A stretch of 64,000 bases of DNA from Aquamicrobium sp. LC103 (GTDB lineage: Bacteria; Pseudomonadota; Alphaproteobacteria; Rhizobiales; Rhizobiaceae): NCBI RefSeq assembly GCF_001014615.2, contig NZ_LBCQ02000001.1:1-64000 (forward strand). Direction: 5' to 3'. Shown here piece after piece: positions 1 to 64,000 of the stretch; within the stretch, counting starts at the first letter, position 1, and every line of letters begins with the position of its first letter. The notes under the pieces were generated by a model, which had not been told where the DNA came from, did no database searches, and worked only from the letters and a program-made list of their open reading frames with translations. The position numbers and the translations under genes were made by a program.

Positions 1-130
1 TTCGCGCCGGGCTTTTTTCGTCGGGCCGATGGTTTCCCGTTAACATTAACGCAAGGTAAGCGATTGCCGGCACGACGCGCGTGCTAACATTCCCGGACGC
101 TTCGGCGCGCATCGGATTGGGGCTTTCGCG

Positions 131-1240
131 ATGACGCATTTCCGGATTCTGGAGTTCTGGCGGCTTTCGGCGGCGTTGCTGGTGATGGCCTATCACTTCA
201 TGCGCTACGCGCCGCCGGAAACCTTCTACATCAGCGACGGGCTCTATCACCTGCTGCCGCTGATGGAGATGTTCTTCATGATCTCCGGCTTCCTGATCAT
301 GCTGCGCTACGCCGATACGCTGACCACCGAGCGCGGCGCCTACAAGCGCTTCATCCTGCGCCGCTTCGCCCGGCTCTACCCGCTCTATTTCGCCACGCTC
401 GTCTTCTTCGTGGCCGTCGCCGTCGCGGTCAAGCTCGGCTACGTGACCGCGCAATCGCCCGCGCGCTACGATCTCGCGGTCCTGCCGCAGAACATATTGC
501 TGATCCAGGGATGGGGCACGACCGACCTTCTGACCTTCAACTATGTCGCCTGGACGCTCTCGGCCGAATGGTTCTGCTACCTGGCCCTGCCGGCGATCGT
601 GCTCGCCTGGCGGTTCGGCGGCAAGGCCGGTCTCGTCGCGATGGCCGTCATATCGATCATCGCGCTGGAACTCGCGGTTGCCGCGCAGATCATCCCGTTT
701 CCGAGCTGGCTGCGCGCCGACACCTGGGGCGCGTACCGGGCGTTCGCCGATTTCGTGCTCGGCGCGCTGGTGGCGGTCGTGGTGCGCGACAGCAACTGGC
801 AATTGCGCAGCCACGCGCCGGCGTGGATCGTGTTCGGCCTCGCGATCGCCGCCATGGCGACGCTGCAGAACAACTACCTCATCCTGTTCCTGCTGATGGC
901 GTCGATCTTCCTCGCCGCGCTTGCCGAGCGCAACAATCCCGACGGATCGAGGCTGCTGACGCCGCTTCACCCGATCGGCACCGTCTCGTTCGGCATCTAC
1001 CTGATCCACCCGGTGCTGGAAACGACCGTGCTCGCGATCGTCTGGCGCAGGCTCATCGAACCGATGGAAATCATGAGCTTCTTCGTCTTCTGGACCATTC
1101 CGATGGTGATGACGATCGCGGTGGCGCTGCTTTCCTACCGCTATTTCGAGACGCCGGTTTCGAAATATCTCAACGGGCTGCTGATGGCGAAGGACAAGGC
1201 GCCACAAAGTCGTGCCGCCGTCGCAACGCAGCAACCCTGA
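131..1240 (+). CDS. Acyltransferase 3 family membrane protein
   Basis: This 369-residue protein has the alternating hydrophobic pattern of acyltransferase family 3 (OafA/NodX/ExoZ type), about ten membrane segments along its whole length. The N-terminus has the family's early histidine in LLVMAYHF, followed by an arginine-rich cytoplasmic loop ([14 protein letters not shown]) near residues 75-90. Such proteins transfer acetyl or other acyl groups to sugars of surface polysaccharides or glycolipids; the substrate here cannot be read from the sequence. It stands alone upstream of dnaJ on the same strand, with a gap of about 146 bp. The family call is firm; the acceptor is unknown. Confidence 0.85.
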
Positions 1241-1386
1241 CGATCTTTCAGACGGAAAAGCCGGGTTTAAACCCAGAAAAATGCCGCACTTGCATGGTCG
1301 GCTATGGTATCGGGCGCAAGGATTTACTAAATCCGTGTTCTCTGATGCGTTGCTGCCGGCCGCGATCATGTGAAACACGGAACATC

Positions 1387-2511
1387 ATGAAGCCTGACTA
1401 TTACGAAACACTCGGTGTCTCCAAGGGCGCTGACGAGAAGGACCTCAAGAGCGCTTTTCGCAAGCTCGCCATGCAGTTCCATCCCGATCGCAACCCGGGC
1501 GACCACGCGGCCGAGCACAAGTTCAAGGAAATCAACGAGGCCTATGAGTGCCTCAAGGACCCGAACAAGCGCGCCGCCTATGACCGTTTCGGCCACGCCG
1601 CCTTCGAGCATGGCGGGATGGGAGCCAACGGCTTCGGCGGCGGTGGCGGTGGCTTCGCCGACATTTTCGAGGACATCTTCGGCGACATGATGGGCCGCCA
1701 GCGCCGGTCCACGGGCGGCCGCGAGCGCGGCGCCGACCTGCGCTACAACATGGAAATCTCGCTCGAGGAGGCATTCACTGGCAAGACGGCGCAAATCCAC
1801 GTGCCGGCCTCGCTCGTCTGCGACGAGTGCTCCGGCTCCGGCGCGAAGCCCGGAACCCAGCCCGTCACCTGCTCCATGTGCTCCGGCGCGGGGCGCGTGC
1901 GCGCCTCCCAGGGCTTCTTCTCGATCGAGCGCACCTGTCCGCAATGCCAGGGCCGGGGCCAGACGATCCAGGACCCGTGCGTCAAATGCGCCGGCCAGGG
2001 CCGGGTCACCGAGGAACGATCGCTGTCGGTCAACATTCCGTCCGGCATCGAGGACGGCACGCGCATCCGCCTGGCGGGCGAAGGCGAAGCAGGCCTGCGC
2101 AGCGGGCCTTCCGGCGACCTCTACATCTTCCTGTCGGTGAAGCCGCACGAATTCTTCCAGCGCGACGGCGCCGATCTCTACTGCAAGGTGCCGATCTCGA
2201 TGACGACGGCCGCCCTGGGCGGCTCGTTCGAGGTCGCCACGCTCGACGGCACGCAGACGCGGGTGAAGGTTCCGGAAGGCACGCAGAACGGAAAGCAGTT
2301 CCGCCTGAAGGGCAAGGGCATGCCGGTGCTGCGCCAGCCCAATATCGGCGATCTCTACATCCAGGTCGCGGTCGAGACGCCGCAGAACCTGAGCAAGAGG
2401 CAACGCGAGCTCCTGGAGGAGTTCGAGCAGCTTTCCTCGAAGGAAAACAGCCCGCAGTCGAGCGGCTTCTTCTCGCGCATGAAGGACTTCTTCGAATCCT
2501 TCGGCGAGTAG
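1387..2511 (+). CDS. dnaJ: Chaperone protein DnaJ (Hsp40)
   Basis: Co-chaperone that stimulates the DnaK ATPase and delivers unfolded clients in the cytoplasm. The 374-residue product has all canonical parts: a J domain (1-70) with the HPD motif at 32-34, a Gly/Phe-rich linker (about 75-105), four CxxCxGxG zinc motifs at 145-152, 162-169, 184-191 and 198-205, then the C-terminal client-binding domains. The reading frame is open far upstream, but the protein must start at ATG 1387, where the J domain begins. The upstream neighbour is an acyltransferase; dnaK is not in the window. Confidence 0.97.
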
Positions 2512-2614
2512 CCCGGAGGTTCGTCTACAGCATTTTTGAGACGACGGCTTGCGTCCCCCAATAAGGGGTTTACGTTATGGAATGCGACAATCGCTGTTCG
2601 GGAGACGACATCAC

Positions 2615-3217
2615 ATGGCTTCAGGGCTCCGCCGCTCCATCTCGCGCCGCTTCGACGAGGAGCTGCGCTTTTTCAAGGGATGGATAGACAAGCCTCGCGC
2701 CGTCGGCTCGATAATCCCGACAAGCTCCGTCACCGCGCGCCGCATGGCGTCGGTCATCAATCCGAATTCCGGCCTGCCCGTCCTCGAGCTCGGACCCGGC
2801 ACGGGCGTCATCACCAAGGCCATACTGGAACGCGGCGTGAAGCCCGCCTCGCTCTACTGCGTCGAATATTCGGAGGATTTCGTCCGCCACCTGCGCGGCG
2901 ATTTCCCGGAGGTCAACATCATCCAGGGCGATGCATTCAACCTGAACGAGACGCTCGGCGAGAACCGCGGCCTGCAATTCGACGCGATCGTTTCCGGCGT
3001 CCCGCTGCTCAATTTCCCGGTGGAACAGCGCGTGCGCTATGTCGAGGACCTGCTCGACCGCATCCCGGCGGGGCGGCCGATCATCCAGCTCACCTATGGC
3101 CCGAAATCGCCGGTGCCGGCCGGCCGCGGCAATTACACGGTCGAGCATTTCGACTTCGTCATCCGCAACATCCCGCCGACGCAGCTCTGGATCTACAGGC
3201 GCGGCGCGCGCTCGTAG
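2615..3217 (+). CDS. pmtA: Phospholipid N-methyltransferase-like SAM-dependent methyltransferase
   Basis: The 200-residue protein resembles the Sinorhizobium-type PmtA, which methylates phosphatidylethanolamine stepwise toward phosphatidylcholine at the inner membrane. SAM motif I (VLELGPGTG) is at residues 56-64. The N-terminal stretch KGWIDKPRAVGSIIPTS, just before the Rossmann core, is typical of this family and of related rRNA-dimethylase-like lipid methyltransferases. The frame is open to 2549, but ATG 2615 gives the usual N-terminus. The position between dnaJ and an FMN reductase/pyrF pair is common in Phyllobacteriaceae. A more distant methyltransferase function cannot be excluded. Confidence 0.8.
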   Translation: MASGLRRSISRRFDEELRFFKGWIDKPRAVGSIIPTSSVTARRMASVINPNSGLPVLELGPGTGVITKAILERGVKPASLYCVEYSEDFVRHLRGDFPEVNIIQGDAFNLNETLGENRGLQFDAIVSGVPLLNFPVEQRVRYVEDLLDRIPAGRPIIQLTYGPKSPVPAGRGNYTVEHFDFVIRNIPPTQLWIYRRGARS

Positions 3218-3306
3218 GCGCGCTTGCTCCTGCGCGCCACGATCCGTTTTGACAGCACCGGAACATCGTTTATACCGGGTCCGGATCGCAGCAGGGGCAC
3301 GCCGAC

Positions 3307-3894
3307 ATGACGCCGAAAATCCTCGTCTTCGCGGGATCGACACGCTCGGGCGCCTTCAGCGGCCGCGTCGCCGACGTCGCGCAGAAGGAACTGGCCGTCC
3401 AGGGTGCCGAGGTGACGCGCATCTCGCTCGCCGACTACCCCCTGCCGCTGATGGATCAGGATCTCGAACGCGAGCACGGCGTGCCGGAAAACGGCCTCAA
3501 GCTGGCGCGGCTCTTCGCCGCCCATGACGGCATCTTGATCGCGACGCCGGAATATAACGGCTCGTTTCCGCCGCTCCTCAAGAACGTCATCGACTGGGTG
3601 AGCCGCGTGCGCAAGGACAACGGCAAGCCGCTGCGGCCCTATCCGGGCAGGGCGGTGGCGATCTGCTCCTCCTCGGACGGGCATTTCGCGGGGATCAGGA
3701 GCGCCGCCCATCTGCGCGCGGTGCTGGCCCATATCCAGATGGAGGTGGTCGCGCCGCAATGCTCCATCCCCCATGCCGGCGAGGCATTCGACGAGAACGG
3801 CGATTTCCGCGACGAGGCGCAGCGCCGGCGCATGGCGACGGTCTGCTCGGCGCTGATCGACCGGGCGCGGCAATCTTCGAGAAGCGAGGTGTGA
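3307..3894 (+). CDS. NADPH-dependent FMN reductase family protein
   Basis: A 195-residue flavodoxin-fold reductase. The FMN phosphate loop GSTRSGAFS lies at residues 10-18, and the family signature [18 protein letters not shown] lies near the middle. Members (ChrR, ArsH and azoreductase-like proteins) reduce FMN, quinones or metal ions with NAD(P)H in the cytoplasm. The stop codon is only about 3 bp from the pyrF start, so the two genes are probably co-transcribed. The physiological substrate is unknown. Confidence 0.88.
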
Positions 3895-3899
3895 GAGAG

Positions 3900-4589
3900 A
3901 TGAACGCCAGGGACAGGCTGATCGTCGGGCTGGACGTGCCGAGCGTGCGCGAGGCGGAGGCCGTGATCCGCGACCTCGAAGGCACCGTGTCCTTCTACAA
4001 GATCGGCTACCAGCTCGCCTTCGCCGGCGGGCTCGATCTGGCGCGCGAGCTCGCCTCGGGCGGCACGAAGGTGTTCCTCGACATGAAGCTCCTCGACATC
4101 GACAACACGGTCGCCAAGGGCGTCGAGAACATCGTGAGGATGGGCGTGTCGATGCTGACGCTGCACGCCTACCCGAAGGCGATGCGCGCCGCCGTCGGCG
4201 CCGCGAAGGGCTCTGGCCTCTGCCTGCTCGCCGTCACCGTGCTGACCTCGATGGACGAGCAGGACGTGATCGACGCCGGCTACGAGTACGATCCGCGCAC
4301 GCTGGTGCTGCGCCGGGCCGAACAGGCGCAGCAGGCCGGAATGGGCGGCATCGTCTGCTCCGCCAGCGAGGCGGCGGCGGTGCGCAGGATCGTCGGGGCG
4401 GACATGGCGGTGGTCACGCCCGGCATCCGCCCGGCGGGCGCCGAGCACGGCGACCAGAAGCGCGTGATGACGCCGCGCGACGCGATCCACGCCGGCGCCA
4501 GCCACCTCGTCGTCGCCCGCCCGATCGTCGGCGCGGTTGACAGGAAGGCGGCGGCGCTGGCAATTCTCGACGAGATGGAAAAGGCCTGA
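3900..4589 (+). CDS. pyrF: Orotidine 5'-phosphate decarboxylase
   Basis: Catalyses the last step of UMP synthesis, decarboxylation of OMP. The 229-residue protein starts with the expected [10 protein letters not shown] strand and has the catalytic signature [13 protein letters not shown] at about 59-71, with the Asp-Lys-x-x-Asp array at D61, K63 and D66. The C-terminal phosphate-binding part has TPGIRPAG and VVARPI. The His-Pro of the enterobacterial motif (KFHDIPNT) is Leu-Asp here. ATG 3900 follows the FMN reductase stop by 5 bp with a GAGAGA upstream, indicating an operon. A DUF1330 gene follows at 4611. Confidence 0.97.
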
Positions 4590-4610
4590 GCGGCGAAGCG
4601 GGAGGAAGAA

Positions 4611-4904
4611 ATGGCGAAAGGTTACTGGATCGCCCATGTCGAGGTTCGCGACCCCGAGCGCTACAAGGACTATGTCGCGACCGCCAAGCCGGCCTTCGAG
4701 CGGTACGGCGCGAAATTCCTGGCGCGCGGCGGCGCCTATGAGGCGATGGAAGGCAAGGGCCGCGGCCGCAACGTGGTGATCGAGTTCCCTTCCATGCAGG
4801 CCGCGCGCGACTGCTACAATTCGGCCGATTACCAGGCGGCGAAGGCGATCCGCCAGGAAGTGGCCGACGCCGAGATGATCATCGTCGAGGGCTACGAGGG
4901 TTGA
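4611..4904 (+). CDS. DUF1330 domain protein
   Basis: A 97-residue single-domain protein of the DUF1330 (dimeric alpha-beta barrel) family: the N-terminus MAKGYWIAHVEVRDPERY and the C-terminal SADYQAAKAIRQ block are typical. No enzymatic function is established for the family. It follows pyrF by 21 bp with GGAGGAAG just before the ATG, a strong ribosome site, so it is probably the last member of the FMN reductase-pyrF transcript. Its stop overlaps the TTG start of the next gene. Confidence 0.9.
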   Translation: MAKGYWIAHVEVRDPERYKDYVATAKPAFERYGAKFLARGGAYEAMEGKGRGRNVVIEFPSMQAARDCYNSADYQAAKAIRQEVADAEMIIVEGYEG

Positions 4905-5449
4905 CGCAGGCCGAGGCGGCCGGCCTGGAGGCGCCGGCGGGCTACCGGATACGGGCAGACCGCGACGACGACTATCCCGCCCTTCTGAAGGTGGAGAACC
5001 GGGCCGCGCAGCTCTTCCGCGACCATGGCTATCCCGCAATTTCCGATAACCCCTTCGCGAGCGTCGAGGATTTCCGCGCGATGGCGGCGGGCCACACGGT
5101 ATGGGTCGCCGTCACGCCGGACGACGCGCCGGTGGGTTATGCGGTGGCCGGAAGGCTCGGCCGCTTCCTGCATTTGCGCGAGCTTTCCGTCGATCCGGCG
5201 CATGGGCGCAAGGGGCTCGGCGCCGCCCTCGTGCGCGTCGTCCTTCGAGCCGGAAAGGCGGAAGGCGCCGAAGGCGTGAGCCTGACCACGTTCCGCACCG
5301 TGCCGTTCAACGCGCCGTTCTACGAAAAGCTGGGCTTTGCCGAAATGCCGCTCGGCGGCGCGCCGGAGGAGCTCAGATCGACGTTCGAGCGCGAAATGCC
5401 GCCGGAGACGGACCCGTCCGCGCGGGTGCTGATGACTTGTCGTTGCTAG
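4901..5449 (+). CDS. GNAT family N-acetyltransferase
   Basis: A 182-residue GCN5-related acyl-CoA transferase. Motif A (LRELSVDPAHGRKGLGAALV) carries the acetyl-CoA pyrophosphate loop RKGLGA, and motif B ends with NAPFYEKLGFAE. The predicted start is TTG 4901, which overlaps the preceding DUF1330 stop (TTGA), a sign of translational coupling. The acceptor (amine, aminoglycoside or protein) cannot be inferred. Confidence 0.85.
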   Translation: MTQAEAAGLEAPAGYRIRADRDDDYPALLKVENRAAQLFRDHGYPAISDNPFASVEDFRAMAAGHTVWVAVTPDDAPVGYAVAGRLGRFLHLRELSVDPAHGRKGLGAALVRVVLRAGKAEGAEGVSLTTFRTVPFNAPFYEKLGFAEMPLGGAPEELRSTFEREMPPETDPSARVLMTCRC

Positions 5450-5498
5450 GCAGCGGATTCCGCCCGCGGCTCGCCAGAAGGCATTGCGTTCCCGGATA

Positions 5499-5522
5499 TT
5501 GCATTGCAGCAAAAAAAGCTGC
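5499..5522. promoter_or_regulatory. Candidate PhaR-type operator upstream of phaZ
   Basis: TTGCATTGCAGCAA (5499-5512) resembles the TTGC/TGCA-rich sites bound by PHB-responsive PhaR/AniA repressors. It overlaps a perfect GCAGC-A7-GCTGC inverted repeat (5506-5522). It lies 71 bp before the PHB depolymerase start, where such regulation would make sense. Resemblance only; no binding evidence. Confidence 0.4.
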
Positions 5523-5592
5523 TAGTTTTGCGCCATAACATTTCGACCGGCCTCGACGCCTCGCCGCCGCCGGACGAGGTTCCGGAGCGCCG

Positions 5593-6882
5593 ATGCATTA
5601 TCAGCTATACGAACTGAACCACGCAGCCCTGCAGCCCCTGCGGGCCTATTCGGACGCGGTTCGCCTGTTCTACACCAACCCGCTCAACCCGTTCTCGGCC
5701 ACGCCATGGGGACGCTCGGTCGCCGCCGCGGCGGAGCTCTTCGAGCGCTCGACGCGGCGCTACGGCAAGCCGAGCTTCGACCTGCCGACGACGAAGGTCG
5801 ACTTCAAGACCGTCGACGTCACGGAGAAGACCGTCTGGTCGAAACCGTTCTGCAACCTCATCCATTTCGACCGCGACCTGCCGAGGAGCCGCAAGCCGGA
5901 TCCGAAGCTGCTGATCGTCGCGCCGATGTCCGGCCACTACGCCACGCTTTTGCGCGGCACGGTGGAGGCGATGATGCAGCATGCCGACGTCTACATCACC
6001 GACTGGGTGGACGCGCGCATGGTGCCGCTTTCGGAGGGGCGCTTCGACCTCGACGACTATGTCGACTACGTCATCGAGATGCTGCATGCGCTGGGGCCCG
6101 ACACCCATGTGATGGCGGTGTGCCAGCCTTCCGTGCCCGTGCTGATGGCGGCGGCGGTGATGGAAGCGCGCGGCGACGGCTTCGCGCCGGCGTCGATGAC
6201 GCTGATGGGCGGACCGATCGACACGCGGCGCAACCCGACCGCCGTCAACCTGCTCGCCGAGGAGAAGGGGATAGACTGGTTCCGCGAGAACGTGATCATG
6301 CAGGTGCCGTGGCCCAACCCCGGCTTCATGCGCGACGTCTATCCGGGCTTCCTGCAGCTTTCCGGCTTCATGAGCATGAATCTCGACCGGCATCTCATCG
6401 CCCACAAGGACTTCTTCATGCATCTGGTGAAGGACGACGGCGATTCGGCGGACAAGCACCGCGACTTCTACGACGAATATCTGGCGGTCATGGACCTGAG
6501 CGCGGAATTCTACCTCCAGACGGTGGAAACCGTCTTCGTCCGCCACGACCTGCCGCTGGGGCGGATGATGCATCGGGGCGAAAGGGTCGATCCGGCGGCG
6601 ATACGCAACGTCGCGCTGTTCACCGTCGAGGGCGAGAACGACGACATTTCGGGCGTCGGGCAGACCCGCGCCGCGCACGATCTCTGCGTCAACATCCCCG
6701 AGACGATGCGGGCGCACTACCTGCAGCCGAAGGTCGGACATTACGGGGTCTTCAACGGCTCGCGCTTCCGCGCCGAGATCGTCCCGCGCATCGCCGACTT
6801 CATCGCCAGCCGGACGAGGAAGACGGGCGCGAACGCTGCCGCAAGGCCCAAGCCGCGCCTCGTCAGCTCGAAACGGAGCTAG
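5593..6882 (+). CDS. phaZ: Intracellular polyhydroxyalkanoate depolymerase
   Basis: Mobilises stored poly-3-hydroxybutyrate granules by thiolysis or hydrolysis in the cytoplasm. The 429-residue length fits intracellular PhaZ. The N-terminal MHYQLYELNHAALQPLRAY is diagnostic. The active-site Cys that replaces the usual lipase serine is C177, in VCQPSVPV. Candidate Asp and His partners sit in GENDDISGVGQT and GHYGVFNGSRF near the C-terminus. The gene stands alone with a 143-bp upstream region carrying a PhaR-like site. A Lys/Arg-rich tail of about 25 residues follows the catalytic domain. Confidence 0.93.
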   Translation: MHYQLYELNHAALQPLRAYSDAVRLFYTNPLNPFSATPWGRSVAAAAELFERSTRRYGKPSFDLPTTKVDFKTVDVTEKTVWSKPFCNLIHFDRDLPRSRKPDPKLLIVAPMSGHYATLLRGTVEAMMQHADVYITDWVDARMVPLSEGRFDLDDYVDYVIEMLHALGPDTHVMAVCQPSVPVLMAAAVMEARGDGFAPASMTLMGGPIDTRRNPTAVNLLAEEKGIDWFRENVIMQVPWPNPGFMRDVYPGFLQLSGFMSMNLDRHLIAHKDFFMHLVKDDGDSADKHRDFYDEYLAVMDLSAEFYLQTVETVFVRHDLPLGRMMHRGERVDPAAIRNVALFTVEGENDDISGVGQTRAAHDLCVNIPETMRAHYLQPKVGHYGVFNGSRFRAEIVPRIADFIASRTRKTGANAAARPKPRLVSSKRS

Positions 6883-7055
6883 CTTCGCGCCGGCAGCGGG
6901 CGCCGGCATGGCCGTCCGTTGCCTCAACGACACAGTGGGCCAAGCATAACGTCTTTCCACCAATCTGCTTAGGCCCAACTCATTGACTCCACCGGGAAAT
7001 CATCTTTAACGTTTCGTTAACAAACAAAAGAAACGGTGAATGGGGTTTGGGCGAT

Positions 7056-7679
7056 ATGCTTGCCTTGCGGCGGAGATGGCGGCTGTGGCCGCTTTTTGCG
7101 GGGGGACTGCTCGTTGCGGCGGCGACGGGGACCAGCACGGAAGCCTCTTCGACGAGCGGAATGGTGACGGGCGGGCTCACCTCGCAGCCGATCGGCCATT
7201 ACGAGTTCTGCAAGAAATATCCGGCGGAGTGCTCGATCAGGATGCGCGACCGCGGCCCGATGGCGCTGACCGACCGGCAGTGGAGGCTCGCGCACAGGGT
7301 CAATGCCGAGGTCAACCGGGCCGTCAAGCCGATGAACGACATCGACATATACGGCAAGGAGGAGGTCTGGGCCTATCCCGACAGGGGCGTGGGCGACTGC
7401 GAGGACTACGTGCTCGAAAAGCGCCGCAGGCTCAGCAAGCTCGGCTTCTCCCTTTCCAATCTGCTGATCACGGTGGTGCGCAAGCCCGACGGCGAGGGCC
7501 ATGCGGTGCTGACGCTGCGCACCAATCGCGGCGATCTCGTGCTCGACAATCTCCACGACGAGCTGCGCCCGTGGAACAAGACCGGCTACCGTTTCCTCAA
7601 GCGCCAGGCGAGCGACCATACCGGCCGCTGGGTGAGCCTGCGCGAGGAACAGAACATGCTGGTGGGCGCGGTCCAGTAG
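7056..7679 (+). CDS. Bacterial transglutaminase-like cysteine proteinase (BTLCP)
   Basis: A secreted 207-residue protein of the BTLCP family, common in Rhizobiales. An N-terminal signal segment (about 1-30, WPLFAGGLLVAAATG) is followed by the papain-like triad: Cys115 in VGDCEDY, His149 in EGHAVLT and Asp164 in LVLDN. In other bacteria relatives process surface adhesins or act on peptidoglycan-associated proteins; no partner is visible here. ATG 7056 is preferred over TTG 7047 because the signal peptide follows it directly. It converges on the next gene across a 234-bp region in which no gene is seen. Confidence 0.88.
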   Translation: MLALRRRWRLWPLFAGGLLVAAATGTSTEASSTSGMVTGGLTSQPIGHYEFCKKYPAECSIRMRDRGPMALTDRQWRLAHRVNAEVNRAVKPMNDIDIYGKEEVWAYPDRGVGDCEDYVLEKRRRLSKLGFSLSNLLITVVRKPDGEGHAVLTLRTNRGDLVLDNLHDELRPWNKTGYRFLKRQASDHTGRWVSLREEQNMLVGAVQ

Positions 7680-7913
7680 AGAGTTTCCGACAGGACGGAG
7701 CGAACCGCCCGTCGCGGACGACGACATCGAGCGACCGGAGCGCTCCCGCATCTTTTTGCCGCCCGGGCGTCTCCGAGCCTCATCGCGCAACACCGCGACC
7801 GCTGCGCCGGATTCCCGCGAGAGGCGGGAACCCGGACAGGAAGCCGCGCCGTCTCGCGTCGGCTCGCCGGAAGATAGCGGGATCCTGCCCGGAAATTTCG
7901 AAGGCCTCGCGCC

Positions 7914-8504
7914 TCAGGACAGTATCTGGAAGTTCCGCAGGATCCAGGAAATCTGCGCGATCAAGGCGACGCTCACGAACACGAGATGGAAATGCCGGTT
8001 CCTCACGAACATGGCAATGACGGCGAACAGGAACAGCAGGGCCTGACGGATCGGGTATTCCGGACTGAGCGCCAGGAAATGCGCCTTGCCTTTCCACAAG
8101 GTGTCGATGACGTCGGCAACGAAGAGGGCCGCCAGCAGGCCGTAGAACCATTTCTGCCGCGAATGGAAATAGTCCGCAAAACCTCCATATTCCTCCATGC
8201 GGTCCGGAAACAGCAGCGCGCAGATGAAGAAGAACAGCGCCGCGTAGCAGATGATGAAAATATAGAGCTCGAACGTCCATCGATCGATACGCGACAGCGC
8301 GAACTCGAACCACCAGAAATGAATGACGGCGAAGAAGAGGAAGGCGACCCAGCCGAGATGAACCAGATAGACCTGCTCGCGGCCCGGATGCTGGACGAAA
8401 CGCGTCAAGCCGGAGAGCAGGCGCGCGATGCTCAGCCCCATCACCACACCCATGACGACGCGGATGTGGAAGAACTGGTCGGGGTGCAGGATCGGCGTTT
8501 CCAT
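7914..8504 (-). CDS. Hypothetical six-helix membrane protein
   Basis: The 196-residue product is not assigned to a function. Six hydrophobic segments are predicted near residues 14-35, 46-70, 77-99, 118-135, 150-168 and 173-190. The loops contain conserved-looking aromatic and charged groups (HFWWFEFALSRIDRW and DYFHSRQKWFYG). Codon use matches the neighbouring chromosomal genes, so it is probably a real gene. A 278-bp stretch with no visible gene separates it from comM, which lies upstream on the same strand. Confidence 0.75.
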   Translation of the reverse strand: METPILHPDQFFHIRVVMGVVMGLSIARLLSGLTRFVQHPGREQVYLVHLGWVAFLFFAVIHFWWFEFALSRIDRWTFELYIFIICYAALFFFICALLFPDRMEEYGGFADYFHSRQKWFYGLLAALFVADVIDTLWKGKAHFLALSPEYPIRQALLFLFAVIAMFVRNRHFHLVFVSVALIAQISWILRNFQILS

Positions 8505-8782
8505 GATTCAAGTGCTCGGCGTTTATCTTGGGGATCAGCTTCGCTTCATCGCCGGGAGCGGGAAGAACAACTCTTCAGGCCCAAGCGCGACATGGCCTGA
8601 TCTTTCCTGGACGAGGGCGAGCCTTGCGCAAAACCCTTAAAATTCTTCAAACAACCGGGCCATCCAGTCCAAGCGCGGGTCGAAGAACCCGTTGGCTTCA
8701 ATCGCGCGCCCAAGGTGCCGCCGATCGCGCCGGACGATCCGATCGCGGCCGCCATTTGCCCCATCGCCGGGGTTGCCCGCGC

Positions 8783-10315
8783 TCAGGCCGCCTGCGCCAG
8801 CCGCTCGCCGGCGATCCGATAGGAGATGGCCTCGGCGAGGTGAATGCGGGCGACGTTCTCCGCGCCATCGAGATCGGCGAGCGTGCGCGCGACCTTCAGC
8901 ACCCTGTGATAGGCGCGCGCGGAAAAGCCGAGCTTCTCGCTCGCGTCCCGCAGGAGCATCAGCCCGCCCTCGTCGGGAGCGGCGACTTCCTCGATCGCCG
9001 ATGTCGGGCATTGCGCATTTGTCGTCACTCCGCCCAGGCCCATCGCGGCATAGCGTTCCGCCTGGCAAAGACGGGCGCGCGCGACGCGCTCGGCGATCGC
9101 CGAACTGGGTTCGGCCCGCGACGGGCGAATGAGGTCGACGGCGGAAACCGCCGGCACCTCGACGCGCAGGTCGATGCGGTCGAGCAGCGGCCCGGAAAGG
9201 CGCGCCTGGTAGTCGGACTGGCAGCGCGGCCCGCGCGCGCAGCGATGGCCGGGCTCGCCCGCCATGCCGCAGCGGCAGGGGTTCATCGCGGCGACGAGCT
9301 GGACGCGCGCCGGATAGCTGACGCGGCTGTTGGCCCGCGCGATGACGCACTCGCCGGTCTCGATCGGCTGGCGCAGCGAATCGAGCACCTGCGGCGAGAA
9401 TTCGGGCAGTTCGTCGAGGAAGAGTACGCCGTTATGGGCCAGCGAGGCCTCGCCCGGACGCACGCGCAGGCCGCCACCGACGAGCGCGGCCATGGTGGCC
9501 GAATGATGCGGCGCGCGGAAGGGCCGGCGGTCGGAAAGCCTGCCGCCGGCGATTTCCCCGGCGATCGACGAAATCATCGAGACCTCCAGCAATTCGCGCG
9601 GCGACAGCGGCGGCAGGATCGAGGGCAGCCTTTGCGCCAGCATCGACTTGCCGGAGCCGGGAGGCCCGACCATCAGCAGATGGTGCCCGCCGGCGGCGGC
9701 CACCTCCAAAGCGCGCTTGGCGCTTTCCTGGCCCTTGATGTCCGCCATGTCGGGCAGGTCGGCGGGCGCGGCCCGCACCGCCGGCTCCGGGCGGGAGATG
9801 ACCTGCGTGCCGCGGAAATGATTGGCGATGGCGACGAGGCTGCGCGGCGCGACGATGTCGATTTCGGCCCCGGCCCATGCCGCCTCCGGCCCGGCGCCGT
9901 GCGGACATATCAGCCCCTTGCCCATGGCGTTGGCGCCGATCGCCGCCGGCAGCGCTCCCGCCACCGGCGCGACCGTGCCGTCGAGCGAGAGCTCGCCGAC
10001 AACCACATAGGCCGAGAGCGCATCCGCCGGGATCGCGCCGAGCGCGGCCATCAGGCCGAGCGCTATCGGAAGATCGTAGTGGCTGCCCTCCTTGGGAAGG
10101 TCGGCGGGCGCGAGATTGACCGTCACCTTCCTGGCCGGCATCGAGAGGCCCGACGCATGCAGCGCCGCCTGCACCCGCTCACGGCTTTCGGCCACCGCCT
10201 TGTCGGCCAAGCCGACGATCTGCATGCCGACCTTGCCGGGCGCGACCATCACCTGCACGTCGACGGCGACGGTCTCGATGCCTTCAAACGCGATTGTCGT
10301 GACATGCGAAACCAT
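8783..10315 (-). CDS. comM: YifB/ComM-type Mg-chelatase-like AAA+ ATPase
   Basis: A 510-residue AAA+ protein of the YifB/ComM family. In naturally transformable bacteria ComM is a hexameric helicase that drives branch migration during recombination of incoming DNA. The N-terminal ChlI-like domain (1-180, starting MVSHVTTIAFEGIE) precedes the AAA+ module with Walker A GPPGSGKS at 217-224, Walker B VLFLDELPEF, the NPCRCG cysteine motif and the C-terminal Mg-chelatase lid. The frame is open far upstream, but ATG 10315 gives the family N-terminus. An 18-bp palindrome lies about 140 bp upstream. Confidence 0.93.
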   Translation of the reverse strand: MVSHVTTIAFEGIETVAVDVQVMVAPGKVGMQIVGLADKAVAESRERVQAALHASGLSMPARKVTVNLAPADLPKEGSHYDLPIALGLMAALGAIPADALSAYVVVGELSLDGTVAPVAGALPAAIGANAMGKGLICPHGAGPEAAWAGAEIDIVAPRSLVAIANHFRGTQVISRPEPAVRAAPADLPDMADIKGQESAKRALEVAAAGGHHLLMVGPPGSGKSMLAQRLPSILPPLSPRELLEVSMISSIAGEIAGGRLSDRRPFRAPHHSATMAALVGGGLRVRPGEASLAHNGVLFLDELPEFSPQVLDSLRQPIETGECVIARANSRVSYPARVQLVAAMNPCRCGMAGEPGHRCARGPRCQSDYQARLSGPLLDRIDLRVEVPAVSAVDLIRPSRAEPSSAIAERVARARLCQAERYAAMGLGGVTTNAQCPTSAIEEVAAPDEGGLMLLRDASEKLGFSARAYHRVLKVARTLADLDGAENVARIHLAEAISYRIAGERLAQAA

Positions 10316-10457
10316 GCTGCCCCTCCGCGCAGGTTTACCTGACAAGTCCCAAATGCAATGCCCGGGCCAGTCAAGCACAGAACAAAAACCCGCGCAAGAA
10401 CAATACGGGAACAAATTTCCCGCTTCAGGTGCGGCCGGGTTGCAGGAGGTTGCATCG

Positions 10458-10475
10458 GCGGAACATATGTTCCGC
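10458..10475. promoter_or_regulatory. Perfect 18-bp palindrome upstream of comM
   Basis: GCGGAACATATGTTCCGC is its own reverse complement over all 18 bases. It lies in the 208-bp gap between comM (start 10315, minus strand) and the SRPBCC gene upstream of it. Its symmetry suits a dimeric repressor. It does not match the alphaproteobacterial LexA direct repeat (GAAC-N7-GAAC). The regulator is unknown. Confidence 0.45.
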
Positions 10476-10523
10476 GGGAGGGGAGCCTGGCCGCGGCTTT
10501 TCCGCCGCCAGACTGAACGGCTT

Positions 10524-11000
10524 TCAGATTTTCCTGGCCAGTTGCTCAAGCTGATCGGCGCATTGGCTCCAGCCTTCGTGGAACCCCATCTTCTCGTGAG
10601 CGTCGCGGTCTTCCCTGGACCAATGGCGGGCATGCACGACGTAACGCGTCTTGCCGCCCTCATCTGCGAAGGTGAGGATGCCGACGAAGAACGGCTTTTC
10701 GGAGGGATGCCAGGCGCTGGTGAAGGCGTCGGTGAAGACGATCTTCTCGTTGGGAACCACCTCCAGATAGACGCCGCGGTTCGGATATTCGTTTCCGTCG
10801 GGGTCTCGCATGACCACGTAATTCGATCCGCCGGCACGGACGTCGAGCTCGGCATGCGGGGTGGTCCACGGCAAGGGCGCGAACCATTGCACGAGAAGTT
10901 CCGGCTCGGTCCAGGCGCGAAACACCTTCTCGCGCGGGGCGTCAAGCAGGCGGTCCAGTACCAGTTCGAAATCCGAAGGCTGTTCGGACGTGTCGACCAT
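10524..11000 (-). CDS. SRPBCC (AHSA1-like) domain protein
   Basis: A 158-residue START/Bet v1-like protein of the Aha1/SRPBCC class: the N-terminal block [30 protein letters not shown] is characteristic and almost the whole protein is this one domain. Such proteins bind hydrophobic ligands and often sit beside ArsR repressors; no ArsR gene is visible here. The ATG at 11000 is preceded by AGGAGG, a strong ribosome site, which fixes the start. Ligand and role are unknown. Confidence 0.85.
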
Positions 11001-11191
11001 AGAATTCCTCCTATCCTACCCGCCCTTCCCTATGGTCACCGGATTTTCCCGAAGGTCAACCATCGCCCTCTCCGCTCGAGGACGTACTCGCCGGATGCGC
11101 GGCGCGCGTGATCTTGCCACACCCGCGCCGCGCGCATTCCGCAAATCCCGCCGGCGTGGTATGAGCACAGGATCGAGGAAAGATCGTCGGC

Positions 11192-11572
11192 ATGAACCGT
11201 TTGCGGCAAAAGGGAAGCTTCTGGGTCGCGCTCGTCGCGGCCTACATGCTCGTGCTGCAATCGGCCATGGGCGCCCTGGCGCTCGGCATCGGCCCGTCGC
11301 AACCGGCGCTCGACGCCTTCGGCAACCCGCTCTGCATCACCGGCACGGAGCGAAGCGATGCCGGCGGAAAGGCCGGCCACGGCCTGCTGCCCGATTGCTG
11401 CGTGCCCGGCTGCGCCATGTTCGCACCGGCAAGCAATCCGCCCGAAGCGGCAAGCGTCGCGACGCTCCCGTCGCTTCCCGGACGGATTTCCTTTGCGGTC
11501 GAGCGGGATATCTCCGTCCCCGCGCCCGAGCACCATCCGGGCAACCCACGCGCACCGCCTTTGACGGCCTGA
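11192..11572 (+). CDS. DUF2946-like small secreted protein, first gene of copper cluster
   Basis: A 126-residue protein with an N-terminal signal or anchor (residues 8-32) and a cysteine-containing middle, [13 protein letters not shown], reminiscent of DUF2946 proteins that accompany copper genes. The C-terminal 40 residues are Pro-rich. It is followed on the same strand by a PCuAC copper chaperone and a SCO protein, which suggests a role in periplasmic copper handling. The domain call is tentative because the protein is short and divergent. Confidence 0.6.
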
Positions 11573-11658
11573 ACGCATCGTCCTCGATGGAGGACGGTTT
11601 TCGCATTCGGACGTCACCCTCACGCGACCCGCGTGGGCAACAAAGGTTGGAATTTCTC

Positions 11659-12246
11659 ATGAACACGCAGATTAACACCCTCGCGCGCGCCGTCGCCGAC
11701 AGTTTCCCCCTCTCCCGCTTCCGCAGCATCGAGGAGCGCCTGGGAATTCTGGGCTTCACCCTGATGTTCCTGTTCGCCATGTCGCAGACGCTTCTCGCGC
11801 ATGACTACAAGGCCGGCGACCTCGTCATCGACCATCCCTGGTCGCGCGCGACGCCGCCGGGCGCGAAGGTCGCCGCCGGATACATGGTCATCCGCAATCC
11901 GGGCACGCAGGCCGACCGCCTCGTCAAGATCGAGTCGGAGATATCCGGCAAGGTCGAGGTCCACGAAATGTCGGTCGACGACAAGGGTGTGATGACGATG
12001 CGCCCGCTTGCCGACGGCGTCGAGATACCGGCGGGCGGAGAGGCGAAGCTCGAGCCCGGCTCCTACCATTTGATGTTCCTCGAGCTGAAGCAGCCGCCCA
12101 AGGAAGGCGTGAAGTTTCCCGGAACCCTGACCTTCGAGAAGGCCGGAACGGTCGAGGTCGAATTCGCGGTCGAGGCCATGGGCGGCGGCGGCCACGATCA
12201 CGGCAATCATGGCGAGGCCGGCGGCCACGAAGGCCACGGCGGCTGA
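11659..12246 (+). CDS. PCuAC-type periplasmic copper chaperone
   Basis: A 195-residue periplasmic protein of the PCuAC (DUF461) family, which carries Cu(I) to SCO and the CuA centre of cytochrome c oxidase. The Cu ligands of the HxM...M...HxM scheme are visible as VHEMS, the Met-rich strand GVMTMRP and YHLMFLEL. The tail is His-rich ([18 protein letters not shown]), a second possible copper site. ATG 11659 is chosen because a membrane or signal segment (about 30-48) ending in LLAHDY follows it; the open frame upstream of this ATG has no support. The SCO gene begins 2 bp after the stop. Confidence 0.9.
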
Positions 12247-12247
12247 G

Positions 12248-14211
<1,964 letters not shown>

Positions 14212-14235
14212 GGGCATGGATTACCTGGCCGATCA

Positions 14236-14402
14236 CGCCCCCTCCACCATGCTTCGCATGGTCCTTCAGGGCGAGCCGCTTGTCTCGCCCGTCCTTCGGA
14301 CCCCCCGCTTCGCAGGGGAGGAAGCGACGCCGCGGCCGTCCGCGACCTGGATCCTCCCCCGTTTACGGGGGAGGGGGACCGCCGGAGGCGGTGGAGGGGG
14401 CG
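14236..14402. repeat. Composite inverted-repeat element between bkdA1 and bkdA2
   Basis: The outer arms CGCCCCCTCCACC (14236-14248) and GGTGGAGGGGGCG (14390-14402) are perfect reverse complements. Inside are a 7-bp hairpin (ACCATGC-TTC-GCATGGT) and a 9-bp hairpin (CCTCCCCCG-TTTA-CGGGGGAGG, 14353-14374). This resembles the short GC-rich palindromic repeats scattered between genes in Mesorhizobium-like genomes. No coding function is seen. Confidence 0.75.
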
Positions 14403-14433
14403 TTTGCCTGCATTTTGACAAAGAGGCCTTTCC

Positions 14434-15447
14434 ATGCCGCGCATGACCATGATCGAGGCGATACGCTCGGCCATGGACGTAACCATGGGCCGCGACGAGA
14501 CGGTCGTCGTGTTCGGCGAGGATGTCGGCTATTTCGGCGGCGTGTTCCGCTGCACGCAGGGCCTGCAGCAGAAATACGGCAAGACGCGCTGCTTCGACAC
14601 GCCGATCTCGGAGCTCGGCATCGTCGGCGCGGCGATCGGCATGGCCGCCTACGGTCTCAAGCCCTGCATCGAGGTGCAGTTCGCCGACTACGTCTATCCG
14701 GCCTACGACCAGATCGTCTCGGAGGCGGCGCGCATCCGCTACCGCTCCAACGGCCAGTTTACCTGCCCGATCGTCATCCGCATGCCGACCGGCGGCGGCA
14801 TCTTCGGCGGGCAGACGCACAGCCAGAGCCCGGAGGCGCTGTTCACCCATGTTTCCGGGCTGAAGGTGGTGGTGCCGTCGAACCCCTTCGACGCGAAGGG
14901 CCTGCTGATCTCCGCGATCGAGGATCCCGATCCGGTGATCTTCCTGGAGCCGAAGCGGCTCTACAACGGCCCCTTCGACGGCCATCACGACCGGCCGGTC
15001 ACGCCCTGGTCGAAGCACCAGCTGGGCGACGTACCGGAAGGCCATTTCAGCGTGCCGCTCGGCAAGGCGGAGATACGACGCGAAGGCACCGCCGTCACCA
15101 TCCTCGCCTACGGCACCATGGTCTATGTGGCCGAGGCGGCCGCGGAGGAGGCGGGAGTGGACGCGGAGGTGATCGATCTCAGATCGCTGCTGCCGCTCGA
15201 CCTCGACACGATCGTCGCCTCGGTGAAGAAGACCGGCCGCTGCGTGGTGGTGCACGAGGCGACGCTGACCTCCGGCTTCGGGGCGGAGCTGGCGGCGCTG
15301 GTGCAGGAACATTGCTTCTACCATCTCGAAGCGCCGATCGCCCGCGTGACCGGCTGGGACACGCCCTACCCGCATGCGCAGGAATGGGACTATTTCCCCG
15401 GCCCCAGGCGCGTCGGAGAAGCGCTTCTCGAAGTCATGGAGGCGTGA
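14434..15447 (+). CDS. bkdA2: Branched-chain 2-oxoacid dehydrogenase E1 beta subunit
   Basis: A 337-residue transketolase-like subunit that completes the E1 active site. Recognisable blocks are VVVFGEDVGYFGGVFRCTQG near residue 25, the FADYVYPAYDQIVSEAA block, and the C-terminal transketolase domain with EVIDLRSLLPLD and VHEATLTSGFGAE. It pairs with the upstream E1 alpha in an alpha2-beta2 heterotetramer. The 294 bp between its stop and the E2 start contain a long inverted repeat (15520-15661) and no gene. Confidence 0.95.
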   Translation: MPRMTMIEAIRSAMDVTMGRDETVVVFGEDVGYFGGVFRCTQGLQQKYGKTRCFDTPISELGIVGAAIGMAAYGLKPCIEVQFADYVYPAYDQIVSEAARIRYRSNGQFTCPIVIRMPTGGGIFGGQTHSQSPEALFTHVSGLKVVVPSNPFDAKGLLISAIEDPDPVIFLEPKRLYNGPFDGHHDRPVTPWSKHQLGDVPEGHFSVPLGKAEIRREGTAVTILAYGTMVYVAEAAAEEAGVDAEVIDLRSLLPLDLDTIVASVKKTGRCVVVHEATLTSGFGAELAALVQEHCFYHLEAPIARVTGWDTPYPHAQEWDYFPGPRRVGEALLEVMEA

Positions 15448-15519
15448 GGATGACGAAGCCTCGACAGGGCGGGTTTGACGGGATTTCCCATTGCCGCGAA
15501 AGCGATCACGGACGGCGCA

Positions 15520-15661
15520 ACGCACCCCCACCCCTGACCCCTCCCCACAAGGGGGAGCGGGACTTCCGACCGCCGGGCTCTTCCTCCTCCTCCGCTGCGG
15601 CTCGGCCGAGCGCGGGCAGATTCCCCTCCCCCTTGTGGGCAGGGGTCAGTGGTGGGGGCGT
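15520..15661. repeat. Long imperfect inverted repeat between bkdA2 and bkdB
   Basis: The left arm (15520-15557) and right arm (15626-15661) are near-perfect reverse complements of about 36 bp, sharing the cores CTGACCCCT and CCCACAAGGGGGAG; the spacer is about 68 bp. As RNA it would form a very stable stem inside the bkd transcript. It is probably a dispersed palindromic element like the one 1.1 kb upstream, but with a different sequence. Confidence 0.8.
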
Positions 15662-15741
15662 CGATGCCCCGCATCGCATGGGTCTCCCGAACTCCTCCAG
15701 ACGCGGAGGCAATTTCCGTTCGGCCACGGGGAGCTTCGGCC

Positions 15742-17067
15742 ATGGGTGAGCACGTCATCAAGCTTCCCGATGTCGGCGAGGGCGTCGCCGAGGCCGAGCT
15801 CGTCGAATGGCACGTCAATGTCGGAGATCTGGTGCGCGAGGACACCGTCCTCGCCGCCGTGATGACCGACAAGGCGACGGTAGAGATCCCCTCGCCCGTC
15901 GACGGAAAGGTCTCGTGGCTGGGTGCGGAGATCGGCGAGACGGTGGCCGTGGGCTCGCCGCTCGTCAGGCTGGAAGTGGAGGGCGAAGGCGCGGCCAGCG
16001 AGGCGCAAGCCGGCGCCGCGATGGCCGATGGCGAGAAGGAGGCTCCGCTGGCCGACGGCACGGCCGAGGAAGGCGAGGACGTCGCCGCCCCGCCGAAGCG
16101 GCCGCAGCCGAAAGCGCCCACCGCGAAGCCCGCGGCCGGCGCGGTGGAGGCCGCGGCAAAGCCGGCGCCTGTTACGGCGGGCGCGCCGCGTTCGGAAGGC
16201 GAGAAGCCGATCGCTCCGCCGGCCGTGCGGCTGCGCGCGAAGGATGCCGGGATAGACCTGCGCCAGGTGCCGGGGACCGGCCCGGCGGGCAGGATCACGC
16301 ATGAGGACATCGACGTCTTCGTCGCGCGCGGCAGCCGGCCGGCGCCGGCCGGGCTGCAGCGCAGGACCGGCGAGGAGGAGATCAAGGTGGTCGGCCTGCG
16401 CCGTCGCATCGCCGAGAAGATGGCGCTGGCGAAGTCGCGCATCCCGCACATCACCTATGTGGAGGAAGTCGACGTGACCGCGCTGGAGGAATTGCGCGGC
16501 AAATTGAACGCGGAAAAGCGCGCCGACCGCGCCAAGCTCACCTTCCTGCCCTTCCTCATGCGCGCCATGGTCAAGGCGATCGGCGAGCAGCCGGCGATGA
16601 ATTCGACCTTCGACGACGAGGCCGGGATCATCCATCGCCATGCCGGCATCCATATCGGCATAGCCGCGCAGACGCCGGCCGGCCTGATGGTGCCGGTCGC
16701 GCGCCACGCCGAGGCGCGCGATCTATGGGATTGCGCGGCGGAGGTGAACCGGCTCGCGGAAGCGGCGAGAAACGGAACAGCGACCCGCGAGGAGCTTGCC
16801 GGCTCGACGATCACCATCACCTCGCTCGGCGCGCTCGGCGGCGTCGTCACGACGCCGGTGATCAACCATCCGGAAGTGGCGATCATCGGCGTCAACAAGA
16901 TGATGGTGCGCCCGGTCTGGGACGGCGGCCAGTTCATTCCGCGCAAGATGATGAACCTGTCGTCCTCCTTCGACCATCGCGTCGTCGACGGCTGGGACGC
17001 GGCGGTCTTCGTCCAGCGCATCAAGGCGCTGCTGGAGACGCCGGCGCTGATCTTCGTGGAGGGGTGA
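15742..17067 (+). CDS. bkdB: Branched-chain 2-oxoacid dehydrogenase E2 (dihydrolipoyl acyltransferase)
   Basis: The core acyltransferase moves the branched acyl group from the lipoyl arm to CoA. The 441-residue protein has one lipoyl domain (1-80) with the modified lysine K44 in MTDKATVEIP, an Ala/Pro-rich linker (about 85-180), a peripheral subunit-binding domain (about 190-225, LRAKDAGIDLRQVPGTGPAG) and a catalytic domain ending in SSSFDHRVVDGWD with H412 and D416. ATG 15742 gives the canonical MGEHVIKLPDVGEG start; the in-frame upstream ATG at 15649 lies in the repeat and is unlikely. Confidence 0.95.
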   Translation: MGEHVIKLPDVGEGVAEAELVEWHVNVGDLVREDTVLAAVMTDKATVEIPSPVDGKVSWLGAEIGETVAVGSPLVRLEVEGEGAASEAQAGAAMADGEKEAPLADGTAEEGEDVAAPPKRPQPKAPTAKPAAGAVEAAAKPAPVTAGAPRSEGEKPIAPPAVRLRAKDAGIDLRQVPGTGPAGRITHEDIDVFVARGSRPAPAGLQRRTGEEEIKVVGLRRRIAEKMALAKSRIPHITYVEEVDVTALEELRGKLNAEKRADRAKLTFLPFLMRAMVKAIGEQPAMNSTFDDEAGIIHRHAGIHIGIAAQTPAGLMVPVARHAEARDLWDCAAEVNRLAEAARNGTATREELAGSTITITSLGALGGVVTTPVINHPEVAIIGVNKMMVRPVWDGGQFIPRKMMNLSSSFDHRVVDGWDAAVFVQRIKALLETPALIFVEG

Positions 17068-17140
17068 GAGGAATGAGAGTGTTTTTGGAAAGCGGAGCTG
17101 CTTCGCGCGCGCCTCTGTCCTTTCATGCAGGAGACCGTCC

Positions 17141-18538
17141 ATGAAGGAAATATCCTGCAAGCTCCTGGTGATCGGCGCGGGCCCCGGCGGCTATGTCTGC
17201 GCGATCCGCGCCGGGCAGCTCGGCGTCGATACGGTGATCGTGGAAGCGGTGAAGGCCGGCGGCACCTGCCTCAACATCGGCTGCATACCCTCGAAGGCCG
17301 TCATCCACGCCGCCGACGAATATGAAAAGCTGGCCGAGATGGCGGCAGGGAAAAACCCGTTCGGCATCACCGTCGAGAAACAGGCAATCGATCTGGCGAA
17401 GACGGTGGCCTGGAAGGACCGGATCGTCGGCCGGCTGAACACCGGCGTCGCCGGCCTCCTCAAGAAGGCGGGCGTGAAGATGGTCGCCGGCTGGGCGCGG
17501 TTCCGCGACGGCAAGACGGTCGAGGTGGAGACGGAGACCGGGCTGCAGGTGATCAGGGCCGAGACGATCGTGATCGCCACCGGCGCGAAGCCGATGGAAT
17601 TGCCCTTCCTGCCGTTCGGCGGCGCGGTGATCTCCTCCACCGAGGCGCTCTCGCTCAAGGAATTGCCGAAAAAGCTCCTGGTGATCGGCGCCGGCTATAT
17701 CGGCCTGGAGCTCGGCACCGCCTATGCCAAGCTCGGCTCGCAGGTGACCGTGGTGGAAGCCCTGCCGCGCATCCTGCCGCAATATGACGCCGAGCTGACT
17801 CGTCCGGTGGCGAAGCGCCTCGACGCGCTCGGCATCAAGGTTCTCGTCGGCGCCAAGGCGAGAGGCCTCACCCGCGAGGGCGACGCGCTCATGGTCGAGA
17901 CCTCCGACGGCAAGGACGAACGGCTCGCCTTCGACAAGATACTCGTCACCGTGGGCCGGCGCCCGGCAATGGAAGGCTGGGGGCTGGAAGAGCTCGACCT
18001 CGACAAGGACGGCCTCTTCATCCGCATCGACGACCAATGCCGGACCTCGATGCGCGGCGTCTTCGCCATCGGCGACGTGACCGGCGAACCGATGCTGGCG
18101 CACCGCGCCATGGCGCAGGGCGAGATGGTGGCGGAGATCGTCGCCGGCCATCGCCGCAACTGGGACAAGCGCAGCATTCCCGCCGTCTGCTTCACCGACC
18201 CGGAGATCGTGATGGCCGGACTGAGCCCGGAGGAGGCGAAGAAGACCGGCCGGGAGACACGGATCGGGCAGTTTCCCTTCACCGCGAACGGCCGCGCCAT
18301 GACGCTCGCCGGAGAAGAAGGCTTCGTGCGCGTCGTCGCCCGCGCCGACAACAATGTCGTGCTCGGCATCCAGGCGGTCGGCAAGGGCGTTTCGGAACTG
18401 TCGGCCGCCTTCGGCCTGGCGATCGAGATGGGCTCGCGGCTGGAGGACATCGCCGGCTCGATACACGCGCATCCGACCCAGAGCGAGGCTTTCCAGGAAG
18501 CGGCCCTCAAGGCGCTCGGGCACGCGCTGCATATCTGA
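17141..18538 (+). CDS. lpdA: Dihydrolipoyl dehydrogenase (E3)
   Basis: Flavoenzyme that reoxidises the lipoyl group with NAD+. The 465-residue sequence has the FAD-binding GAGPGGYVCAI at 12-22, the redox disulfide GGTCLNIGCIPSK with C43 and C48, the NAD-binding GAGYIGLELG, a second FAD motif (FAIGDVTGEPML) and the active-site His-Glu block HAHPTQSE at the C-terminus. As the last gene of the bkd operon, 73 bp after E2, it is the complex-dedicated E3. It converges on a glycosyltransferase gene with a 25-bp gap. Confidence 0.97.
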   Translation: MKEISCKLLVIGAGPGGYVCAIRAGQLGVDTVIVEAVKAGGTCLNIGCIPSKAVIHAADEYEKLAEMAAGKNPFGITVEKQAIDLAKTVAWKDRIVGRLNTGVAGLLKKAGVKMVAGWARFRDGKTVEVETETGLQVIRAETIVIATGAKPMELPFLPFGGAVISSTEALSLKELPKKLLVIGAGYIGLELGTAYAKLGSQVTVVEALPRILPQYDAELTRPVAKRLDALGIKVLVGAKARGLTREGDALMVETSDGKDERLAFDKILVTVGRRPAMEGWGLEELDLDKDGLFIRIDDQCRTSMRGVFAIGDVTGEPMLAHRAMAQGEMVAEIVAGHRRNWDKRSIPAVCFTDPEIVMAGLSPEEAKKTGRETRIGQFPFTANGRAMTLAGEEGFVRVVARADNNVVLGIQAVGKGVSELSAAFGLAIEMGSRLEDIAGSIHAHPTQSEAFQEAALKALGHALHI

Positions 18539-18563
18539 TTCCGCCTAGCCGTTTCGAAGGGCG

Positions 18564-19775
18564 TCAGGCGGTCACGCGCTCGATGGTCTCGAGCCATCTC
18601 GTCCGGTAGGCTTCCTCGGTGAAGCCGGCGATGCTGGCGGGGCCGTTTCCCCCGAGACTTGCTCGAAGCTCTTCGTCGGCGATGAGGCGCTCCAGCGCCC
18701 GCGCCAGGGCCGGCGCGCCGCCTTCCCTTTCCACCATCAGCCCGTTGCAGCCGTCCCTCACGAACTCGTTCACGCCGCTGCAATCGGAAAAGGCGACGAC
18801 GGGCATTTCCAGCGCCAGCGCTTCTGCAACCGACAGGCCGAAGCCTTCGAAGAGCGCGGGGTGGCAGAAGATCGACGCCCTCGCATATTCCGACGCCATG
18901 TCCGAACGGTGCCCCGGCATCAGGAACGAAGCCTCGAGATGCAATTGCCGTACCTTCGCCTCGAGCTCCCGTCCTTGCGGCCCGACCCCGTACAGGATCA
19001 CTTTCCAGTCCGGATGGCTGTCGGCGAGCATGCTCCACGCGTCGACGAGCGTCAGGTAGTTCTTGACGGGAGCGAGGCGTCCGACCGCCAGGATCAGCTT
19101 CTCCCGCCGGGCGGCCGGACGGGCCTCGCGTATGTCCTTCGAGACATAGTTGGGAATCGCCACGATCTTCCTGCGGATGTCCTCGGGGAACCAGTCGCCG
19201 AAGCGCGGAAAGAGCACATGCACGGCCGCAGCGCCCCGCAGGGCGCTCAGCCGCAATTTCCGGTCGTAAGGATTGGGATCCCAGCGCAATGGCGAGGTGT
19301 AGTCTTCCCTGGGAACGTTGTGGTTGGTCGGCACCACCTTCGTACCCGTTCCATCCGCCGCCACCAGCGTCACCGTGTTCGCCGAGGGCAGGAAGCTGAT
19401 CGCGAGGTCGGTTTCGTTGGCCAGGAAATGCTCCCGGAGCCGCCGAACGAAATTTCCGTTGAGCATGTTCCAGGTGCGCTCGTTGACCAGCGGCGCGAGC
19501 GGGCCGCTGTTCATCAGGGAGTAGAGCTTTCTCGTTACCCGGCCGAGGCGGTATTTCGGGGTTCGCTTCCCGCGGACATGGAGGTTCCTGAGCTCTATGC
19601 CCGGATTTATCGGATAGAACGGGGCGCCGTCGGCTTCGTCGTGGAAGAGGCAGTCTACCTCATAGCCGCTCTCGGAGAGGAAATTGGCCAGTTCGCAATA
19701 GAGCCTTTCGGCGCCGCCGCTGCGGCCCGCCAGAAGCCGGATTACCAGCGATACTCTTTTCCTTCGCGGGGCCAT
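18564..19775 (-). CDS. GT4-family glycosyltransferase
   Basis: A 403-residue retaining glycosyltransferase with GT-B fold: an N-terminal Rossmann half (SLVIRLLAGRSGGAERLYCELANFL) and a C-terminal donor-binding half with LILAVGRLAPVKNYLTLVDA and the EX7E motif in FEGFGLSVAEALALEMPV. It transfers a nucleotide-activated sugar to a growing surface glycan. ATG 19775 is chosen; TTG 19802 would add nine residues. It is the last gene of the minus-strand polysaccharide cluster 18564-23924, just downstream of an ABC exporter. Confidence 0.9.
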   Translation of the reverse strand: MAPRRKRVSLVIRLLAGRSGGAERLYCELANFLSESGYEVDCLFHDEADGAPFYPINPGIELRNLHVRGKRTPKYRLGRVTRKLYSLMNSGPLAPLVNERTWNMLNGNFVRRLREHFLANETDLAISFLPSANTVTLVAADGTGTKVVPTNHNVPREDYTSPLRWDPNPYDRKLRLSALRGAAAVHVLFPRFGDWFPEDIRRKIVAIPNYVSKDIREARPAARREKLILAVGRLAPVKNYLTLVDAWSMLADSHPDWKVILYGVGPQGRELEAKVRQLHLEASFLMPGHRSDMASEYARASIFCHPALFEGFGLSVAEALALEMPVVAFSDCSGVNEFVRDGCNGLMVEREGGAPALARALERLIADEELRASLGGNGPASIAGFTEEAYRTRWLETIERVTA

Positions 19776-19831
19776 GCCGGATTTCGGATGTTCCAACCTC
19801 AAAGCTCGCGCTGCCGTTTCGCCGTTCGGTC

Positions 19832-20584
19832 CTACTGCTTCCTGCTTTGCAGCCAGGTCTCGTAGTCCTTGTAAACCTCATCGAACTTTCCGTGAGCGCG
19901 TATCTCGCCCCGGTCAACCCAGACCAGCGTGTCGACCCAATCCGCAAGCACGCGCTTCGAATGGCTGGCAAGCAGGAGAATCTGGCTTCTTTCGATCAAT
20001 TGCGACTGGAGTTCGTTGATCGTTCCGCTGACCGAAGGATCGGCCGCGCCGATCCACTCGTCCATGATCAGGATCTCGCCACGGACGAGCCTGAGGAGGC
20101 TCATGACCAGCCGCGACCTCATGCCCGCGGAATAGGCGTTCATGGGCAGCTCGAAATAGCCGCCCAGCTTGCTGAGCCCCTTCACCTCTTCCACCCGTTC
20201 GGCGATGAGGCTTTGCGGAACGCCGAGATAGAGGCATTTGAGCTCGGTGTTCTGCCTGCCGGACAGGGTCGGCCTCAGTCCCGAGCCCAGGGCGAATTGC
20301 GGGCTGACAACACCCTCGATCTCCACCTTGCCGGATTGGGCGGCAAGCGCCTTGGCGCACAGCTTCAGCAGCGTCGACTTGCCGGACCCGTTCATGCCGA
20401 CGAGCCCGACCCGGTCGCCATCCTTGAGCGACAGCGAGATGTCGCGAAGGGCGGTTATCTCGAGATAGCGCCGCCCGACAACGATCTGCGCGCCAACCGC
20501 GCCGCGCTCTGCGGTCTTCGAAGCATCGCCCTTGTTGCGCAGAAAATAGCTTACGCTGGCGTTTTCGATATGGATTCTGGCCAT
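19832..20584 (-). CDS. Polysaccharide ABC exporter ATP-binding subunit (KpsT/Wzt-like)
   Basis: A 250-residue ATPase of the capsule/O-antigen exporter class. Walker A is at 63-71 (GMNGSGKST), the signature is the atypical YSAGMRSRL in place of LSGGQ, as usual for KpsT/Wzt, and Walker B is ILIMDEWIGAAD. The C-terminal carbohydrate-binding domain of long Wzt proteins is absent, so export probably does not depend on terminal sugar recognition. Its start is 3 bp from the stop of the permease gene; the two form the exporter. Confidence 0.92.
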   Translation of the reverse strand: MARIHIENASVSYFLRNKGDASKTAERGAVGAQIVVGRRYLEITALRDISLSLKDGDRVGLVGMNGSGKSTLLKLCAKALAAQSGKVEIEGVVSPQFALGSGLRPTLSGRQNTELKCLYLGVPQSLIAERVEEVKGLSKLGGYFELPMNAYSAGMRSRLVMSLLRLVRGEILIMDEWIGAADPSVSGTINELQSQLIERSQILLLASHSKRVLADWVDTLVWVDRGEIRAHGKFDEVYKDYETWLQSRKQ

Positions 20585-20586
20585 GG

Positions 20587-21495
20587 CTATTTCAGATTCC
20601 TTACGAAGCCCTGTGACTGATGATAGGCGAGATAGCCCACAAGGCACACCACCGCCGAGACGATGGCCGCGACAAGCCAGGCTTTCGCATCGATCGGCTC
20701 GATGCCGAAGACCTGGCGCGGAAGCGAAAGAAAATAGGCGGCGGGGTTGTACTTCACGAGAAAGCCGCGCACGCCGCCGCCGCCTTCCGCCGCGCTCCAG
20801 AAGACCGGCGAGGCGAAAAACATGAAACGCGTGCCGACGGCGATCAGCGCCTTCAGGTCGGGAAAGAAGATCGTCATCATGTTGACGAGGTAGGCCGTCC
20901 CGAGCGACGTGACCACGGTTAGCGCGATGAAGGGGAAGAACAGCAGCAGACCGACACCGAGCTTCCATGGGCTGAGGATCGCGATGAGGATCACCAGAAC
21001 CGCCAGATTGAGAAGATAGGCGAAGAGGCGATCGATCAGCAGCTTTCCGAACAGTCCTGCCAATGACAGATTGTTGTGGATGGCGAACTCGAAGCGGCCC
21101 TGGATGACGTCGGTGCTGCCGGTGATGGAATCCGCGATGAAATTCCAGAAGATGTAGCCGGCGAACACGTAGAAGAAGAATTCCAGCACCGACATGGAGT
21201 CGGCGTGATGAAACACGAGCGCCAGCATGGCTGCGAACAGCAACGAGGAAAGCGGTATCCAGAAGATACCGAGATGCGTGCCCCGATGTTCGGATTTCGC
21301 CTCGATGTAGCTGATGTGGAAGAAGCGGACGAGACCGGAAAGATACGGCCTGATGCTTTGCCAAAGGGTCATGGATGTTTGCCGGAGTGAACTGGAACGG
21401 ATCGTCTCGATTGATCTGGCTGGCTTATAGCGCCTTGCGAGCAACCGCAACCTGCTTGGCCGTTTCGCCGTAACGGCGTGGCTTTGTGATGTCAT
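20587..21495 (-). CDS. Polysaccharide ABC exporter permease (KpsM/Wzm-like)
   Basis: A 302-residue ABC-2 type permease with six predicted membrane segments between about residues 70 and 295, including LGIFWIPLSSLLFAAMLALVF and the ITGSTDVIQGRFEFAIHNN loop typical of this group. It moves an undecaprenyl- or phospholipid-linked glycan across the inner membrane together with the adjacent ATPase. The first 41 residues are basic and may be over-long: an internal ATG at 21372 (MTLWQSIRPYLSG) is an alternative start. Confidence 0.88.
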   Translation of the reverse strand: MTSQSHAVTAKRPSRLRLLARRYKPARSIETIRSSSLRQTSMTLWQSIRPYLSGLVRFFHISYIEAKSEHRGTHLGIFWIPLSSLLFAAMLALVFHHADSMSVLEFFFYVFAGYIFWNFIADSITGSTDVIQGRFEFAIHNNLSLAGLFGKLLIDRLFAYLLNLAVLVILIAILSPWKLGVGLLLFFPFIALTVVTSLGTAYLVNMMTIFFPDLKALIAVGTRFMFFASPVFWSAAEGGGGVRGFLVKYNPAAYFLSLPRQVFGIEPIDAKAWLVAAIVSAVVCLVGYLAYHQSQGFVRNLK

Positions 21496-21543
21496 GGCGG
21501 GAAATCCATTCTGATGTCGCGAATGCGGGATTTTCGCCCCCGG

Positions 21544-22794
21544 TCAGCCTTCGCGGCCGCCGTTCAGGCGCTCGATCCGCTCGGACAATTCCGCGTAGAT
21601 CGCGTCGGCGCCGTAGCGTCGGAGGAATTCATGGCGGATGCGTTCGCGCTCGCCGACCAGCCCGCTGCGTTCAAGCCCCTGAGAGATCGCAGCGGCCAGG
21701 GCTTGCGGATTGCCGCCGGGAACGGTGAGACCCGCCTCGAGCTCGTCGAGCAGAGCCGAGGCTTCCCCGTTCAGCGTCGATATCTGATAGACCCCATAGG
21801 CCATGTACTCGAATATCTTGTTCGGCAGGCCCTGCGGCGCGCCCTCGCGATAGGGCATCAGGCCGATGGCGCTTCTTTCCAGGAGAACGGCGACCTGGCG
21901 CGCGTTCAGCCAACCGGGCGCGACGACGTTCGCAAGCCCCTCGATCGGCCGTTGCATCCTTCCGCTCTCGTCGCCGTCTCCGGCGAGCACGAACTGCACG
22001 TCGCTCCTATCCTTGAACAGGGCGGCGGTCTGGATGACGAGATCGATATCGTAGGTCGAGCCCCAGGTGCCGACGAAGCTGACGATCCGCTTGTCCGTGT
22101 CGATCCCCATCGCGCGCAGCCGCGCCAGCTCCTCCTGCGTCTCGGTCGCGGAAGGCGGCGGAGGCAGCGCGTAGCCCAGCGGAACGACGGCGTCGAGCTC
22201 GCTTCGCTCGCGGCCGCCCTTGGCGAGGCCCCATTCGAGATATTGCGGAGAGATGCCGACGATCGCGGTGGCGTTCCGGCAGGCAAAGGCGACCTGCTCC
22301 TCCAGCGGAGCGACCGCCAGGCGCAGCCCGGGCTTCGGCAGCCAGGGCAGGAAATCGGCGAAGAAATCGGGCCACAGGTCACGCACGGACAGCAGCGTCG
22401 GAATGTTCCACCTGCGCGCCACGCCGATCGCCGCGGCGGCGGCCTCCGGCGTCGGCACGTCGGTGACGATGACATCGGGACGCGTCTCGGCCCGCTCGGC
22501 AAAATCCAGGAAGGCGCGGGCGAAGCGGCGGTTGTGCCAGACCCTGAGCGGGCTGGTGTTGCGCTTGTAGCCCGGCGCCCTCAGCAGCTCTATCCGGTAG
22601 CGATCCGTCACGTGGTGCGTCTCGTTGCGGCGCGTCCGCTGCCTTCTGCCGTAGTGATCAAAGCTGGACGTGATCCAGCAGACGTCGTGGCCACGTTCGG
22701 CAAGCGCCTTGCACAGCATGCCGCCGCGCAGGAGGCGTCTGTCTCCGGCGTCGATCGGAAGCGGCTCGGAATCGCGGACGAACCAAATATGCAT
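21544..22794 (-). CDS. GT4-family glycosyltransferase
   Basis: A 416-residue protein starting MHIWFVRDSEPLPIDAGDRRLLRGGML, the pattern of WbpH/Fuc-NAc transferase-like GT4 enzymes. The acceptor half includes DVCWITSSFDHYG. The donor half has IVSFVGTWGSTYDIDLVIQTA and the C-terminal GLPNKIFEYMAYG, where the EX7E glutamates are less clear. It adds a sugar during assembly of the same surface glycan exported by the neighbouring ABC pair. The linkage cannot be inferred. Confidence 0.88.
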   Translation of the reverse strand: MHIWFVRDSEPLPIDAGDRRLLRGGMLCKALAERGHDVCWITSSFDHYGRRQRTRRNETHHVTDRYRIELLRAPGYKRNTSPLRVWHNRRFARAFLDFAERAETRPDVIVTDVPTPEAAAAAIGVARRWNIPTLLSVRDLWPDFFADFLPWLPKPGLRLAVAPLEEQVAFACRNATAIVGISPQYLEWGLAKGGRERSELDAVVPLGYALPPPPSATETQEELARLRAMGIDTDKRIVSFVGTWGSTYDIDLVIQTAALFKDRSDVQFVLAGDGDESGRMQRPIEGLANVVAPGWLNARQVAVLLERSAIGLMPYREGAPQGLPNKIFEYMAYGVYQISTLNGEASALLDELEAGLTVPGGNPQALAAAISQGLERSGLVGERERIRHEFLRRYGADAIYAELSERIERLNGGREG

Positions 22795-22916
22795 GTTTCA
22801 GTCCCTGTTGATCCGTCGCAAGAGAATTTCGCGTGCGCGGCTAATGTCAACCGGCAGCAGGGGTCGCGCTTTCACCGATAAGTGGGGCGATGCCGTGGCA
22901 ATGTCGAACAGGCGGG

Positions 22917-23924
22917 TCAAGTCGCAGCGTCCGCGACCGAAGCGGGCCGGCTACCGCCATAGAGCATGCCGGACTTGCGGATCGCCTCGCGCAGGGCCGG
23001 TCTCGGCCGGACATCGAAAGTCTCGTGAAAGCGGGTGGCATCCACCACCAGATTTCCGAGCAGCCCGTCGGCACGGTGATGCCGATCCACGAGCTCGGCC
23101 ACTCCGTGAAGGATCGATGTCGGGAACGGAACGAGGTGCGGCGGCATTCCCATGCCGGCGCGCAACTCCGTCACGATTTCCGAGAGCGAAAGGCTTTCGG
23201 GGTCGGCGATGCAGTAGTTCCCCGCGGCCTCAGGCGGGAAGCGGCCGGAGCAGAGATGGGCGACCGCCTCAGCGACGGTGTCCACGCCGATCATCGAACG
23301 CCTGTTGTCGACGCTCGCGAAGGGCAGCGGCAGCCCGGTCGCGGCAAGACGCTGCAGGGAAGCCCAGTTGCCCTTCGCCTCCGCGCCGACGATCAGCGGC
23401 GGACGAAGCGAGACGGCGAACATGCCCTCCCCCGCCATGGCCACCACATGCTCCTCCGCCAGGCGCTTCGACCGGCCGTAATTCGTGGTGGGCTCACCCC
23501 GTGTCGCGTCGTCGATCACATCGGAGGACGCGTTGCCGGTCACCGCCGCCAGACTGCTGAGGTTGATAAAGGTGTCGACGCGTCCACGAACAGCCGCCTG
23601 GACGAGCCTTTCCGTGGCGAGCGCATTGGCGCGCAGGAACGGATCGTCCCCGTTGACATCCCCGGCGTCGTGGACATGCGCCAGTCCGGCAAGATGAACG
23701 ACCGCGGAAACGCCTTGGAGCGCCTGGTCGAGATGCGGCGACGTCTCGATGTCGCCGGTCTCGACGATTTCGATCCGCCCGTCGTCCCGCCAGGGCGCCG
23801 GGCAAGCCTCGATCGAGCGAACCGCAAGCCGCAGCTCGCGACGCGAGGCCAGCAACAAGCCGACCACGTGCTTTCCGACGAAACCGGTGGCGCCGGTGAC
23901 AAGGATTCGACCTGTATCTATCAC
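22917..23924 (-). CDS. NAD-dependent epimerase/dehydratase (NDP-sugar, SDR family)
   Basis: An extended short-chain dehydrogenase of 335 residues. The NAD-binding GATGFVG lies at 11-17 and the active-site YxxxK at NYGRSKRLAEEHV. Relatives act on UDP-N-acetyl-hexosamines in O-antigen and capsule synthesis (WbpK/WbpV-like 4-epimerase or reductase). GTG 23924 gives the usual short N-terminus; the frame stays open to 24128, but that extension is Arg-rich with no domain. It is the first gene of the polysaccharide cluster. The 294 bp to dgoK hold the divergent promoters and no gene. Confidence 0.85.
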   Translation of the reverse strand: MIDTGRILVTGATGFVGKHVVGLLLASRRELRLAVRSIEACPAPWRDDGRIEIVETGDIETSPHLDQALQGVSAVVHLAGLAHVHDAGDVNGDDPFLRANALATERLVQAAVRGRVDTFINLSSLAAVTGNASSDVIDDATRGEPTTNYGRSKRLAEEHVVAMAGEGMFAVSLRPPLIVGAEAKGNWASLQRLAATGLPLPFASVDNRRSMIGVDTVAEAVAHLCSGRFPPEAAGNYCIADPESLSLSEIVTELRAGMGMPPHLVPFPTSILHGVAELVDRHHRADGLLGNLVVDATRFHETFDVRPRPALREAIRKSGMLYGGSRPASVADAAT

Positions 23925-24218
23925 TGCTCGTTCGGCGGGTCCCTGTCGTGAGGACTGATTCGGCGATCGCCCAAAAAATCCCAACGACAACCCGCCAACC
24001 CCGGCGCGAACCGGGATTCGCGCAGTAGCGTGCCACCCCAGTTCACCGACTAAGTAGAGATTGCGGCGCAAATCAGTCAGCCGGCAAGGAAACCGCGAAG
24101 ACAGCCGGCGGAGCGAAACGGGCCGCACCCATGACCGCCTCTCCTTCCTTGAAACTGTCGGCCAAGACGGCTACGGCAAATGAAAGCTCGGGTGGGCGCG
24201 AAGGAAGTGAACCGCGGC

Positions 24219-25142
24219 ATGGTTGATCAGACGAAGGCGTCTTTCGTCGGCGTGGACTGGGGCACCAGCAGTTTCCGGCTGTGGGTGATGGCCGCCGACG
24301 GGACGCCGCTCGCGGCAAGCCGCGGCGACGAGGGCATGCTCCACTGCAACGTCCACGGTTTTCAGCCGGTCCTCGACAAGCACCTGCGAAATGCCGGCGC
24401 GAATGACGACCTGCCGGTTCTGATCTGCGGCATGGCGGGCGCCAGGCAAGGCTGGATCGAGGCGCCCTATGCGCCGACGCCGACGCATTTGAGCGAGCTG
24501 CACGAGCGCGCCATCGCCGTTCCAGCCGAAGGACGCGACATCCGCATCCTCCCCGGCATCGCGCAGGTTTCGGCGGACGCTCCCAACGTCATGCGCGGCG
24601 AGGAGACGCAGCTTCTCGGCTCGATCGCCGACGGCTTTTCCGGCCTCGTCTGCATGCCGGGCACCCATTGCAAATGGGTCTCGATCGACGACGGCGACGT
24701 GACCGGCTTCGCCACCTTCATGACCGGCGAGCTCTTCTCCGTCATCAGCAAGCATTCGATCCTCGTGCATGCGCTCGAGGCGGGCGGCGCGCCCGCCGCC
24801 GACGATCCAGCCTTCCGTGCCGCCGTCGCCTCCGTGCGCGACGATGGGGCGGCCGCGTTCGCCTCGCTGTTCGCGATCCGGGCGGGACAGCTGCTCGGCT
24901 TCGAGTCGCGGGAACAGGGCGCCGCGCATCTCTCGGGTCTTCTGATCGGCGCCGAGATCGCCGCGGCGAAGTCGCTCTTCGGCGTGCCCGGCAAAATCGT
25001 GCTGGTGGGCTCCGGAGCACTCGGGAAGCTTTATGAAACGGTGCTGGCCGACGCCGGCTATGCGGTCGATGTCGCCGACGCCGAGGAATCGGTGCGAAAC
25101 GGGCTGGCGAAGGCGGCCGCCAGGCTATGGACAAGGAAATGA
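24219..25142 (+). CDS. dgoK: 2-dehydro-3-deoxygalactonokinase
   Basis: Phosphorylates 2-keto-3-deoxygalactonate in the De Ley-Doudoroff pathway of galactose catabolism. The 307-residue protein has the family N-terminus (FVGVDWGTSSFRLWVM), the central GMAGARQGWIEAPY and the C-terminal GLLIGAEI and LVGSGALGKLY segments. The dgoA start lies immediately after its stop, so the two enzymes are co-translated. No galactose dehydrogenase or galactonate dehydratase is nearby. Confidence 0.93.
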   Translation: MVDQTKASFVGVDWGTSSFRLWVMAADGTPLAASRGDEGMLHCNVHGFQPVLDKHLRNAGANDDLPVLICGMAGARQGWIEAPYAPTPTHLSELHERAIAVPAEGRDIRILPGIAQVSADAPNVMRGEETQLLGSIADGFSGLVCMPGTHCKWVSIDDGDVTGFATFMTGELFSVISKHSILVHALEAGGAPAADDPAFRAAVASVRDDGAAAFASLFAIRAGQLLGFESREQGAAHLSGLLIGAEIAAAKSLFGVPGKIVLVGSGALGKLYETVLADAGYAVDVADAEESVRNGLAKAAARLWTRK

Positions 25143-25144
25143 AG

Positions 25145-25792
25145 ATGAGCAAAACCATTGCATGGCCGTCCTTCAAGCGCGACCTCGTCGCCATCCTGCG
25201 CGGCGTGAAGCCCGCCGAGGTGGAAGCGATCGTCGGCGTGCTCATGGAAGAGCGGTTCGAAGCCATCGAGGTGCCGCTGAACTCGCCGGAGCCGTTCCGC
25301 TCGATCGAGATCATCGCCAAGGCTTTCGGCGACGACGGTCTGATCGGCGCCGGCACCGTGCTCTCGGCGCAGGACTGCGCCCGCGTCGCCGATGCCGGTG
25401 GCAGGCTGATGGTCAGCCCCAATGTCGACCCCGAGGTGATCGCCATGGCCGGCGCGCGCGGCATGGTCTCGCTGCCCGGCGTGTTCACTCCCACGGAGGC
25501 GCTGCTGGCGCTGCGCTCGGGCGCTTCGGCGCTGAAATTCTTCCCGGCGAGCGCGCTCGGCGCGTCCGGCATTTCGGCGATTAAGGCGATCCTGCCCGGC
25601 GACACCGTGCTCGGGGCGGTCGGCGGCGTCTCTGAGACAAGCTTCGCCGACTTCGCCAGGATCGGCGTGCGGACCTTCGGCCTGGGCTCCAGCCTCTACA
25701 AGCCGGGCGACGACGCGGCAACGGTGCGCGCGCGAGCAAGGCTCGCGGTCGAGGCTTACGACGAGGCCTTCGCCGGCGCCGCACAATCCTGA
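25145..25792 (+). CDS. dgoA: 2-dehydro-3-deoxy-6-phosphogalactonate aldolase
   Basis: Cleaves KDPGal to pyruvate and glyceraldehyde 3-phosphate. The class I aldolase residues of the KDPG/KDPGal family are visible: R19 in AILRGV, E42 in IEVPLNSP and Schiff-base K131 in ALKFFPAS. Three in-frame ATGs exist (25127, 25139, 25145). The last is preceded by AAGGA at 7-bp spacing and is preferred, giving 215 residues; 25139 would overlap the dgoK stop as ATGA. Confidence 0.93.
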   Translation: MSKTIAWPSFKRDLVAILRGVKPAEVEAIVGVLMEERFEAIEVPLNSPEPFRSIEIIAKAFGDDGLIGAGTVLSAQDCARVADAGGRLMVSPNVDPEVIAMAGARGMVSLPGVFTPTEALLALRSGASALKFFPASALGASGISAIKAILPGDTVLGAVGGVSETSFADFARIGVRTFGLGSSLYKPGDDAATVRARARLAVEAYDEAFAGAAQS

Positions 25793-25884
25793 CCTAACCG
25801 TCCGCTTGTGAAAATCCGCCGGCGGCGGCTAAGATCGCCTGCCGGCGCGCTCCGCGCTCGCGCCAGACAGAAGGACGCAGCAGC

Positions 25885-26439
25885 TTGAAACTGAGCATCA
25901 ACCGGGATTTCACCAAGTTCTCCCGTGTCACCTCGATCGTGGAGGCGGAGAAGACGGCCGGCCTCGCCGAGCCTTTCGACACGGCGATCCTGCCGCATGA
26001 CGAACGCCATCTGCGGCGCAAGGTGATCGAGCTGAAAGGCGGCGAACGAGTGTTCATCGACCTTGCCGAGCCGGTTCACCTCGGGACCGGCGACAGGCTG
26101 ATGCTCGAAGACGGGCGCAATGCCGCGATAGCGGCGGCCGAGGAGGAGCTCTACGAGATCGCGGCGCGCGACCGCCTGCACCTCGCCCGGCTCTGCTGGC
26201 ACATCGGCAACCGGCATCTCGCCGCCCAGATCGACGAGGATCGCATCCTCATCCTGCGCGACCATGTCATCAAGGCGATGCTGGAAGGGCTCGGCGCAAC
26301 GGTCCGCGAGATCGTCGGATCGTTCGAGCCGGTGCGCGGCGCCTATTCGGGCCACGGTCATTCGCACGGCCACGATCATCACCATCATGATCATGATCAT
26401 GGGCACGAACACGGGCATCATCACCACCACCATGACTGA
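25885..26439 (+). CDS. ureE: Urease accessory protein UreE (nickel chaperone)
   Basis: Delivers Ni2+ to apo-urease via UreG. The 184-residue protein has the N-terminal peptide-binding domain ([19 protein letters not shown]), a metal-binding middle ([14 protein letters not shown]) and a long His-rich tail from about residue 155, including [21 protein letters not shown], for Ni storage. The start is TTG 25885, with AAGGA about 10 bp upstream. It overlaps ureF by 8 bp. Urease structural genes ureABC and ureD are absent from the window. Confidence 0.93.
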
Positions 26440-27100
26440 CAGCTCCGGCCTCGCGCTCGTCCGACTGATGGCCTGGCTGTCGCCCGCCTTTCCGGTGGGC
26501 TCGTTCAGCTACAGCCACGGGCTCGAGCGCGCGGTGCATGACGGCCTGATCGAGGATGCCGACGGCCTCGCGGAATGGATCGCGGCGTTGCTCGGCCACG
26601 GCTCGGCCTGGAACGACGCGGTCCTGTTCGCCGAAAGCTGGCGGCGGGCGAAGGCGGGCGAGGCCCCGCGAGAGGTCGCCGAACTGGCCGAAGCGCTCGC
26701 CGGCTCGAAGGAACGGCACATGGAGGCGATGCTGCAGGGCACAGCCTTCCTCAAGGCGGCAGCGACATGGCCGGCAAGCGCGATTGCGTCCCTAGGCGAG
26801 GAATGCCCCTACTGCGTCGCGGTCGGCGCGACCGCCGGCGCGCACGCGATCGCGCTGGAGGACGCGCTCGCCGCCTTCCTGCAGGCGTTCTCGGCCAATC
26901 TGGCGCAGGCTGCCATCAGGCTCGGCGTGATCGGCCAGACCGAGGCCGTCGCCCTGCTGGCGCGGCTAGAGCCGGAAATACTCGCCACCGCCACGCGCGC
27001 GGCGCGTTCCACGCTCGACGAGCTCGGCTCGGCGACGCTCGCCTCCGAGATCGCGGCGATGAGACACGAAGAACAATATTCGAGGCTGTTTCGATCATGA
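26432..27100 (+). CDS. ureF: Urease accessory protein UreF
   Basis: GTPase-regulating member of the UreD-UreF-UreG activation complex. The 222-residue, mostly helical protein has the typical start [20 protein letters not shown], followed by [11 protein letters not shown] and a C-terminal half rich in Ala. The ATG lies inside the end of ureE and the stop overlaps the ureG ATG (ATGA), so ureE, ureF and ureG are translationally coupled. Confidence 0.95.
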
Positions 27101-27729
27101 CCAACAACGGACCCCTGCGCATCGGCATCGGCGGACCCGTCGGCTCCGGCAAGACGACGCTCACCGAAAAGCTCTGCAAGGCGATGCGCGACGAATTCTC
27201 GATCGCGGTCGTCACCAACGACATCTACACCAAGGAAGACGCGCTGATGCTCGCCCGGCTGCAGGCGCTGCCGGAAGAGCGCATCATGGGCGTGGAGACG
27301 GGCGGCTGCCCGCACACGGCGATCCGCGAGGACGCCTCGATCAACCTCCAGGCGATCGCCGAGATGAACCGCAAGTTTTCCGACCTCGACATCGTCTTCA
27401 TCGAATCGGGCGGCGACAATCTGGCCGCCACCTTCTCGCCCGACCTCGCCGACCTGACGCTCTACGTGATCTCGGTCTGCCAGGGCGAGGAAATTCCCCG
27501 CAAGGGTGGCCCGGGCATCACGCGCTCCGATTTCCTCGTCATCAACAAATCCGACCTCGCGCCCCATGTGAACGTCAATCTCGACGTGATGGAGGCCGAT
27601 GCGGGCCGCATGCGCAAGGGCAAGCCCTTCGGCTTCACCGACCTGTCGCGCGGGCGCGGCCTTCAGGAGATCGTCGATTTCATCGTGGAGTTCGGCGGGC
27701 TGCGCCTCGACAGGAGAAAGACCGCCTGA
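27097..27729 (+). CDS. ureG: Urease accessory GTPase UreG
   Basis: SIMIBI GTPase that couples GTP hydrolysis to Ni insertion into urease. The P-loop GGPVGSGKT is at 12-20, the Ni-binding Cys-Pro-His at 71-73 (GGCPHTAI), and switch and G4 motifs appear as [17 protein letters not shown] and VINKSDLAP. Length 210 is standard. It is the last gene of ureEFG and converges on a small kinase gene with a gap of only 7 bp. Confidence 0.97.
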
Positions 27730-27736
27730 ACCGCCG

Positions 27737-28357
27737 TCAGCCCGGCGGCCTGATGACGATGTCGACCGAGCGCCGCCTGGCGATGACCCGTTCCGCATTG
27801 GGGATGTCGTTCGACATGGCGCGTTCGCGCGCGGCTTCCGGCGTGTGGTCGTGGTCGAGCCAGCGCTGGATCAGGCGCTTCTCGAGTTCCGGACGCGGAA
27901 CGTCGAGATAGACGGAATAGTCGAAGAGCGGCGCGAGCCCGTACCAGGGACTTTCGTCGAGCAGAAGGTAGTTGCCCTCGACCAATATGTATTTCGTGTC
28001 GGCGCCGACGATCGATCCGCCGGCGCGGGCAAGATCGCTTCCGCGGTCGAAGACCGGCACCGCCACCTCGCCGCCGCCCTTGCGCAGCCGCTCCAGAAGC
28101 GCGCGGAAGCCCTCGAAGTCGAATGTTTCCGGCGCGCCCTTGCGCGCGCGCAGGCCGCGCGTCTCGAGAACGGCATTGTCGTAGTGGAAGCCGTCCATCG
28201 GCACGATGGCAGCTGAATTTTCCGGCAGCAAGGCCAGCAGGGCCTCGGCGAAGGTCGACTTGCCCGCACCGGGCGGGCCGGCGATCGCCACGACCACCCG
28301 GTCACGGCCGGATGCCATTCGAAAGAGCGTGGCCGCGAGATGCGCGATTTCCGACAT
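27737..28357 (-). CDS. P-loop nucleoside/sugar kinase-like protein
   Basis: A 206-residue kinase of the uridine kinase/pantothenate kinase-like fold. Walker A is at 27-35 (GPPGAGKST), a DGFHYDN substrate block follows (MDGFHYDNAVL), and a lid appears later (RWLDHDHTPEAA). Rhizobial relatives such as FrcK sit beside sugar transporters. It lies 25 bp downstream of the D-lyxose isomerase-like gene on the same strand, so its substrate could be the ketose made by that enzyme. The substrate assignment is inference. Confidence 0.8.
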   Translation of the reverse strand: MSEIAHLAATLFRMASGRDRVVVAIAGPPGAGKSTFAEALLALLPENSAAIVPMDGFHYDNAVLETRGLRARKGAPETFDFEGFRALLERLRKGGGEVAVPVFDRGSDLARAGGSIVGADTKYILVEGNYLLLDESPWYGLAPLFDYSVYLDVPRPELEKRLIQRWLDHDHTPEAARERAMSNDIPNAERVIARRRSVDIVIRPPG

Positions 28358-28381
28358 GGCGCTCTCCTGTCTTGTGCCGCC

Positions 28382-29068
28382 TCAACCGAGCCAGCGGGCA
28401 TAATCCGAGACGAGGAGATGGTTCGGCTCCTCGTCTTCCTCGACATCGGAAAAACGGCTGATCGGCTCGGCGAAATAGTTGTCGGTCTCGTCGTCGTTGA
28501 CGGTCGAGACCTCCCCGATCAGCACGTCCTTGCCCTCCGCCCAGAAGGCATGCCAGACGCCCGGCAGCAGCGTCACGCTCTCGCCCGGCGCAAGCCTCAA
28601 TATGCCGCCCGCGTCGAGCGTGCGTGGCACGCCGTCGACCGGCACCCCTACCCGCGCCTTCCCGTCGATCGAGCCGTCGGGCGCCGACATGAAAAGCTTG
28701 AGCGCCAGCGTGCCGCCGCCGCGATTGATGATGTCCTCGGCCTTGACCTCGTGGCGGTGCATGGGGGCGAGCTGGTCGCGCCGCGAGATCATGATCTTTT
28801 CGGCGTAGAGCATGCCGCGGCCGCGCGCGAGATCGGCGGCGCTGCCGTTGCGCACGGTGAAGAGGAACAGGCCCCTGCAATCGAACTCGCCCTTGCCGTA
28901 GTCGGTTATGTCCCAGCCCAGCCGGCTGTCGATCACGCCGGCGAGCTCCTGCCTGCGCGCCTTCATCTCGCTCGGCGCCAGATAGGCGAAGGGAGGCAGG
29001 ATATAGCCGTGCGAGCGGATCATCGCATCGCTTTCCGCCAATATCGAATTGATGGCCGATCGCTTCAC
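28382..29068 (-). CDS. D-lyxose isomerase-like cupin (DUF1498)
   Basis: A 228-residue cupin of the D-lyxose ketol-isomerase family, which interconverts D-lyxose/D-xylulose and D-mannose/D-fructose. The candidate metal ligands are visible as H104 and H106 in PMHRHEVKAED, E111, and H173 in LLPGVWHAFW. The N-terminal half, SHGYILPPFAYLAP, and the YGKGEFDCRGLFLFT segment are typical. It is followed by a small kinase and preceded, on the same strand, by an orphan TRAP solute-binding protein whose gene ends in a terminator. Confidence 0.85.
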   Translation of the reverse strand: MKRSAINSILAESDAMIRSHGYILPPFAYLAPSEMKARRQELAGVIDSRLGWDITDYGKGEFDCRGLFLFTVRNGSAADLARGRGMLYAEKIMISRRDQLAPMHRHEVKAEDIINRGGGTLALKLFMSAPDGSIDGKARVGVPVDGVPRTLDAGGILRLAPGESVTLLPGVWHAFWAEGKDVLIGEVSTVNDDETDNYFAEPISRFSDVEEDEEPNHLLVSDYARWLG

Positions 29069-29178
29069 GCCCGCTTTCCTCCTCGTCCGACGCAGCCCCT
29101 ACATACAGAATTTTTCCGCGCGCCGGTAGCCGGAGAGTTTCCGGCCGGGATCGATCGCGGCGGGAACGGGCGGCAATG

Positions 29179-29212
29179 AAAAACCGGCCGCGAGACGTCC
29201 CGCGGCCGGTTT
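29179..29212 (-). terminator. Rho-independent terminator of the TRAP binding-protein gene
   Basis: Read on the minus strand, a 12-bp perfect stem (AAACCGGCCGCG and CGCGGCCGGTTT around an 8-nt loop) is followed directly by a run of T. It starts about 20 bp after the dctP stop at 29234. It should separate dctP from the lyxose isomerase-kinase pair downstream. Confidence 0.85.
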
Positions 29213-29233
29213 CAGACATTCCTGCCGGTGGGG

Positions 29234-30259
29234 CTACATGCCGGTATGCTTGTCGATCAGCGCCTGCGCATCCTCGACGAGAGCGGCGGCGTCCAGCCCC
29301 TTGGCCGACATTTCCTCGACCCAGGCATCGATCAGCGGCGCGGCGGTGTCGTGCCAGCGCTTGGTTTCGGCCTCGTCGAGGGTGACGATCTTGTTGTCGC
29401 GGTCCTCGGCGATCTTGAGGCCGACCTTGTCGCCGGCGTCCATCGTGCGGCCGAACATGGCGGCCGTCTCTATGCCGGAATTGGCGTCGATCACGGCCTT
29501 CAGGTTGTCGGGCAGCCTGTCGTAGGACGCCTGGTTCATGCCGAACAGGAAGGTCTGCGTGTAGAGCCCGTGGCCGCCGGAAAAGCCGGTGTGGTTGCCG
29601 ACGAGCTCGCTGACCTTCAAGGACGGCGTGACCTCCCACGGGATGGTCGTCGCGTCGATGACGCCCTTCGACAGCGCCTCCGTGACGGCGGGGACCGGCA
29701 TGCCGACCGGCGTCGCGCCGAGCGCCTCCAGCATCTCGTTGATGACGCGCGACCCGCCGCGGATCTTCAGCCCCTTCATGTCCTCGAGCTTTTCCACCGG
29801 CCGCTTGGAATGGATGAGGCCGGGCCCGTGGCCGTGCCAGGCGATCACCTTGATGCCGGTGAACTCGTCCGCGCAGTGCTTCTCGCAATATTCGTGGAAG
29901 GCCTTGGAGGTGGCCTCGCCGGTCGTCACCATGAACGGCAGCTCGAACGCCTCCGTGGTGGGGAAGCGGCCGGGCGTGTAGCCGATCACCGTCCAGACGA
30001 TATCGACCACCCCGTCGACGAGCTGGTCGACGAGCTGCGGCGGCGTGCCGCCGAGCGACATCGCGTCATACTGCTCGATCTTGATCTGCCCACCCGATTC
30101 GGACTGCACCTTTTCAGCCCACGGCTTGATGGCGTTGGCCGGGATGGTGGCCTGCGGCGGCAGGAACTGATGCAGGCGCAGCGTGATCTCCTGCGCGTGG
30201 GCCGAGACCACGGTCGCCCCAAGCGCGACGGTGGCCAGAAAAAGAGATTTCAGTTTCAT
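29234..30259 (-). CDS. TRAP transporter periplasmic solute-binding protein (DctP family)
   Basis: A 341-residue extracytoplasmic receptor. The signal peptide MKLKSLFLATVALGATVVSAHA ends before Gln-Glu-Ile. The mature part has DctP features such as LPPQATIPANAIKPWAEKV, the KLEDMKGLKIRGGSRV carboxylate-site region and an IPWEVTPSLKVSELV segment. ATG 30259 is used; a TTG 15 bp upstream is unlikely. The DctQ and DctM membrane subunits are not adjacent: a terminator follows and a divergent gene precedes. Ligand unknown; organic and sugar acids are usual. Confidence 0.9.
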   Translation of the reverse strand: MKLKSLFLATVALGATVVSAHAQEITLRLHQFLPPQATIPANAIKPWAEKVQSESGGQIKIEQYDAMSLGGTPPQLVDQLVDGVVDIVWTVIGYTPGRFPTTEAFELPFMVTTGEATSKAFHEYCEKHCADEFTGIKVIAWHGHGPGLIHSKRPVEKLEDMKGLKIRGGSRVINEMLEALGATPVGMPVPAVTEALSKGVIDATTIPWEVTPSLKVSELVGNHTGFSGGHGLYTQTFLFGMNQASYDRLPDNLKAVIDANSGIETAAMFGRTMDAGDKVGLKIAEDRDNKIVTLDEAETKRWHDTAAPLIDAWVEEMSAKGLDAAALVEDAQALIDKHTGM

Positions 30260-30471
30260 TGTTGTTCCTCCCAAGACGGTTGATTGTTATAGAGCAGTAC
30301 TTTCGCTAGAGAAAGCGGCCGTCGGGTTTTCATCATGGCGTTCCAATTGAGCCAATGCCAGCAAAAGCGACGGCCGGACCAGCCGCCGGAGCCTTGCGAA
30401 TTGGCATTTTCCGGACCGACATGCTAGCCCCGGCTAATTCGTGAACATGTGAAACTTCGGAGAACGAATTC

Positions 30472-31602
30472 ATGACCAGCGCGCCCGTCGCAAAGCCTCC
30501 CTACCGCGCAGACCATGTCGGCAGCCTGTTGCGCCCGGCCGCAGTCAAGGAAGCACGCAAGCGCTTTTATGACGACAAGACGATCGGCGCGGAGGAGCTG
30601 GCAGCCGCCGAGGACGCCGCGATCCGCGACGCGGTCAAGCTGCAGCAGGATGCCGGCCTGCTGGCGGTGACCGACGGCGAGATCCGCCGCTCCTTCTGGC
30701 ACTACGACTTCATGGGCGAGCTGACCGGCTTCGAGCTCGAGGAGCGCGACGAGGGCGTGCAGTTCCACGGCGTCAAGCTGCGCCCGATCTTCCCGACCAT
30801 CAAGGGCAAGCTCGACTTCCCGGAAGACCATCCGATGCTCGAGCACTACAAGTTCGTCGCCTCGGTGACCAACGTCACGCCGAAGATCTCGATCCCCGGG
30901 CCGAGCTGCTGCCATTTCCGCACCGCCAAGGCCGACATCCACCCGAAGGAATACCAGCATCCGGAGGCGCTGTTCGCCGACCTCGCCAAGACCTACGCCA
31001 AGGCGGTGAAGGCGTTCTACGACGCCGGCTGCCGCTATCTGCAGATGGACGACATCTTCTTCGCCTATCTCTGCGACCCCAAGCACCGTGCCGCCCGCGC
31101 GGCCGAGGGGCAGGATCCGGACTGGCTGATCGACCGCTACGCCTGGATGATGCACGAGGCGATCAAGGACCGGCCCGACGACATGGTCATCGGCATGCAT
31201 ATGTGCCGCGGCAATTTCGCCTCCACGCATGCCGCCGAGGGCGCCTACGACCCGGCCGCCGACGCGATCTTCAACAAGACCGGCGTCGACATCTATTTCA
31301 TGGAATACGACACCGAGCGCGCCGGCGGACTGGAGCCGCTGCGGCTTCTGCCGAAGGGCAACAAGCGCGTGCTGCCCGGCTTCATCACCACCAAGACCGG
31401 CGAGCTGGAAGATCTCGACGATCTCAAGCGCAAGTTCGACGCGGCGTCGGAATTCGCCGATATCGGCCAGCTCGGCATCGCCCCGCAATGCGGCTTCGCC
31501 TCCACCGAGGAAGGCAACAAGATCACCGAGGACGACCAGAAGCGCAAGCTCGACCTGGTGGTGCGCACCGCCGAGGCGATCTGGGGCGGCGTCGACAAGT
31601 GA
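30472..31602 (+). CDS. MetE C-terminal-like cobalamin-independent methyltransferase
   Basis: A 376-residue single-barrel protein related to the catalytic half of cobalamin-independent methionine synthase. The zinc ligands are all present: H243 and C245 in IGMHMCRGNF, E278 in YFMEYD and C340 in APQCGFAS. The N-terminal barrel of full MetE (about 750 residues) is missing, as in archaeal-type and other short homologues, so the methyl donor may not be methyl-tetrahydrofolate. It is divergent from dctP across about 210 bp with no recognised riboswitch. Confidence 0.87.
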   Translation: MTSAPVAKPPYRADHVGSLLRPAAVKEARKRFYDDKTIGAEELAAAEDAAIRDAVKLQQDAGLLAVTDGEIRRSFWHYDFMGELTGFELEERDEGVQFHGVKLRPIFPTIKGKLDFPEDHPMLEHYKFVASVTNVTPKISIPGPSCCHFRTAKADIHPKEYQHPEALFADLAKTYAKAVKAFYDAGCRYLQMDDIFFAYLCDPKHRAARAAEGQDPDWLIDRYAWMMHEAIKDRPDDMVIGMHMCRGNFASTHAAEGAYDPAADAIFNKTGVDIYFMEYDTERAGGLEPLRLLPKGNKRVLPGFITTKTGELEDLDDLKRKFDAASEFADIGQLGIAPQCGFASTEEGNKITEDDQKRKLDLVVRTAEAIWGGVDK

Positions 31603-31610
31603 TCCCGCCC

Positions 31611-31633
31611 GGCGCGGCGTCTCCCGCCGCGCC
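31611..31633. terminator. Bidirectional hairpin between convergent genes
   Basis: GGCGCGGCG-TCTCC-CGCCGCGCC forms a perfect 9-bp stem with a 5-nt loop in the 38-bp gap between the convergent MetE-like and aldose epimerase genes. It lacks a strong T-run on either side, so termination efficiency is uncertain. Confidence 0.55.
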
Positions 31634-31640
31634 GTGATGC

Positions 31641-32726
31641 CTATGCGAGGAATTCATCGTCGAAAGGCAGAGCCTCGCGGTGACCGTCCTCGAACGTCAA
31701 GATCAGGCAGCCGCCGGCGGGCACGATGCTCACCGGCGGCTTCCTTTTGTCGGGAGCGGTCGCGCCGATCACCTGCCGCACCGCGACGCTGCCGTCCGGC
31801 ACGAGCCTCAAGGCGGTCGCGACGCCCTCGCGCCTCACCGGATTGTCGCCGATCGAGGCACGATGGCCGACGGCGCTGCATCCGTCCTCGATGCCGAGCA
31901 CGCCGACATGGCGGCCGTTCCACGGCGCGTAGCGGCGCCCGCCATTCGAATACCAGAGCATCGTGACGGGAAGCTCGGCCGGCCTCTTCAGCACCAGGAC
32001 GAGATCGGCCTCGGCATGGCGCGCGCAGGCGGCGAAGCCGATGCCGGCGTCAGCGGCCTCCACCAGGGTGACGAAATCCTCATGCGCCTCGCCGATCGGG
32101 TAGCGCCCGAGATCGGCGAAACCGCCGCCGGCCATCGCCACGCGTTCGAGACGTTCCGAACGCGCCGGATAGGCGAGCAGCGAGCGGCCCCGCGCCGGAT
32201 CGGCCTCCAGCGCGGTTTCCGGCGTCAGCGCGCATTTCTTCGGCGAGAAGGCGAGCGTTCCGCCCTCCTCCATCCTTACCATCGTGTGGTGCGCGACCGG
32301 CACCTCGCCGCCGCCGCCATGGAAGCGGTGTTCCTGGTAGAGGAAGGGATGGCCGTCGCGCAGCGTCATCGTCTTTTCGAGCACGGCGCCCATGACCGGC
32401 CGCTCGAGCCGGAAGCGGGCGCGCCAGCCGCCTTCGACCGCCGCGCTCTCAACCGGCTCCCAGGCGCCGTTGGCGCTCCAGCCATGGGTCGGCGCCGCCT
32501 CGACATCGTTGCGCGAGAAGGGCGCGCAGAAGAAGTCGCCGGAAAGCCGGGCGACGTTCGGCGCCGGCCCCTCCGGCAGGTCCGCGTCGCTCTCGTCCGC
32601 CCAGGGCGCGCGATGCAGCGGCACGAGCGTCCTGCCGCCGTGCTCGATCGAAAGGCGCGCGATATGGCCGACCGAGAGGTCAACCGTCACCGAGATGCCG
32701 GCGGCGGCGAATTCATGCGTGTTCAT
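31641..32726 (-). CDS. Aldose 1-epimerase family protein (galactose mutarotase-like)
   Basis: A 361-residue beta-sandwich protein of the galactose mutarotase/DUF4432-like superfamily. The sequence has the sugar-contact blocks RFHGGGGEVPVAHHTMVRM and the GRSLLAYPARSERL region, and a late LWYSNGGRRYAPWNGRHVGVLGIED segment. It probably interconverts sugar anomers or binds a hexose in the cytoplasm, since no signal peptide is seen. It stands alone, convergent with the MetE-like gene and divergent from the carboxypeptidase gene. Confidence 0.82.
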   Translation of the reverse strand: MNTHEFAAAGISVTVDLSVGHIARLSIEHGGRTLVPLHRAPWADESDADLPEGPAPNVARLSGDFFCAPFSRNDVEAAPTHGWSANGAWEPVESAAVEGGWRARFRLERPVMGAVLEKTMTLRDGHPFLYQEHRFHGGGGEVPVAHHTMVRMEEGGTLAFSPKKCALTPETALEADPARGRSLLAYPARSERLERVAMAGGGFADLGRYPIGEAHEDFVTLVEAADAGIGFAACARHAEADLVLVLKRPAELPVTMLWYSNGGRRYAPWNGRHVGVLGIEDGCSAVGHRASIGDNPVRREGVATALRLVPDGSVAVRQVIGATAPDKRKPPVSIVPAGGCLILTFEDGHREALPFDDEFLA

Positions 32727-32824
32727 TGTGAAAAGTCCCCTGCTTTTCCGCCCCTGGGCTGCCCGCGGGATTGCGACGAATCCTGCCGTCAGGCATGATC
32801 CGACAACTCTGAACGTATTCGATC

Positions 32825-33835
32825 ATGTTTTTCAAAGGTCCGCCCTTGCCCGCCTCTCCGGTCACGATAAGGCTTCCCCGCTTTGCCGCAATCGTTTTGG
32901 CGACGCTGCTTGCGGCGAGCGGCTGCACCACTTCGTCGGTGCTGGAATCCTCCGCCGTGACCCCGCTCGTCTCGGAGAAATACGCGGCCATCGTGGTCGA
33001 TGCCGGCAACGGCAAGGTCCTCTTCGCGCGCGCCGCGGACGAGCCGCGCTATCCGGCCTCGCTGGCGAAGATGATGACGCTCTATCTCCTGTTCGAGGCG
33101 CTCGACGCCGGCAAGATCAGCCTCGCCACGCCGATACCGGTGTCCGCCAATGCGGCCTCGCGCCCGCCGTCGAGAATGGGGCTGAAGGCGGGCCAGACGA
33201 TCGACGTCGAGACCGCGATCCGCTGCCTGGCGACGAAGTCGGCGAACGACGTGGCGGTGGCGGTGGCGGAGTTCCTCGCCGGTTCCGAGGAGCAGTTCGC
33301 GGCGGTGATGACATCGCGGGCGCGTCAGCTCGGCATGCGCTCGACCGTCTTCCGCAACGCCTCCGGTCTGCCCGATCTCGAGCAGCGCACGACCGCGCGC
33401 GACATGGCCGCGCTTTCGGTGGCGCTGCGCAAGCGCTACCCGCACCACTATCATTATTTCTCCGACCGCTCCTTCACCTATGCGGGCAAGGTCATTCGCG
33501 GCCATAACGACCTGATCGGCGGCGTCGCCGGCGTCGACGGCCTCAAGACCGGCTATATCCGCGCCTCGGGCTACAACGTCGCCACCTCCGTTCGTCGCGG
33601 CGGTCGCGGCCTCGTCGTGGTGGTGATGGGCGGCGAGACCGCGAAAAGCCGCAACGCGCATGTCGAGGAACTGATCGAGGCCTATTTCCCGCGCACCGTG
33701 GCGGCGGCCGCGCCGGCACGTATCTCGCGGCCGGCGCCGGCGGGAATGCCGCCTCCGGTGGCGCAAGACGTCGTCGCGACGAGCCATGCCGGCGCGCCCG
33801 GTCCGACGCCGCCCGCGGCGATCGGGCAGTACTGA
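32825..33835 (+). CDS. D-alanyl-D-alanine carboxypeptidase (S11 family), possible lipoprotein
   Basis: A low-molecular-weight penicillin-binding protein that trims pentapeptide stems of peptidoglycan in the periplasm. The 336 residues contain the three catalytic motifs: SLAK at 79-82, SAN at 139-141 and KTG at 241-243. The N-terminus has a lipobox-like LAASGC with C34, so it may be a lipoprotein. The C-terminal 45 residues are Ala/Pro-rich and disordered, without the usual PBP5 anchor domain. It is the last protein gene before the tRNA-Arg at 34012. Confidence 0.92.
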
Positions 33836-34011
33836 TCGGCTCGACCGAAGCGCGGCCGACGGCCACTGGTCGAAAGCCGGCAATCCAGCCCATGCCCAAT
33901 TCCGCGATCGTCGCCGTTTCCTCGGTTGCTGAACGCGTCTCCATAGGCTAAGAAGCGCTGCGTCGGCGAGGTTTCACGCCAGTCGACATTTGCTTCCGGT
34001 TCTCCGGCAGC

Positions 34012-34088
34012 GCACCCGTAGCTCAGCTGGATAGAGTGCTGCCCTCCGAAGGCAGAGGTCACAGGTTCGAATCCTGTCGGGTGCGCCA
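34012..34088 (+). tRNA. tRNA-Arg (anticodon CCG)
   Basis: A 77-nt cloverleaf: acceptor GCACCCG pairs with CGGGTGC, the anticodon stem CTGCC/GGCAG encloses the loop CTCCGAA (anticodon CCG), and the T arm contains GGTTCGAATCC. The CCA end is encoded (34086-34088). It reads CGG codons. The gene is intact, and sequence character changes immediately 3' of it, which makes it a probable attachment site for the element that follows. Confidence 0.95.
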
Positions 34089-34331
34089 ATTTACTTATAA
34101 ATATCAGAGCGTTATGGCAGGCGAAGATTTGTCGTGCATGCTTTGAGAGCCGGTTGCAACCACATAGCAACCATCTAAGGCGTACAGCTGAGGCACACTG
34201 CGATTTCCGAGACGTCGAGGATGCCAGCGGCATCGGCTTGGAATAACTCCCTTTCACTACCACCGATGCCATTCCCTTCCAACGCATTGGCGTCAGACAA
34301 GCATTTGTCCCATCGCCGATGTTCGAAGGAA

Positions 34332-35567
34332 CTATGCGGAGTATGCTGTACATATCTGATCAGCGACTAACTCGGCCGTCGCGGCCGAGAGTGTCCATCC
34401 GAGATGGCCATGACCGGTGTTGTAGAATACGCCCGGGCGGCGTCCTTTGCCTACCCGCGGCATCATGTTGGGCATCATAGGCCTCAAGCCGGCCCACGGC
34501 ACCACTCGATTGGTGTCGACCTCGGGAAACAGCAAGCGGGTCCAATCGACCAGAGGTCTGATACGGTCATGGCGAATATCGCGGTTCATGCCGTTGAATT
34601 CGGCTGTGCCGGCGACGCGAAAGCGTCCGGCACCGAGACGGCTCGTGACGATCTTGGCCTGGTCGTCGAGCAGGCTTACCCAAGGCGCAGCGTTCTGGCT
34701 ACGCTCGTCATCAAGATGGACCGTGATGGAATAGCCTTTTACTGGATAGACGTTGACGCGGTCGCCAAGCATTGCCGCAAGTTTGCGGCTGGCGGATCCA
34801 GCACATATGACGACGCCATCAGCCCGTATTGTCTTTCGATCGGCCTTGCCGTTCGTTCTGTCCGCCGAATAATGGATATTGTACTCGCTATTGGCAACAA
34901 TCCGGTTGACGTCGGCATCGAGAATGAAGCGCCCACCGTGGCGCATACATGCCTTGGCGAGGCCGAATGTAAATTTGTGAATGTCGCCGGTCGAATCCGA
35001 CGGCGTGTAGAAACCGCCATGGAATTTGCCATGCAGCGTCGGCTCGATTGATGCTATCTCTGCGGCTGTCACCGGTTGGCGGTCGAGGCCGCCTTCGACC
35101 AGCATGGCGTTTACTTCCAATGCATGCAGGAAGCTGCCTTTGTCCCAATAGATGTGCAATATGCCCCGGCGGACATGATCGAAATCGATCTTCTCCCGCT
35201 TAGCGATCGCAAAGAGATGCTGTCGTGCCGCGATCGCCAGCCGCGTCGTCGCCACCGTGTTGTCGTGATAATTCCCGATGTTGGAGACGAACTCGGCAAG
35301 CCAACTGTATTTGTGCCAGCTCACGCCTGGACTTATCAGTAACGGCGCATTGCGCTGCATCATCCACTTGACGCCCTTGAGCACCGTCGACCAATGATTC
35401 CAGACCTCGGCGTTGCTGGCCGAGAGCTGGCCACCATTGGCGAAGGACGTTTCCATCCCCGAATAGCGCTGGCGGTCAAGGACGGTAACGGCGCAGCCGC
35501 GCTGCAGAAGAGCATAGGCTGTGGTGACGCCGGCAATACCGGCGCCGATGATTGCGATGTGAGGCAT
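34332..35567 (-). CDS. FAD-dependent oxidoreductase, D-amino acid dehydrogenase (DadA)-like
   Basis: A 411-residue DAO-family flavoprotein. The dinucleotide-binding start [20 protein letters not shown], the DadA-type [17 protein letters not shown] block and the C-terminal [16 protein letters not shown] are all present. It would oxidise an amino acid to the 2-oxo acid plus ammonia at the membrane or in the cytoplasm. ATG 35567 (GGAG upstream) is used; the open frame above it is the riboswitch leader. Because a tandem glycine riboswitch precedes it, glycine or an N-substituted glycine is a plausible substrate, though that is inference. Confidence 0.88.
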
Positions 35568-35616
35568 TCCATTCTCCGCGAACAAAGTTGGGGCGGGCCG
35601 AAACCGTGGCTGTTCC

Positions 35617-35822
35617 CCAATCTGTCGCTGTACCTGAGAGCTTAACCGCACCGAACGGACTGCTGGCCCGGACGATGCGGCTTTCCCCTTCGGTGGACGC
35701 TCGCGGCGTCTCTCTCCAGATCGTTCAACTGCATGGTCACTTTGCCTGAGAGTTTCCTGGGGAGTTGCTCCGTCGGCGTCGACTCCATCATCTTTTCGAT
35801 GACGGCCGATCTCTCCCATGCA
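35617..35822 (-). promoter_or_regulatory. Tandem glycine riboswitch
   Basis: Two glycine aptamers lie in tandem on the minus strand. The 5' one (35729-35822) has GGGAGAGATCGG, then GACGCCGACGGAGCAACTCC and AACTCTCAGGCAAA. The 3' one (about 35617-35722) has TCTGGAGAGAGACGCC, CACCGAAGGGGAAAGCC and GCTCTCAGGTACAGCGACAGA, the core conserved bases of the class. The linker is only a few bases. A possible expression-platform hairpin (TTGGGG...CCCCAA, 35588-35620) overlaps the end of aptamer 2, about 20 bp before the DadA-like ATG. Glycine binding would switch expression of that gene, usually on. Confidence 0.92.
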
Positions 35823-35868
35823 GCCTTTTGAACGCTTTCTCTGCTGTATCTGCCCTAGCCACCATTGG

Positions 35869-36897
35869 CTAGGTATTCCAATCGAGGACGATCTTTCCGC
35901 TATTGCCGCTCATCATGGTTTCGAATCCGGCCTGGTAGTCAGTGACGGGAAGTCGATGGGTGATCACCTTACGGATATCCAGGCCGCTTTGCAGCATGGC
36001 GAGCATCTTGTGCCAAGTCTCAAACATTTCCCGACCATAGATTCCCTTGACCGTCAGCATCTTAAATACGACCTTTGTCCAGTCGACGGTGGTAGGACGT
36101 GCCGGAAGGCCTAGCATCGCAATCTTCCCGCCCATGACGAGGTTGTCCACCATTTGATCGAAAGCGGAGGGCGCGCCGCTCATCTCCAAACCGACGTCGA
36201 ATCCCTCCTTCATGCCGAGCCGCGACTTCACTGAAGCAAGCTGCTCCTTCGAGACATCTACGGCGATGACGTCGGTCACTGCTTCAGCCAAGGCAAGCCG
36301 AAAGGGATTCACATCGGTGATCACGACATGGCGGGCACCAACGTGACGGGCGACTGCCGCGCTCATGATGCCGATCGGGCCCGCGCCGGTGATCAGCACG
36401 TCCTCGCCCACGAGGTCGAAGGACAGTGCGGTATGGACAGCGTTTCCGAGTGGATCGAGAATCGCGCCCAACTCGTCGTCTATGTCATCAGGCAGCGGCA
36501 CCACGTTGAATGCCGGCAGACGAAGATACTCGGCGAAGGCACCCGGGATGTTAATCCCTATGCCCTTGGTCTCTGGGTCTAGGTGAAAGCGACCGCCACG
36601 GGCAGCGCGGCTGGTCATCCCGATGACATGGCCTTCGCCCGAAACACGTTGGCCGACATGAAGCCAACGCACATTTGAACCCGTTTCGACGATCTCTCCG
36701 GCATATTCGTGACCAACCACCATTGGCACCGGGATCGTTCGCCTGGCCCAGTCATCCCAAGCATAGATGTGAATGTCGGTGCCGCAGATCCCGGTCTTAT
36801 TGATCTTGATCAGCACGTCTTCGGCGCCGATAGCCGGGATTGGCTGGTCGTCCAACCAAAGGCCGGGTTCGGACCTTGCCTTCATCAGGGTTCGCAT
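35869..36897 (-). CDS. tdh: L-threonine 3-dehydrogenase-like, structural zinc cysteines missing
   Basis: Oxidises L-threonine to 2-amino-3-ketobutyrate with NAD+. The 342-residue protein matches E. coli Tdh (341) residue for residue in register: catalytic zinc C38, H63 and E64 are kept, as are the NAD loop GAGPIGIM and the late block [13 protein letters not shown]. However, the four cysteines of the structural zinc lobe (C93, C96, C99, C107 in E. coli) are G, S, A and D here, in an otherwise alignable segment. ATG 36897 has AGAGG at 7-bp spacing and gives the family length. Kbl is directly upstream. Confidence 0.9.
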
Positions 36898-36917
36898 CAG
36901 CATACCTCTCGCAATCA

Positions 36918-38123
36918 TCAAATTAGACCAAGCGTGACGCCGGCATCCTTGAAAGCATCAATGGCGAAATCGATGTCCGTCTCCGTCAACGCGGCGGACA
37001 TCTGGGTGCGGATGCGAGCCCGTCCCTTCGGCACGACGGGGTAGAAAAAGCCAGCAACATAAACGCCGCGCTCGTCGAGTGCGGCCGCCATCTTCTGTGC
37101 GCATTTCGCGTCGCCGAGCATCACCGGAATAATCGGTGTCTGCCCGGGTAGTAGTTCGAAACCAGCCTTTGCGAGGCCGGCCCGGAAGCGCTCGGCATGC
37201 AAAGCCAATACTCGACGGCGATCATCAGCCTTCTGGGCGATCTCGATAGCCTTGACGGATCCGGCCGCAACCGCAGGTGCAAGGCTATTGGAGAAAAGAT
37301 ACGGCCTCGCCCGCTGTCGCAGTAAGTCGATGACGGACTGAGACGCGGCGACGAAACCTCCCATCGCCCCGCCAAGGCTCTTGCCCAGTGTACCAGTCAC
37401 GATATCGACGCGCTGTCCGACGCCAGTCAGCGTCGGCGTCCCTTGGCCTCTTTCGCCCAGATGACCCGTGGCATGGCAATCATCGACCATGACCACCGCG
37501 CTGTAGCGGTCGGCGAGGTCGCAGATAGCAACAAGGTTCGCCACGTAGCCGTCCATGGAAAACACGCCGTCTGTGGCTATCATCTTTACGCGTGCCCCTG
37601 CCGCATCGGCTTCCTTCAGCCGATCCTCCAGTTCGTTCATATCGCCATTAGCGAAGCGATAGCGCCTTGCCTTACAAAGCCTGGCGCCGTCGATGATCGA
37701 CGCATGGTTGAGTGAATCCGAGATGATGGCATCTTCCTCCCCGAGCAAGGGGTCGAATACGCCGCCATTGGCGTCAAAGCAGGCAGCAAAAAGGATCGCA
37801 TCGTCCTTGCTCAAGTAATGCGCAATCATTCGCTCGAGGTCGCGGTGGAGAGTTTGCGTGCCACAGATGAAACGCACCGACGCCATGCCGAAGCCGAACT
37901 CGTCAAGTGCAGTCTTCGCCGCGGCGACGATTTCGGGGTGGTTTGCCAAGCCCAAATAGTTGTTGGCACATAGATTGATGACTTCGCGTGTTCCCACTGC
38001 CGACACCGTATTGATGCGGCCACCTTGCGGTCCCGAAATCGAGCGCTCTCGCTTGTAGAGACCCTCGCTTTCGATTTCTGAAAGCACTCTGTCAACGTGA
38101 GCAAAAAAAATTGAAGCGGTCAT
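36918..38123 (-). CDS. kbl: Glycine C-acetyltransferase (2-amino-3-ketobutyrate CoA ligase)
   Basis: PLP enzyme that splits 2-amino-3-ketobutyrate with CoA into glycine and acetyl-CoA, the second step after Tdh. The 401-residue sequence is canonical: [12 protein letters not shown], the SVRFICGT block, the cofactor motif [10 protein letters not shown] and the Schiff-base lysine K248 in [14 protein letters not shown]. It is 21 bp from the tdh start, so both enzymes are on one transcript. Unlike its partner, it shows no missing key residue. Confidence 0.96.
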
Positions 38124-38192
38124 GTTGGAGCCCCACTCATCGGAATCTCGACCTGCGGCTCCACGCTTCCGAAGAATTTAGAGAAGCAGCCA

Positions 38193-39110
38193 TCAGCTTC
38201 GACCTTTGAGCCAGATCGGATTTGACCAAGCTTTTCGACCCGATTCGTCGACAACCGTGACTATAAAATAATCGGCATCACCAAGAGCCCGACGATCTAA
38301 TTTGGCTTCAGTTTGACCATAGCCAATTGAACGGCTCGCGAATTTTCCCTGCCAGGAAGCAATAATATTCCAGGCTGGCGAACAGCTTACGACAATTGAA
38401 TCCAGCCCAACATCGATGTGATGGATCTCTGGACCTTGGCTCGAGTAATAATGTCCGGCCTTGAGGGCCGCCAGAAGCGCGTCTGGGCAAAGCGTCCTGG
38501 CTTTCACCTGGACCCAGCCGCCGAATGCATCGGGTGTCCTGAAATGGGCGTCATCAGCGGCGAACGCGGTCAGCTTTCGTCCGCGCGCCAGAAGAATATC
38601 CATCAAACTCCAGCTATCGCCCTTGCCGAAGCCGACTTCGCTGGTGTGATTATACACCTCCACGGCGTGCGCAACGTCGATCGTGTCGGCGTCTTCCACC
38701 GTTAACGCATACCATGCCGGATGAGCCAATCCGATGAAGGCGCCAGTCGCGGCCGCGCGACGTGCCAATTCGGGACCAGTCTCGTTCTTATCCGGAGGAG
38801 CGAAATCGAGCGGCAAGCCAACAGCGAGCAGATGCCAGACCTCCCAGAACTTTGTCTGCGGCGCATGCAGTTCGGCACCGATAAGTGTTGTGAAGTCGGG
38901 AGTTCTAACGTCGCGCGTATCGGTAATCGGCCAGCCATGACGTTCCCAAAAATGATCGCTGGCGACCACGAAGTGGTAGCCCTCGCTGCGATAGGCGTCC
39001 GCCAACTCTGCCGGCGACAAAGTCCCGTCGGACATTGTGGTGTGCGTATGAAGGTTCCCGCGATAGAAACGGCCTGGAAGGTCAAACACAGTGGAAATCG
39101 AATTCGACAT
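38193..39110 (-). CDS. PHP-domain metal-dependent phosphoesterase-like protein
   Basis: A 305-residue PHP protein. Metal ligands are visible as the HTHTTMSDG motif near residue 22, DHFWERH, the glutamate in LIGAELHAPQ, AHPAWY and AADDAHF. PHP proteins hydrolyse phosphoesters, such as nucleotides or histidinol phosphate. The substrate is unknown, and the C-terminal 70 residues form an extra beta-rich domain. It lies 18 bp after the last permease gene and before kbl on the same strand, so it joins the importer and the threonine genes in one series. Confidence 0.85.
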   Translation of the reverse strand: MSNSISTVFDLPGRFYRGNLHTHTTMSDGTLSPAELADAYRSEGYHFVVASDHFWERHGWPITDTRDVRTPDFTTLIGAELHAPQTKFWEVWHLLAVGLPLDFAPPDKNETGPELARRAAATGAFIGLAHPAWYALTVEDADTIDVAHAVEVYNHTSEVGFGKGDSWSLMDILLARGRKLTAFAADDAHFRTPDAFGGWVQVKARTLCPDALLAALKAGHYYSSQGPEIHHIDVGLDSIVVSCSPAWNIIASWQGKFASRSIGYGQTEAKLDRRALGDADYFIVTVVDESGRKAWSNPIWLKGRS

Positions 39111-39128
39111 CGAGACGGACTTCGCTTT

Positions 39129-39989
39129 TTAGTTCAGGGTAACGTTAAGCTTGTCGCCGAGTTTATCGCCAAGCATCGAAACGGACAGGCAAGTGAGGAA
39201 GATCGTCAACCCGGGCGCTAGTGCTAGCCACGGTGCCTGGGTCAGCAGATCACGACCGCTTCCGATCATCAGTCCCAGACTGGTCGATGGCGGCTGCACG
39301 CCCAACCCGACAAAACTCAGACCGCTTTCCAGAAGGATCACCGCTGGAAAGCTAAGGGTGATTTGCACGATCAGGATACCGGCCACATTGGGCAGCACAT
39401 GGCGGATGTAGATGCGCCACGGACTCGCGCCCATGATACGCATCGCTGTCACGTAGTCGCTGGAGTTGGCAGAAAGAACTGCTGCACGGATCAAGCGCGC
39501 ATAGGTTTCCCAACTATGGATTCCGACAATGACCATGAATACTATGAATGAATTTCCAAAGATCGCGAGCGCTGCGAGAGCCAAGATGATGAATGGCAAG
39601 GCAGCCTGCATGTCGATCAGCATGATAATTGCGCGATCCATGATGCCCCCGAAATGTGCGGCTACGAAGCCCAGGCTCGTGCCGACTGCCGCCCCAATGA
39701 TCGTTCCTACAAATGCGATGGCGAGGCTGGTCTGAATGGAAAAAAGAAGTCGGGAGAACACATCTCGACCAAGTTGGTCGGTGCCAAGCAGATGGGCTGA
39801 TGGCCCTCCTAGGAAACTCGGGGGCTTTAGCCTTTGAAGCAGATCCTGATCGTTATAGCCGAACGGCGCGATGAACATGGCCAGGATCGCGGCGCTTGTC
39901 ACGAGAGCGAGATATCCCGTGCACAACCAAAATGTGGCTGAACGGCTCCGATAGTCAGGCTTTATTCCGGTGGCTGCCTCAATCCTCAT
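39129..39989 (-). CDS. Peptide-type ABC transporter permease (DppC/OppC)
   Basis: A 286-residue inner-membrane permease of the dipeptide/oligopeptide/nickel family with about six membrane spans. The family blocks LGTDQLGRDVFSRLLFSIQTSLAIA and RIMGASPWRIYIRHVLPN (the EAA loop that contacts the ATPase) are present. ATG 39989 overlaps the stop of the other permease (ATGA), showing coupling. Ligand specificity rests with the binding protein at 42967. Confidence 0.92.
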   Translation of the reverse strand: MRIEAATGIKPDYRSRSATFWLCTGYLALVTSAAILAMFIAPFGYNDQDLLQRLKPPSFLGGPSAHLLGTDQLGRDVFSRLLFSIQTSLAIAFVGTIIGAAVGTSLGFVAAHFGGIMDRAIIMLIDMQAALPFIILALAALAIFGNSFIVFMVIVGIHSWETYARLIRAAVLSANSSDYVTAMRIMGASPWRIYIRHVLPNVAGILIVQITLSFPAVILLESGLSFVGLGVQPPSTSLGLMIGSGRDLLTQAPWLALAPGLTIFLTCLSVSMLGDKLGDKLNVTLN

Positions 39990-40921
39990 TTCTGTCTCCC
40001 GGAGACAACGGAGATGCGGGGGTCGATCCATGTATAAAGCAGGTCGACCACAAGATTTATGCTCACCATGATCGTAGCTACGAACAGCACAATTACTTGG
40101 ACGATCGCCAATTCACGGTTTGCCACGGCTGAAACGGTCAGCCGTCCAATTCCTGGCCACGCAAAAACGGTTTCTGTGATAACTGCACCCCCAATGAGCG
40201 TGCCGAAATTCAAGCCGAGGATGGTAATGATCGGTATCGCCGCATTTGGTAGAGCATGTCGGAACACCCCGTAGTAGTAAGGCAATCCCTTCGCTCGAAC
40301 CGTCACCATATAGGGTTGGCCGAGCGTCTCCAGAACCGAGGCACGAGTAATGCGCGCCAATGGTGTTGAGGCCCAGAGACCGAGGGTCAGTGCGGGCATG
40401 ATCAGGTGCCATATCGTCCCGCTGCCGGAACTGGGCAGCCACCCGAGCTTCACCGTAAACAGAAGGATCAGAAGAATTCCGAAGAAGAAATTTGGAACGG
40501 CATAGCCGAACACGGCGAAAGCAATTACCGCGCGATCTATTGCCGAGTTGCGGTTCAAAGCCGCTACTATGCCTCCGCCAATGCCGCAGATGACTCCGAT
40601 CGCTATAGCAGCCAGTGCCAGCATCGCCGTCGCGGGCACGCGTTCCAACACGACCTGAAGCGCACTGCGACCATCCGAGAACGCCAAGCCGAAATCGCCA
40701 TGAAAAATGCCGACGACGTACTTCACATATTGAACTGCAAGGGGTTGATCTAGCCCCCAGCGCTCACGGTAGAGTTCGACCACTTCCTGGGGCGTCGTGT
40801 CGGGTAGCAGAACTTGAATTGGGTCTCCACTCAGTCTGAGAGCAAAGAACGTCAAAGTGACGATCAGCAAAAGGGTAAGCAATCCGCCCAGAAGGCGGCT
40901 CAGGACATATCGCAGGTTCAT
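39986..40921 (-). CDS. Peptide-type ABC transporter permease (DppB/OppB)
   Basis: A 311-residue permease starting MNLRYVLSRLLGGLLTLLLIVTLTFF, the standard DppB N-terminus. It has six membrane segments, the large periplasmic loop before RSALQVVLERVPATAMLALAA, and the EAA loop VRAKGLPYYYGVFRHALPNA. It pairs with the DppC-like permease in the membrane. The ATG overlaps the stop of the OppF ATPase gene, so this operon is translated as a coupled unit. Confidence 0.93.
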   Translation of the reverse strand: MNLRYVLSRLLGGLLTLLLIVTLTFFALRLSGDPIQVLLPDTTPQEVVELYRERWGLDQPLAVQYVKYVVGIFHGDFGLAFSDGRSALQVVLERVPATAMLALAAIAIGVICGIGGGIVAALNRNSAIDRAVIAFAVFGYAVPNFFFGILLILLFTVKLGWLPSSGSGTIWHLIMPALTLGLWASTPLARITRASVLETLGQPYMVTVRAKGLPYYYGVFRHALPNAAIPIITILGLNFGTLIGGAVITETVFAWPGIGRLTVSAVANRELAIVQVIVLFVATIMVSINLVVDLLYTWIDPRISVVSGRQK

Positions 40922-41922
40922 AGCGCTGCCCGTTCCAGAGATGGTGCAAAAGGATCGATGTGACACCCGATCTGGTGTGTAGCGTCGATGCTCGAAAGTA
41001 GCGGGGCCGCACCTGCGCAAACCTCTTCCATATAGGTGCAGCGATCGGCGAACGGACATCTTTCGGCAGACAACTTTCGGTCGATCACAGGGGGCAGAGG
41101 AGCGAACGGGACATCCGGATCGGGGTGTGGAATCGCTTCGATCAAGGTCCGGGTGAACGGATGACGTGGCTCGCGGAAGAGTTCATCCGCCGGCGCCAAC
41201 TCCACGATTCGGCCGCCGAGCATAACGGCAACCCTGTCACACAATTGGCGAACCACCGCGAGATCATGCGAGATGAACAAATAGCTCAGCCCCATGGATC
41301 GCTTGAGATGTTTCAACAGGTTGATGACCTGCGCCTTGACCGAGACATCCAGGGCGGAAACGGCCTCATCCAGGACGATCAGCTCGGGACTGGTAACGAT
41401 GGCCCTCGCAATCGCGGCGCGCTGCTGCTGCCCTCCGCTGAGTTGATGGGGATACCGCATGACCATTTCGTCGGCCAAGCCGACTTTCAGCAGTGCTTCC
41501 CTGGCGAGGTTCTCGCGGCCCGCAGGGTCTCCGATCCCATGGACGATCAGCCCCTCTTTTACCTGCGTCAGGATACGCATCCGCGGATTGAGTGCACTCG
41601 CGGGGTTCTGGAACACAATCTGTATTCGCCGCCTCGACGCCCGTCGCGCACTGCTCTTCAGATGCGTTATGTCCTGCCCATCGAAAAAGATTCGCCCCCG
41701 TGATGGCTCGCGTACTCCGGTGACCAAGCTGGCCAAGGTCGACTTACCGCATCCACTTTCGCCGACGATCCCGAGGATTTCGCCTCGTTGAAGCGTCAGG
41801 CTTTCTTGGTGGACGGCGCGCAAGATCGATGATTTGCCTGACCAGATTCCAGCTGACAGAACGAAATCCCTGCCCACATTCTCAAGCTGAAGCAAAGGAA
41901 AGTTCATCTTCACCACGGTCAT
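40918..41922 (-). CDS. Peptide-type ABC transporter ATPase (OppF/DppF)
   Basis: A 334-residue ATPase with Walker A GESGCGKST, signature LSGGQQQR, Walker B ELIVLDEAVSALD and H-loop LFISHDLAVV. The C-terminal oligopeptide-transport extension has the Cys-containing CPFADRCTYMEEVC motif typical of OppF/DppF, some of which carry an iron-sulfur cluster. It energises the two permeases downstream. Start and stop overlap the neighbours by ATGA. Confidence 0.94.
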   Translation of the reverse strand: MTVVKMNFPLLQLENVGRDFVLSAGIWSGKSSILRAVHQESLTLQRGEILGIVGESGCGKSTLASLVTGVREPSRGRIFFDGQDITHLKSSARRASRRRIQIVFQNPASALNPRMRILTQVKEGLIVHGIGDPAGRENLAREALLKVGLADEMVMRYPHQLSGGQQQRAAIARAIVTSPELIVLDEAVSALDVSVKAQVINLLKHLKRSMGLSYLFISHDLAVVRQLCDRVAVMLGGRIVELAPADELFREPRHPFTRTLIEAIPHPDPDVPFAPLPPVIDRKLSAERCPFADRCTYMEEVCAGAAPLLSSIDATHQIGCHIDPFAPSLERAAL

Positions 41923-42914
41923 TGCAAAGGCACTGGATTAAAACACGCATTCAATCTCCTTCCATCGGTCAATGTCAGCGGGGGCAACGTGGCTTCACAC
42001 TCGTCGCGGCGGCGCGGGCATCGCGGAGCAAAGGCGCACCCCCGGATTAGCTCGATGGCGCTTGGAACGACCCCTTCGATCGTTGGCATCCATTCGTCGG
42101 TAAAGTCGATTCTGGGTATCGCGCGAAGCAGACCCTGCGTGTAGGGGTGGCGCGGCCTGTGGTAGATGTCCCGAACAGGCCCGCGCTCGACAATTCGGCC
42201 GCTGTACATGACCGCCACCTCGTCCGATATTCTTGAAATGACCCCGAAGTCATGGCTGATCAGTATGATCGCGATACCGAGTTCCTTCCTGAGGGACGTG
42301 AGCAGCTGCAGGATTTCTGCCTGGACGCTCACATCCAAAGCCGTCGTAGGTTCATCTGCGATGAGAAGTTTCGGCCGGGTCGCTATTCCGGCGGCGATCA
42401 CCACACGCTGACGCATGCCGCCCGACAACTCGTGCGGAAAGGACCTCAAACGGGCTCTGCTTGAAGGAATGCGGACCTGATCGAGCAAGCGTACGGCCTC
42501 GTTTTCGGCCGCCGCGCCACTCATCCCCAACTTGCGGACGAGCACCTCCGTGATCTGCATGCCTATTGTCAGAACAGGATTGAGTGCGGTCATCGGATCC
42601 TGAAAGATCATCGCGATCTCCCGCCCGCGAATTTCGTTGAACTGCGTCTCGGTCAAATCCAGTAGGTTCCTGCCGCCAAACATGACCTGACCGAAAACCT
42701 TTGCTGACTTCGGAAGCAGGCCTAGAAGCACCCGACCCGTCATGCTTTTCCCGCAACCGCTCTCTCCAACGAGGCCGAGTGTTGAATGCTGATCGAGAGA
42801 GATGTCGACGCCCCGAACCGCATATGCCCAGCTATTGCCCGCAGGTAGGACAACCTGCAGGCCACGAACGCTCAACATCGGGTCGTGACCATTCTGTCCG
42901 GTTTTGGTTGCCAT
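41919..42914 (-). CDS. Peptide-type ABC transporter ATPase (OppD/DppD)
   Basis: A 331-residue ATPase, the partner of OppF. Walker A is GESGCGKSMT, the signature is LSGGMRQR, Walker B is KLLIADEPTTALD, and the C-terminal extension has CAFAPRCPRRRDECE. ATG 42914 is used because the N-terminal MATKTGQNGHDPMLSVRGLQV leads straight into the ABC fold. It starts 53 bp downstream of the binding-protein gene. Confidence 0.94.
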   Translation of the reverse strand: MATKTGQNGHDPMLSVRGLQVVLPAGNSWAYAVRGVDISLDQHSTLGLVGESGCGKSMTGRVLLGLLPKSAKVFGQVMFGGRNLLDLTETQFNEIRGREIAMIFQDPMTALNPVLTIGMQITEVLVRKLGMSGAAAENEAVRLLDQVRIPSSRARLRSFPHELSGGMRQRVVIAAGIATRPKLLIADEPTTALDVSVQAEILQLLTSLRKELGIAIILISHDFGVISRISDEVAVMYSGRIVERGPVRDIYHRPRHPYTQGLLRAIPRIDFTDEWMPTIEGVVPSAIELIRGCAFAPRCPRRRDECEATLPPLTLTDGRRLNACFNPVPLQ

Positions 42915-42966
42915 TCTTGTGATCCAGTCGTTCCGGCGACGGCAGGGCGTCGGCGGAACCAAGACT

Positions 42967-44541
42967 TTAATTTGCGAAAGATAGGTTGTCGGGTCGGAAG
43001 TCCAGCCAGTATCCCGGATAGGGAGTCCAGTGGATCGCGGATTTCACGCCATAGAACTGCGGCATTAGGTAGATTGCCGTTGCCGGCACCTCGTCCGCCA
43101 GAATGTCGAGAGCTTGTTGATAGAGATCGTACCGCGATTTCGGGTCGGCGCTCGTCTTCAGCTCGTCTATGACTGCGTTGAGATTGTCCGCCGTAACAAA
43201 ACCGTGTCTGGTCTGTGCTGTAGACCCTTTGCCAAACAGTATGTAACCCAATCCTTCAGGGGCTGGCATCAGGAAGTTCGCAGATCCCGTACCGACCGCC
43301 CGCCCGGGGGTGTAGACTTGGGAGAAGCTCTCGACCATTTCCAGTTTGACGTTCAACCCCACATCTTGCCACATCTTTTGAACCACCTGGATCATCTCGT
43401 CGCCAAACGGATAGTATCCGGTGACATTTCTGATCGTGATGATGTCGCCCGTGTACCCAGCCTCCTTAACCAACGCCTTGGCACGCTCGGGATCGTAGCT
43501 GAAGTCCTTGCGATCCGGATTGTAGAGGCTACCGAAAGACGGGATCTGAAAACTGTTCGGGATCGTTGTCTTGCCGGCCCAGAGGCTATCGACAATCAAC
43601 TGGCGATCTATCGCGAGGCTCATCGCCTGTCGCAGGCGCTTGTCGCTGACTACGGACTCATTGCAGACAAACCAGATAAGCTGCAAATTGTCGATTGGAC
43701 CACCGCGGACCGTCAACCCCGGGGCTGCTTCTATGAGCGAAAACTGGTCCGGGGATATCTGTAAGGCGATGTCATATTCGCCGTTGATCAGACCGGCGAC
43801 GCGAGCGGCGAGTTCGGGTACGACGCGATAGGTGATCGAGGAGAAATTCGGCCTTCCGCCCCAGTAGTCGTCATAAGCGTCGAAGAGCAGGGAATCTCCA
43901 TTCTTCCAGTTTACGAACTTCGCAGGCCCAGTCCCAATTGGATGCCTCTTGAACCCGTCAGGGCCGCCTGCGGCGTATGCGCTCTTGCCGATTACGCTGC
44001 CAACAGGGTCGGCCAATCGCAGTTCAAGCACCGGGTCGGCAGCGCGAGACCGTATCCGGACAGTCAACGGGTCGATCACCTCGACAGGCTCGATCTCACC
44101 AAGATAGGTCTTTGCTGAAGGAAACATCGCCTTCTCCCCGAAGAGCCTTTCTTGGGAGAAGGTGAACGCGACATCCTCGGCAGTGAATGGATCGCCATTG
44201 TGGAATCTGACCCCCTCACGCAACGTCAGTTCGACCGTGCGTTCGTCGATGCGCCGCCATTGCGTCGCTAGGCCCGGAACGAGAACGACGCCGCCCTCGG
44301 GATTGGCCTTTTCAGTGAGATAATCACGCCGAATGAGCGTATCAAAGACGGAATAGGTCACCCGCATGTCGAGTGCGAGTGGGTTGTCCGCAGGCTCGAG
44401 TTTTGCAGGTTGGTCATTTACGGCAACCACGAGCGTCGGTCGTTCCGCCCCCTGCGCATTCACCTGCGGGATCCCAGGCAGGACTGCCGTCGCGCTGAAC
44501 AAAGCCGCCAATTGAGTCACGCGTCTTCTGGTAAAGTTCAT
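42967..44541 (-). CDS. ABC transporter substrate-binding protein, family 5
   Basis: A 524-residue SBP_bac_5 receptor for peptides or similar solutes. The N-terminus MNFTRRRVTQLAALFSATAVL contains a twin-arginine-like motif, followed by a signal sequence ending at about VNAQG. The mature part has typical motifs: WRRIDERTVELTLREGVRFHNGD, ALSLDRQL-like MSLAIDRQLIVDSL, and a late YPGYWLDF. It is the first gene of the importer operon and is divergent from the LysR gene across about 490 bp of AT-rich regulatory DNA. Confidence 0.93.
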   Translation of the reverse strand: MNFTRRRVTQLAALFSATAVLPGIPQVNAQGAERPTLVVAVNDQPAKLEPADNPLALDMRVTYSVFDTLIRRDYLTEKANPEGGVVLVPGLATQWRRIDERTVELTLREGVRFHNGDPFTAEDVAFTFSQERLFGEKAMFPSAKTYLGEIEPVEVIDPLTVRIRSRAADPVLELRLADPVGSVIGKSAYAAGGPDGFKRHPIGTGPAKFVNWKNGDSLLFDAYDDYWGGRPNFSSITYRVVPELAARVAGLINGEYDIALQISPDQFSLIEAAPGLTVRGGPIDNLQLIWFVCNESVVSDKRLRQAMSLAIDRQLIVDSLWAGKTTIPNSFQIPSFGSLYNPDRKDFSYDPERAKALVKEAGYTGDIITIRNVTGYYPFGDEMIQVVQKMWQDVGLNVKLEMVESFSQVYTPGRAVGTGSANFLMPAPEGLGYILFGKGSTAQTRHGFVTADNLNAVIDELKTSADPKSRYDLYQQALDILADEVPATAIYLMPQFYGVKSAIHWTPYPGYWLDFRPDNLSFAN

Positions 44542-44824
44542 AAAAGCTCTCCGCTCGCGATCTGGGTGAATGGTCGGAGGCGCATTCAGCGACGATTGGG
44601 CTACCGACGGAAACTCACTCACCAAAACGTTGTTACAATTGTTTCTTCCAAGCACCGCTCACAATCCTCAGATTCCCGCCAACCAAGGCTCGGAAATCGG
44701 AGATTATTCCGTGCGTCACTTTGGCAAATGTCGAAAGAAACAATGCCAAACAAAAACTCCTTATATCTGACGACATCTACCACAGATACGGTACACTCTT
44801 CATGTGAAAGAAAGATGACACCCT

Positions 44825-44962
44825 CTTAGATTATATTGCTTTTGTTTTATGTGCGCTTAGATTATTACTATGGATATACATCCATCACAATAATAGTTCG
44901 CACATAGTGCCGGGTAATTATATACGGCACTATCGAAATGCAGCATTTGGAGATTGCTGCAT
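44825..44962. promoter_or_regulatory. AT-rich divergent promoter region with repeats
   Basis: The 44542-45032 gap contains no gene and is the most AT-rich part of the window. Structures seen: the direct repeat CTTAGATTAT at 44825-44834 and 44856-44865 (31 bp apart, about three helical turns); the perfect 9-bp inverted repeat ATAGTGCCG/CGGCACTAT at 44904-44933; and ATGCAGCA/TGCTGCAT at 44938-44962. They probably serve the divergent promoters of the binding-protein operon and the LysR gene. Which factor binds is unknown. Confidence 0.5.
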
Positions 44963-44994
44963 CCACTGGTGATTGACAATGGAACTCTCGTCGG

Positions 44995-45023
44995 CATATG
45001 CATTCCGAAACGGAATGCATATG
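44995..45023. promoter_or_regulatory. LysR-type operator, 29-bp palindrome before the GcvA-like gene
   Basis: CATATGCATTCCG and CGGAATGCATATG are perfect 13-bp arms around AAA. The inner core GCATTCC-N5-GGAATGC fits the LysR T-N11-A rule (T at 45003, A at 45015). It lies 10 bp before the chosen start of the LysR gene, as expected for autoregulation. The same core recurs at 47222-47240. Confidence 0.7.
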
Positions 45024-45032
45024 GGCCTGCGT

Positions 45033-45986
45033 ATGAGACAACTTCCCCCGTTGAGCGCACTGGTCGCGTTTGAAGTGGCCGCCAGGCACCTCAGCTTTAC
45101 GAAGGCCGCGTCAGATCTCAACATGACGCAAGGCGCCATCAGCAAGCAGATAATCAATCTCGAATATACGCTGGGGGTGAAGCTCTTTCACCGCAAGACG
45201 CGCTCCTTGGAACTGACCGAGGTCGGCGAAGCATTCTGGCCTCAAGTTCGAGAAGCGGTCGAACTCCTAGAAAAGGCGGTAACAAGCCTTAAGCCGGATC
45301 CCGACACTGCATTGCTCGAGGTGCGCGTGCCTCCGACGCTTGCCATGCGCTGGGTCATTCCGCGTCTACAGGCATTCAGGCACCTTCATCCAAAGATCGA
45401 CGTTCGCCTCCGGACGTCGTTGGGCGCCACCCTGGCAGAATTCAATCTCAATAGAGATCAAATCGACATCGCAATCGTCAGACTGAGAAAAGACGGTAGG
45501 GAAGAGGTGCCTCTCGCCGACTTTCTGATGGACGACGACCACGTGGTGGCCTGCAATGCCAACCTCGCAGAGACAATCCAAACGCCGACAGATCTGTCGG
45601 GTCAGACGCTGCTCCACGCCATTACGCGCAGACACGCTTGGAAGGGTTGGCTTGAGGCTGTCGGTGAACGCTCCGTCGACCCCGACCAAGGGCTTCATTT
45701 CGATCACTATCATTTTGCCCTGCAAGCAGCAGCAGACGGTGTTGGGATCGTTGTCGCCCCTTATCCTTTGGTGCAGGCATATATTGCGTCAGGCCAGCTC
45801 GTCGTCCCTTTTGATATAGCCGTTGCCTCCGGCAGCGCGTACTATCTCGTCTACGACAAAAGAAAGGCTAAGGATCGAAATGTCCGCGCCTTTCGCAACT
45901 GGATTGTCGACGCCGCACAATCCATGAAAATACCACATCGCCTAGTGGTGAAGACGGATGAAGGCTCCCTAGAGAGTTTCAAGTAA
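45033..45986 (+). CDS. LysR-family regulator, GcvA-like
   Basis: A 317-residue LTTR. The start MRQLPPLSALVAFEVAARHLSFTKAA is the classic GcvA/AmpR-type N-terminus, with the helix-turn-helix at about 20-45 (DLNMTQGAISKQI). The effector domain includes PTLAMRWVIPRLQAFRHLHP. GcvA-type regulators often control glycine cleavage or amino-acid genes, which fits a locus with kbl, tdh and a glycine riboswitch. ATG 45033 is preferred because it yields the canonical start and leaves the palindrome upstream. The 3' end overlaps the convergent M20 gene by 18 bp. Confidence 0.92.
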   Translation: MRQLPPLSALVAFEVAARHLSFTKAASDLNMTQGAISKQIINLEYTLGVKLFHRKTRSLELTEVGEAFWPQVREAVELLEKAVTSLKPDPDTALLEVRVPPTLAMRWVIPRLQAFRHLHPKIDVRLRTSLGATLAEFNLNRDQIDIAIVRLRKDGREEVPLADFLMDDDHVVACNANLAETIQTPTDLSGQTLLHAITRRHAWKGWLEAVGERSVDPDQGLHFDHYHFALQAAADGVGIVVAPYPLVQAYIASGQLVVPFDIAVASGSAYYLVYDKRKAKDRNVRAFRNWIVDAAQSMKIPHRLVVKTDEGSLESFK

Positions 45987-47105
45987 GCGCTCAAGCAGCA
46001 TCCCCCGCGGCTTTAGCGATGAAATCAGTCCATACTCCTGAGCGGTGTGACCACCACCACCCACAATCCCTAAGCCATCCAACGTCGGAATGCCAAGTGC
46101 AGCCGTGAAATTGGCGTCACTCGCTCCTCCGGCGATCGGCGCTTGCCGGAGCTCGAAGCCAATTTCGGCCGCCAGCGCATGTGCATGACCAAAGAGGGTA
46201 TCAATCGCCTCAGTCCGGGCATATCCAGGACGATTAATCCCCCCAGCTACCGAAATGGATATGCCGGCGTGTTCAGAACGCAACGCCTTTAGCTGTGCCG
46301 CGATTGCTGCACCCTTGGCTGCATCCGCAAAGCGGAGATCAATTGAAAACTCTGCATTTGCCGGAATGACGTTTTCCGCTGACCCTCCGCCAATTGTCCC
46401 AATCGTCAATTTGACTCCTTGGCTATGGTCACTCATTGCATCGATTGCGACGATCTGCCGTGCGGCCTCACTAATTGCACTCTGTCCGCAGTCTTCCCAA
46501 CGCCCCGCATGAGCGGCTGTACCGGTTATGCCCACCTTGAATCGTCCGACACCGCAGCGTGCTGTGACGATGGAGCCATCAGGCCGTGCGGCCTCAGTGA
46601 CAAGCGCAAAGGCCGCCTTGGCAGCTTCCTTTTCAATTACCGGCCGACTGGTCGGGCTGCCAATCTCTTCATCGGACGTGAAGACATATGTAATCGGCCT
46701 CCTTGCGGTTTCTCGTCTCACGACTTCCAACATCGCAGTCAGGCCGAGATAGGCACCGCCTTTCATATCGCTGACGCCAGGACCAAACAGTCTGTCGTCG
46801 CGTTGGACGATAGGCATTGAGGTCCGAACAGAGCCAACTTGATGGACGGTATCGAGGTGTGAAAGGAGCAGAATAGGCGCGTTTCGTGTCTCGTCCTCCG
46901 GCCGGCTGCGGAGGATGACGATATCGCCCGCGCCTGAATGACCAGGCAAGCGCTCAATTGAAATCGAGGTTCCACGGACCTTTTCGACGACTAGGTCCAT
47001 CATTCTGTTTACACCGTCGACTGCTGTTGATGGACTTTCACACTGCAACCAACGGCAAAGCTCGTCGACCGAGGCAGTCTGTCCAATCGGCGTTGAATCT
47101 TTCAT
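45969..47105 (-). CDS. M20 family metallopeptidase (carboxypeptidase G2/ArgE-DapE-like)
   Basis: A 378-residue di-zinc amidohydrolase/peptidase. Metal and catalytic residues are seen in LLLSHLDTVH, GPGVSDMKGG, FTSDEEIGS and the late GGGGHTAQEYG. A dimerisation domain with GTAAHAG sits in the middle. No signal peptide is evident, so it should act in the cytoplasm on imported peptides or N-acylated or N-carbamoyl amino acids. ATG 47105 is the likely start; in-frame ATGs at 47186 and 47225 are alternatives. A LysR-type palindrome lies upstream. Confidence 0.9.
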   Translation of the reverse strand: MKDSTPIGQTASVDELCRWLQCESPSTAVDGVNRMMDLVVEKVRGTSISIERLPGHSGAGDIVILRSRPEDETRNAPILLLSHLDTVHQVGSVRTSMPIVQRDDRLFGPGVSDMKGGAYLGLTAMLEVVRRETARRPITYVFTSDEEIGSPTSRPVIEKEAAKAAFALVTEAARPDGSIVTARCGVGRFKVGITGTAAHAGRWEDCGQSAISEAARQIVAIDAMSDHSQGVKLTIGTIGGGSAENVIPANAEFSIDLRFADAAKGAAIAAQLKALRSEHAGISISVAGGINRPGYARTEAIDTLFGHAHALAAEIGFELRQAPIAGGASDANFTAALGIPTLDGLGIVGGGGHTAQEYGLISSLKPRGMLLERLLETL

Positions 47106-47221
47106 GGCACCCTGAAGTGTCGCTACCCGTTGCTCGTATGTGCAACCGCGAGGTTGAAGGCAAGAAACAATTGGCAATGGCTTCATTGCCGTAAGGAATT
47201 TGCCCCGCTCGATTGACGCAT

Positions 47222-47249
47222 GCATTCCACTGCGGAATGCGGTGCATTC
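47222..47249. promoter_or_regulatory. Second copy of the LysR-type operator
   Basis: GCATTCC-ACTGC-GGAATGC (47222-47240) matches the arms and the 5-bp spacing of the site at 45001-45017. A third half-site, GGT-GCATTC, follows directly (to 47249). It sits between the divergent M20 peptidase and dehydrogenase genes, so both may belong to the regulon of the GcvA-like protein. Confidence 0.65.
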
Positions 47250-47388
47250 GCACTGTTCCGTTGTCACGCTAGCGCCTCAAGTAATATTAAGCTGCGACAG
47301 ATTAGCCGCGTTTCCAGTCGCGGATCGGCATGGCTCATCCGAGTCCCAGTCGCGGCACCTTCTACAGTTAACATGCCCAGGATCGATA

Positions 47389-48288
47389 ATGGATCAGACT
47401 ATAGGTTTTATCGGATTTGGCGAAGTTGGACGTACCTTTGCATTGGGCCTTCGTGAACATGGTGTAAATAGAATACTTGCTTACGATAGGACTTTTGCGG
47501 ATCTCTCCTTCTCGCAATCCGCGTCGCATGCGGAGCGCTTAAAAGGAGTTACAATTTGCCGAACCGTCGAGCAGCTGGTTGATTCCAGCGACCTCGTCCT
47601 TTCGGTCGTCACGTCGGACACCGCTCTGGATGCCGCGCGAAAGGCGCTCCCGCACCTGACGCCACGGAACACATTCATCGACTTCAACTCCGTCTCGCCC
47701 GATCTGAAGCGAACGATCGGGGATACAATTGCTTTGTCAGGCGCGAAGTATGTCGAAGCTGCGATTATGGCGGCGGTGCCGTCGCTAGGCCTTAGGGTAC
47801 CGATTCTCGTCTGCGGTGGCGCGGCCGCCCGGAAGGCGGCCGAAGATCTAAACACCGCAGGCATGAATGTAGAATTCTTTGGGGAAAAAATTGGGCGCGC
47901 ATCGGCCGCGAAGATGTTTAGAAGCATTATTGTTAAAGGATTGGAAGCACTAATCCTAGAATGCCTTCTTGCCGCCTCGCGATATGACGTTTGCGACGAA
48001 GTGTTAGATTATGTGGAGGCTGGGTATCCGGGCTTGGGATGGCGCAAAACCGCCAACTTCCTAGTTGGCCGGTCCGTCATACATGGCGCTCGTCGATCCC
48101 ACGAGATGGTGGAGGTAGCGGCAACGCTCAGGGCAATAGGAATTGACCCACTAATGTCGATAGCTGCTTCCAAGCGGTTGAGGGAATTTGCCGATCTAAA
48201 CCTCAAGGAGCGTCTGGGGAGCCGAGCGTCGGTTTCATACGATGAGGTTTTTGAGCTTCTGAATGGCGAACCTGTCATCGCAGTTTAG
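47389..48288 (+). CDS. NAD(P)-dependent oxidoreductase, 6-phosphogluconate dehydrogenase-like with DUF1932
   Basis: A 299-residue beta-hydroxyacid dehydrogenase-like protein. The N-terminal Rossmann motif GFIGFGEVG is at about 5-13, and FNSVSPDLKRTIG carries the substrate-loop serine. The all-helical C-terminal part resembles DUF1932, with the family lysine in SAAKMFRSIIVKGLEALILE. It would oxidise a 3-hydroxy acid or related alcohol. The substrate is unknown; a hydroxy-amino acid derivative would fit the locus. ATG 47389 follows the shared operator by about 150 bp. Confidence 0.82.
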   Translation: MDQTIGFIGFGEVGRTFALGLREHGVNRILAYDRTFADLSFSQSASHAERLKGVTICRTVEQLVDSSDLVLSVVTSDTALDAARKALPHLTPRNTFIDFNSVSPDLKRTIGDTIALSGAKYVEAAIMAAVPSLGLRVPILVCGGAAARKAAEDLNTAGMNVEFFGEKIGRASAAKMFRSIIVKGLEALILECLLAASRYDVCDEVLDYVEAGYPGLGWRKTANFLVGRSVIHGARRSHEMVEVAATLRAIGIDPLMSIAASKRLREFADLNLKERLGSRASVSYDEVFELLNGEPVIAV

Positions 48289-48328
48289 CTTCCCACCAAG
48301 ATAAGTCGCGCTAAAGGGAGATGACAAG

Positions 48329-49198
48329 ATGCCACGAGCTCGATTGCCGATATCTGATTCTGAAAATTTTCTGCTTCACATCATGGCTGCACATAGCCCG
48401 CTTTCGGCGAAGCTTGCCGAAGAGGCCGGCTTTGACGGGCTCTGGGCATCCGGCTTCGAACTGTCGGCACTGTATGGCCTCGCCGACATGAGCCTGATCA
48501 CGATGACCCAGCATCTCGACATGCTGCGCGCCATCGCTGGCCAGTCGTCGCTGCCCATAGTTGCCGACATCGACACCGGTTATGGTAACGCGCTGAACGT
48601 GATCCACGCGATTCGCGAATATGAAAAAGCAGGTGCCGCGGCTGTTGTCATTGAGGACAAGACCTTTCCAAAGGTGACCAGCTTGGCCGCGGAGGGCCGG
48701 CAGGAATTGCTGCGCATCGAGGAATTCCAGGGCAAGATCGAGGCTGCTATCGCGGCCCGGCAGGATCCGGATTTCCTTGTCATCGCCCGGACAGAAGCGC
48801 TCATCGCTGGATTGGGCGAAGAGGAGGCTCTGAAGCGCGGCATGGCTTATGTCGAGGCCGGTGCCGACTTGATCCTGATCCATTCGAAGAAGAAGGACCC
48901 GGCCGAGATCGAAAGTTTCTCGCGTGCGTGGAAGGGATCCGCTCCGTTGGTCATCGTTCCCAATGCCTATCCAGAACTTGATGCCACGCGGATCAAGGCG
49001 CTCGGCAACATCAGGATGACCATCTATGGCAACTACGGCATCCGAGCCGCGACCACGGCCATGCAGGACGCCTTCCGGCGAATCATTACTGATGGAGGCG
49101 TCCAGAACGTCCACAAGGATATTGTTCCGGTCGAGGAAATCTTCCGCCTGCAGAAGATGGATCAGGTCAAGGCCGACGAGAAGCGTTTTCTGCGCTGA
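48329..49198 (+). CDS. Phosphonopyruvate hydrolase candidate (PEP mutase/isocitrate lyase superfamily)
   Basis: A 289-residue alpha/beta barrel. Using mussel PEP mutase numbering minus five, the key residues are present: D53, Mg-site D80 and D82, and E109 in the motif EDKTFPKVTSL. At the position where PEP mutases have Asn122 (KTNSL) this protein has Thr117 (KVTSL), as in Variovorax phosphonopyruvate hydrolase (290 residues). It would therefore split phosphonopyruvate into pyruvate and phosphate rather than make it. A Na+/Pi cotransporter-family gene follows by 31 bp. The alternative is another superfamily lyase. Confidence 0.75.
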   Translation: MPRARLPISDSENFLLHIMAAHSPLSAKLAEEAGFDGLWASGFELSALYGLADMSLITMTQHLDMLRAIAGQSSLPIVADIDTGYGNALNVIHAIREYEKAGAAAVVIEDKTFPKVTSLAAEGRQELLRIEEFQGKIEAAIAARQDPDFLVIARTEALIAGLGEEEALKRGMAYVEAGADLILIHSKKKDPAEIESFSRAWKGSAPLVIVPNAYPELDATRIKALGNIRMTIYGNYGIRAATTAMQDAFRRIITDGGVQNVHKDIVPVEEIFRLQKMDQVKADEKRFLR

Positions 49199-49229
49199 CG
49201 CCGATTCCCGCGAAACTAGGTAGCGTCAA

Positions 49230-50855
49230 GTGTTCGACCCAATCGGCGCTGTAGCTCTACTTTTGTGGGGCCTTCGCATGGTGAAAACCGGCGTAAGCCG
49301 CGCCTTTGGCCCACGGCTGCGTCGTTGGATTGGTGCGGGCACGCGAAACCGAGTCTCTGCGTTCGGCATCGGCCTTGCCGTCACGATGGCGCTGCAGAGC
49401 AGCACCGCCACAGCTTTGATGACGGCCTCGTTCGCTGGCAGCGGCTTTATGAGTTCTGCGATGGCTCAGGCCATCATGCTCGGCGCCAATGTCGGCACAA
49501 GCTTGGTGACGCGGATCCTGGCGTTCAATGTCCACTGGTTGGCGCCGCTGCTGATCGCGGCGGGCGTCGTCATATTCACCTTCAGCGAGGCGAAACCGAG
49601 CAAGGGCATCGCCCGGGCCGTGTTGGGGCTCGGCCTGATGCTTCTGTCTCTCCACCTCCTTGGACAATCGACCCAGCCGATGCGGCAATCGACGGTGCTT
49701 GCAGCACTGATGGCCTCGCTCGATGCCGTACCGGTATTGGCGGTTATCATAGCCGCCGTGTTGGCGATCGCCTCCTCCTCAAGCTTGGCCGTTGTTCTGT
49801 TGGTTATGTCACTGGCCATGAGTGGAACGGTCCAGCCTGAGCTTGGCGTGGCACTGGTGCTGGGTGCCAATCTCGGCGGCGCCGTGCCGCCGGTACTAGC
49901 AACCCTCGGCGAGGGCTCGCTGGCCCGCCGCGTCACCATCGGCAATCTGGCGGCGCGCCTAGTCGGCTGCGTCGTCGTCCTACCCTGTGCCGGCCAGGTC
50001 GCGTCGTTTCTCTCCAGCGTTGCCTCCGACCCTGCGCAGCAGATTGTCGAGGCACACATCCTTTTCAACATCGTACTCGCGGCCATCATGCTGCCGCTGC
50101 TTACCCCTTTCTCCTGGGCCGTCCGGCGTCTTCTTCCGGAGACCTCGAGTGACGCTGATGGCCCAAGACATCTTGATGCCGACATTCTTGACCGGCCCAC
50201 TATGGCGCTGGCCGCCGCCGCACGCGAGACGCTGCGCATCGGTGACTATGTCGCGACGATGCTGGAAAACAATCTCGAGGCCCTCAGAAAGAACGACACG
50301 AAACGCTGTGCCTCGCTCGCTGCGATGGATGATGAGGTCGATAGGCTGAACAATGCCGTCAAGCTCTATTTGGCCAGGCTCGGCCGGTCGGCGCTCGAGG
50401 AAAAGGACGAGCGCCGCTCGGCCGAGATCATCGCCTACGCCACGAACCTGGAGCATATCGGCGACATCGTGGACAAGAACCTGCGCGAACTGGTCGAGAA
50501 GAAGATCAGGCATCAGCTCTCGTTCTCGGCCGAAGGGGCTACGGAAATCGAGGAGTTCTACAGAGTCACGATCGAGAATCTCAGGCTCGCCCAGAGCATC
50601 CTAGTCACCGGTGACGAGAAGCTCGCCCGCCAATTGGTCGAAGCGAAGATCGATATCCGCCATCTCGAAGAACGATCGGCCGCCAATCACATGAGCCGCC
50701 TTCGCAACGGCCAGGTCGAGAGCGTCCAGACCTCGTCGCTCCACCTCGACATTCTGCGCGACCTCAAGCGCATCAACGCCCACATCGCAGCTATTGCCCA
50801 CCCCATCCTCAGGGACCAGGGGATCCTGCGAGAAAGCCGCATAGTTGATGGATAG
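49230..50855 (+). CDS. Na+/phosphate cotransporter family protein with PhoU-like tail
   Basis: A 541-residue NptA/YjbB-type protein. Two Na/Pi-cotransporter repeats carry the QSSTAT motif (Q56-S58, ALQSSTATALM) and its partner IASSSSLAVVLLV, with about eight membrane spans to residue 315. The C-terminal 200 residues form a PhoU-like helical domain. Such proteins import or, like E. coli YjbB, export phosphate. The start is GTG 49230. It follows the phosphonopyruvate hydrolase candidate, which releases Pi, and precedes a LysR gene by 19 bp. Confidence 0.9.
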   Translation: MFDPIGAVALLLWGLRMVKTGVSRAFGPRLRRWIGAGTRNRVSAFGIGLAVTMALQSSTATALMTASFAGSGFMSSAMAQAIMLGANVGTSLVTRILAFNVHWLAPLLIAAGVVIFTFSEAKPSKGIARAVLGLGLMLLSLHLLGQSTQPMRQSTVLAALMASLDAVPVLAVIIAAVLAIASSSSLAVVLLVMSLAMSGTVQPELGVALVLGANLGGAVPPVLATLGEGSLARRVTIGNLAARLVGCVVVLPCAGQVASFLSSVASDPAQQIVEAHILFNIVLAAIMLPLLTPFSWAVRRLLPETSSDADGPRHLDADILDRPTMALAAAARETLRIGDYVATMLENNLEALRKNDTKRCASLAAMDDEVDRLNNAVKLYLARLGRSALEEKDERRSAEIIAYATNLEHIGDIVDKNLRELVEKKIRHQLSFSAEGATEIEEFYRVTIENLRLAQSILVTGDEKLARQLVEAKIDIRHLEERSAANHMSRLRNGQVESVQTSSLHLDILRDLKRINAHIAAIAHPILRDQGILRESRIVDG

Positions 50856-50874
50856 CAGGGGTGTGGCTTGAACA

Positions 50875-51756
50875 ATGGAACTGCGTCATCTTCGACATTT
50901 CGTGGCGGTCGCCGAGGAATTGCATTTCACACGCGCTGCGGAGCGTGCAGGCATCGAGCAGTCGCCGCTATCGCGATCCATAAGAACCCTTGAGCTGAGA
51001 CTAGGAGTCGAGCTTTTCGAACGTACCAGACGGTCGACAAGGCTGACTGCCGCGGGCGAGCGGCTTCTGAACCATGCGCGCGCCCTTCTGGCGGCCGCCG
51101 ATGAGGCAGCCATCGATGTCCGTGCGATGGCCAGCGCCAATGCGAGCCATCTCCACATTGGTGTTTGCGACGGCGTGCCGTTACCACGACTTGCCCGCGT
51201 GCTTGCGGCGATAGAGCGGGAGAACCGGGAAATCTGCGTGCATGTGCACGAAGTGTCGATGACACGGAAGATTCATGATCTACGGAACGGTCTTCTCGAT
51301 GCCGCGCTTGCACCTGAGAGCGGATATGGCCGGGATATTGTCGCCGAGCCGATCTGGCAGGACCCGCCCATCGCCGTGCTTCCTGGCAACCATCCTCTAG
51401 CGGAAAGCGAGGACATAGAGCTTGCCAATGTTGTTCGTGAGCCTCTCGTACTGTGTCGGCCAGACACCGGCCTCAGCCAGCAATCGCAGATCGAACAGAT
51501 CGTGCGTACCATGACGCCGACGCCGAACATAGTGGATAGCGCGGCAACTCTCTGCATGCTGGTGATGTGGGTATTTGCCGGGCGTGGGATCGGTATTGCT
51601 ACAGGAGCGCAACTGGAAGCCCTTGGCGCGAGCGAACTCGTGATCCGTCCAATCAAAGACGCTCCGGCGGACGTAAGGACATGGCTCTTGACCAGAGAGG
51701 AAAGGAAGCCAGAGGCGCTATCCGTCTTTGTCGAGCATGCGCGACGCGCTGCCTGA
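50875..51756 (+). CDS. LysR-family transcriptional regulator
   Basis: A 293-residue LTTR with the winged helix-turn-helix at the N-terminus (MELRHLRHFVAVAEELHFTRAAERAGIEQ) and a CbnR/BenM-like effector domain. It is 19 bp after the Na/Pi transporter on the same strand and could control the phosphonopyruvate module, as a LysR protein does in Variovorax. LysR genes also often flank DUF2274-trb clusters, so it may instead be part of the element backbone. Its 3' end overlaps the DUF2274 gene by 39 bp on the opposite strand. Confidence 0.9.
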   Translation: MELRHLRHFVAVAEELHFTRAAERAGIEQSPLSRSIRTLELRLGVELFERTRRSTRLTAAGERLLNHARALLAAADEAAIDVRAMASANASHLHIGVCDGVPLPRLARVLAAIERENREICVHVHEVSMTRKIHDLRNGLLDAALAPESGYGRDIVAEPIWQDPPIAVLPGNHPLAESEDIELANVVREPLVLCRPDTGLSQQSQIEQIVRTMTPTPNIVDSAATLCMLVMWVFAGRGIGIATGAQLEALGASELVIRPIKDAPADVRTWLLTREERKPEALSVFVEHARRAA

Positions 51757-51981
51757 GGCGTTGACGCGTCTGGAGCGCGCCGCGCGAAACCCCTTGTCGC
51801 GAGCGATGAAGGTCTCCAGCATGAGCGGAGCGAGCGTTGCAGCATCGACCGGCGTGCCGTGCAGCTCGGAATGGAGCGCCGCATAGGTGTCGAGATCATC
51901 GCGAAGCCGGGCGCTGACGGTGATGGTCAGCTTGACGGATTCGGATTTCGGCACCGGGCCGAGGCTGAGCTTGGCGGTCAA
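51718..51981 (-). CDS. DUF2274 protein at the end of the trb operon
   Basis: An 87-residue protein typical of the distal end of trb operons in proteobacterial conjugative elements. The segment VKLTITVSARLRDDLDTYAALH resembles a ribbon-helix-helix DNA-binding fold, so it may be a regulator. TTG 51981 overlaps the trbI stop, showing coupling. Function is not established. Confidence 0.85.
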   Translation of the reverse strand: MTAKLSLGPVPKSESVKLTITVSARLRDDLDTYAALHSELHGTPVDAATLAPLMLETFIARDKGFRAARSRRVNASGSASRMLDKDG

Positions 51982-53246
51982 TCGTCCCTCCCGATATTCG
52001 CCGTGAGCGGAGCGGCCTGATAGGGCCGTAGGATCAGATCCTTGTTGACGATGACGCGGACTGGGAAGCCCGGCCGTACCTTCAGGGTCGGCTGGATGTT
52101 GAGATTGCGTCGGGTAATCTGCTGGCCGACGTCGTTGATGGTTTCCTGTGCGCCGTCGCGCGTGGCGATGATAATGCGATCGCCGTCTCCGTCGCTGGTG
52201 TCCGGAGCCGCCAGCTCGGCGCCGATGCCGAGCAGCGAGGACAGCACCGCGCCGCCGATCAGGCGGAACCAGTGATTGTCCACCTCGTCCTCAAGGCCGG
52301 CGTAGCCGGCGGTATCGACGCCGGAGAGCCGGTCGAGGACAATGGAGGAGCCGTCCGGCATGACGATGCGGGACCATACGAGAAGCACGCGGCTCTGGCC
52401 GAAGGCTACGCCGGAATCATATTCGCCGATCAAGCGTGCGCCCTGCGGGATCAGAAGATGACGGCCGATCGCGGTGTCGTAGACGTTCTCGGTAACGGTG
52501 CCGACGATCTGGCCTGGCAGGTCCGAATTGATGCCCGTTACCAGAGCCGCCGGGATGATTGTGCCGGCCATCACCTGATAGGGCGAGCGCGGCGTCTGGA
52601 GCGTGCCAGAACCGTAGATGTCCTGGTCGACTTCGCGATCGACGAAGGCTTGCTTGCGATCCTGCATGTTTTGCGTCGTCACATCGTCGACGGGCGCCGG
52701 GATGGCCTCCCCGGTAGGCGCTGGGATCGCGGTGAGATCGAGGCGGCTTGGCTCGGCGGGTCCCCCGGATGCCGGCGTATCCTGTCGCGGCCGGATCGAC
52801 TGGAAGAAGACGGCGGCCTTCGCCGCGGCTTCCGCCTCCTGCTGCTCGCGCAGCCGGGCGGCGCGGCGTGCGTCCTCTTCCGGATCGGGGCGGAAGTTCG
52901 GCCGTTCCGGCATGGCTGGAATGCCTGCCTCGCGCTCGGTGCGGACAATCGGCCCGCCCAGTTCGCCGGGCAACGGTGCGCCGAGTTGCGGCGGCTGAAC
53001 CTGGGTATAGTCGCGCGGCAGCGTCTGGAGGCCCTCGGCCGGATTGACGCGATCGGTGGTGTAAAGCTCGTCGCCGAGTTGGCCGCTGCGGTCGCGGCCT
53101 TGCAAGGCCCAGATCATCGCGCCGAGCACGGCGGCCAGGGAGACGCCGGCGAGTGCGATCAGCGTCCGGCGGTTGAGCCGCGTCACCGGGCGGGGCTTGG
53201 CGCGGATAGCGAGGTTCGGCGGCGGGGATTTGGGCGGTGTGGTCAT
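51978..53246 (-). CDS. trbI: Conjugal transfer protein TrbI (VirB10-like)
   Basis: Inner-to-outer membrane scaffold of the type IV secretion core complex. The 422-residue protein has a short cytoplasmic N-terminus, one membrane helix (about 28-48), a Pro/Gln/Ala-rich periplasmic linker (about 60-190) and a VirB10 beta-barrel domain with GTIIPAALVTGINSDLPGQIVG and LLIPQGARLIGEYDSGV. Its ATG overlaps the trbG stop (ATGA). Confidence 0.95.
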   Translation of the reverse strand: MTTPPKSPPPNLAIRAKPRPVTRLNRRTLIALAGVSLAAVLGAMIWALQGRDRSGQLGDELYTTDRVNPAEGLQTLPRDYTQVQPPQLGAPLPGELGGPIVRTEREAGIPAMPERPNFRPDPEEDARRAARLREQQEAEAAAKAAVFFQSIRPRQDTPASGGPAEPSRLDLTAIPAPTGEAIPAPVDDVTTQNMQDRKQAFVDREVDQDIYGSGTLQTPRSPYQVMAGTIIPAALVTGINSDLPGQIVGTVTENVYDTAIGRHLLIPQGARLIGEYDSGVAFGQSRVLLVWSRIVMPDGSSIVLDRLSGVDTAGYAGLEDEVDNHWFRLIGGAVLSSLLGIGAELAAPDTSDGDGDRIIIATRDGAQETINDVGQQITRRNLNIQPTLKVRPGFPVRVIVNKDLILRPYQAAPLTANIGRDD

Positions 53247-54235
53247 GTCCCGAACAACCCCCGTCGTCTGCCATCGGTGCGCGTGATGCGAACGACCTGC
53301 TGCTTCTCGCCGCCAAGGCGCAGCTCGGCCGCGCCGAACAGGCGATCGACGATGTAGTAGGGTGGCCGGGCGCGATAGTTCACGAGCTGGTTTTCGCCGG
53401 TGGGGCCGACGACGAAGAGCGGCGGAAGCTCGCCCTGTGCGATGCCGGCCGGGAACTGGATGTAGACCTTCTCGCCATCGTCGAAGACGCGCACCGGCCG
53501 CCAGGACGGCTTGTCGCCGGTGATCTGGTAGCGGAATTTCACGCGGTCGAGCGCCACGGCGTTGGAGACGGGCGTGGCCGTCGCGGCACGCTCGTTCTGC
53601 CGCTCCAGCGCCATGAGGCGGTCATGCGGATAGTCCCATGATACGGACGCCATCCATGTCTGCGGCGTCGATGTGAGCTCGACATGATAGGTGCGCCGGT
53701 TGGTGTTGATGACCAGGTTGGTCTTCAGGTCCGGCCGCGTCGGCTTGACCAATATATGCGTGCGCTGCGCGGTGCCGGAGCCGCTGGTGGTGTCGCCGAT
53801 CACCCATCGCACGGTGTCGCCGGCGGAAACCGAGACCAGTTCCTCGCGGGTTTGCAGAGCGATGTCCGTGACCTTTTCCGGGCTCGCATAAACCTGATAG
53901 AGCGCGCCGGCGGCGTAGGGCCAGACCTGGGTTGCGTTGACATAGCCGGAGCGTGTCGGCTGAACGCGCGCCGCGGCATTCGCCGTGGTTACGCGCGCCT
54001 TGGGGTCGGCCGGTTCGGCGTCGCCGGCCTTGCCGGGGAGCGGCTTCAACTGGCCGGGCAGCGGCAGGGGTTGCGGCAGCGTGACCACTTCGACCGGGCC
54101 GATCGGCTCGACGACACGGCTCGCCTCGTAGGGCTGATCGAGTGAGATTTCCGGCGGCGGCGTCTTGCCGGCGCAGCCGGCGAGCAGCGCTGCCGACGAC
54201 AGTAGCAGCATGTGCATGGGTGTTGATCGAATCAT
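53243..54235 (-). CDS. trbG: Conjugal transfer protein TrbG (VirB9-like lipoprotein)
   Basis: Outer-membrane core component of the mating pore. The 330-residue product has a lipoprotein signal with lipobox LLAGC (C21), a Pro-rich spacer and a VirB9-type beta-sandwich (VWPYAAGALYQVYASPEKVTDIAL, ending VRITRTDGRRRGLFGT). ATG 54235 is chosen because it directly precedes the lipoprotein signal; the open frame above it overlaps trbF. Confidence 0.94.
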   Translation of the reverse strand: MIRSTPMHMLLLSSAALLAGCAGKTPPPEISLDQPYEASRVVEPIGPVEVVTLPQPLPLPGQLKPLPGKAGDAEPADPKARVTTANAAARVQPTRSGYVNATQVWPYAAGALYQVYASPEKVTDIALQTREELVSVSAGDTVRWVIGDTTSGSGTAQRTHILVKPTRPDLKTNLVINTNRRTYHVELTSTPQTWMASVSWDYPHDRLMALERQNERAATATPVSNAVALDRVKFRYQITGDKPSWRPVRVFDDGEKVYIQFPAGIAQGELPPLFVVGPTGENQLVNYRARPPYYIVDRLFGAAELRLGGEKQQVVRITRTDGRRRGLFGT

Positions 54236-54249
54236 GTTCCCTCTCTCTT

Positions 54250-54945
54250 TCACGACCCGCCGGAGCCGAGCTCGCGGCTCCAGTTGATGCCGTTGACATA
54301 GATGCCGAGCGGATTCTTGCGCAGCCGGTCTTCGGTGCGCGGCGGTTGCAGGATGATGGTCAGGATCGCGGTCCAGCGGTCCGTGCCGGCGAGTTGGTTG
54401 TTCTCGTAGCGGCGCTCGATCCATCGGATCTGGAACGAGCTATCGGAAGCGCGCACGACGCTCGTGACTTCGACCGCGACCGACGTTCGGCCGACCTTCG
54501 AGAACGGATCATTGCCGCGGGCATAGTCGTTGAGGGCAGCGCCGCCGCGATCGGTGGTGAAGTCGTAGGCTTCCAGCCAGTTCTGGCGCACCACGATCGG
54601 ATCGGTCGGCAGCGCCCGGACGTTCTGGATAAAGCGGGCGAGTGCGTGGGCGATCTGCGCGTCGGTCGGCCGGTAGGCTTCGACGGCCGGCCCGATGGTC
54701 TTGACCTGGCCGAGCTGGTCGACCTCCACGACATAGGGCGTAACGGTCGAGCGGCCGGCCTGCCAGAGCAGTCCGCCGGCCATGCCGATAGACAGAGCCA
54801 GGCAGCCGAAGGACATTAGCCGCCAGTTGCGGGCCTGTGTGCGGGCCGAGCCGATCCGTTCGTCCCAGAGCTGGCCCGCCGCTTGATAGGGCGTGGTCGG
54901 CTCGGTGGTTTCGGAATAGCGCACGCCGGCGCGTCTGAAGCGCAT
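54250..54945 (-). CDS. trbF: Conjugal transfer protein TrbF (VirB8-like)
   Basis: A bitopic inner-membrane assembly factor of 231 residues: a cytoplasmic N-terminus, one membrane helix at about 43-64 (LMSFGCLALSIGMAGGLLW) and a periplasmic VirB8 NTF2-like domain with GGAALNDYARGNDPF and FQIRWIERRYENNQLAG. It lies 3 bp after trbL and 14 bp before trbG. Confidence 0.94.
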   Translation of the reverse strand: MRFRRAGVRYSETTEPTTPYQAAGQLWDERIGSARTQARNWRLMSFGCLALSIGMAGGLLWQAGRSTVTPYVVEVDQLGQVKTIGPAVEAYRPTDAQIAHALARFIQNVRALPTDPIVVRQNWLEAYDFTTDRGGAALNDYARGNDPFSKVGRTSVAVEVTSVVRASDSSFQIRWIERRYENNQLAGTDRWTAILTIILQPPRTEDRLRKNPLGIYVNGINWSRELGSGGS

Positions 54946-54948
54946 TGG

Positions 54949-56298
54949 TCAATCCTCCTGCCGCAATGATGGGTTGGCGCCCGAGCCGCCATGATCGCCG
55001 GAGCGCAGGGTGTGGGCGGCCATCGTCGCGCCATGCGCGGCCTGCGAGGCGCGCGAGCCGTGGCGCACGCGGCTCGCCCATGCCGGCTCGTCGCCGCTGG
55101 CGGAGAAGGAGGCATCGTTGGCGGCCTCCCGCATTGCCGCCATCGGCTGGCCGCCGGTGGCACGCCATGCACCGCGCGATCCGGCGGCCGCGCGCTCCCT
55201 CGTATTGGCGGAGACGCGCGCGGCCATGTCGCGTCCTGCCTGCGCGAAGGCGCCGGCACCGGCGCGCGCGACGCCGGCAAGCCCTGCGCCGACCGCGCCC
55301 ATTCCCGTCGCGCCCGATGTGGCTGCGCCCAGCTCGTAGGCGGTGCGCGCGCCGCCCGACATGGTGGAGGCGGCATTGACGCTGGAAATCGTGGCCGCAC
55401 CGCCGAGACGGGCCGCGCCGAGCGTGGCGGCGCCCCCGGCAACCGCGAGACCGCCGGCGGCGAGCGCGGTCCCTGCCGCGGCGCCTGCGCCGAGCTGTGG
55501 AGCGCCTGACACGAGGCCGGTGGCGATTGCCGGCCCGAAGATGCCGAGACCGAGCATTGCGAGCGCGGCCAGCATGATCGACAGCGCGTGCTCGATGGAT
55601 GGCTCCGGTCCGGCCGTCGCGCGGAACTCGGCGAACAGGCCGTTGCCGATGCCGAAGATCACGGCGAGCACGAGAATCTTGATGCCGGAGGAGACGACGT
55701 TGCCAAGCACCTTTTCGGCAAGGAAGGCGGTCTTGTTCCAGAGCGCGAAGGGCACGAGCACGAAGCCGGCGAGTGTCGTCAGCTTGAACTCCAACAGCGT
55801 CACGAAGAGTTGCACGGCGAGGACGAAGAAGCTGATGATGACCACGAGCCAGGCGAGGAAGAGCACGGCGATCGTGTCGATGTTGGAGAAGACGGAAGTG
55901 AAGCCGGACAATTCGCCGATCTGTTCGAGGATCGGCCTGCCGGCGTCCATGCCGACCGAAGCGAGGCGGCCGGGCCGCAGGAAATCGCTCTCCGACAGGC
56001 CGGAGCCCGAGGCTGTCAGGCCAAGCCCGGCGAAGGATCGGAAGATGATCCCGGCAAGCCAGTTGAAGTTGTTGATGATGTAGGCGAAGGCGCCGACATA
56101 GAGCACCTTCTTGATGAGCTTGGCGAGGATCTCGTCATTGCCGGCGCCGAAAGCCCAGAACAGGCCGACGAGCGTGATGTCGATGACGATCAGCGTGGCC
56201 GAGAGAAAGGCGATCTCGCCGCCGAGCAGGCCAAAGCCGCTGTCGATATATTGCGAGAACGTGTCCGTGAAACGGTCGATGACGGAAAGATCGTCCAT
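54949..56298 (-). CDS. trbL: Conjugal transfer protein TrbL (VirB6-like)
   Basis: A polytopic inner-membrane channel component of 449 residues with about seven membrane spans between residues 20 and 290. The N-terminus DDLSVIDRFTDTFSQYIDSGFGLL is typical of TrbL. The C-terminal third is Ala/Gly-rich and hydrophilic, ending in a low-complexity tail. It starts 6 bp after the trbK-like gene. Confidence 0.93.
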   Translation of the reverse strand: MDDLSVIDRFTDTFSQYIDSGFGLLGGEIAFLSATLIVIDITLVGLFWAFGAGNDEILAKLIKKVLYVGAFAYIINNFNWLAGIIFRSFAGLGLTASGSGLSESDFLRPGRLASVGMDAGRPILEQIGELSGFTSVFSNIDTIAVLFLAWLVVIISFFVLAVQLFVTLLEFKLTTLAGFVLVPFALWNKTAFLAEKVLGNVVSSGIKILVLAVIFGIGNGLFAEFRATAGPEPSIEHALSIMLAALAMLGLGIFGPAIATGLVSGAPQLGAGAAAGTALAAGGLAVAGGAATLGAARLGGAATISSVNAASTMSGGARTAYELGAATSGATGMGAVGAGLAGVARAGAGAFAQAGRDMAARVSANTRERAAAGSRGAWRATGGQPMAAMREAANDASFSASGDEPAWASRVRHGSRASQAAHGATMAAHTLRSGDHGGSGANPSLRQED

Positions 56299-56304
56299 GA
56301 CGGC

Positions 56305-56652
56305 CTACTCCGCATCCGGCTTGGCGGGCATGGTGGAATCGTCAGGCTCGACCTCGTTCGCCTTCGGCTTTCCATCCTCTTCCAGCGACGGGAACAGCTC
56401 GACCGGATGCGGCGTGTAGCGCGGCCCGCCTGAGCCCATGAACCGCTTGCGGCGGGCCTGGCTGGCGGCCGTGCAGAGCGCGTCGCCAGTGCCGACCCAA
56501 TCCTGCGAGCAGAGTCTTTGCACCTCGCGCAACCGTTCCGGATCGGCAGCGAGGCTTTCGGCCGTATCATCGGCGTGCGATTGCTGGATGAGAAACACGA
56601 AGCCGGCGCCGACAGCGGCGACGGCACCGAGGCGGATGAGCTGGCCGATCAT
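56305..56652 (-). CDS. trbK: TrbK-like putative entry-exclusion protein
   Basis: A 115-residue protein with an N-terminal membrane or signal segment (about 5-25, IRLGAVAAVGAGFVFLIQQ), followed by a Cys-containing block (VQRLCSQDWVGTGDALCTAASQARRKRF) and an acidic, Pro-rich tail. Position between trbJ and trbL matches TrbK-alt proteins, which are proposed to block entry of a second copy of the element. There is no lipobox cysteine, unlike RP4 TrbK. The role is inferred from position. Confidence 0.78.
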   Translation of the reverse strand: MIGQLIRLGAVAAVGAGFVFLIQQSHADDTAESLAADPERLREVQRLCSQDWVGTGDALCTAASQARRKRFMGSGGPRYTPHPVELFPSLEEDGKPKANEVEPDDSTMPAKPDAE

Positions 56653-56663
56653 GGCGATCTCCT

Positions 56664-57392
56664 TCAGTCGCGAAAGAGACGGACAGTTGCCGGCGAATAG
56701 CCGTTGCCGTCGCCCATGAAGCGGCGGCGGACCTCGCGGGCGCGTTCTTCCTCGGTGATAGCGCGTGCCTGCTCGGCGGCGACGGCGCGGTCCTGCGCGA
56801 GTTTCAGTCTCGCGGCGTCGATTGCCTGCTTGGCTTGAAGCGCGAGGAGCTGGTTGGTCGCCTGTGTCGCTTCGAGGATGCCGGCGGCCGACTGGCTGCG
56901 GTTGACCAGATCGCCGAGCGTGCCTTCGTCGGCCCCGAGATTCTCGGAAACCTGCGACTGCATGAGCATGGCGGTTTCGAGCGCCTCACGCGATCGTTCC
57001 CATCGCTCGCGCGCCTGCTGCACCATATCGTCATTGGAAACGGAGGCAGCATACTCCTGCGGGTATAGCTGCTTGAACTGCTGCTCCATAGAGTCGATGT
57101 CGAAGCTGAGGCCCTGGGCCTGGTCGATCAGACTCTTCGTCTTGGCGATGGTCTGCTTCAGGTCGTTCAGCGCAGAGAAGTCGAGACTCGTCAGGTTCTT
57201 CGCCTGATTGATGAGCATCTGCGCCTCGTTCTGAATCGAGGTGATCTGGTTGTTGATCTGCTCCAGCGCCCGAACCGCTGACAACAGGTTCTGGCTGTAG
57301 TTGGTTGGATCGTAGACGATCAGCGCCGATGCTGGCGCTGCGAGCGTAAGGCCGATAGCGCAAGCGCCGGCGAGCAGAACGGATTTGTTCAT
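56664..57392 (-). CDS. trbJ: Conjugal transfer protein TrbJ (VirB5-like)
   Basis: A 242-residue periplasmic minor pilus or adhesin component. The signal peptide MNKSVLLAGACAIGLTLAAPASA is followed by a long coiled-coil region rich in Gln and Asn (NYSQNLLSAVRALEQINNQI) to about residue 200. The ATG overlaps the trbE stop (ATGA). The C-terminal RRRFMGDGNGYSPATVRLFRD resembles the RKRFMGSG segment of the neighbouring TrbK-like protein. Confidence 0.93.
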   Translation of the reverse strand: MNKSVLLAGACAIGLTLAAPASALIVYDPTNYSQNLLSAVRALEQINNQITSIQNEAQMLINQAKNLTSLDFSALNDLKQTIAKTKSLIDQAQGLSFDIDSMEQQFKQLYPQEYAASVSNDDMVQQARERWERSREALETAMLMQSQVSENLGADEGTLGDLVNRSQSAAGILEATQATNQLLALQAKQAIDAARLKLAQDRAVAAEQARAITEEERAREVRRRFMGDGNGYSPATVRLFRD

Positions 57393-59821
57393 GATGCTGT
57401 CTCCTGATTATGTGGAAGGGGGAACTGCTGGATGAGTTCGGCCGCCCAGCCGAGGCCGCGCGCATCGAGCCAGGCGGTTGGAAAGGCGTCCGGCCCGAAG
57501 GCGGACAGAACATGGTCGATCGCGCGATGATCGTCGGGACTGCTGGCGCCGGCGAAGGCGAGCGCGACAGGACCGAGATCGAGATCGAACAGACGGTTGC
57601 CGAGGCGGGACTGGTAGTAGTAGTCGCGCCGAGGCTGAGCACGCGCGATGATGCCGATCTGGCGGTCATTGAGGCCGAACCCTTCATAGATGGAACGGAG
57701 CTGTGGTTCGGTCGCCTGCGGGGACGGCAGGAAGATGCGGACCGGGCAGCTCTCGACGATGGCCGGCGCGATGGCCGAACGCTGGATGTCGGCAAGCGAC
57801 TGCGTGGCGAAGATGACGGAAACGTTCTTCTTCCTGAGCGTCTTCAGCCATTCGCGGATGCGCGAGGCGAAGACTGGATCGTCAAGGAAGACCCATGCCT
57901 CATCCAACACGATCAGGGTGGGCGATCCGTCGAAGCGCTCATCGAGGCGGTGGAACAGATAGGTGAGCACCGGCGTCACGGCGCTCGCCGTGTGCATCAG
58001 CTCCTCCATCTCGAAGCCCTGCACGTCGCCAACGCCGAGACGATCGCTGTCGGCGTCTAGCAGCCGGCCGTGAGGACCGGAGAGCGTGTAGGGCTGGATG
58101 GCCTGACGCAGCCGGTTGGATTGCAGGAGCGTCGACAGGCCGGTGAGCGTGCGTTCCTCGCGCGGCGCGGATGCGAGGCTGGTGAGTGCTGCCCAGACGG
58201 CTTCCTTCACGTCGGGCGCGATCTCGACATGCTCATGGCCGAGGAGCCCGGCGATCCATTCCGCAGCCCATGCGCGGGTTTGCTCGTTGTCGATTCCGGC
58301 GAGCGGCTGGAAGGCGATCGAGTCGGCCGCGCCAAGGTCGTAGTGCTCGCCGCCGAGGCCGAGCACCGTCGCCCGCGCCGAGCCGCCCTTATCGAAGATG
58401 AAGACGCGCGAGCCGACATATCGACGGAACTGAAGCGCGAGAATCGAGAGCAGCACGGATTTGCCGGAGCCTGTCGGGCCGACGATCAGCGTGTGGCCGA
58501 CATCATCTATATGCGTCACCAGACGGAACGGCGTGCCGCCGGCCGTGCGGGTGACGATCAGCGGCGGCGCGTCGAGATGCGCGTTTTTCTCCGGCCCTGC
58601 CCAGACTGCCGAGACCGGCATCATGTGGGCAAGGTTGAGGGTCGATATGAGCGGCTGCCGGACATTGGCGTAGGCATGGCCGGGGATCGAGGACAGCCAC
58701 GCCTCGGTCGCGTTCAACGTCTCGGGGATCGTGACGAAACCGCGCCCCTGAATGATCCGCTCGACGGCCTTCAGCTTCTCGTCGGCGAGGTCCGGGCTTT
58801 CGTCCATGACGGTGACGGTGGCGGTAACATAGCCATAGGCGACGGCATCGGCACCGAGTTCCTGCAGGGCCTCGTCGGCATCGGCCGCTTTGTTGGCCGC
58901 ATCGGAATCGACCAGCGGGATCTCCTGCTGGAAGATCGTTTCGCGCAGGAGCGTGACGATGCCCTTGCGCTTTGCGAACCATTGCCGGCGCAGTTTGGTC
59001 AATTCGCGCTCGGCTTCCGCCTTGTCGAGCGGCAGGAAGCGCGTCGACCAGCGATAGGCGAAGCCGAGCCGGTTGAGATCGTCGAGCACGCCCGGCCAGG
59101 TCGACGGCGGGAAGCCGCGAACCGTGAGCACGCGCAAATGCTGGTCGCCGAGCATAGGCGCGAGCCCGCCGGTGAAATCGCTGTCCGGGAGGAGCGCGTC
59201 GAGATGGAATGGCACTTCCGGAACAGCGATAGGATGCCGGCGCGGCGAGACGCAGCCATGCAGGTAGGTCAGCGTCTCTTCGTCGGAAAGCCAGCCGATT
59301 TCCGGCATGACGCCATCCAGCAATGCGAGGAAGCGGTTGGTCTCGGAGATGAAGGCGGCGAGATGATCGCGCCAGTTCACCGTGCGGCGTTCGGTGCTTT
59401 CGTAGAGGAGCTGGCCGGCGCGGGCCTTGCCTTCGGATGGCGGCAGGAAGGTGAGCGAGACATGGTAGGCGCTCTCGAAATGCGTGCCGGCTTCCTCGAA
59501 ACCCGCTCGCCGTTCCTCCTCGACTAGCCAGGAGGCGGCTTCCGGAAATTCCGAGACCGGATAGTCGGCGGCGACACGCCGTTCGGCATCGACAAAGAGC
59601 GCCCAGCCGGAGCCGAGGCGCTTCAGTGCATTGTTGAGGCGTGCGGTGGTCGCGACCAGCTCGCTTTCGGTGGCGCTGTCGAGATCGGGACCGCGAAACC
59701 GCGCCGTGCGTTGAAACGCGCCGTCCTTGTTGAGCACGACGCCCGGCGCGACCAGTCCGGCCCAGGGCAGATAGTCCGCGAGGGAGGCCGGACGCCTGCG
59801 ATATTCGGCAAGGCTCATCAT
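57389..59821 (-). CDS. trbE: Conjugal transfer ATPase TrbE (VirB4-like)
   Basis: The main mating-pore ATPase, 810 residues. The N-terminal CagE/TrbE domain runs to about residue 400, Walker A (GPTGSGKSVLL) lies at about 446-456, and Walker B (TLIVLDEAWVFLDD) near 640. It powers pilus assembly and substrate transfer at the inner membrane. It begins 4 bp after trbD. Confidence 0.96.
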   Translation of the reverse strand: MMSLAEYRRRPASLADYLPWAGLVAPGVVLNKDGAFQRTARFRGPDLDSATESELVATTARLNNALKRLGSGWALFVDAERRVAADYPVSEFPEAASWLVEEERRAGFEEAGTHFESAYHVSLTFLPPSEGKARAGQLLYESTERRTVNWRDHLAAFISETNRFLALLDGVMPEIGWLSDEETLTYLHGCVSPRRHPIAVPEVPFHLDALLPDSDFTGGLAPMLGDQHLRVLTVRGFPPSTWPGVLDDLNRLGFAYRWSTRFLPLDKAEAERELTKLRRQWFAKRKGIVTLLRETIFQQEIPLVDSDAANKAADADEALQELGADAVAYGYVTATVTVMDESPDLADEKLKAVERIIQGRGFVTIPETLNATEAWLSSIPGHAYANVRQPLISTLNLAHMMPVSAVWAGPEKNAHLDAPPLIVTRTAGGTPFRLVTHIDDVGHTLIVGPTGSGKSVLLSILALQFRRYVGSRVFIFDKGGSARATVLGLGGEHYDLGAADSIAFQPLAGIDNEQTRAWAAEWIAGLLGHEHVEIAPDVKEAVWAALTSLASAPREERTLTGLSTLLQSNRLRQAIQPYTLSGPHGRLLDADSDRLGVGDVQGFEMEELMHTASAVTPVLTYLFHRLDERFDGSPTLIVLDEAWVFLDDPVFASRIREWLKTLRKKNVSVIFATQSLADIQRSAIAPAIVESCPVRIFLPSPQATEPQLRSIYEGFGLNDRQIGIIARAQPRRDYYYQSRLGNRLFDLDLGPVALAFAGASSPDDHRAIDHVLSAFGPDAFPTAWLDARGLGWAAELIQQFPLPHNQETAS

Positions 59822-59825
59822 CGTG

Positions 59826-60089
59826 TCACGCCTCCATGAATGCGCGGTGCTTCAGGTGGCGGGAGAAGACTTCCATAAATTGCGGATCGGCCTTCGCGCC
59901 CCAGACGGCGAGTGCATGGCCCGCCATCCAGAGCAGGACGCCGCCAATCCACAATTGCAGCCCGATGCCGATGGCGGCTGCGAGCGTGCCGTTGAGGATC
60001 GCAACGGATCGCGGCGCACCGCCCATCAGGACGGGCTCGGTGAGCGAGCGGTGCAACGGCACCTCGAAGCCGTCGACATAGGCGGCCAT
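59826..60089 (-). CDS. trbD: Conjugal transfer protein TrbD (VirB3-like)
   Basis: An 87-residue inner-membrane protein. MAAYVDGFEVPLHRSLTEPVL is the standard TrbD N-terminus, and one or two hydrophobic helices span about 30-65. The ATG at 60089 shares one base with the trbC stop (TGATG), so the genes are coupled. It works with TrbE in pilus biogenesis. Confidence 0.92.
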   Translation of the reverse strand: MAAYVDGFEVPLHRSLTEPVLMGGAPRSVAILNGTLAAAIGIGLQLWIGGVLLWMAGHALAVWGAKADPQFMEVFSRHLKHRAFMEA

Positions 60090-60565
60090 CAGACCAGCGC
60101 TCCACCGCCGAAGCTGAAGAAGCTGAGAAAGAAGGAGCTGGCCGCAAAGGCGATCGACAGGCCGAAGACGATCTGGATCAGCTTGCGGAAGCCGCCTCCG
60201 GCGTCGCCGAATGCCAAGGTCAGGCCGGTGACAATAATAATGATGACGGCCACGATCTTGGCGACCGGCCCTTCGATGGATTCGAGGATGGATTGCAGCG
60301 GGGCTTCCCACGGCATGGATGAACCGGCGGCGTAAACGGGGGAAACCAGGAAGGCGGAAATCAGGAATGCCGATATTCCGGAAAGGCGGGTTCGGTAGTT
60401 TCCGCAAAGGCGGCGAAGCGCAAATCCGGAATGGCGACGAAGCGTATTACCGGAACGGCGCGAATGCGGATTTACGGAAAAGTGGGAATCCGGCTTTGCG
60501 GATTTGTGTTTCTGGTTTGTTCCTGAAATCAGGAAAGGCGTGAATGCGGAAGTGATGAAGGGCAT
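60089..60565 (-). CDS. trbC: Conjugal transfer pilin TrbC with repeat-derived leader
   Basis: The major pilin precursor, 158 residues. The mature part from about residue 80 (AAGSSMPWEAPLQSILESIEG) has the two VirB2/TrbC membrane helices. The first 62 residues are unusual: they are encoded across a 24-bp tandem repeat and give 8-residue units ending in SG or CG (RRSG, RRHSG, RRLCG, TRLSG) before the hydrophobic signal core (63-79). ATG 60565 has GGAG at 7-bp spacing just after trbB, so the long leader is probably translated. Confidence 0.9.
   Translation of the reverse strand: MPFITSAFTPFLISGTNQKHKSAKPDSHFSVNPHSRRSGNTLRRHSGFALRRLCGNYRTRLSGISAFLISAFLVSPVYAAGSSMPWEAPLQSILESIEGPVAKIVAVIIIIVTGLTLAFGDAGGGFRKLIQIVFGLSIAFAASSFFLSFFSFGGGALV
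60376..60543. repeat. 24-bp tandem repeat inside trbC leader
   Basis: Five units in exact 24-bp register start at 60376, 60400, 60424, 60448 and 60472. Each begins close to TTCCGGAAAGGCG, followed by a variable G/A/C-rich half; two more decayed units extend to 60543. The period is a multiple of three, so the trbC frame is kept. The opposite strand encodes an open 8-residue repeat of the form xRKGGxxx. Confidence 0.85.
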
Positions 60566-60567
60566 CT

Positions 60568-61539
60568 TTATTCTCCGGTGACGTGCTCGATCGCGTAGGC
60601 ATCGCCGTTGAGGCCCGTAACGCGAATGATTTCCTCGACGCGGCGCTTGCTGCCGCGGCCGGCGATGAAGACGATGATGTCGACGGCCTCCGCGATCAGG
60701 GCGCGGGGCACGGTAACGACGACTTCCTGTATGAGCTGCTCAAGCCGGATGAGCGCTCCGCGCGCGGAGCCGGCATGGAGCGTGGCGAGCCCGCCCGGAT
60801 GGCCGGTGCCCCATGCCTTCAACAAGTCCAGCGCTTCCGCGCCGCGCACCTCGCCGACGATGATGCGGTCCGGCCGTAGGCGCAGGGTCGAGCGCACGAG
60901 GTCGGCCGTCGTGACTGTCCTGGCCTTGGTGCGCAGCGTCACATAGTCCTCGGCCGCGCATTGCAGCTCGATCGTATCCTCGAGCACGAGCACGCGGTCG
61001 CCGGTTGCCGCGATCTCCTGAAGCAGCGCGTTGGCGAGTGTCGTTTTCCCGGTCGATGTGCCGCCGGCGATGATGATGTTGCGACGGTCGAGCACGGACG
61101 TTCTCAGGAACGCGGCCTGTGCCGTCGTGAGGATGCCTTCCGCGACATAGCGGGTGAGCGGGATCACGCCGGCCGCGCGCTTGCGGATGGCGAAGGTCGG
61201 CGCGAAAGTGATCGGCGGAAGGACGCCCTCGAAGCGTTCGCCGGTCTCGGGCAATTCGGCGGACAGGATCGGGTGATCGCGGTCGACTTCGAGACCGACA
61301 TGGTTCGCCACGACCTTGATGATGCGAGCTGCGTCCTCGGCCGAGAGGTTTGTGCCGGTGGGCTCGCGGCCGGAGCCTAGCCGGTCGATCCAGAGCCGTC
61401 CATCCGGATTGAGCAGGACCTCCACCACATCGGGATCGTCGAGCGCCGTGATGATTGCCGGCCCCATCGCGCTACGCAGCATGCGAATCTGACGGTCGCT
61501 GACGATGCGCGCGGGCGAACGCGCTGCGGTGGCGGTCAT
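60568..61539 (-). CDS. trbB: Conjugal transfer ATPase TrbB (VirB11-like)
   Basis: A hexameric secretion ATPase of 323 residues. The N-terminal domain includes DDPDVVEVLLNPDGRLWIDR. Walker A is IIAGGTSTGKTTL near residue 155, and the His/Asp boxes include RIIVGEVRGAEALDLLKAWGTGHPGG. It supports pilus assembly and DNA transfer from the cytoplasmic face. The ATG overlaps the stop of the RHH gene and the stop lies 2 bp before trbC. Confidence 0.96.
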   Translation of the reverse strand: MTATAARSPARIVSDRQIRMLRSAMGPAIITALDDPDVVEVLLNPDGRLWIDRLGSGREPTGTNLSAEDAARIIKVVANHVGLEVDRDHPILSAELPETGERFEGVLPPITFAPTFAIRKRAAGVIPLTRYVAEGILTTAQAAFLRTSVLDRRNIIIAGGTSTGKTTLANALLQEIAATGDRVLVLEDTIELQCAAEDYVTLRTKARTVTTADLVRSTLRLRPDRIIVGEVRGAEALDLLKAWGTGHPGGLATLHAGSARGALIRLEQLIQEVVVTVPRALIAEAVDIIVFIAGRGSKRRVEEIIRVTGLNGDAYAIEHVTGE

Positions 61540-62018
61540 GAACTCGCCTCCGCAGCCGGTTCACCAGACTCCGCAACATCGTCATCGTCCAGGCCGAAGA
61601 AGCCGGTTTCGTCGGGCATGATCTCCTGATGGACCTGCCTCACGAGGCTGTTGCCGCGCTGGAGATGGCGGCCGAGCTGCTCGATGAACTGGTTGAAGCG
61701 GATTCGGCCCTGCGCACGGGCGGCCTGCTGATGGGCTTCGGGAAGCGGCGCCGATACTGACAATGTGTAGCGGACGAACAGCGCAAGGGTTTCGATCAGG
61801 ATGGTCTGGTCGCGCTCCAGCCGGTCGAACTGGTTGGAGAGGCGATCGAGCCGCGCGATGATCGCCGCTTCGCGCCGGTCGGCTCCGTCCGGAGACAGGA
61901 AGGATGACAAGGCGGCCGCCACGATCGCCGATTGGGTCTCGCCCTTCATCGCCGCGAGCCGGCGCAGTCGCCTTGCGTGGTCGGGTTCGATGAAGATGTT
62001 GAGACGCGCCTTGCTCAT
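61536..62018 (-). CDS. Ribbon-helix-helix (CopG-like) protein between traG and trbB
   Basis: A 160-residue protein. The N-terminal 45 residues (KARLNIFIEPDHARRLRRLAAMKG) look like a MetJ/Arc/CopG ribbon-helix-helix, and a coiled coil follows (about 55-80). The C-terminus is acidic (DDDDVAESGEPAAEASS). It overlaps both neighbours by ATGA, so it is made together with the transfer machinery. It may repress the trb promoter or act at the transfer origin; neither is shown by the sequence. Confidence 0.85.
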   Translation of the reverse strand: MSKARLNIFIEPDHARRLRRLAAMKGETQSAIVAAALSSFLSPDGADRREAAIIARLDRLSNQFDRLERDQTILIETLALFVRYTLSVSAPLPEAHQQAARAQGRIRFNQFIEQLGRHLQRGNSLVRQVHQEIMPDETGFFGLDDDDVAESGEPAAEASS

Positions 62019-64000
62019 AGCGTGATCCCGTCATCGGGATCGAGCGAGGCGAGCCGCGCCATGCGGCGGAACTGCTGCGCCGGCTGCGGAAGGCGGCCGT
62101 CGCGGGTGCCGGGATCGTCGGTTTCGTCATCGAGCACGGCGAGATCGTCGCGTGGCTGCTCGTGCAGGCGGACGACTTCGGCCGTGTCGAGCTGCGGCGC
62201 GATCTGGTGTCCGCCTTCGTCCTCGCCGACCGCGGCGATGACGGAAGGCATGGCCGGCTTCTTCGGCTGCGCGAGCCCGGTCCAGTCGTCGGCGCGGGCG
62301 GCGGGCCGGTCCGCATAGGCGCCGTTGCCGAGGATCGGGGCGGTGAGGACGCGCGCGGTGAAATTCGCGTCCGTGAAGTAGCGGATCTTGGTCGCCTTCG
62401 CCGGCGGATGGCCGGAGACCATGACGATCTCCTGATGGTCGGGGAGCTGCATCACCTCGCCGGGGGTGAGCAGCGGCCGCGCCGTCTCCTGCCGCGAGAC
62501 CATCAGGTGGCCGAGCCAGGGCGACAATCTGTGTCCCGCGTAGTTGCGCTGGGCGCGCAGCTCGGTCGCGGTGCCGAGCGCGTCCGAAATCCGCTTCGCG
62601 GTGCGTTCGTCGTTGGTCGCGAAGGCGATGCGCAGATGGCAGTTGTCGAGGATGGAGTTGTTCGGGCCGTAAGCCTTCTCGATCTGGTTCAAGGACTGGG
62701 CGATAAGGAAGGAGCGCAGGCCGTAGCCGGCCATGAACGCCAATGCGCTCTCGAAGAAATCCAGTCTTCCCAGCGCCGGAAACTCGTCGAGCATCAGGAG
62801 CAGCTTGTGGTTCCGCGCGATGCCGTCCGAGCCGTCGAGACTTTCAGTGAGGCGGCGGCCGATCTGGTTGAGGATCAGCCGGATCAGCGGCTTGGTGCGC
62901 GAGATGTCGGATGGCGGCACGACCAGATAGAGCGAGACGGGATGTTCGGCAGCGATCAGGTCGGCGATGCGCCAATCACATCGCGACGTGACTTCGGCCA
63001 CGGTCGGGTCGCGATAGAGACCGAGGAAGGACATGGCGGTGGAGAGCACGCCGCTGCGTTCGTTCTCCGACTTGTTCAGCACTTCGCGCGCGGCGCTGGC
63101 GACGACGGAATGCGGACCGGCCTCGCCGAGATGCGCTGTCGTCATCATCGACCACAGCGCCCTCTCGAAGGGGTGCGCCGGATCGGAGAGGAAGTTAGCG
63201 ACGCCGCGCAGCGTCTTGTCCTCTTCGGCGTAGAGGACATGCAGGATCGCGCCGACCAGCAGCGAATGGCTGGTCTTCTCCCAATGAGATCTGCGCTCCA
63301 GCGCGCCTTCGGGGTCAACGAGGATGTCTGCGATGTTCTGGACGTCGCGCACCTCATGGATGCCGCGGCGGACCTCCAGCAGCGGATTGTAGGCAGCGCT
63401 CTTCGGGTCTGTCGGATTGAACAGCAGGCAATGGGAGAACTGCGCGCGCCATCCGGCGGTCAGCGTCCAGTTTTCGCCCTTGATGTCGTGGATCACAGCC
63501 GAGTGCGGCCATGACAAAAGCGTAGGCACGACCAGGCCGACGCCTTTGCCCGATCTCGTCGGGGCAAAGGCCATGATGTGTTCGGGACCGTCATGGCGCA
63601 GATAGGTGCCGCCCATCAGGCCGAGGAAGACGCCCGACTGCTTGGTCAGGCCGGCCTCAGTGATGTCCTTGCGGTCGGCCCAGCGGGCGGAGCCATAGGT
63701 GGTGACGTGCTTCGCCTGCCGTGCGCGCCAGACCGACCCGACGATGGCGGAAAGCGCGGCGGCGATACCGCTTCCGCCGGCGATAAAGCCGGCGGTGCGG
63801 AAGACATCCGGCGCGTAGGCTTCGTAGACGTACCACCACTCGAACAGCCGCCAGGGATAGTAGAAGGGAAGGCCGTCAACGAGGAACCAGGACTCGCCGA
63901 GTCGGGCCTGAAAGCCGAGCTGGAAGGCAACCCATTGCGTTGCGGCCCATGTGCCGGCAAGCGCGATGCCGAACACGACCAGCATTTGTCCGATGAGCAC
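62015..64000 (-). CDS. traG: Type IV coupling protein TraG (VirD4-like), 5' end cut by window
   Basis: ATPase that docks the relaxosome at the mating pore. At least 661 residues are visible: membrane spans at the N-terminus (MLVVFGIALAGTWAATQWV and RTAGFIAGGSGIAAALSAIVG), Walker A APTRSGKGVGLVVPTLL near 145-165, and Walker B LLLMLDEFPALGRL. The frame is open to the edge; family N-termini usually have a few more residues, so the true start is probably just beyond 64000. It is the most upstream visible gene of the traG-trb operon. Confidence 0.94.
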   Translation of the reverse strand: MLIGQMLVVFGIALAGTWAATQWVAFQLGFQARLGESWFLVDGLPFYYPWRLFEWWYVYEAYAPDVFRTAGFIAGGSGIAAALSAIVGSVWRARQAKHVTTYGSARWADRKDITEAGLTKQSGVFLGLMGGTYLRHDGPEHIMAFAPTRSGKGVGLVVPTLLSWPHSAVIHDIKGENWTLTAGWRAQFSHCLLFNPTDPKSAAYNPLLEVRRGIHEVRDVQNIADILVDPEGALERRSHWEKTSHSLLVGAILHVLYAEEDKTLRGVANFLSDPAHPFERALWSMMTTAHLGEAGPHSVVASAAREVLNKSENERSGVLSTAMSFLGLYRDPTVAEVTSRCDWRIADLIAAEHPVSLYLVVPPSDISRTKPLIRLILNQIGRRLTESLDGSDGIARNHKLLLMLDEFPALGRLDFFESALAFMAGYGLRSFLIAQSLNQIEKAYGPNNSILDNCHLRIAFATNDERTAKRISDALGTATELRAQRNYAGHRLSPWLGHLMVSRQETARPLLTPGEVMQLPDHQEIVMVSGHPPAKATKIRYFTDANFTARVLTAPILGNGAYADRPAARADDWTGLAQPKKPAMPSVIAAVGEDEGGHQIAPQLDTAEVVRLHEQPRDDLAVLDDETDDPGTRDGRLPQPAQQFRRMARLASLDPDDGITL

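Follow-up and report, generated by a model that had tools for sequence, protein, structure and literature searches.

A tandem glycine riboswitch paired with a DadA-like flavoenzyme: a proposed module for glycine-induced glycine oxidation

What does a DadA-like flavoenzyme do directly below a tandem glycine riboswitch, next to the genes kbl and tdh of threonine breakdown? Few riboswitches have been studied as thoroughly as the glycine riboswitch, whose known targets are gcv, transporters and a few other genes. The window, a stretch of 64,000 nucleotides from Aquamicrobium sp. LC103, carries kbl, tdh, the riboswitch and the dadA-like gene in this order on the minus strand; an earlier note made from the sequence alone had described this arrangement, and profile matches bear it out. 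The kbl gene (36918-38123, -) encodes glycine C-acetyltransferase (NF005394, 606.3 bits, cut-off 460), and tdh (35869-36921, -) encodes L-threonine 3-dehydrogenase (NF003808, 542 bits, cut-off 380), with a score slightly below the cut-off of TIGR00692 (448.2 bits against 458.35). The called start of tdh is a TTG that falls within the stop of kbl; since the match to the Tdh model sets in only at residue 9, the true start may be further in. The tdh stop lies 40 nt from the first aptamer. Farther upstream, family matches place a CehA/McbA-type hydrolase and an Opp-type ABC transporter (38193-44655, -), which are given as context only.

Search of the window with the Rfam glycine model RF00504 revealed aptamer 1 at 35724-35828 (-) with 65.7 bits and an E-value of 2e-11 for the whole window. 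Aptamer 2 (35612-35729, -), which has an enlarged P3 arm, was given no report by cmscan; it scored 57.8 bits in a search of its own genome, was matched by the model R1 with 29.7 bits and was recovered by the comparative alignment A4. Both aptamers exceed the RF00504 gathering cut-off of 32 bits, confirming the two-aptamer glycine riboswitch claimed in the earlier note. Across 42 aptamer-1 sequences, 96.2% of the cells are paired and two-sided changes number 175 versus 44.1 in shuffles, in an alignment that was fitted to the model and leans towards it. These changes are confined to two of the five helices, the remaining helices being invariant or nearly so. A chance match is rejected, because the pairing of riboswitch and dadA recurs across classes and the stems covary. 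The ligand is probably glycine.

The predicted fold places the expression platform at 35578-35628 (-), as a hairpin into which the 3' strand of aptamer 2 P1 is drawn and which ends beside the likely Shine-Dalgarno GGAG (35574-35577, -), 6 nt 5' of the ATG. In 81 leaders the GACAG motif pairs downstream with a mean predicted probability of 0.70, compared with 0.39 in shuffles. The value is above 0.5 in 66 of the 81 leaders, and in 42 of them at most 10% of the shuffles are as high, supporting a competing hairpin in the folding model. The whole leader fold was not stabler than shuffles (z 0.09), and a pattern scan of the window leader found no terminator-like site. A simple switch by masking of the Shine-Dalgarno is not borne out, as its predicted access shows no consistent change among leaders: in the modelled glycine-bound state it rises by more than 0.2 in 11 of 54 and falls by more than 0.2 in 6, and in the window leader it drops from 0.51 to 0.19, a point against the ON direction that we propose for the riboswitch.

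The gene below the riboswitch (34332-35567, -) encodes a DadA-like FAD oxidoreductase of 411 aa from the PRK12409 family, which contains the PF01266 domain and is a proposed glycine dehydrogenase. It matches the 'D-amino acid dehydrogenase' equivalog NF009074 with 711.9 bits (cut-off 494), and falls below the canonical DadA model NF001933 / PRK00711 (329.7 bits, cut-off 383). It also falls below the model of the glycine oxidase ThiO, TIGR02352 (130 bits, cut-off 250.8), with which it shares the fold and the proposed reaction; according to the available part of PMC12421819, the intermediate made by ThiO goes to thiamin biosynthesis. In a Foldseek search with a structure model, the best matches by E-value were glycine oxidases. 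The matches also include D-arginine dehydrogenase with a TM of 0.72, so that the fold search is not discriminating, as well as sarcosine oxidases and iminodiacetate oxidase. Sequence or fold alone is not decisive for the substrate.

At 77 of the 80 named genome loci and at all 12 scanned plasmid loci, aptamer 1 lies upstream of a dadA-like gene, and RF00504 was found at 6/6 plasmid loci. In the window's family, 22 of 101 genomes carry a total of 24 dadA-like genes, 22 of which are preceded by aptamer 1; the same was found at all 19 additional family loci and at five of six class-level loci. R1 matched in 6/6 Cupriavidus/Halomonas loci, and in each of the five Cupriavidus loci examined the riboswitch precedes a member of the window's dadA-like family. 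The riboswitch and the DadA-like gene are therefore a conserved pairing that is widespread in proteobacteria, and the word 'unusual', which the earlier note applied to control of a DadA-like enzyme beside kbl-tdh, does not hold for the pairing and holds for the kbl-tdh part.

Within the family, genomes that carry the dadA-like gene lack the glycine cleavage system more often than non-carriers do. Among the 101 genomes, gcvP was unmatched in 11 of the 22 carriers but in only 4 of the 79 non-carriers (Fisher 3.7e-6), and gcvH is missing from the same 15 genomes. A larger family sample of 277 genomes, which overlaps with the first, gave 30/59 carriers versus 9/218 non-carriers (Fisher 3e-16). All 11 riboswitch-bearing genomes without gcvP in the 101-genome sample have the riboswitch at the dadA-like gene, and no glycine riboswitch was found in the four genomes of this sample that lack both gcvP and the gene. 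Two matches, corresponding to a single tandem, were seen in the majority of the 90 family genomes that bear a riboswitch. Several results count against the glycine reading. The losses are clustered, as 7 of the 11 gcv-less carriers of the first sample belong to a single clade spanning ten genera. Of seven independent pairs on an rpoB tree, 3.2 ran the expected way, 0.2 the opposite way and 3.6 showed no difference, which is not significant (p 0.25). This tree covers 93 of the 101 genomes, with six lacking an rpoB match and the fragments G055 and G086 excluded; G039 and G073 are among those missing. Class-wide, gcvP was unmatched in two of seven carriers (G260 and G362) versus 75 of 282 non-carriers, with no association. 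The window's own genome retains gcvP and gcvH, adjoining a second tandem riboswitch (C32:159458-159649). Taken together, the comparative evidence favours glycine as the substrate, in line with the suggestion of the earlier note that the oxidase could remove glycine or a glycine derivative. As the riboswitch pairing is frequently seen in genomes that lack the usual route of glycine disposal, glycine is probably what the enzyme burns instead.

Based on these results, we propose the following module. Accumulating glycine would bind the tandem riboswitch and switch on the DadA-like flavoenzyme, which would oxidize glycine to glyoxylate and ammonia and pass the electrons to the respiratory chain. 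Malate synthase G could then condense glyoxylate with acetyl-CoA to malate. The module would serve as a conserved alternative to a glycine cleavage system that is itself under riboswitch control. In the window, the kbl-tdh genes just upstream, perhaps co-transcribed with it, would feed it glycine and acetyl-CoA from threonine. We hold this overall reading, of a glycine-induced oxidation of glycine to glyoxylate that is fed by kbl-tdh in the window, to be likely. Neighbour genes were counted in 86 loci by tblastn. The malate synthase G gene glcB lies within 250 nt downstream of the dadA-like gene in 6 of the 86 loci. Close tdh is absent from the flanks searched, the one match being of 29% identity (L038), and kbl is present in the flanks of four loci, on the opposite strand in three. 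Accordingly, the riboswitch and dadA-like gene may act on glycine with kbl-tdh as unrelated cargo and no threonine-fed circuit, a possibility that is compatible with glycine oxidation and that we rate at somewhat under even chances. Against it, kbl-tdh and the riboswitch of the window share a strand with a 40-nt gap, and kbl recurs in two Mesorhizobium, one Bradyrhizobium and one Microvirga locus, the last of which (L074) has kbl, riboswitch, dadA and glcB on one strand. A feed by Tdh and Kbl is plausible as a trait local to the window, and the cis circuit from threonine-derived glycine through the riboswitch to dadA would be part of it.

Two other readings concern the substrate. The enzyme might be a true D-amino acid dehydrogenase, acting for example on D-alanine, with glycine merely a signal of cell-wall stress or peptide breakdown. 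The family name, the NF009074 score and an alanine racemase downstream of the dadA-like gene in one locus (L010) agree with this, but the excess of gcv-less genomes among family carriers, glcB adjoining the gene in 6/86 loci and the four genomes with neither gcvP, gene nor glycine riboswitch make it improbable. Slightly less probable still is a substrate derived from glycine, such as sarcosine or a compound formed from an N-acylglycine, with glycine as the sensed product. Sarcosine oxidases and iminodiacetate oxidase do occur among the structural matches, but by reasoning an enzyme induced by its own product would be poorly designed for genomes in which gcv is missing, as in 30/59 carriers.

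Like the tandem glycine riboswitch that precedes gcvTHP in proteobacteria (RF00504), the riboswitch of the window has two aptamers with the same core and one gene set below; it differs in that its putative target is a flavoenzyme, found in part of the family where gcv is missing. In SAR11, a glycine riboswitch precedes glcB (available parts of PMC2211319 and PMC2704228). It also couples glycine sensing to malate synthase, but there glcB itself follows the riboswitch, whereas here the first place below it is taken by the enzyme proposed to form glyoxylate, and glcB lies below dadA in the six loci above. The DadA protein DadA6 of C. necator is treated as a glycine oxidase in the accessible portions of PMC11879842 and PMC12421819, and is thus credited with the activity proposed for the window enzyme, a likeness by description. 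The DadA6 primers in PMC11879842 have at least 6 mismatches in 20 against the five Cupriavidus loci, leaving DadA6 only a candidate member of the window's family. The same source, as far as its available text goes, examined glycine oxidation by DadA6 as possible waste in reductive-glycine-pathway strains, on which our proposal bears, and the sole riboswitch it names is an engineering tool. It also describes an engineered C. necator from which dadA6 was deleted, with no gain in growth rate or yield, which speaks against glycine oxidation to the extent that this candidate belongs to the family.

We regard it as an even bet that PRK12409 is more generally a riboswitch-controlled glycine dehydrogenase and a second standard means of glycine disposal, which has replaced gcv several times and forms, with Kbl-Tdh and malate synthase G, a self-gated threonine-to-malate route. 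If so, both halves of threonine would be rejoined in this route, and it would offer a simple test case of a riboswitch gating a pathway by the pathway's own intermediate. A frequent gcv-substituting target would also call for a corrected annotation of a large enzyme family and account for how some members of the window's family manage without the glycine cleavage system.

The mobile element named in the earlier note was confirmed from sequence matches: the riboswitch-dadA region lies at one end of a conjugative element of 62 kb that is inserted in tRNA-Arg. The tRNA-Arg (CCG) gene at 34012-34088 (+), found by ARAGORN and the Rfam tRNA model, is the likely insertion target and carries at its 3' end the left attachment-site repeat of 46 bp (34044-34089, +). 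When 224 kb of the contig were searched by k-mers, a second exact copy was located at 96050-96095, 62,006 bp away, adjoined by a phage-type integrase (PF00589, 47.6 bits; PF13356, 49.1 bits). Genes for a T4SS (T4SS ATPase), a coupling protein and a relaxase-type protein lie between the repeats. Attachment repeats at a tRNA gene, an integrase and a T4SS, as found here, are features of an integrative and conjugative element. The relaxase-type gene (L282:2224-4233) matches DUF3363 with 469.3 bits, and its Relaxase domain scores 23.1 against a cut-off of 24.6.

On the minus strand of the window, kbl (38123-36918), tdh (36921-35869), aptamer 1 (35828-35724), aptamer 2 (35729-35612) and the dadA-like gene (35567-34332) follow one another in this order. 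The two-aptamer glycine riboswitch that the earlier note had recognised beside kbl-tdh and a DadA-like gene proved right, as the aptamers scored 65.7 and 57.8 bits, respectively, against the Rfam model RF00504 (cut-off 32), with aptamer 2 missing from the windowed cmscan output. The kbl gene is above the cut-off of both Kbl models, and tdh passes one of two Tdh models, its product being under the TIGR00692 cut-off (448.2 vs 458.35). The dadA-like gene matched NF009074 'D-amino acid dehydrogenase' with 711.9 bits (cut-off 494). Alignment with six plasmid relatives revealed that the core of aptamer 2 is kept, with a P3 arm of variable length. The stems of aptamer 1 covary: over 42 sequences picked for variety, 96.2% of the cells were paired, with 175 two-sided changes vs 44.1 in shuffles.

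A protein search of one genome per species (84,980 species) confirmed at least 581 relatives, and the 80 best of these were retained. A covariance model was trained on seven aptamers (six from leaders of dadA-like genes and one from the tandem beside gcvH/gcvP in the window's own genome) and detected aptamer 1 upstream of the dadA-like gene in 77 of these 80 best relatives, so that the architecture, which the earlier note proposed to look for in other genomes, is found widely. Aptamer 2 was present in 70 of the 80 leaders by a simple pattern match. Among the 80 loci scanned with the covariance model, L104 and L105 had no aptamer upstream of the gene. The single aptamer upstream of dadA at 3616 in Mesorhizobium sp. 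M7A (L045) starts as aptamer 1 and finishes as aptamer 2, as if the tandem had been fused into one by deletion. RF00504 was found at all six plasmid loci fetched from 775 matching records, and the seven-aptamer model matched six of six further loci, five from Cupriavidus and one from Halomonas; L119, which covers the L074 region a second time, was left out of the riboswitch scan. A sample of 101 genomes from Rhizobiaceae, the family of the window, contained 24 copies of the gene in 22 genomes (E <= 1e-80), and 22 of the 24 had the riboswitch (exceptions L031 and L034). It was also present at 19/19 further loci of the family and at five of six class-level loci, the exception (L155) having a gene interrupted by a stop codon; eight loci from genomes already counted were left out of the further-locus scan, and the best-80 relatives overlap in part with the family and class genomes. 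The glycine riboswitch-DadA pair is a conserved module, wider than the window case originally noted.

Our main finding is that, within the family, this module often occurs in genomes that lack the glycine cleavage system. Of the 101 family genomes, 86 had gcvP above the PF02347 cut-off and 85 had a gcvH (PF01597), and all 15 genomes without gcvP also lacked gcvH. The gcvP gene was missing from 11 of the 22 carriers of the dadA-like gene vs 4 of 79 non-carriers (Fisher 3.7e-6). RF00504 was found in 90 of the 101 genomes, in a search whose stricter filters lost some weak matches. Of these 90, the 11 lacking gcvP were all carriers, and comparison of positions placed the riboswitch at the dadA-like gene; the same stricter-filter search found no glycine riboswitch in the four genomes with neither gene (G001, G005, G044 and G073). 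Two carriers with gcvP differ in arrangement: in G041 the sole glycine riboswitch found sits at dadA, and in G012 dadA has none and the riboswitch is located near gcvP. Enlarging the sample to 277 family genomes, which takes in all 22 carriers of the smaller one, left 30 of 59 carriers and 9 of 218 non-carriers with no gcvP match (Fisher 3e-16), with fragmented assemblies scored as unmatched at the strict limit; of these 39 genomes, 20 were listed directly and 19 deduced from absence in the match table. In genus g15, with five members seen, the sole carrier (G563) is also the sole genome without a gcvP match. An rpoB tree was built for 93 of these 101; the label 'carrier without gcv' requires six changes on the best tree and at least four on starred branches, and 7 of the 11 rows with this label belong to a single ten-genus clade. 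Seven independent pairs on this tree gave 3.2 concordant, 0.2 discordant and 3.6 without difference (p 0.25), and class-wide no association was found among 289 genomes with seven carriers (gcvP unmatched in 2/7 carriers vs 75/282 non-carriers). Replacement of glycine cleavage by the dadA-like gene is thus well supported in the family by raw counts, weakly supported by independent events, and not supported at class level.

The earlier note suggested that the product is a flavoenzyme that could remove glycine or a derivative, which we judge likely right; the modelled fold does not settle the substrate. The structure model (mean pLDDT 88) has glycine oxidases as its best fold matches by E-value (4ysh and 7cyx; TM 0.72), with similar TM-scores for D-arginine dehydrogenase and sarcosine oxidases; the protein fails the ThiO model. 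Two reports regard DadA6 of C. necator as a glycine oxidase (PMC11879842, PMC12421819). A glycine riboswitch is listed at gcvT in S. meliloti (PMC2573895) and precedes glcB in SAR11 (PMC2211319, PMC2704228). The pairing with D-amino acid dehydrogenase/dadA was not found in the full-text literature searched, a scope outside which most subscription papers lie; it may already be tabulated, because the supplement of PMC3766115 lists twelve glycine-metabolism targets.

Folding of the window leader revealed that the 3' strand of the aptamer 2 P1 could pair with a stretch just before GGAG. Across 81 leaders, downstream pairing of this strand had a mean probability of 0.70 vs 0.39 in shuffles. Glycine binding would hold the 3' strand in P1 of aptamer 2 and open the hairpin before GGAG, predicting an ON switch. 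The predicted GGAG access with glycine showed no consistent change across leaders and drops in the window, so that the switch may act on either translation or transcription and may run in the ON or the OFF direction.

Neighbours were surveyed at 86 loci (the 80 best relatives and six plasmid loci), with flanks varying up to about 8 kb. The malate synthase G gene glcB starts within 250 nt downstream of the dadA-like gene in six loci, kbl lies in the flanks of four, and tdh gave a single match of 29% identity (L038). Microvirga VF16 (L074) has kbl, the riboswitch, dadA and glcB in succession on one strand, its kbl scoring 672.2 bits against NF005394. Bradyrhizobium loci such as L059 and L060, as judged from representatives, carry an M20 hydrolase upstream and an Opp-type permease downstream. 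These neighbours would fit a route from threonine or peptides through glycine and glyoxylate to malate, in which a threonine feed by kbl-tdh is plausible as a local addition. The window also has an Opp-type ABC transporter and M20 hydrolase nearby (38193-47267), the M20 protein being under the PRK07473 cut-off (276.8 vs 386). Its genome has one glcB match, away from the locus on contig C3, and a second kbl-like gene on contig C12 (60% identity). Downstream of dadA, 10/86 loci (L005, L006, L007, L008, L035, L037, L038, L039, L044 and L045) have a gene for a small protein like the 'heme-binding protein' annotated in L005. On a Burkholderia vietnamiensis plasmid (L010), genes for a hypothetical protein and an alanine racemase (6380-7886) come after the gene under the riboswitch, consistent with a D-alanine role at that locus.

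The 46-bp 3' end of tRNA-Arg (34044-34089) has a second, identical copy further along the contig (96050-96095), where a Phage_integrase/Arm-DNA-binding protein adjoins the far copy (C1 94456-96095, the element's far end), and T4SS genes are located between the two copies. Because of these repeats, the integrase and the T4SS genes, the region resembles an integrative conjugative element of 62 kb, inserted in tRNA-Arg and carrying its integrase at the far end. The dadA-like gene is the outermost recognised gene on the tRNA side. The 6-kb blocks from 36001 and 42001 have GC of 0.569 and 0.555, below most of the 224 kb examined.
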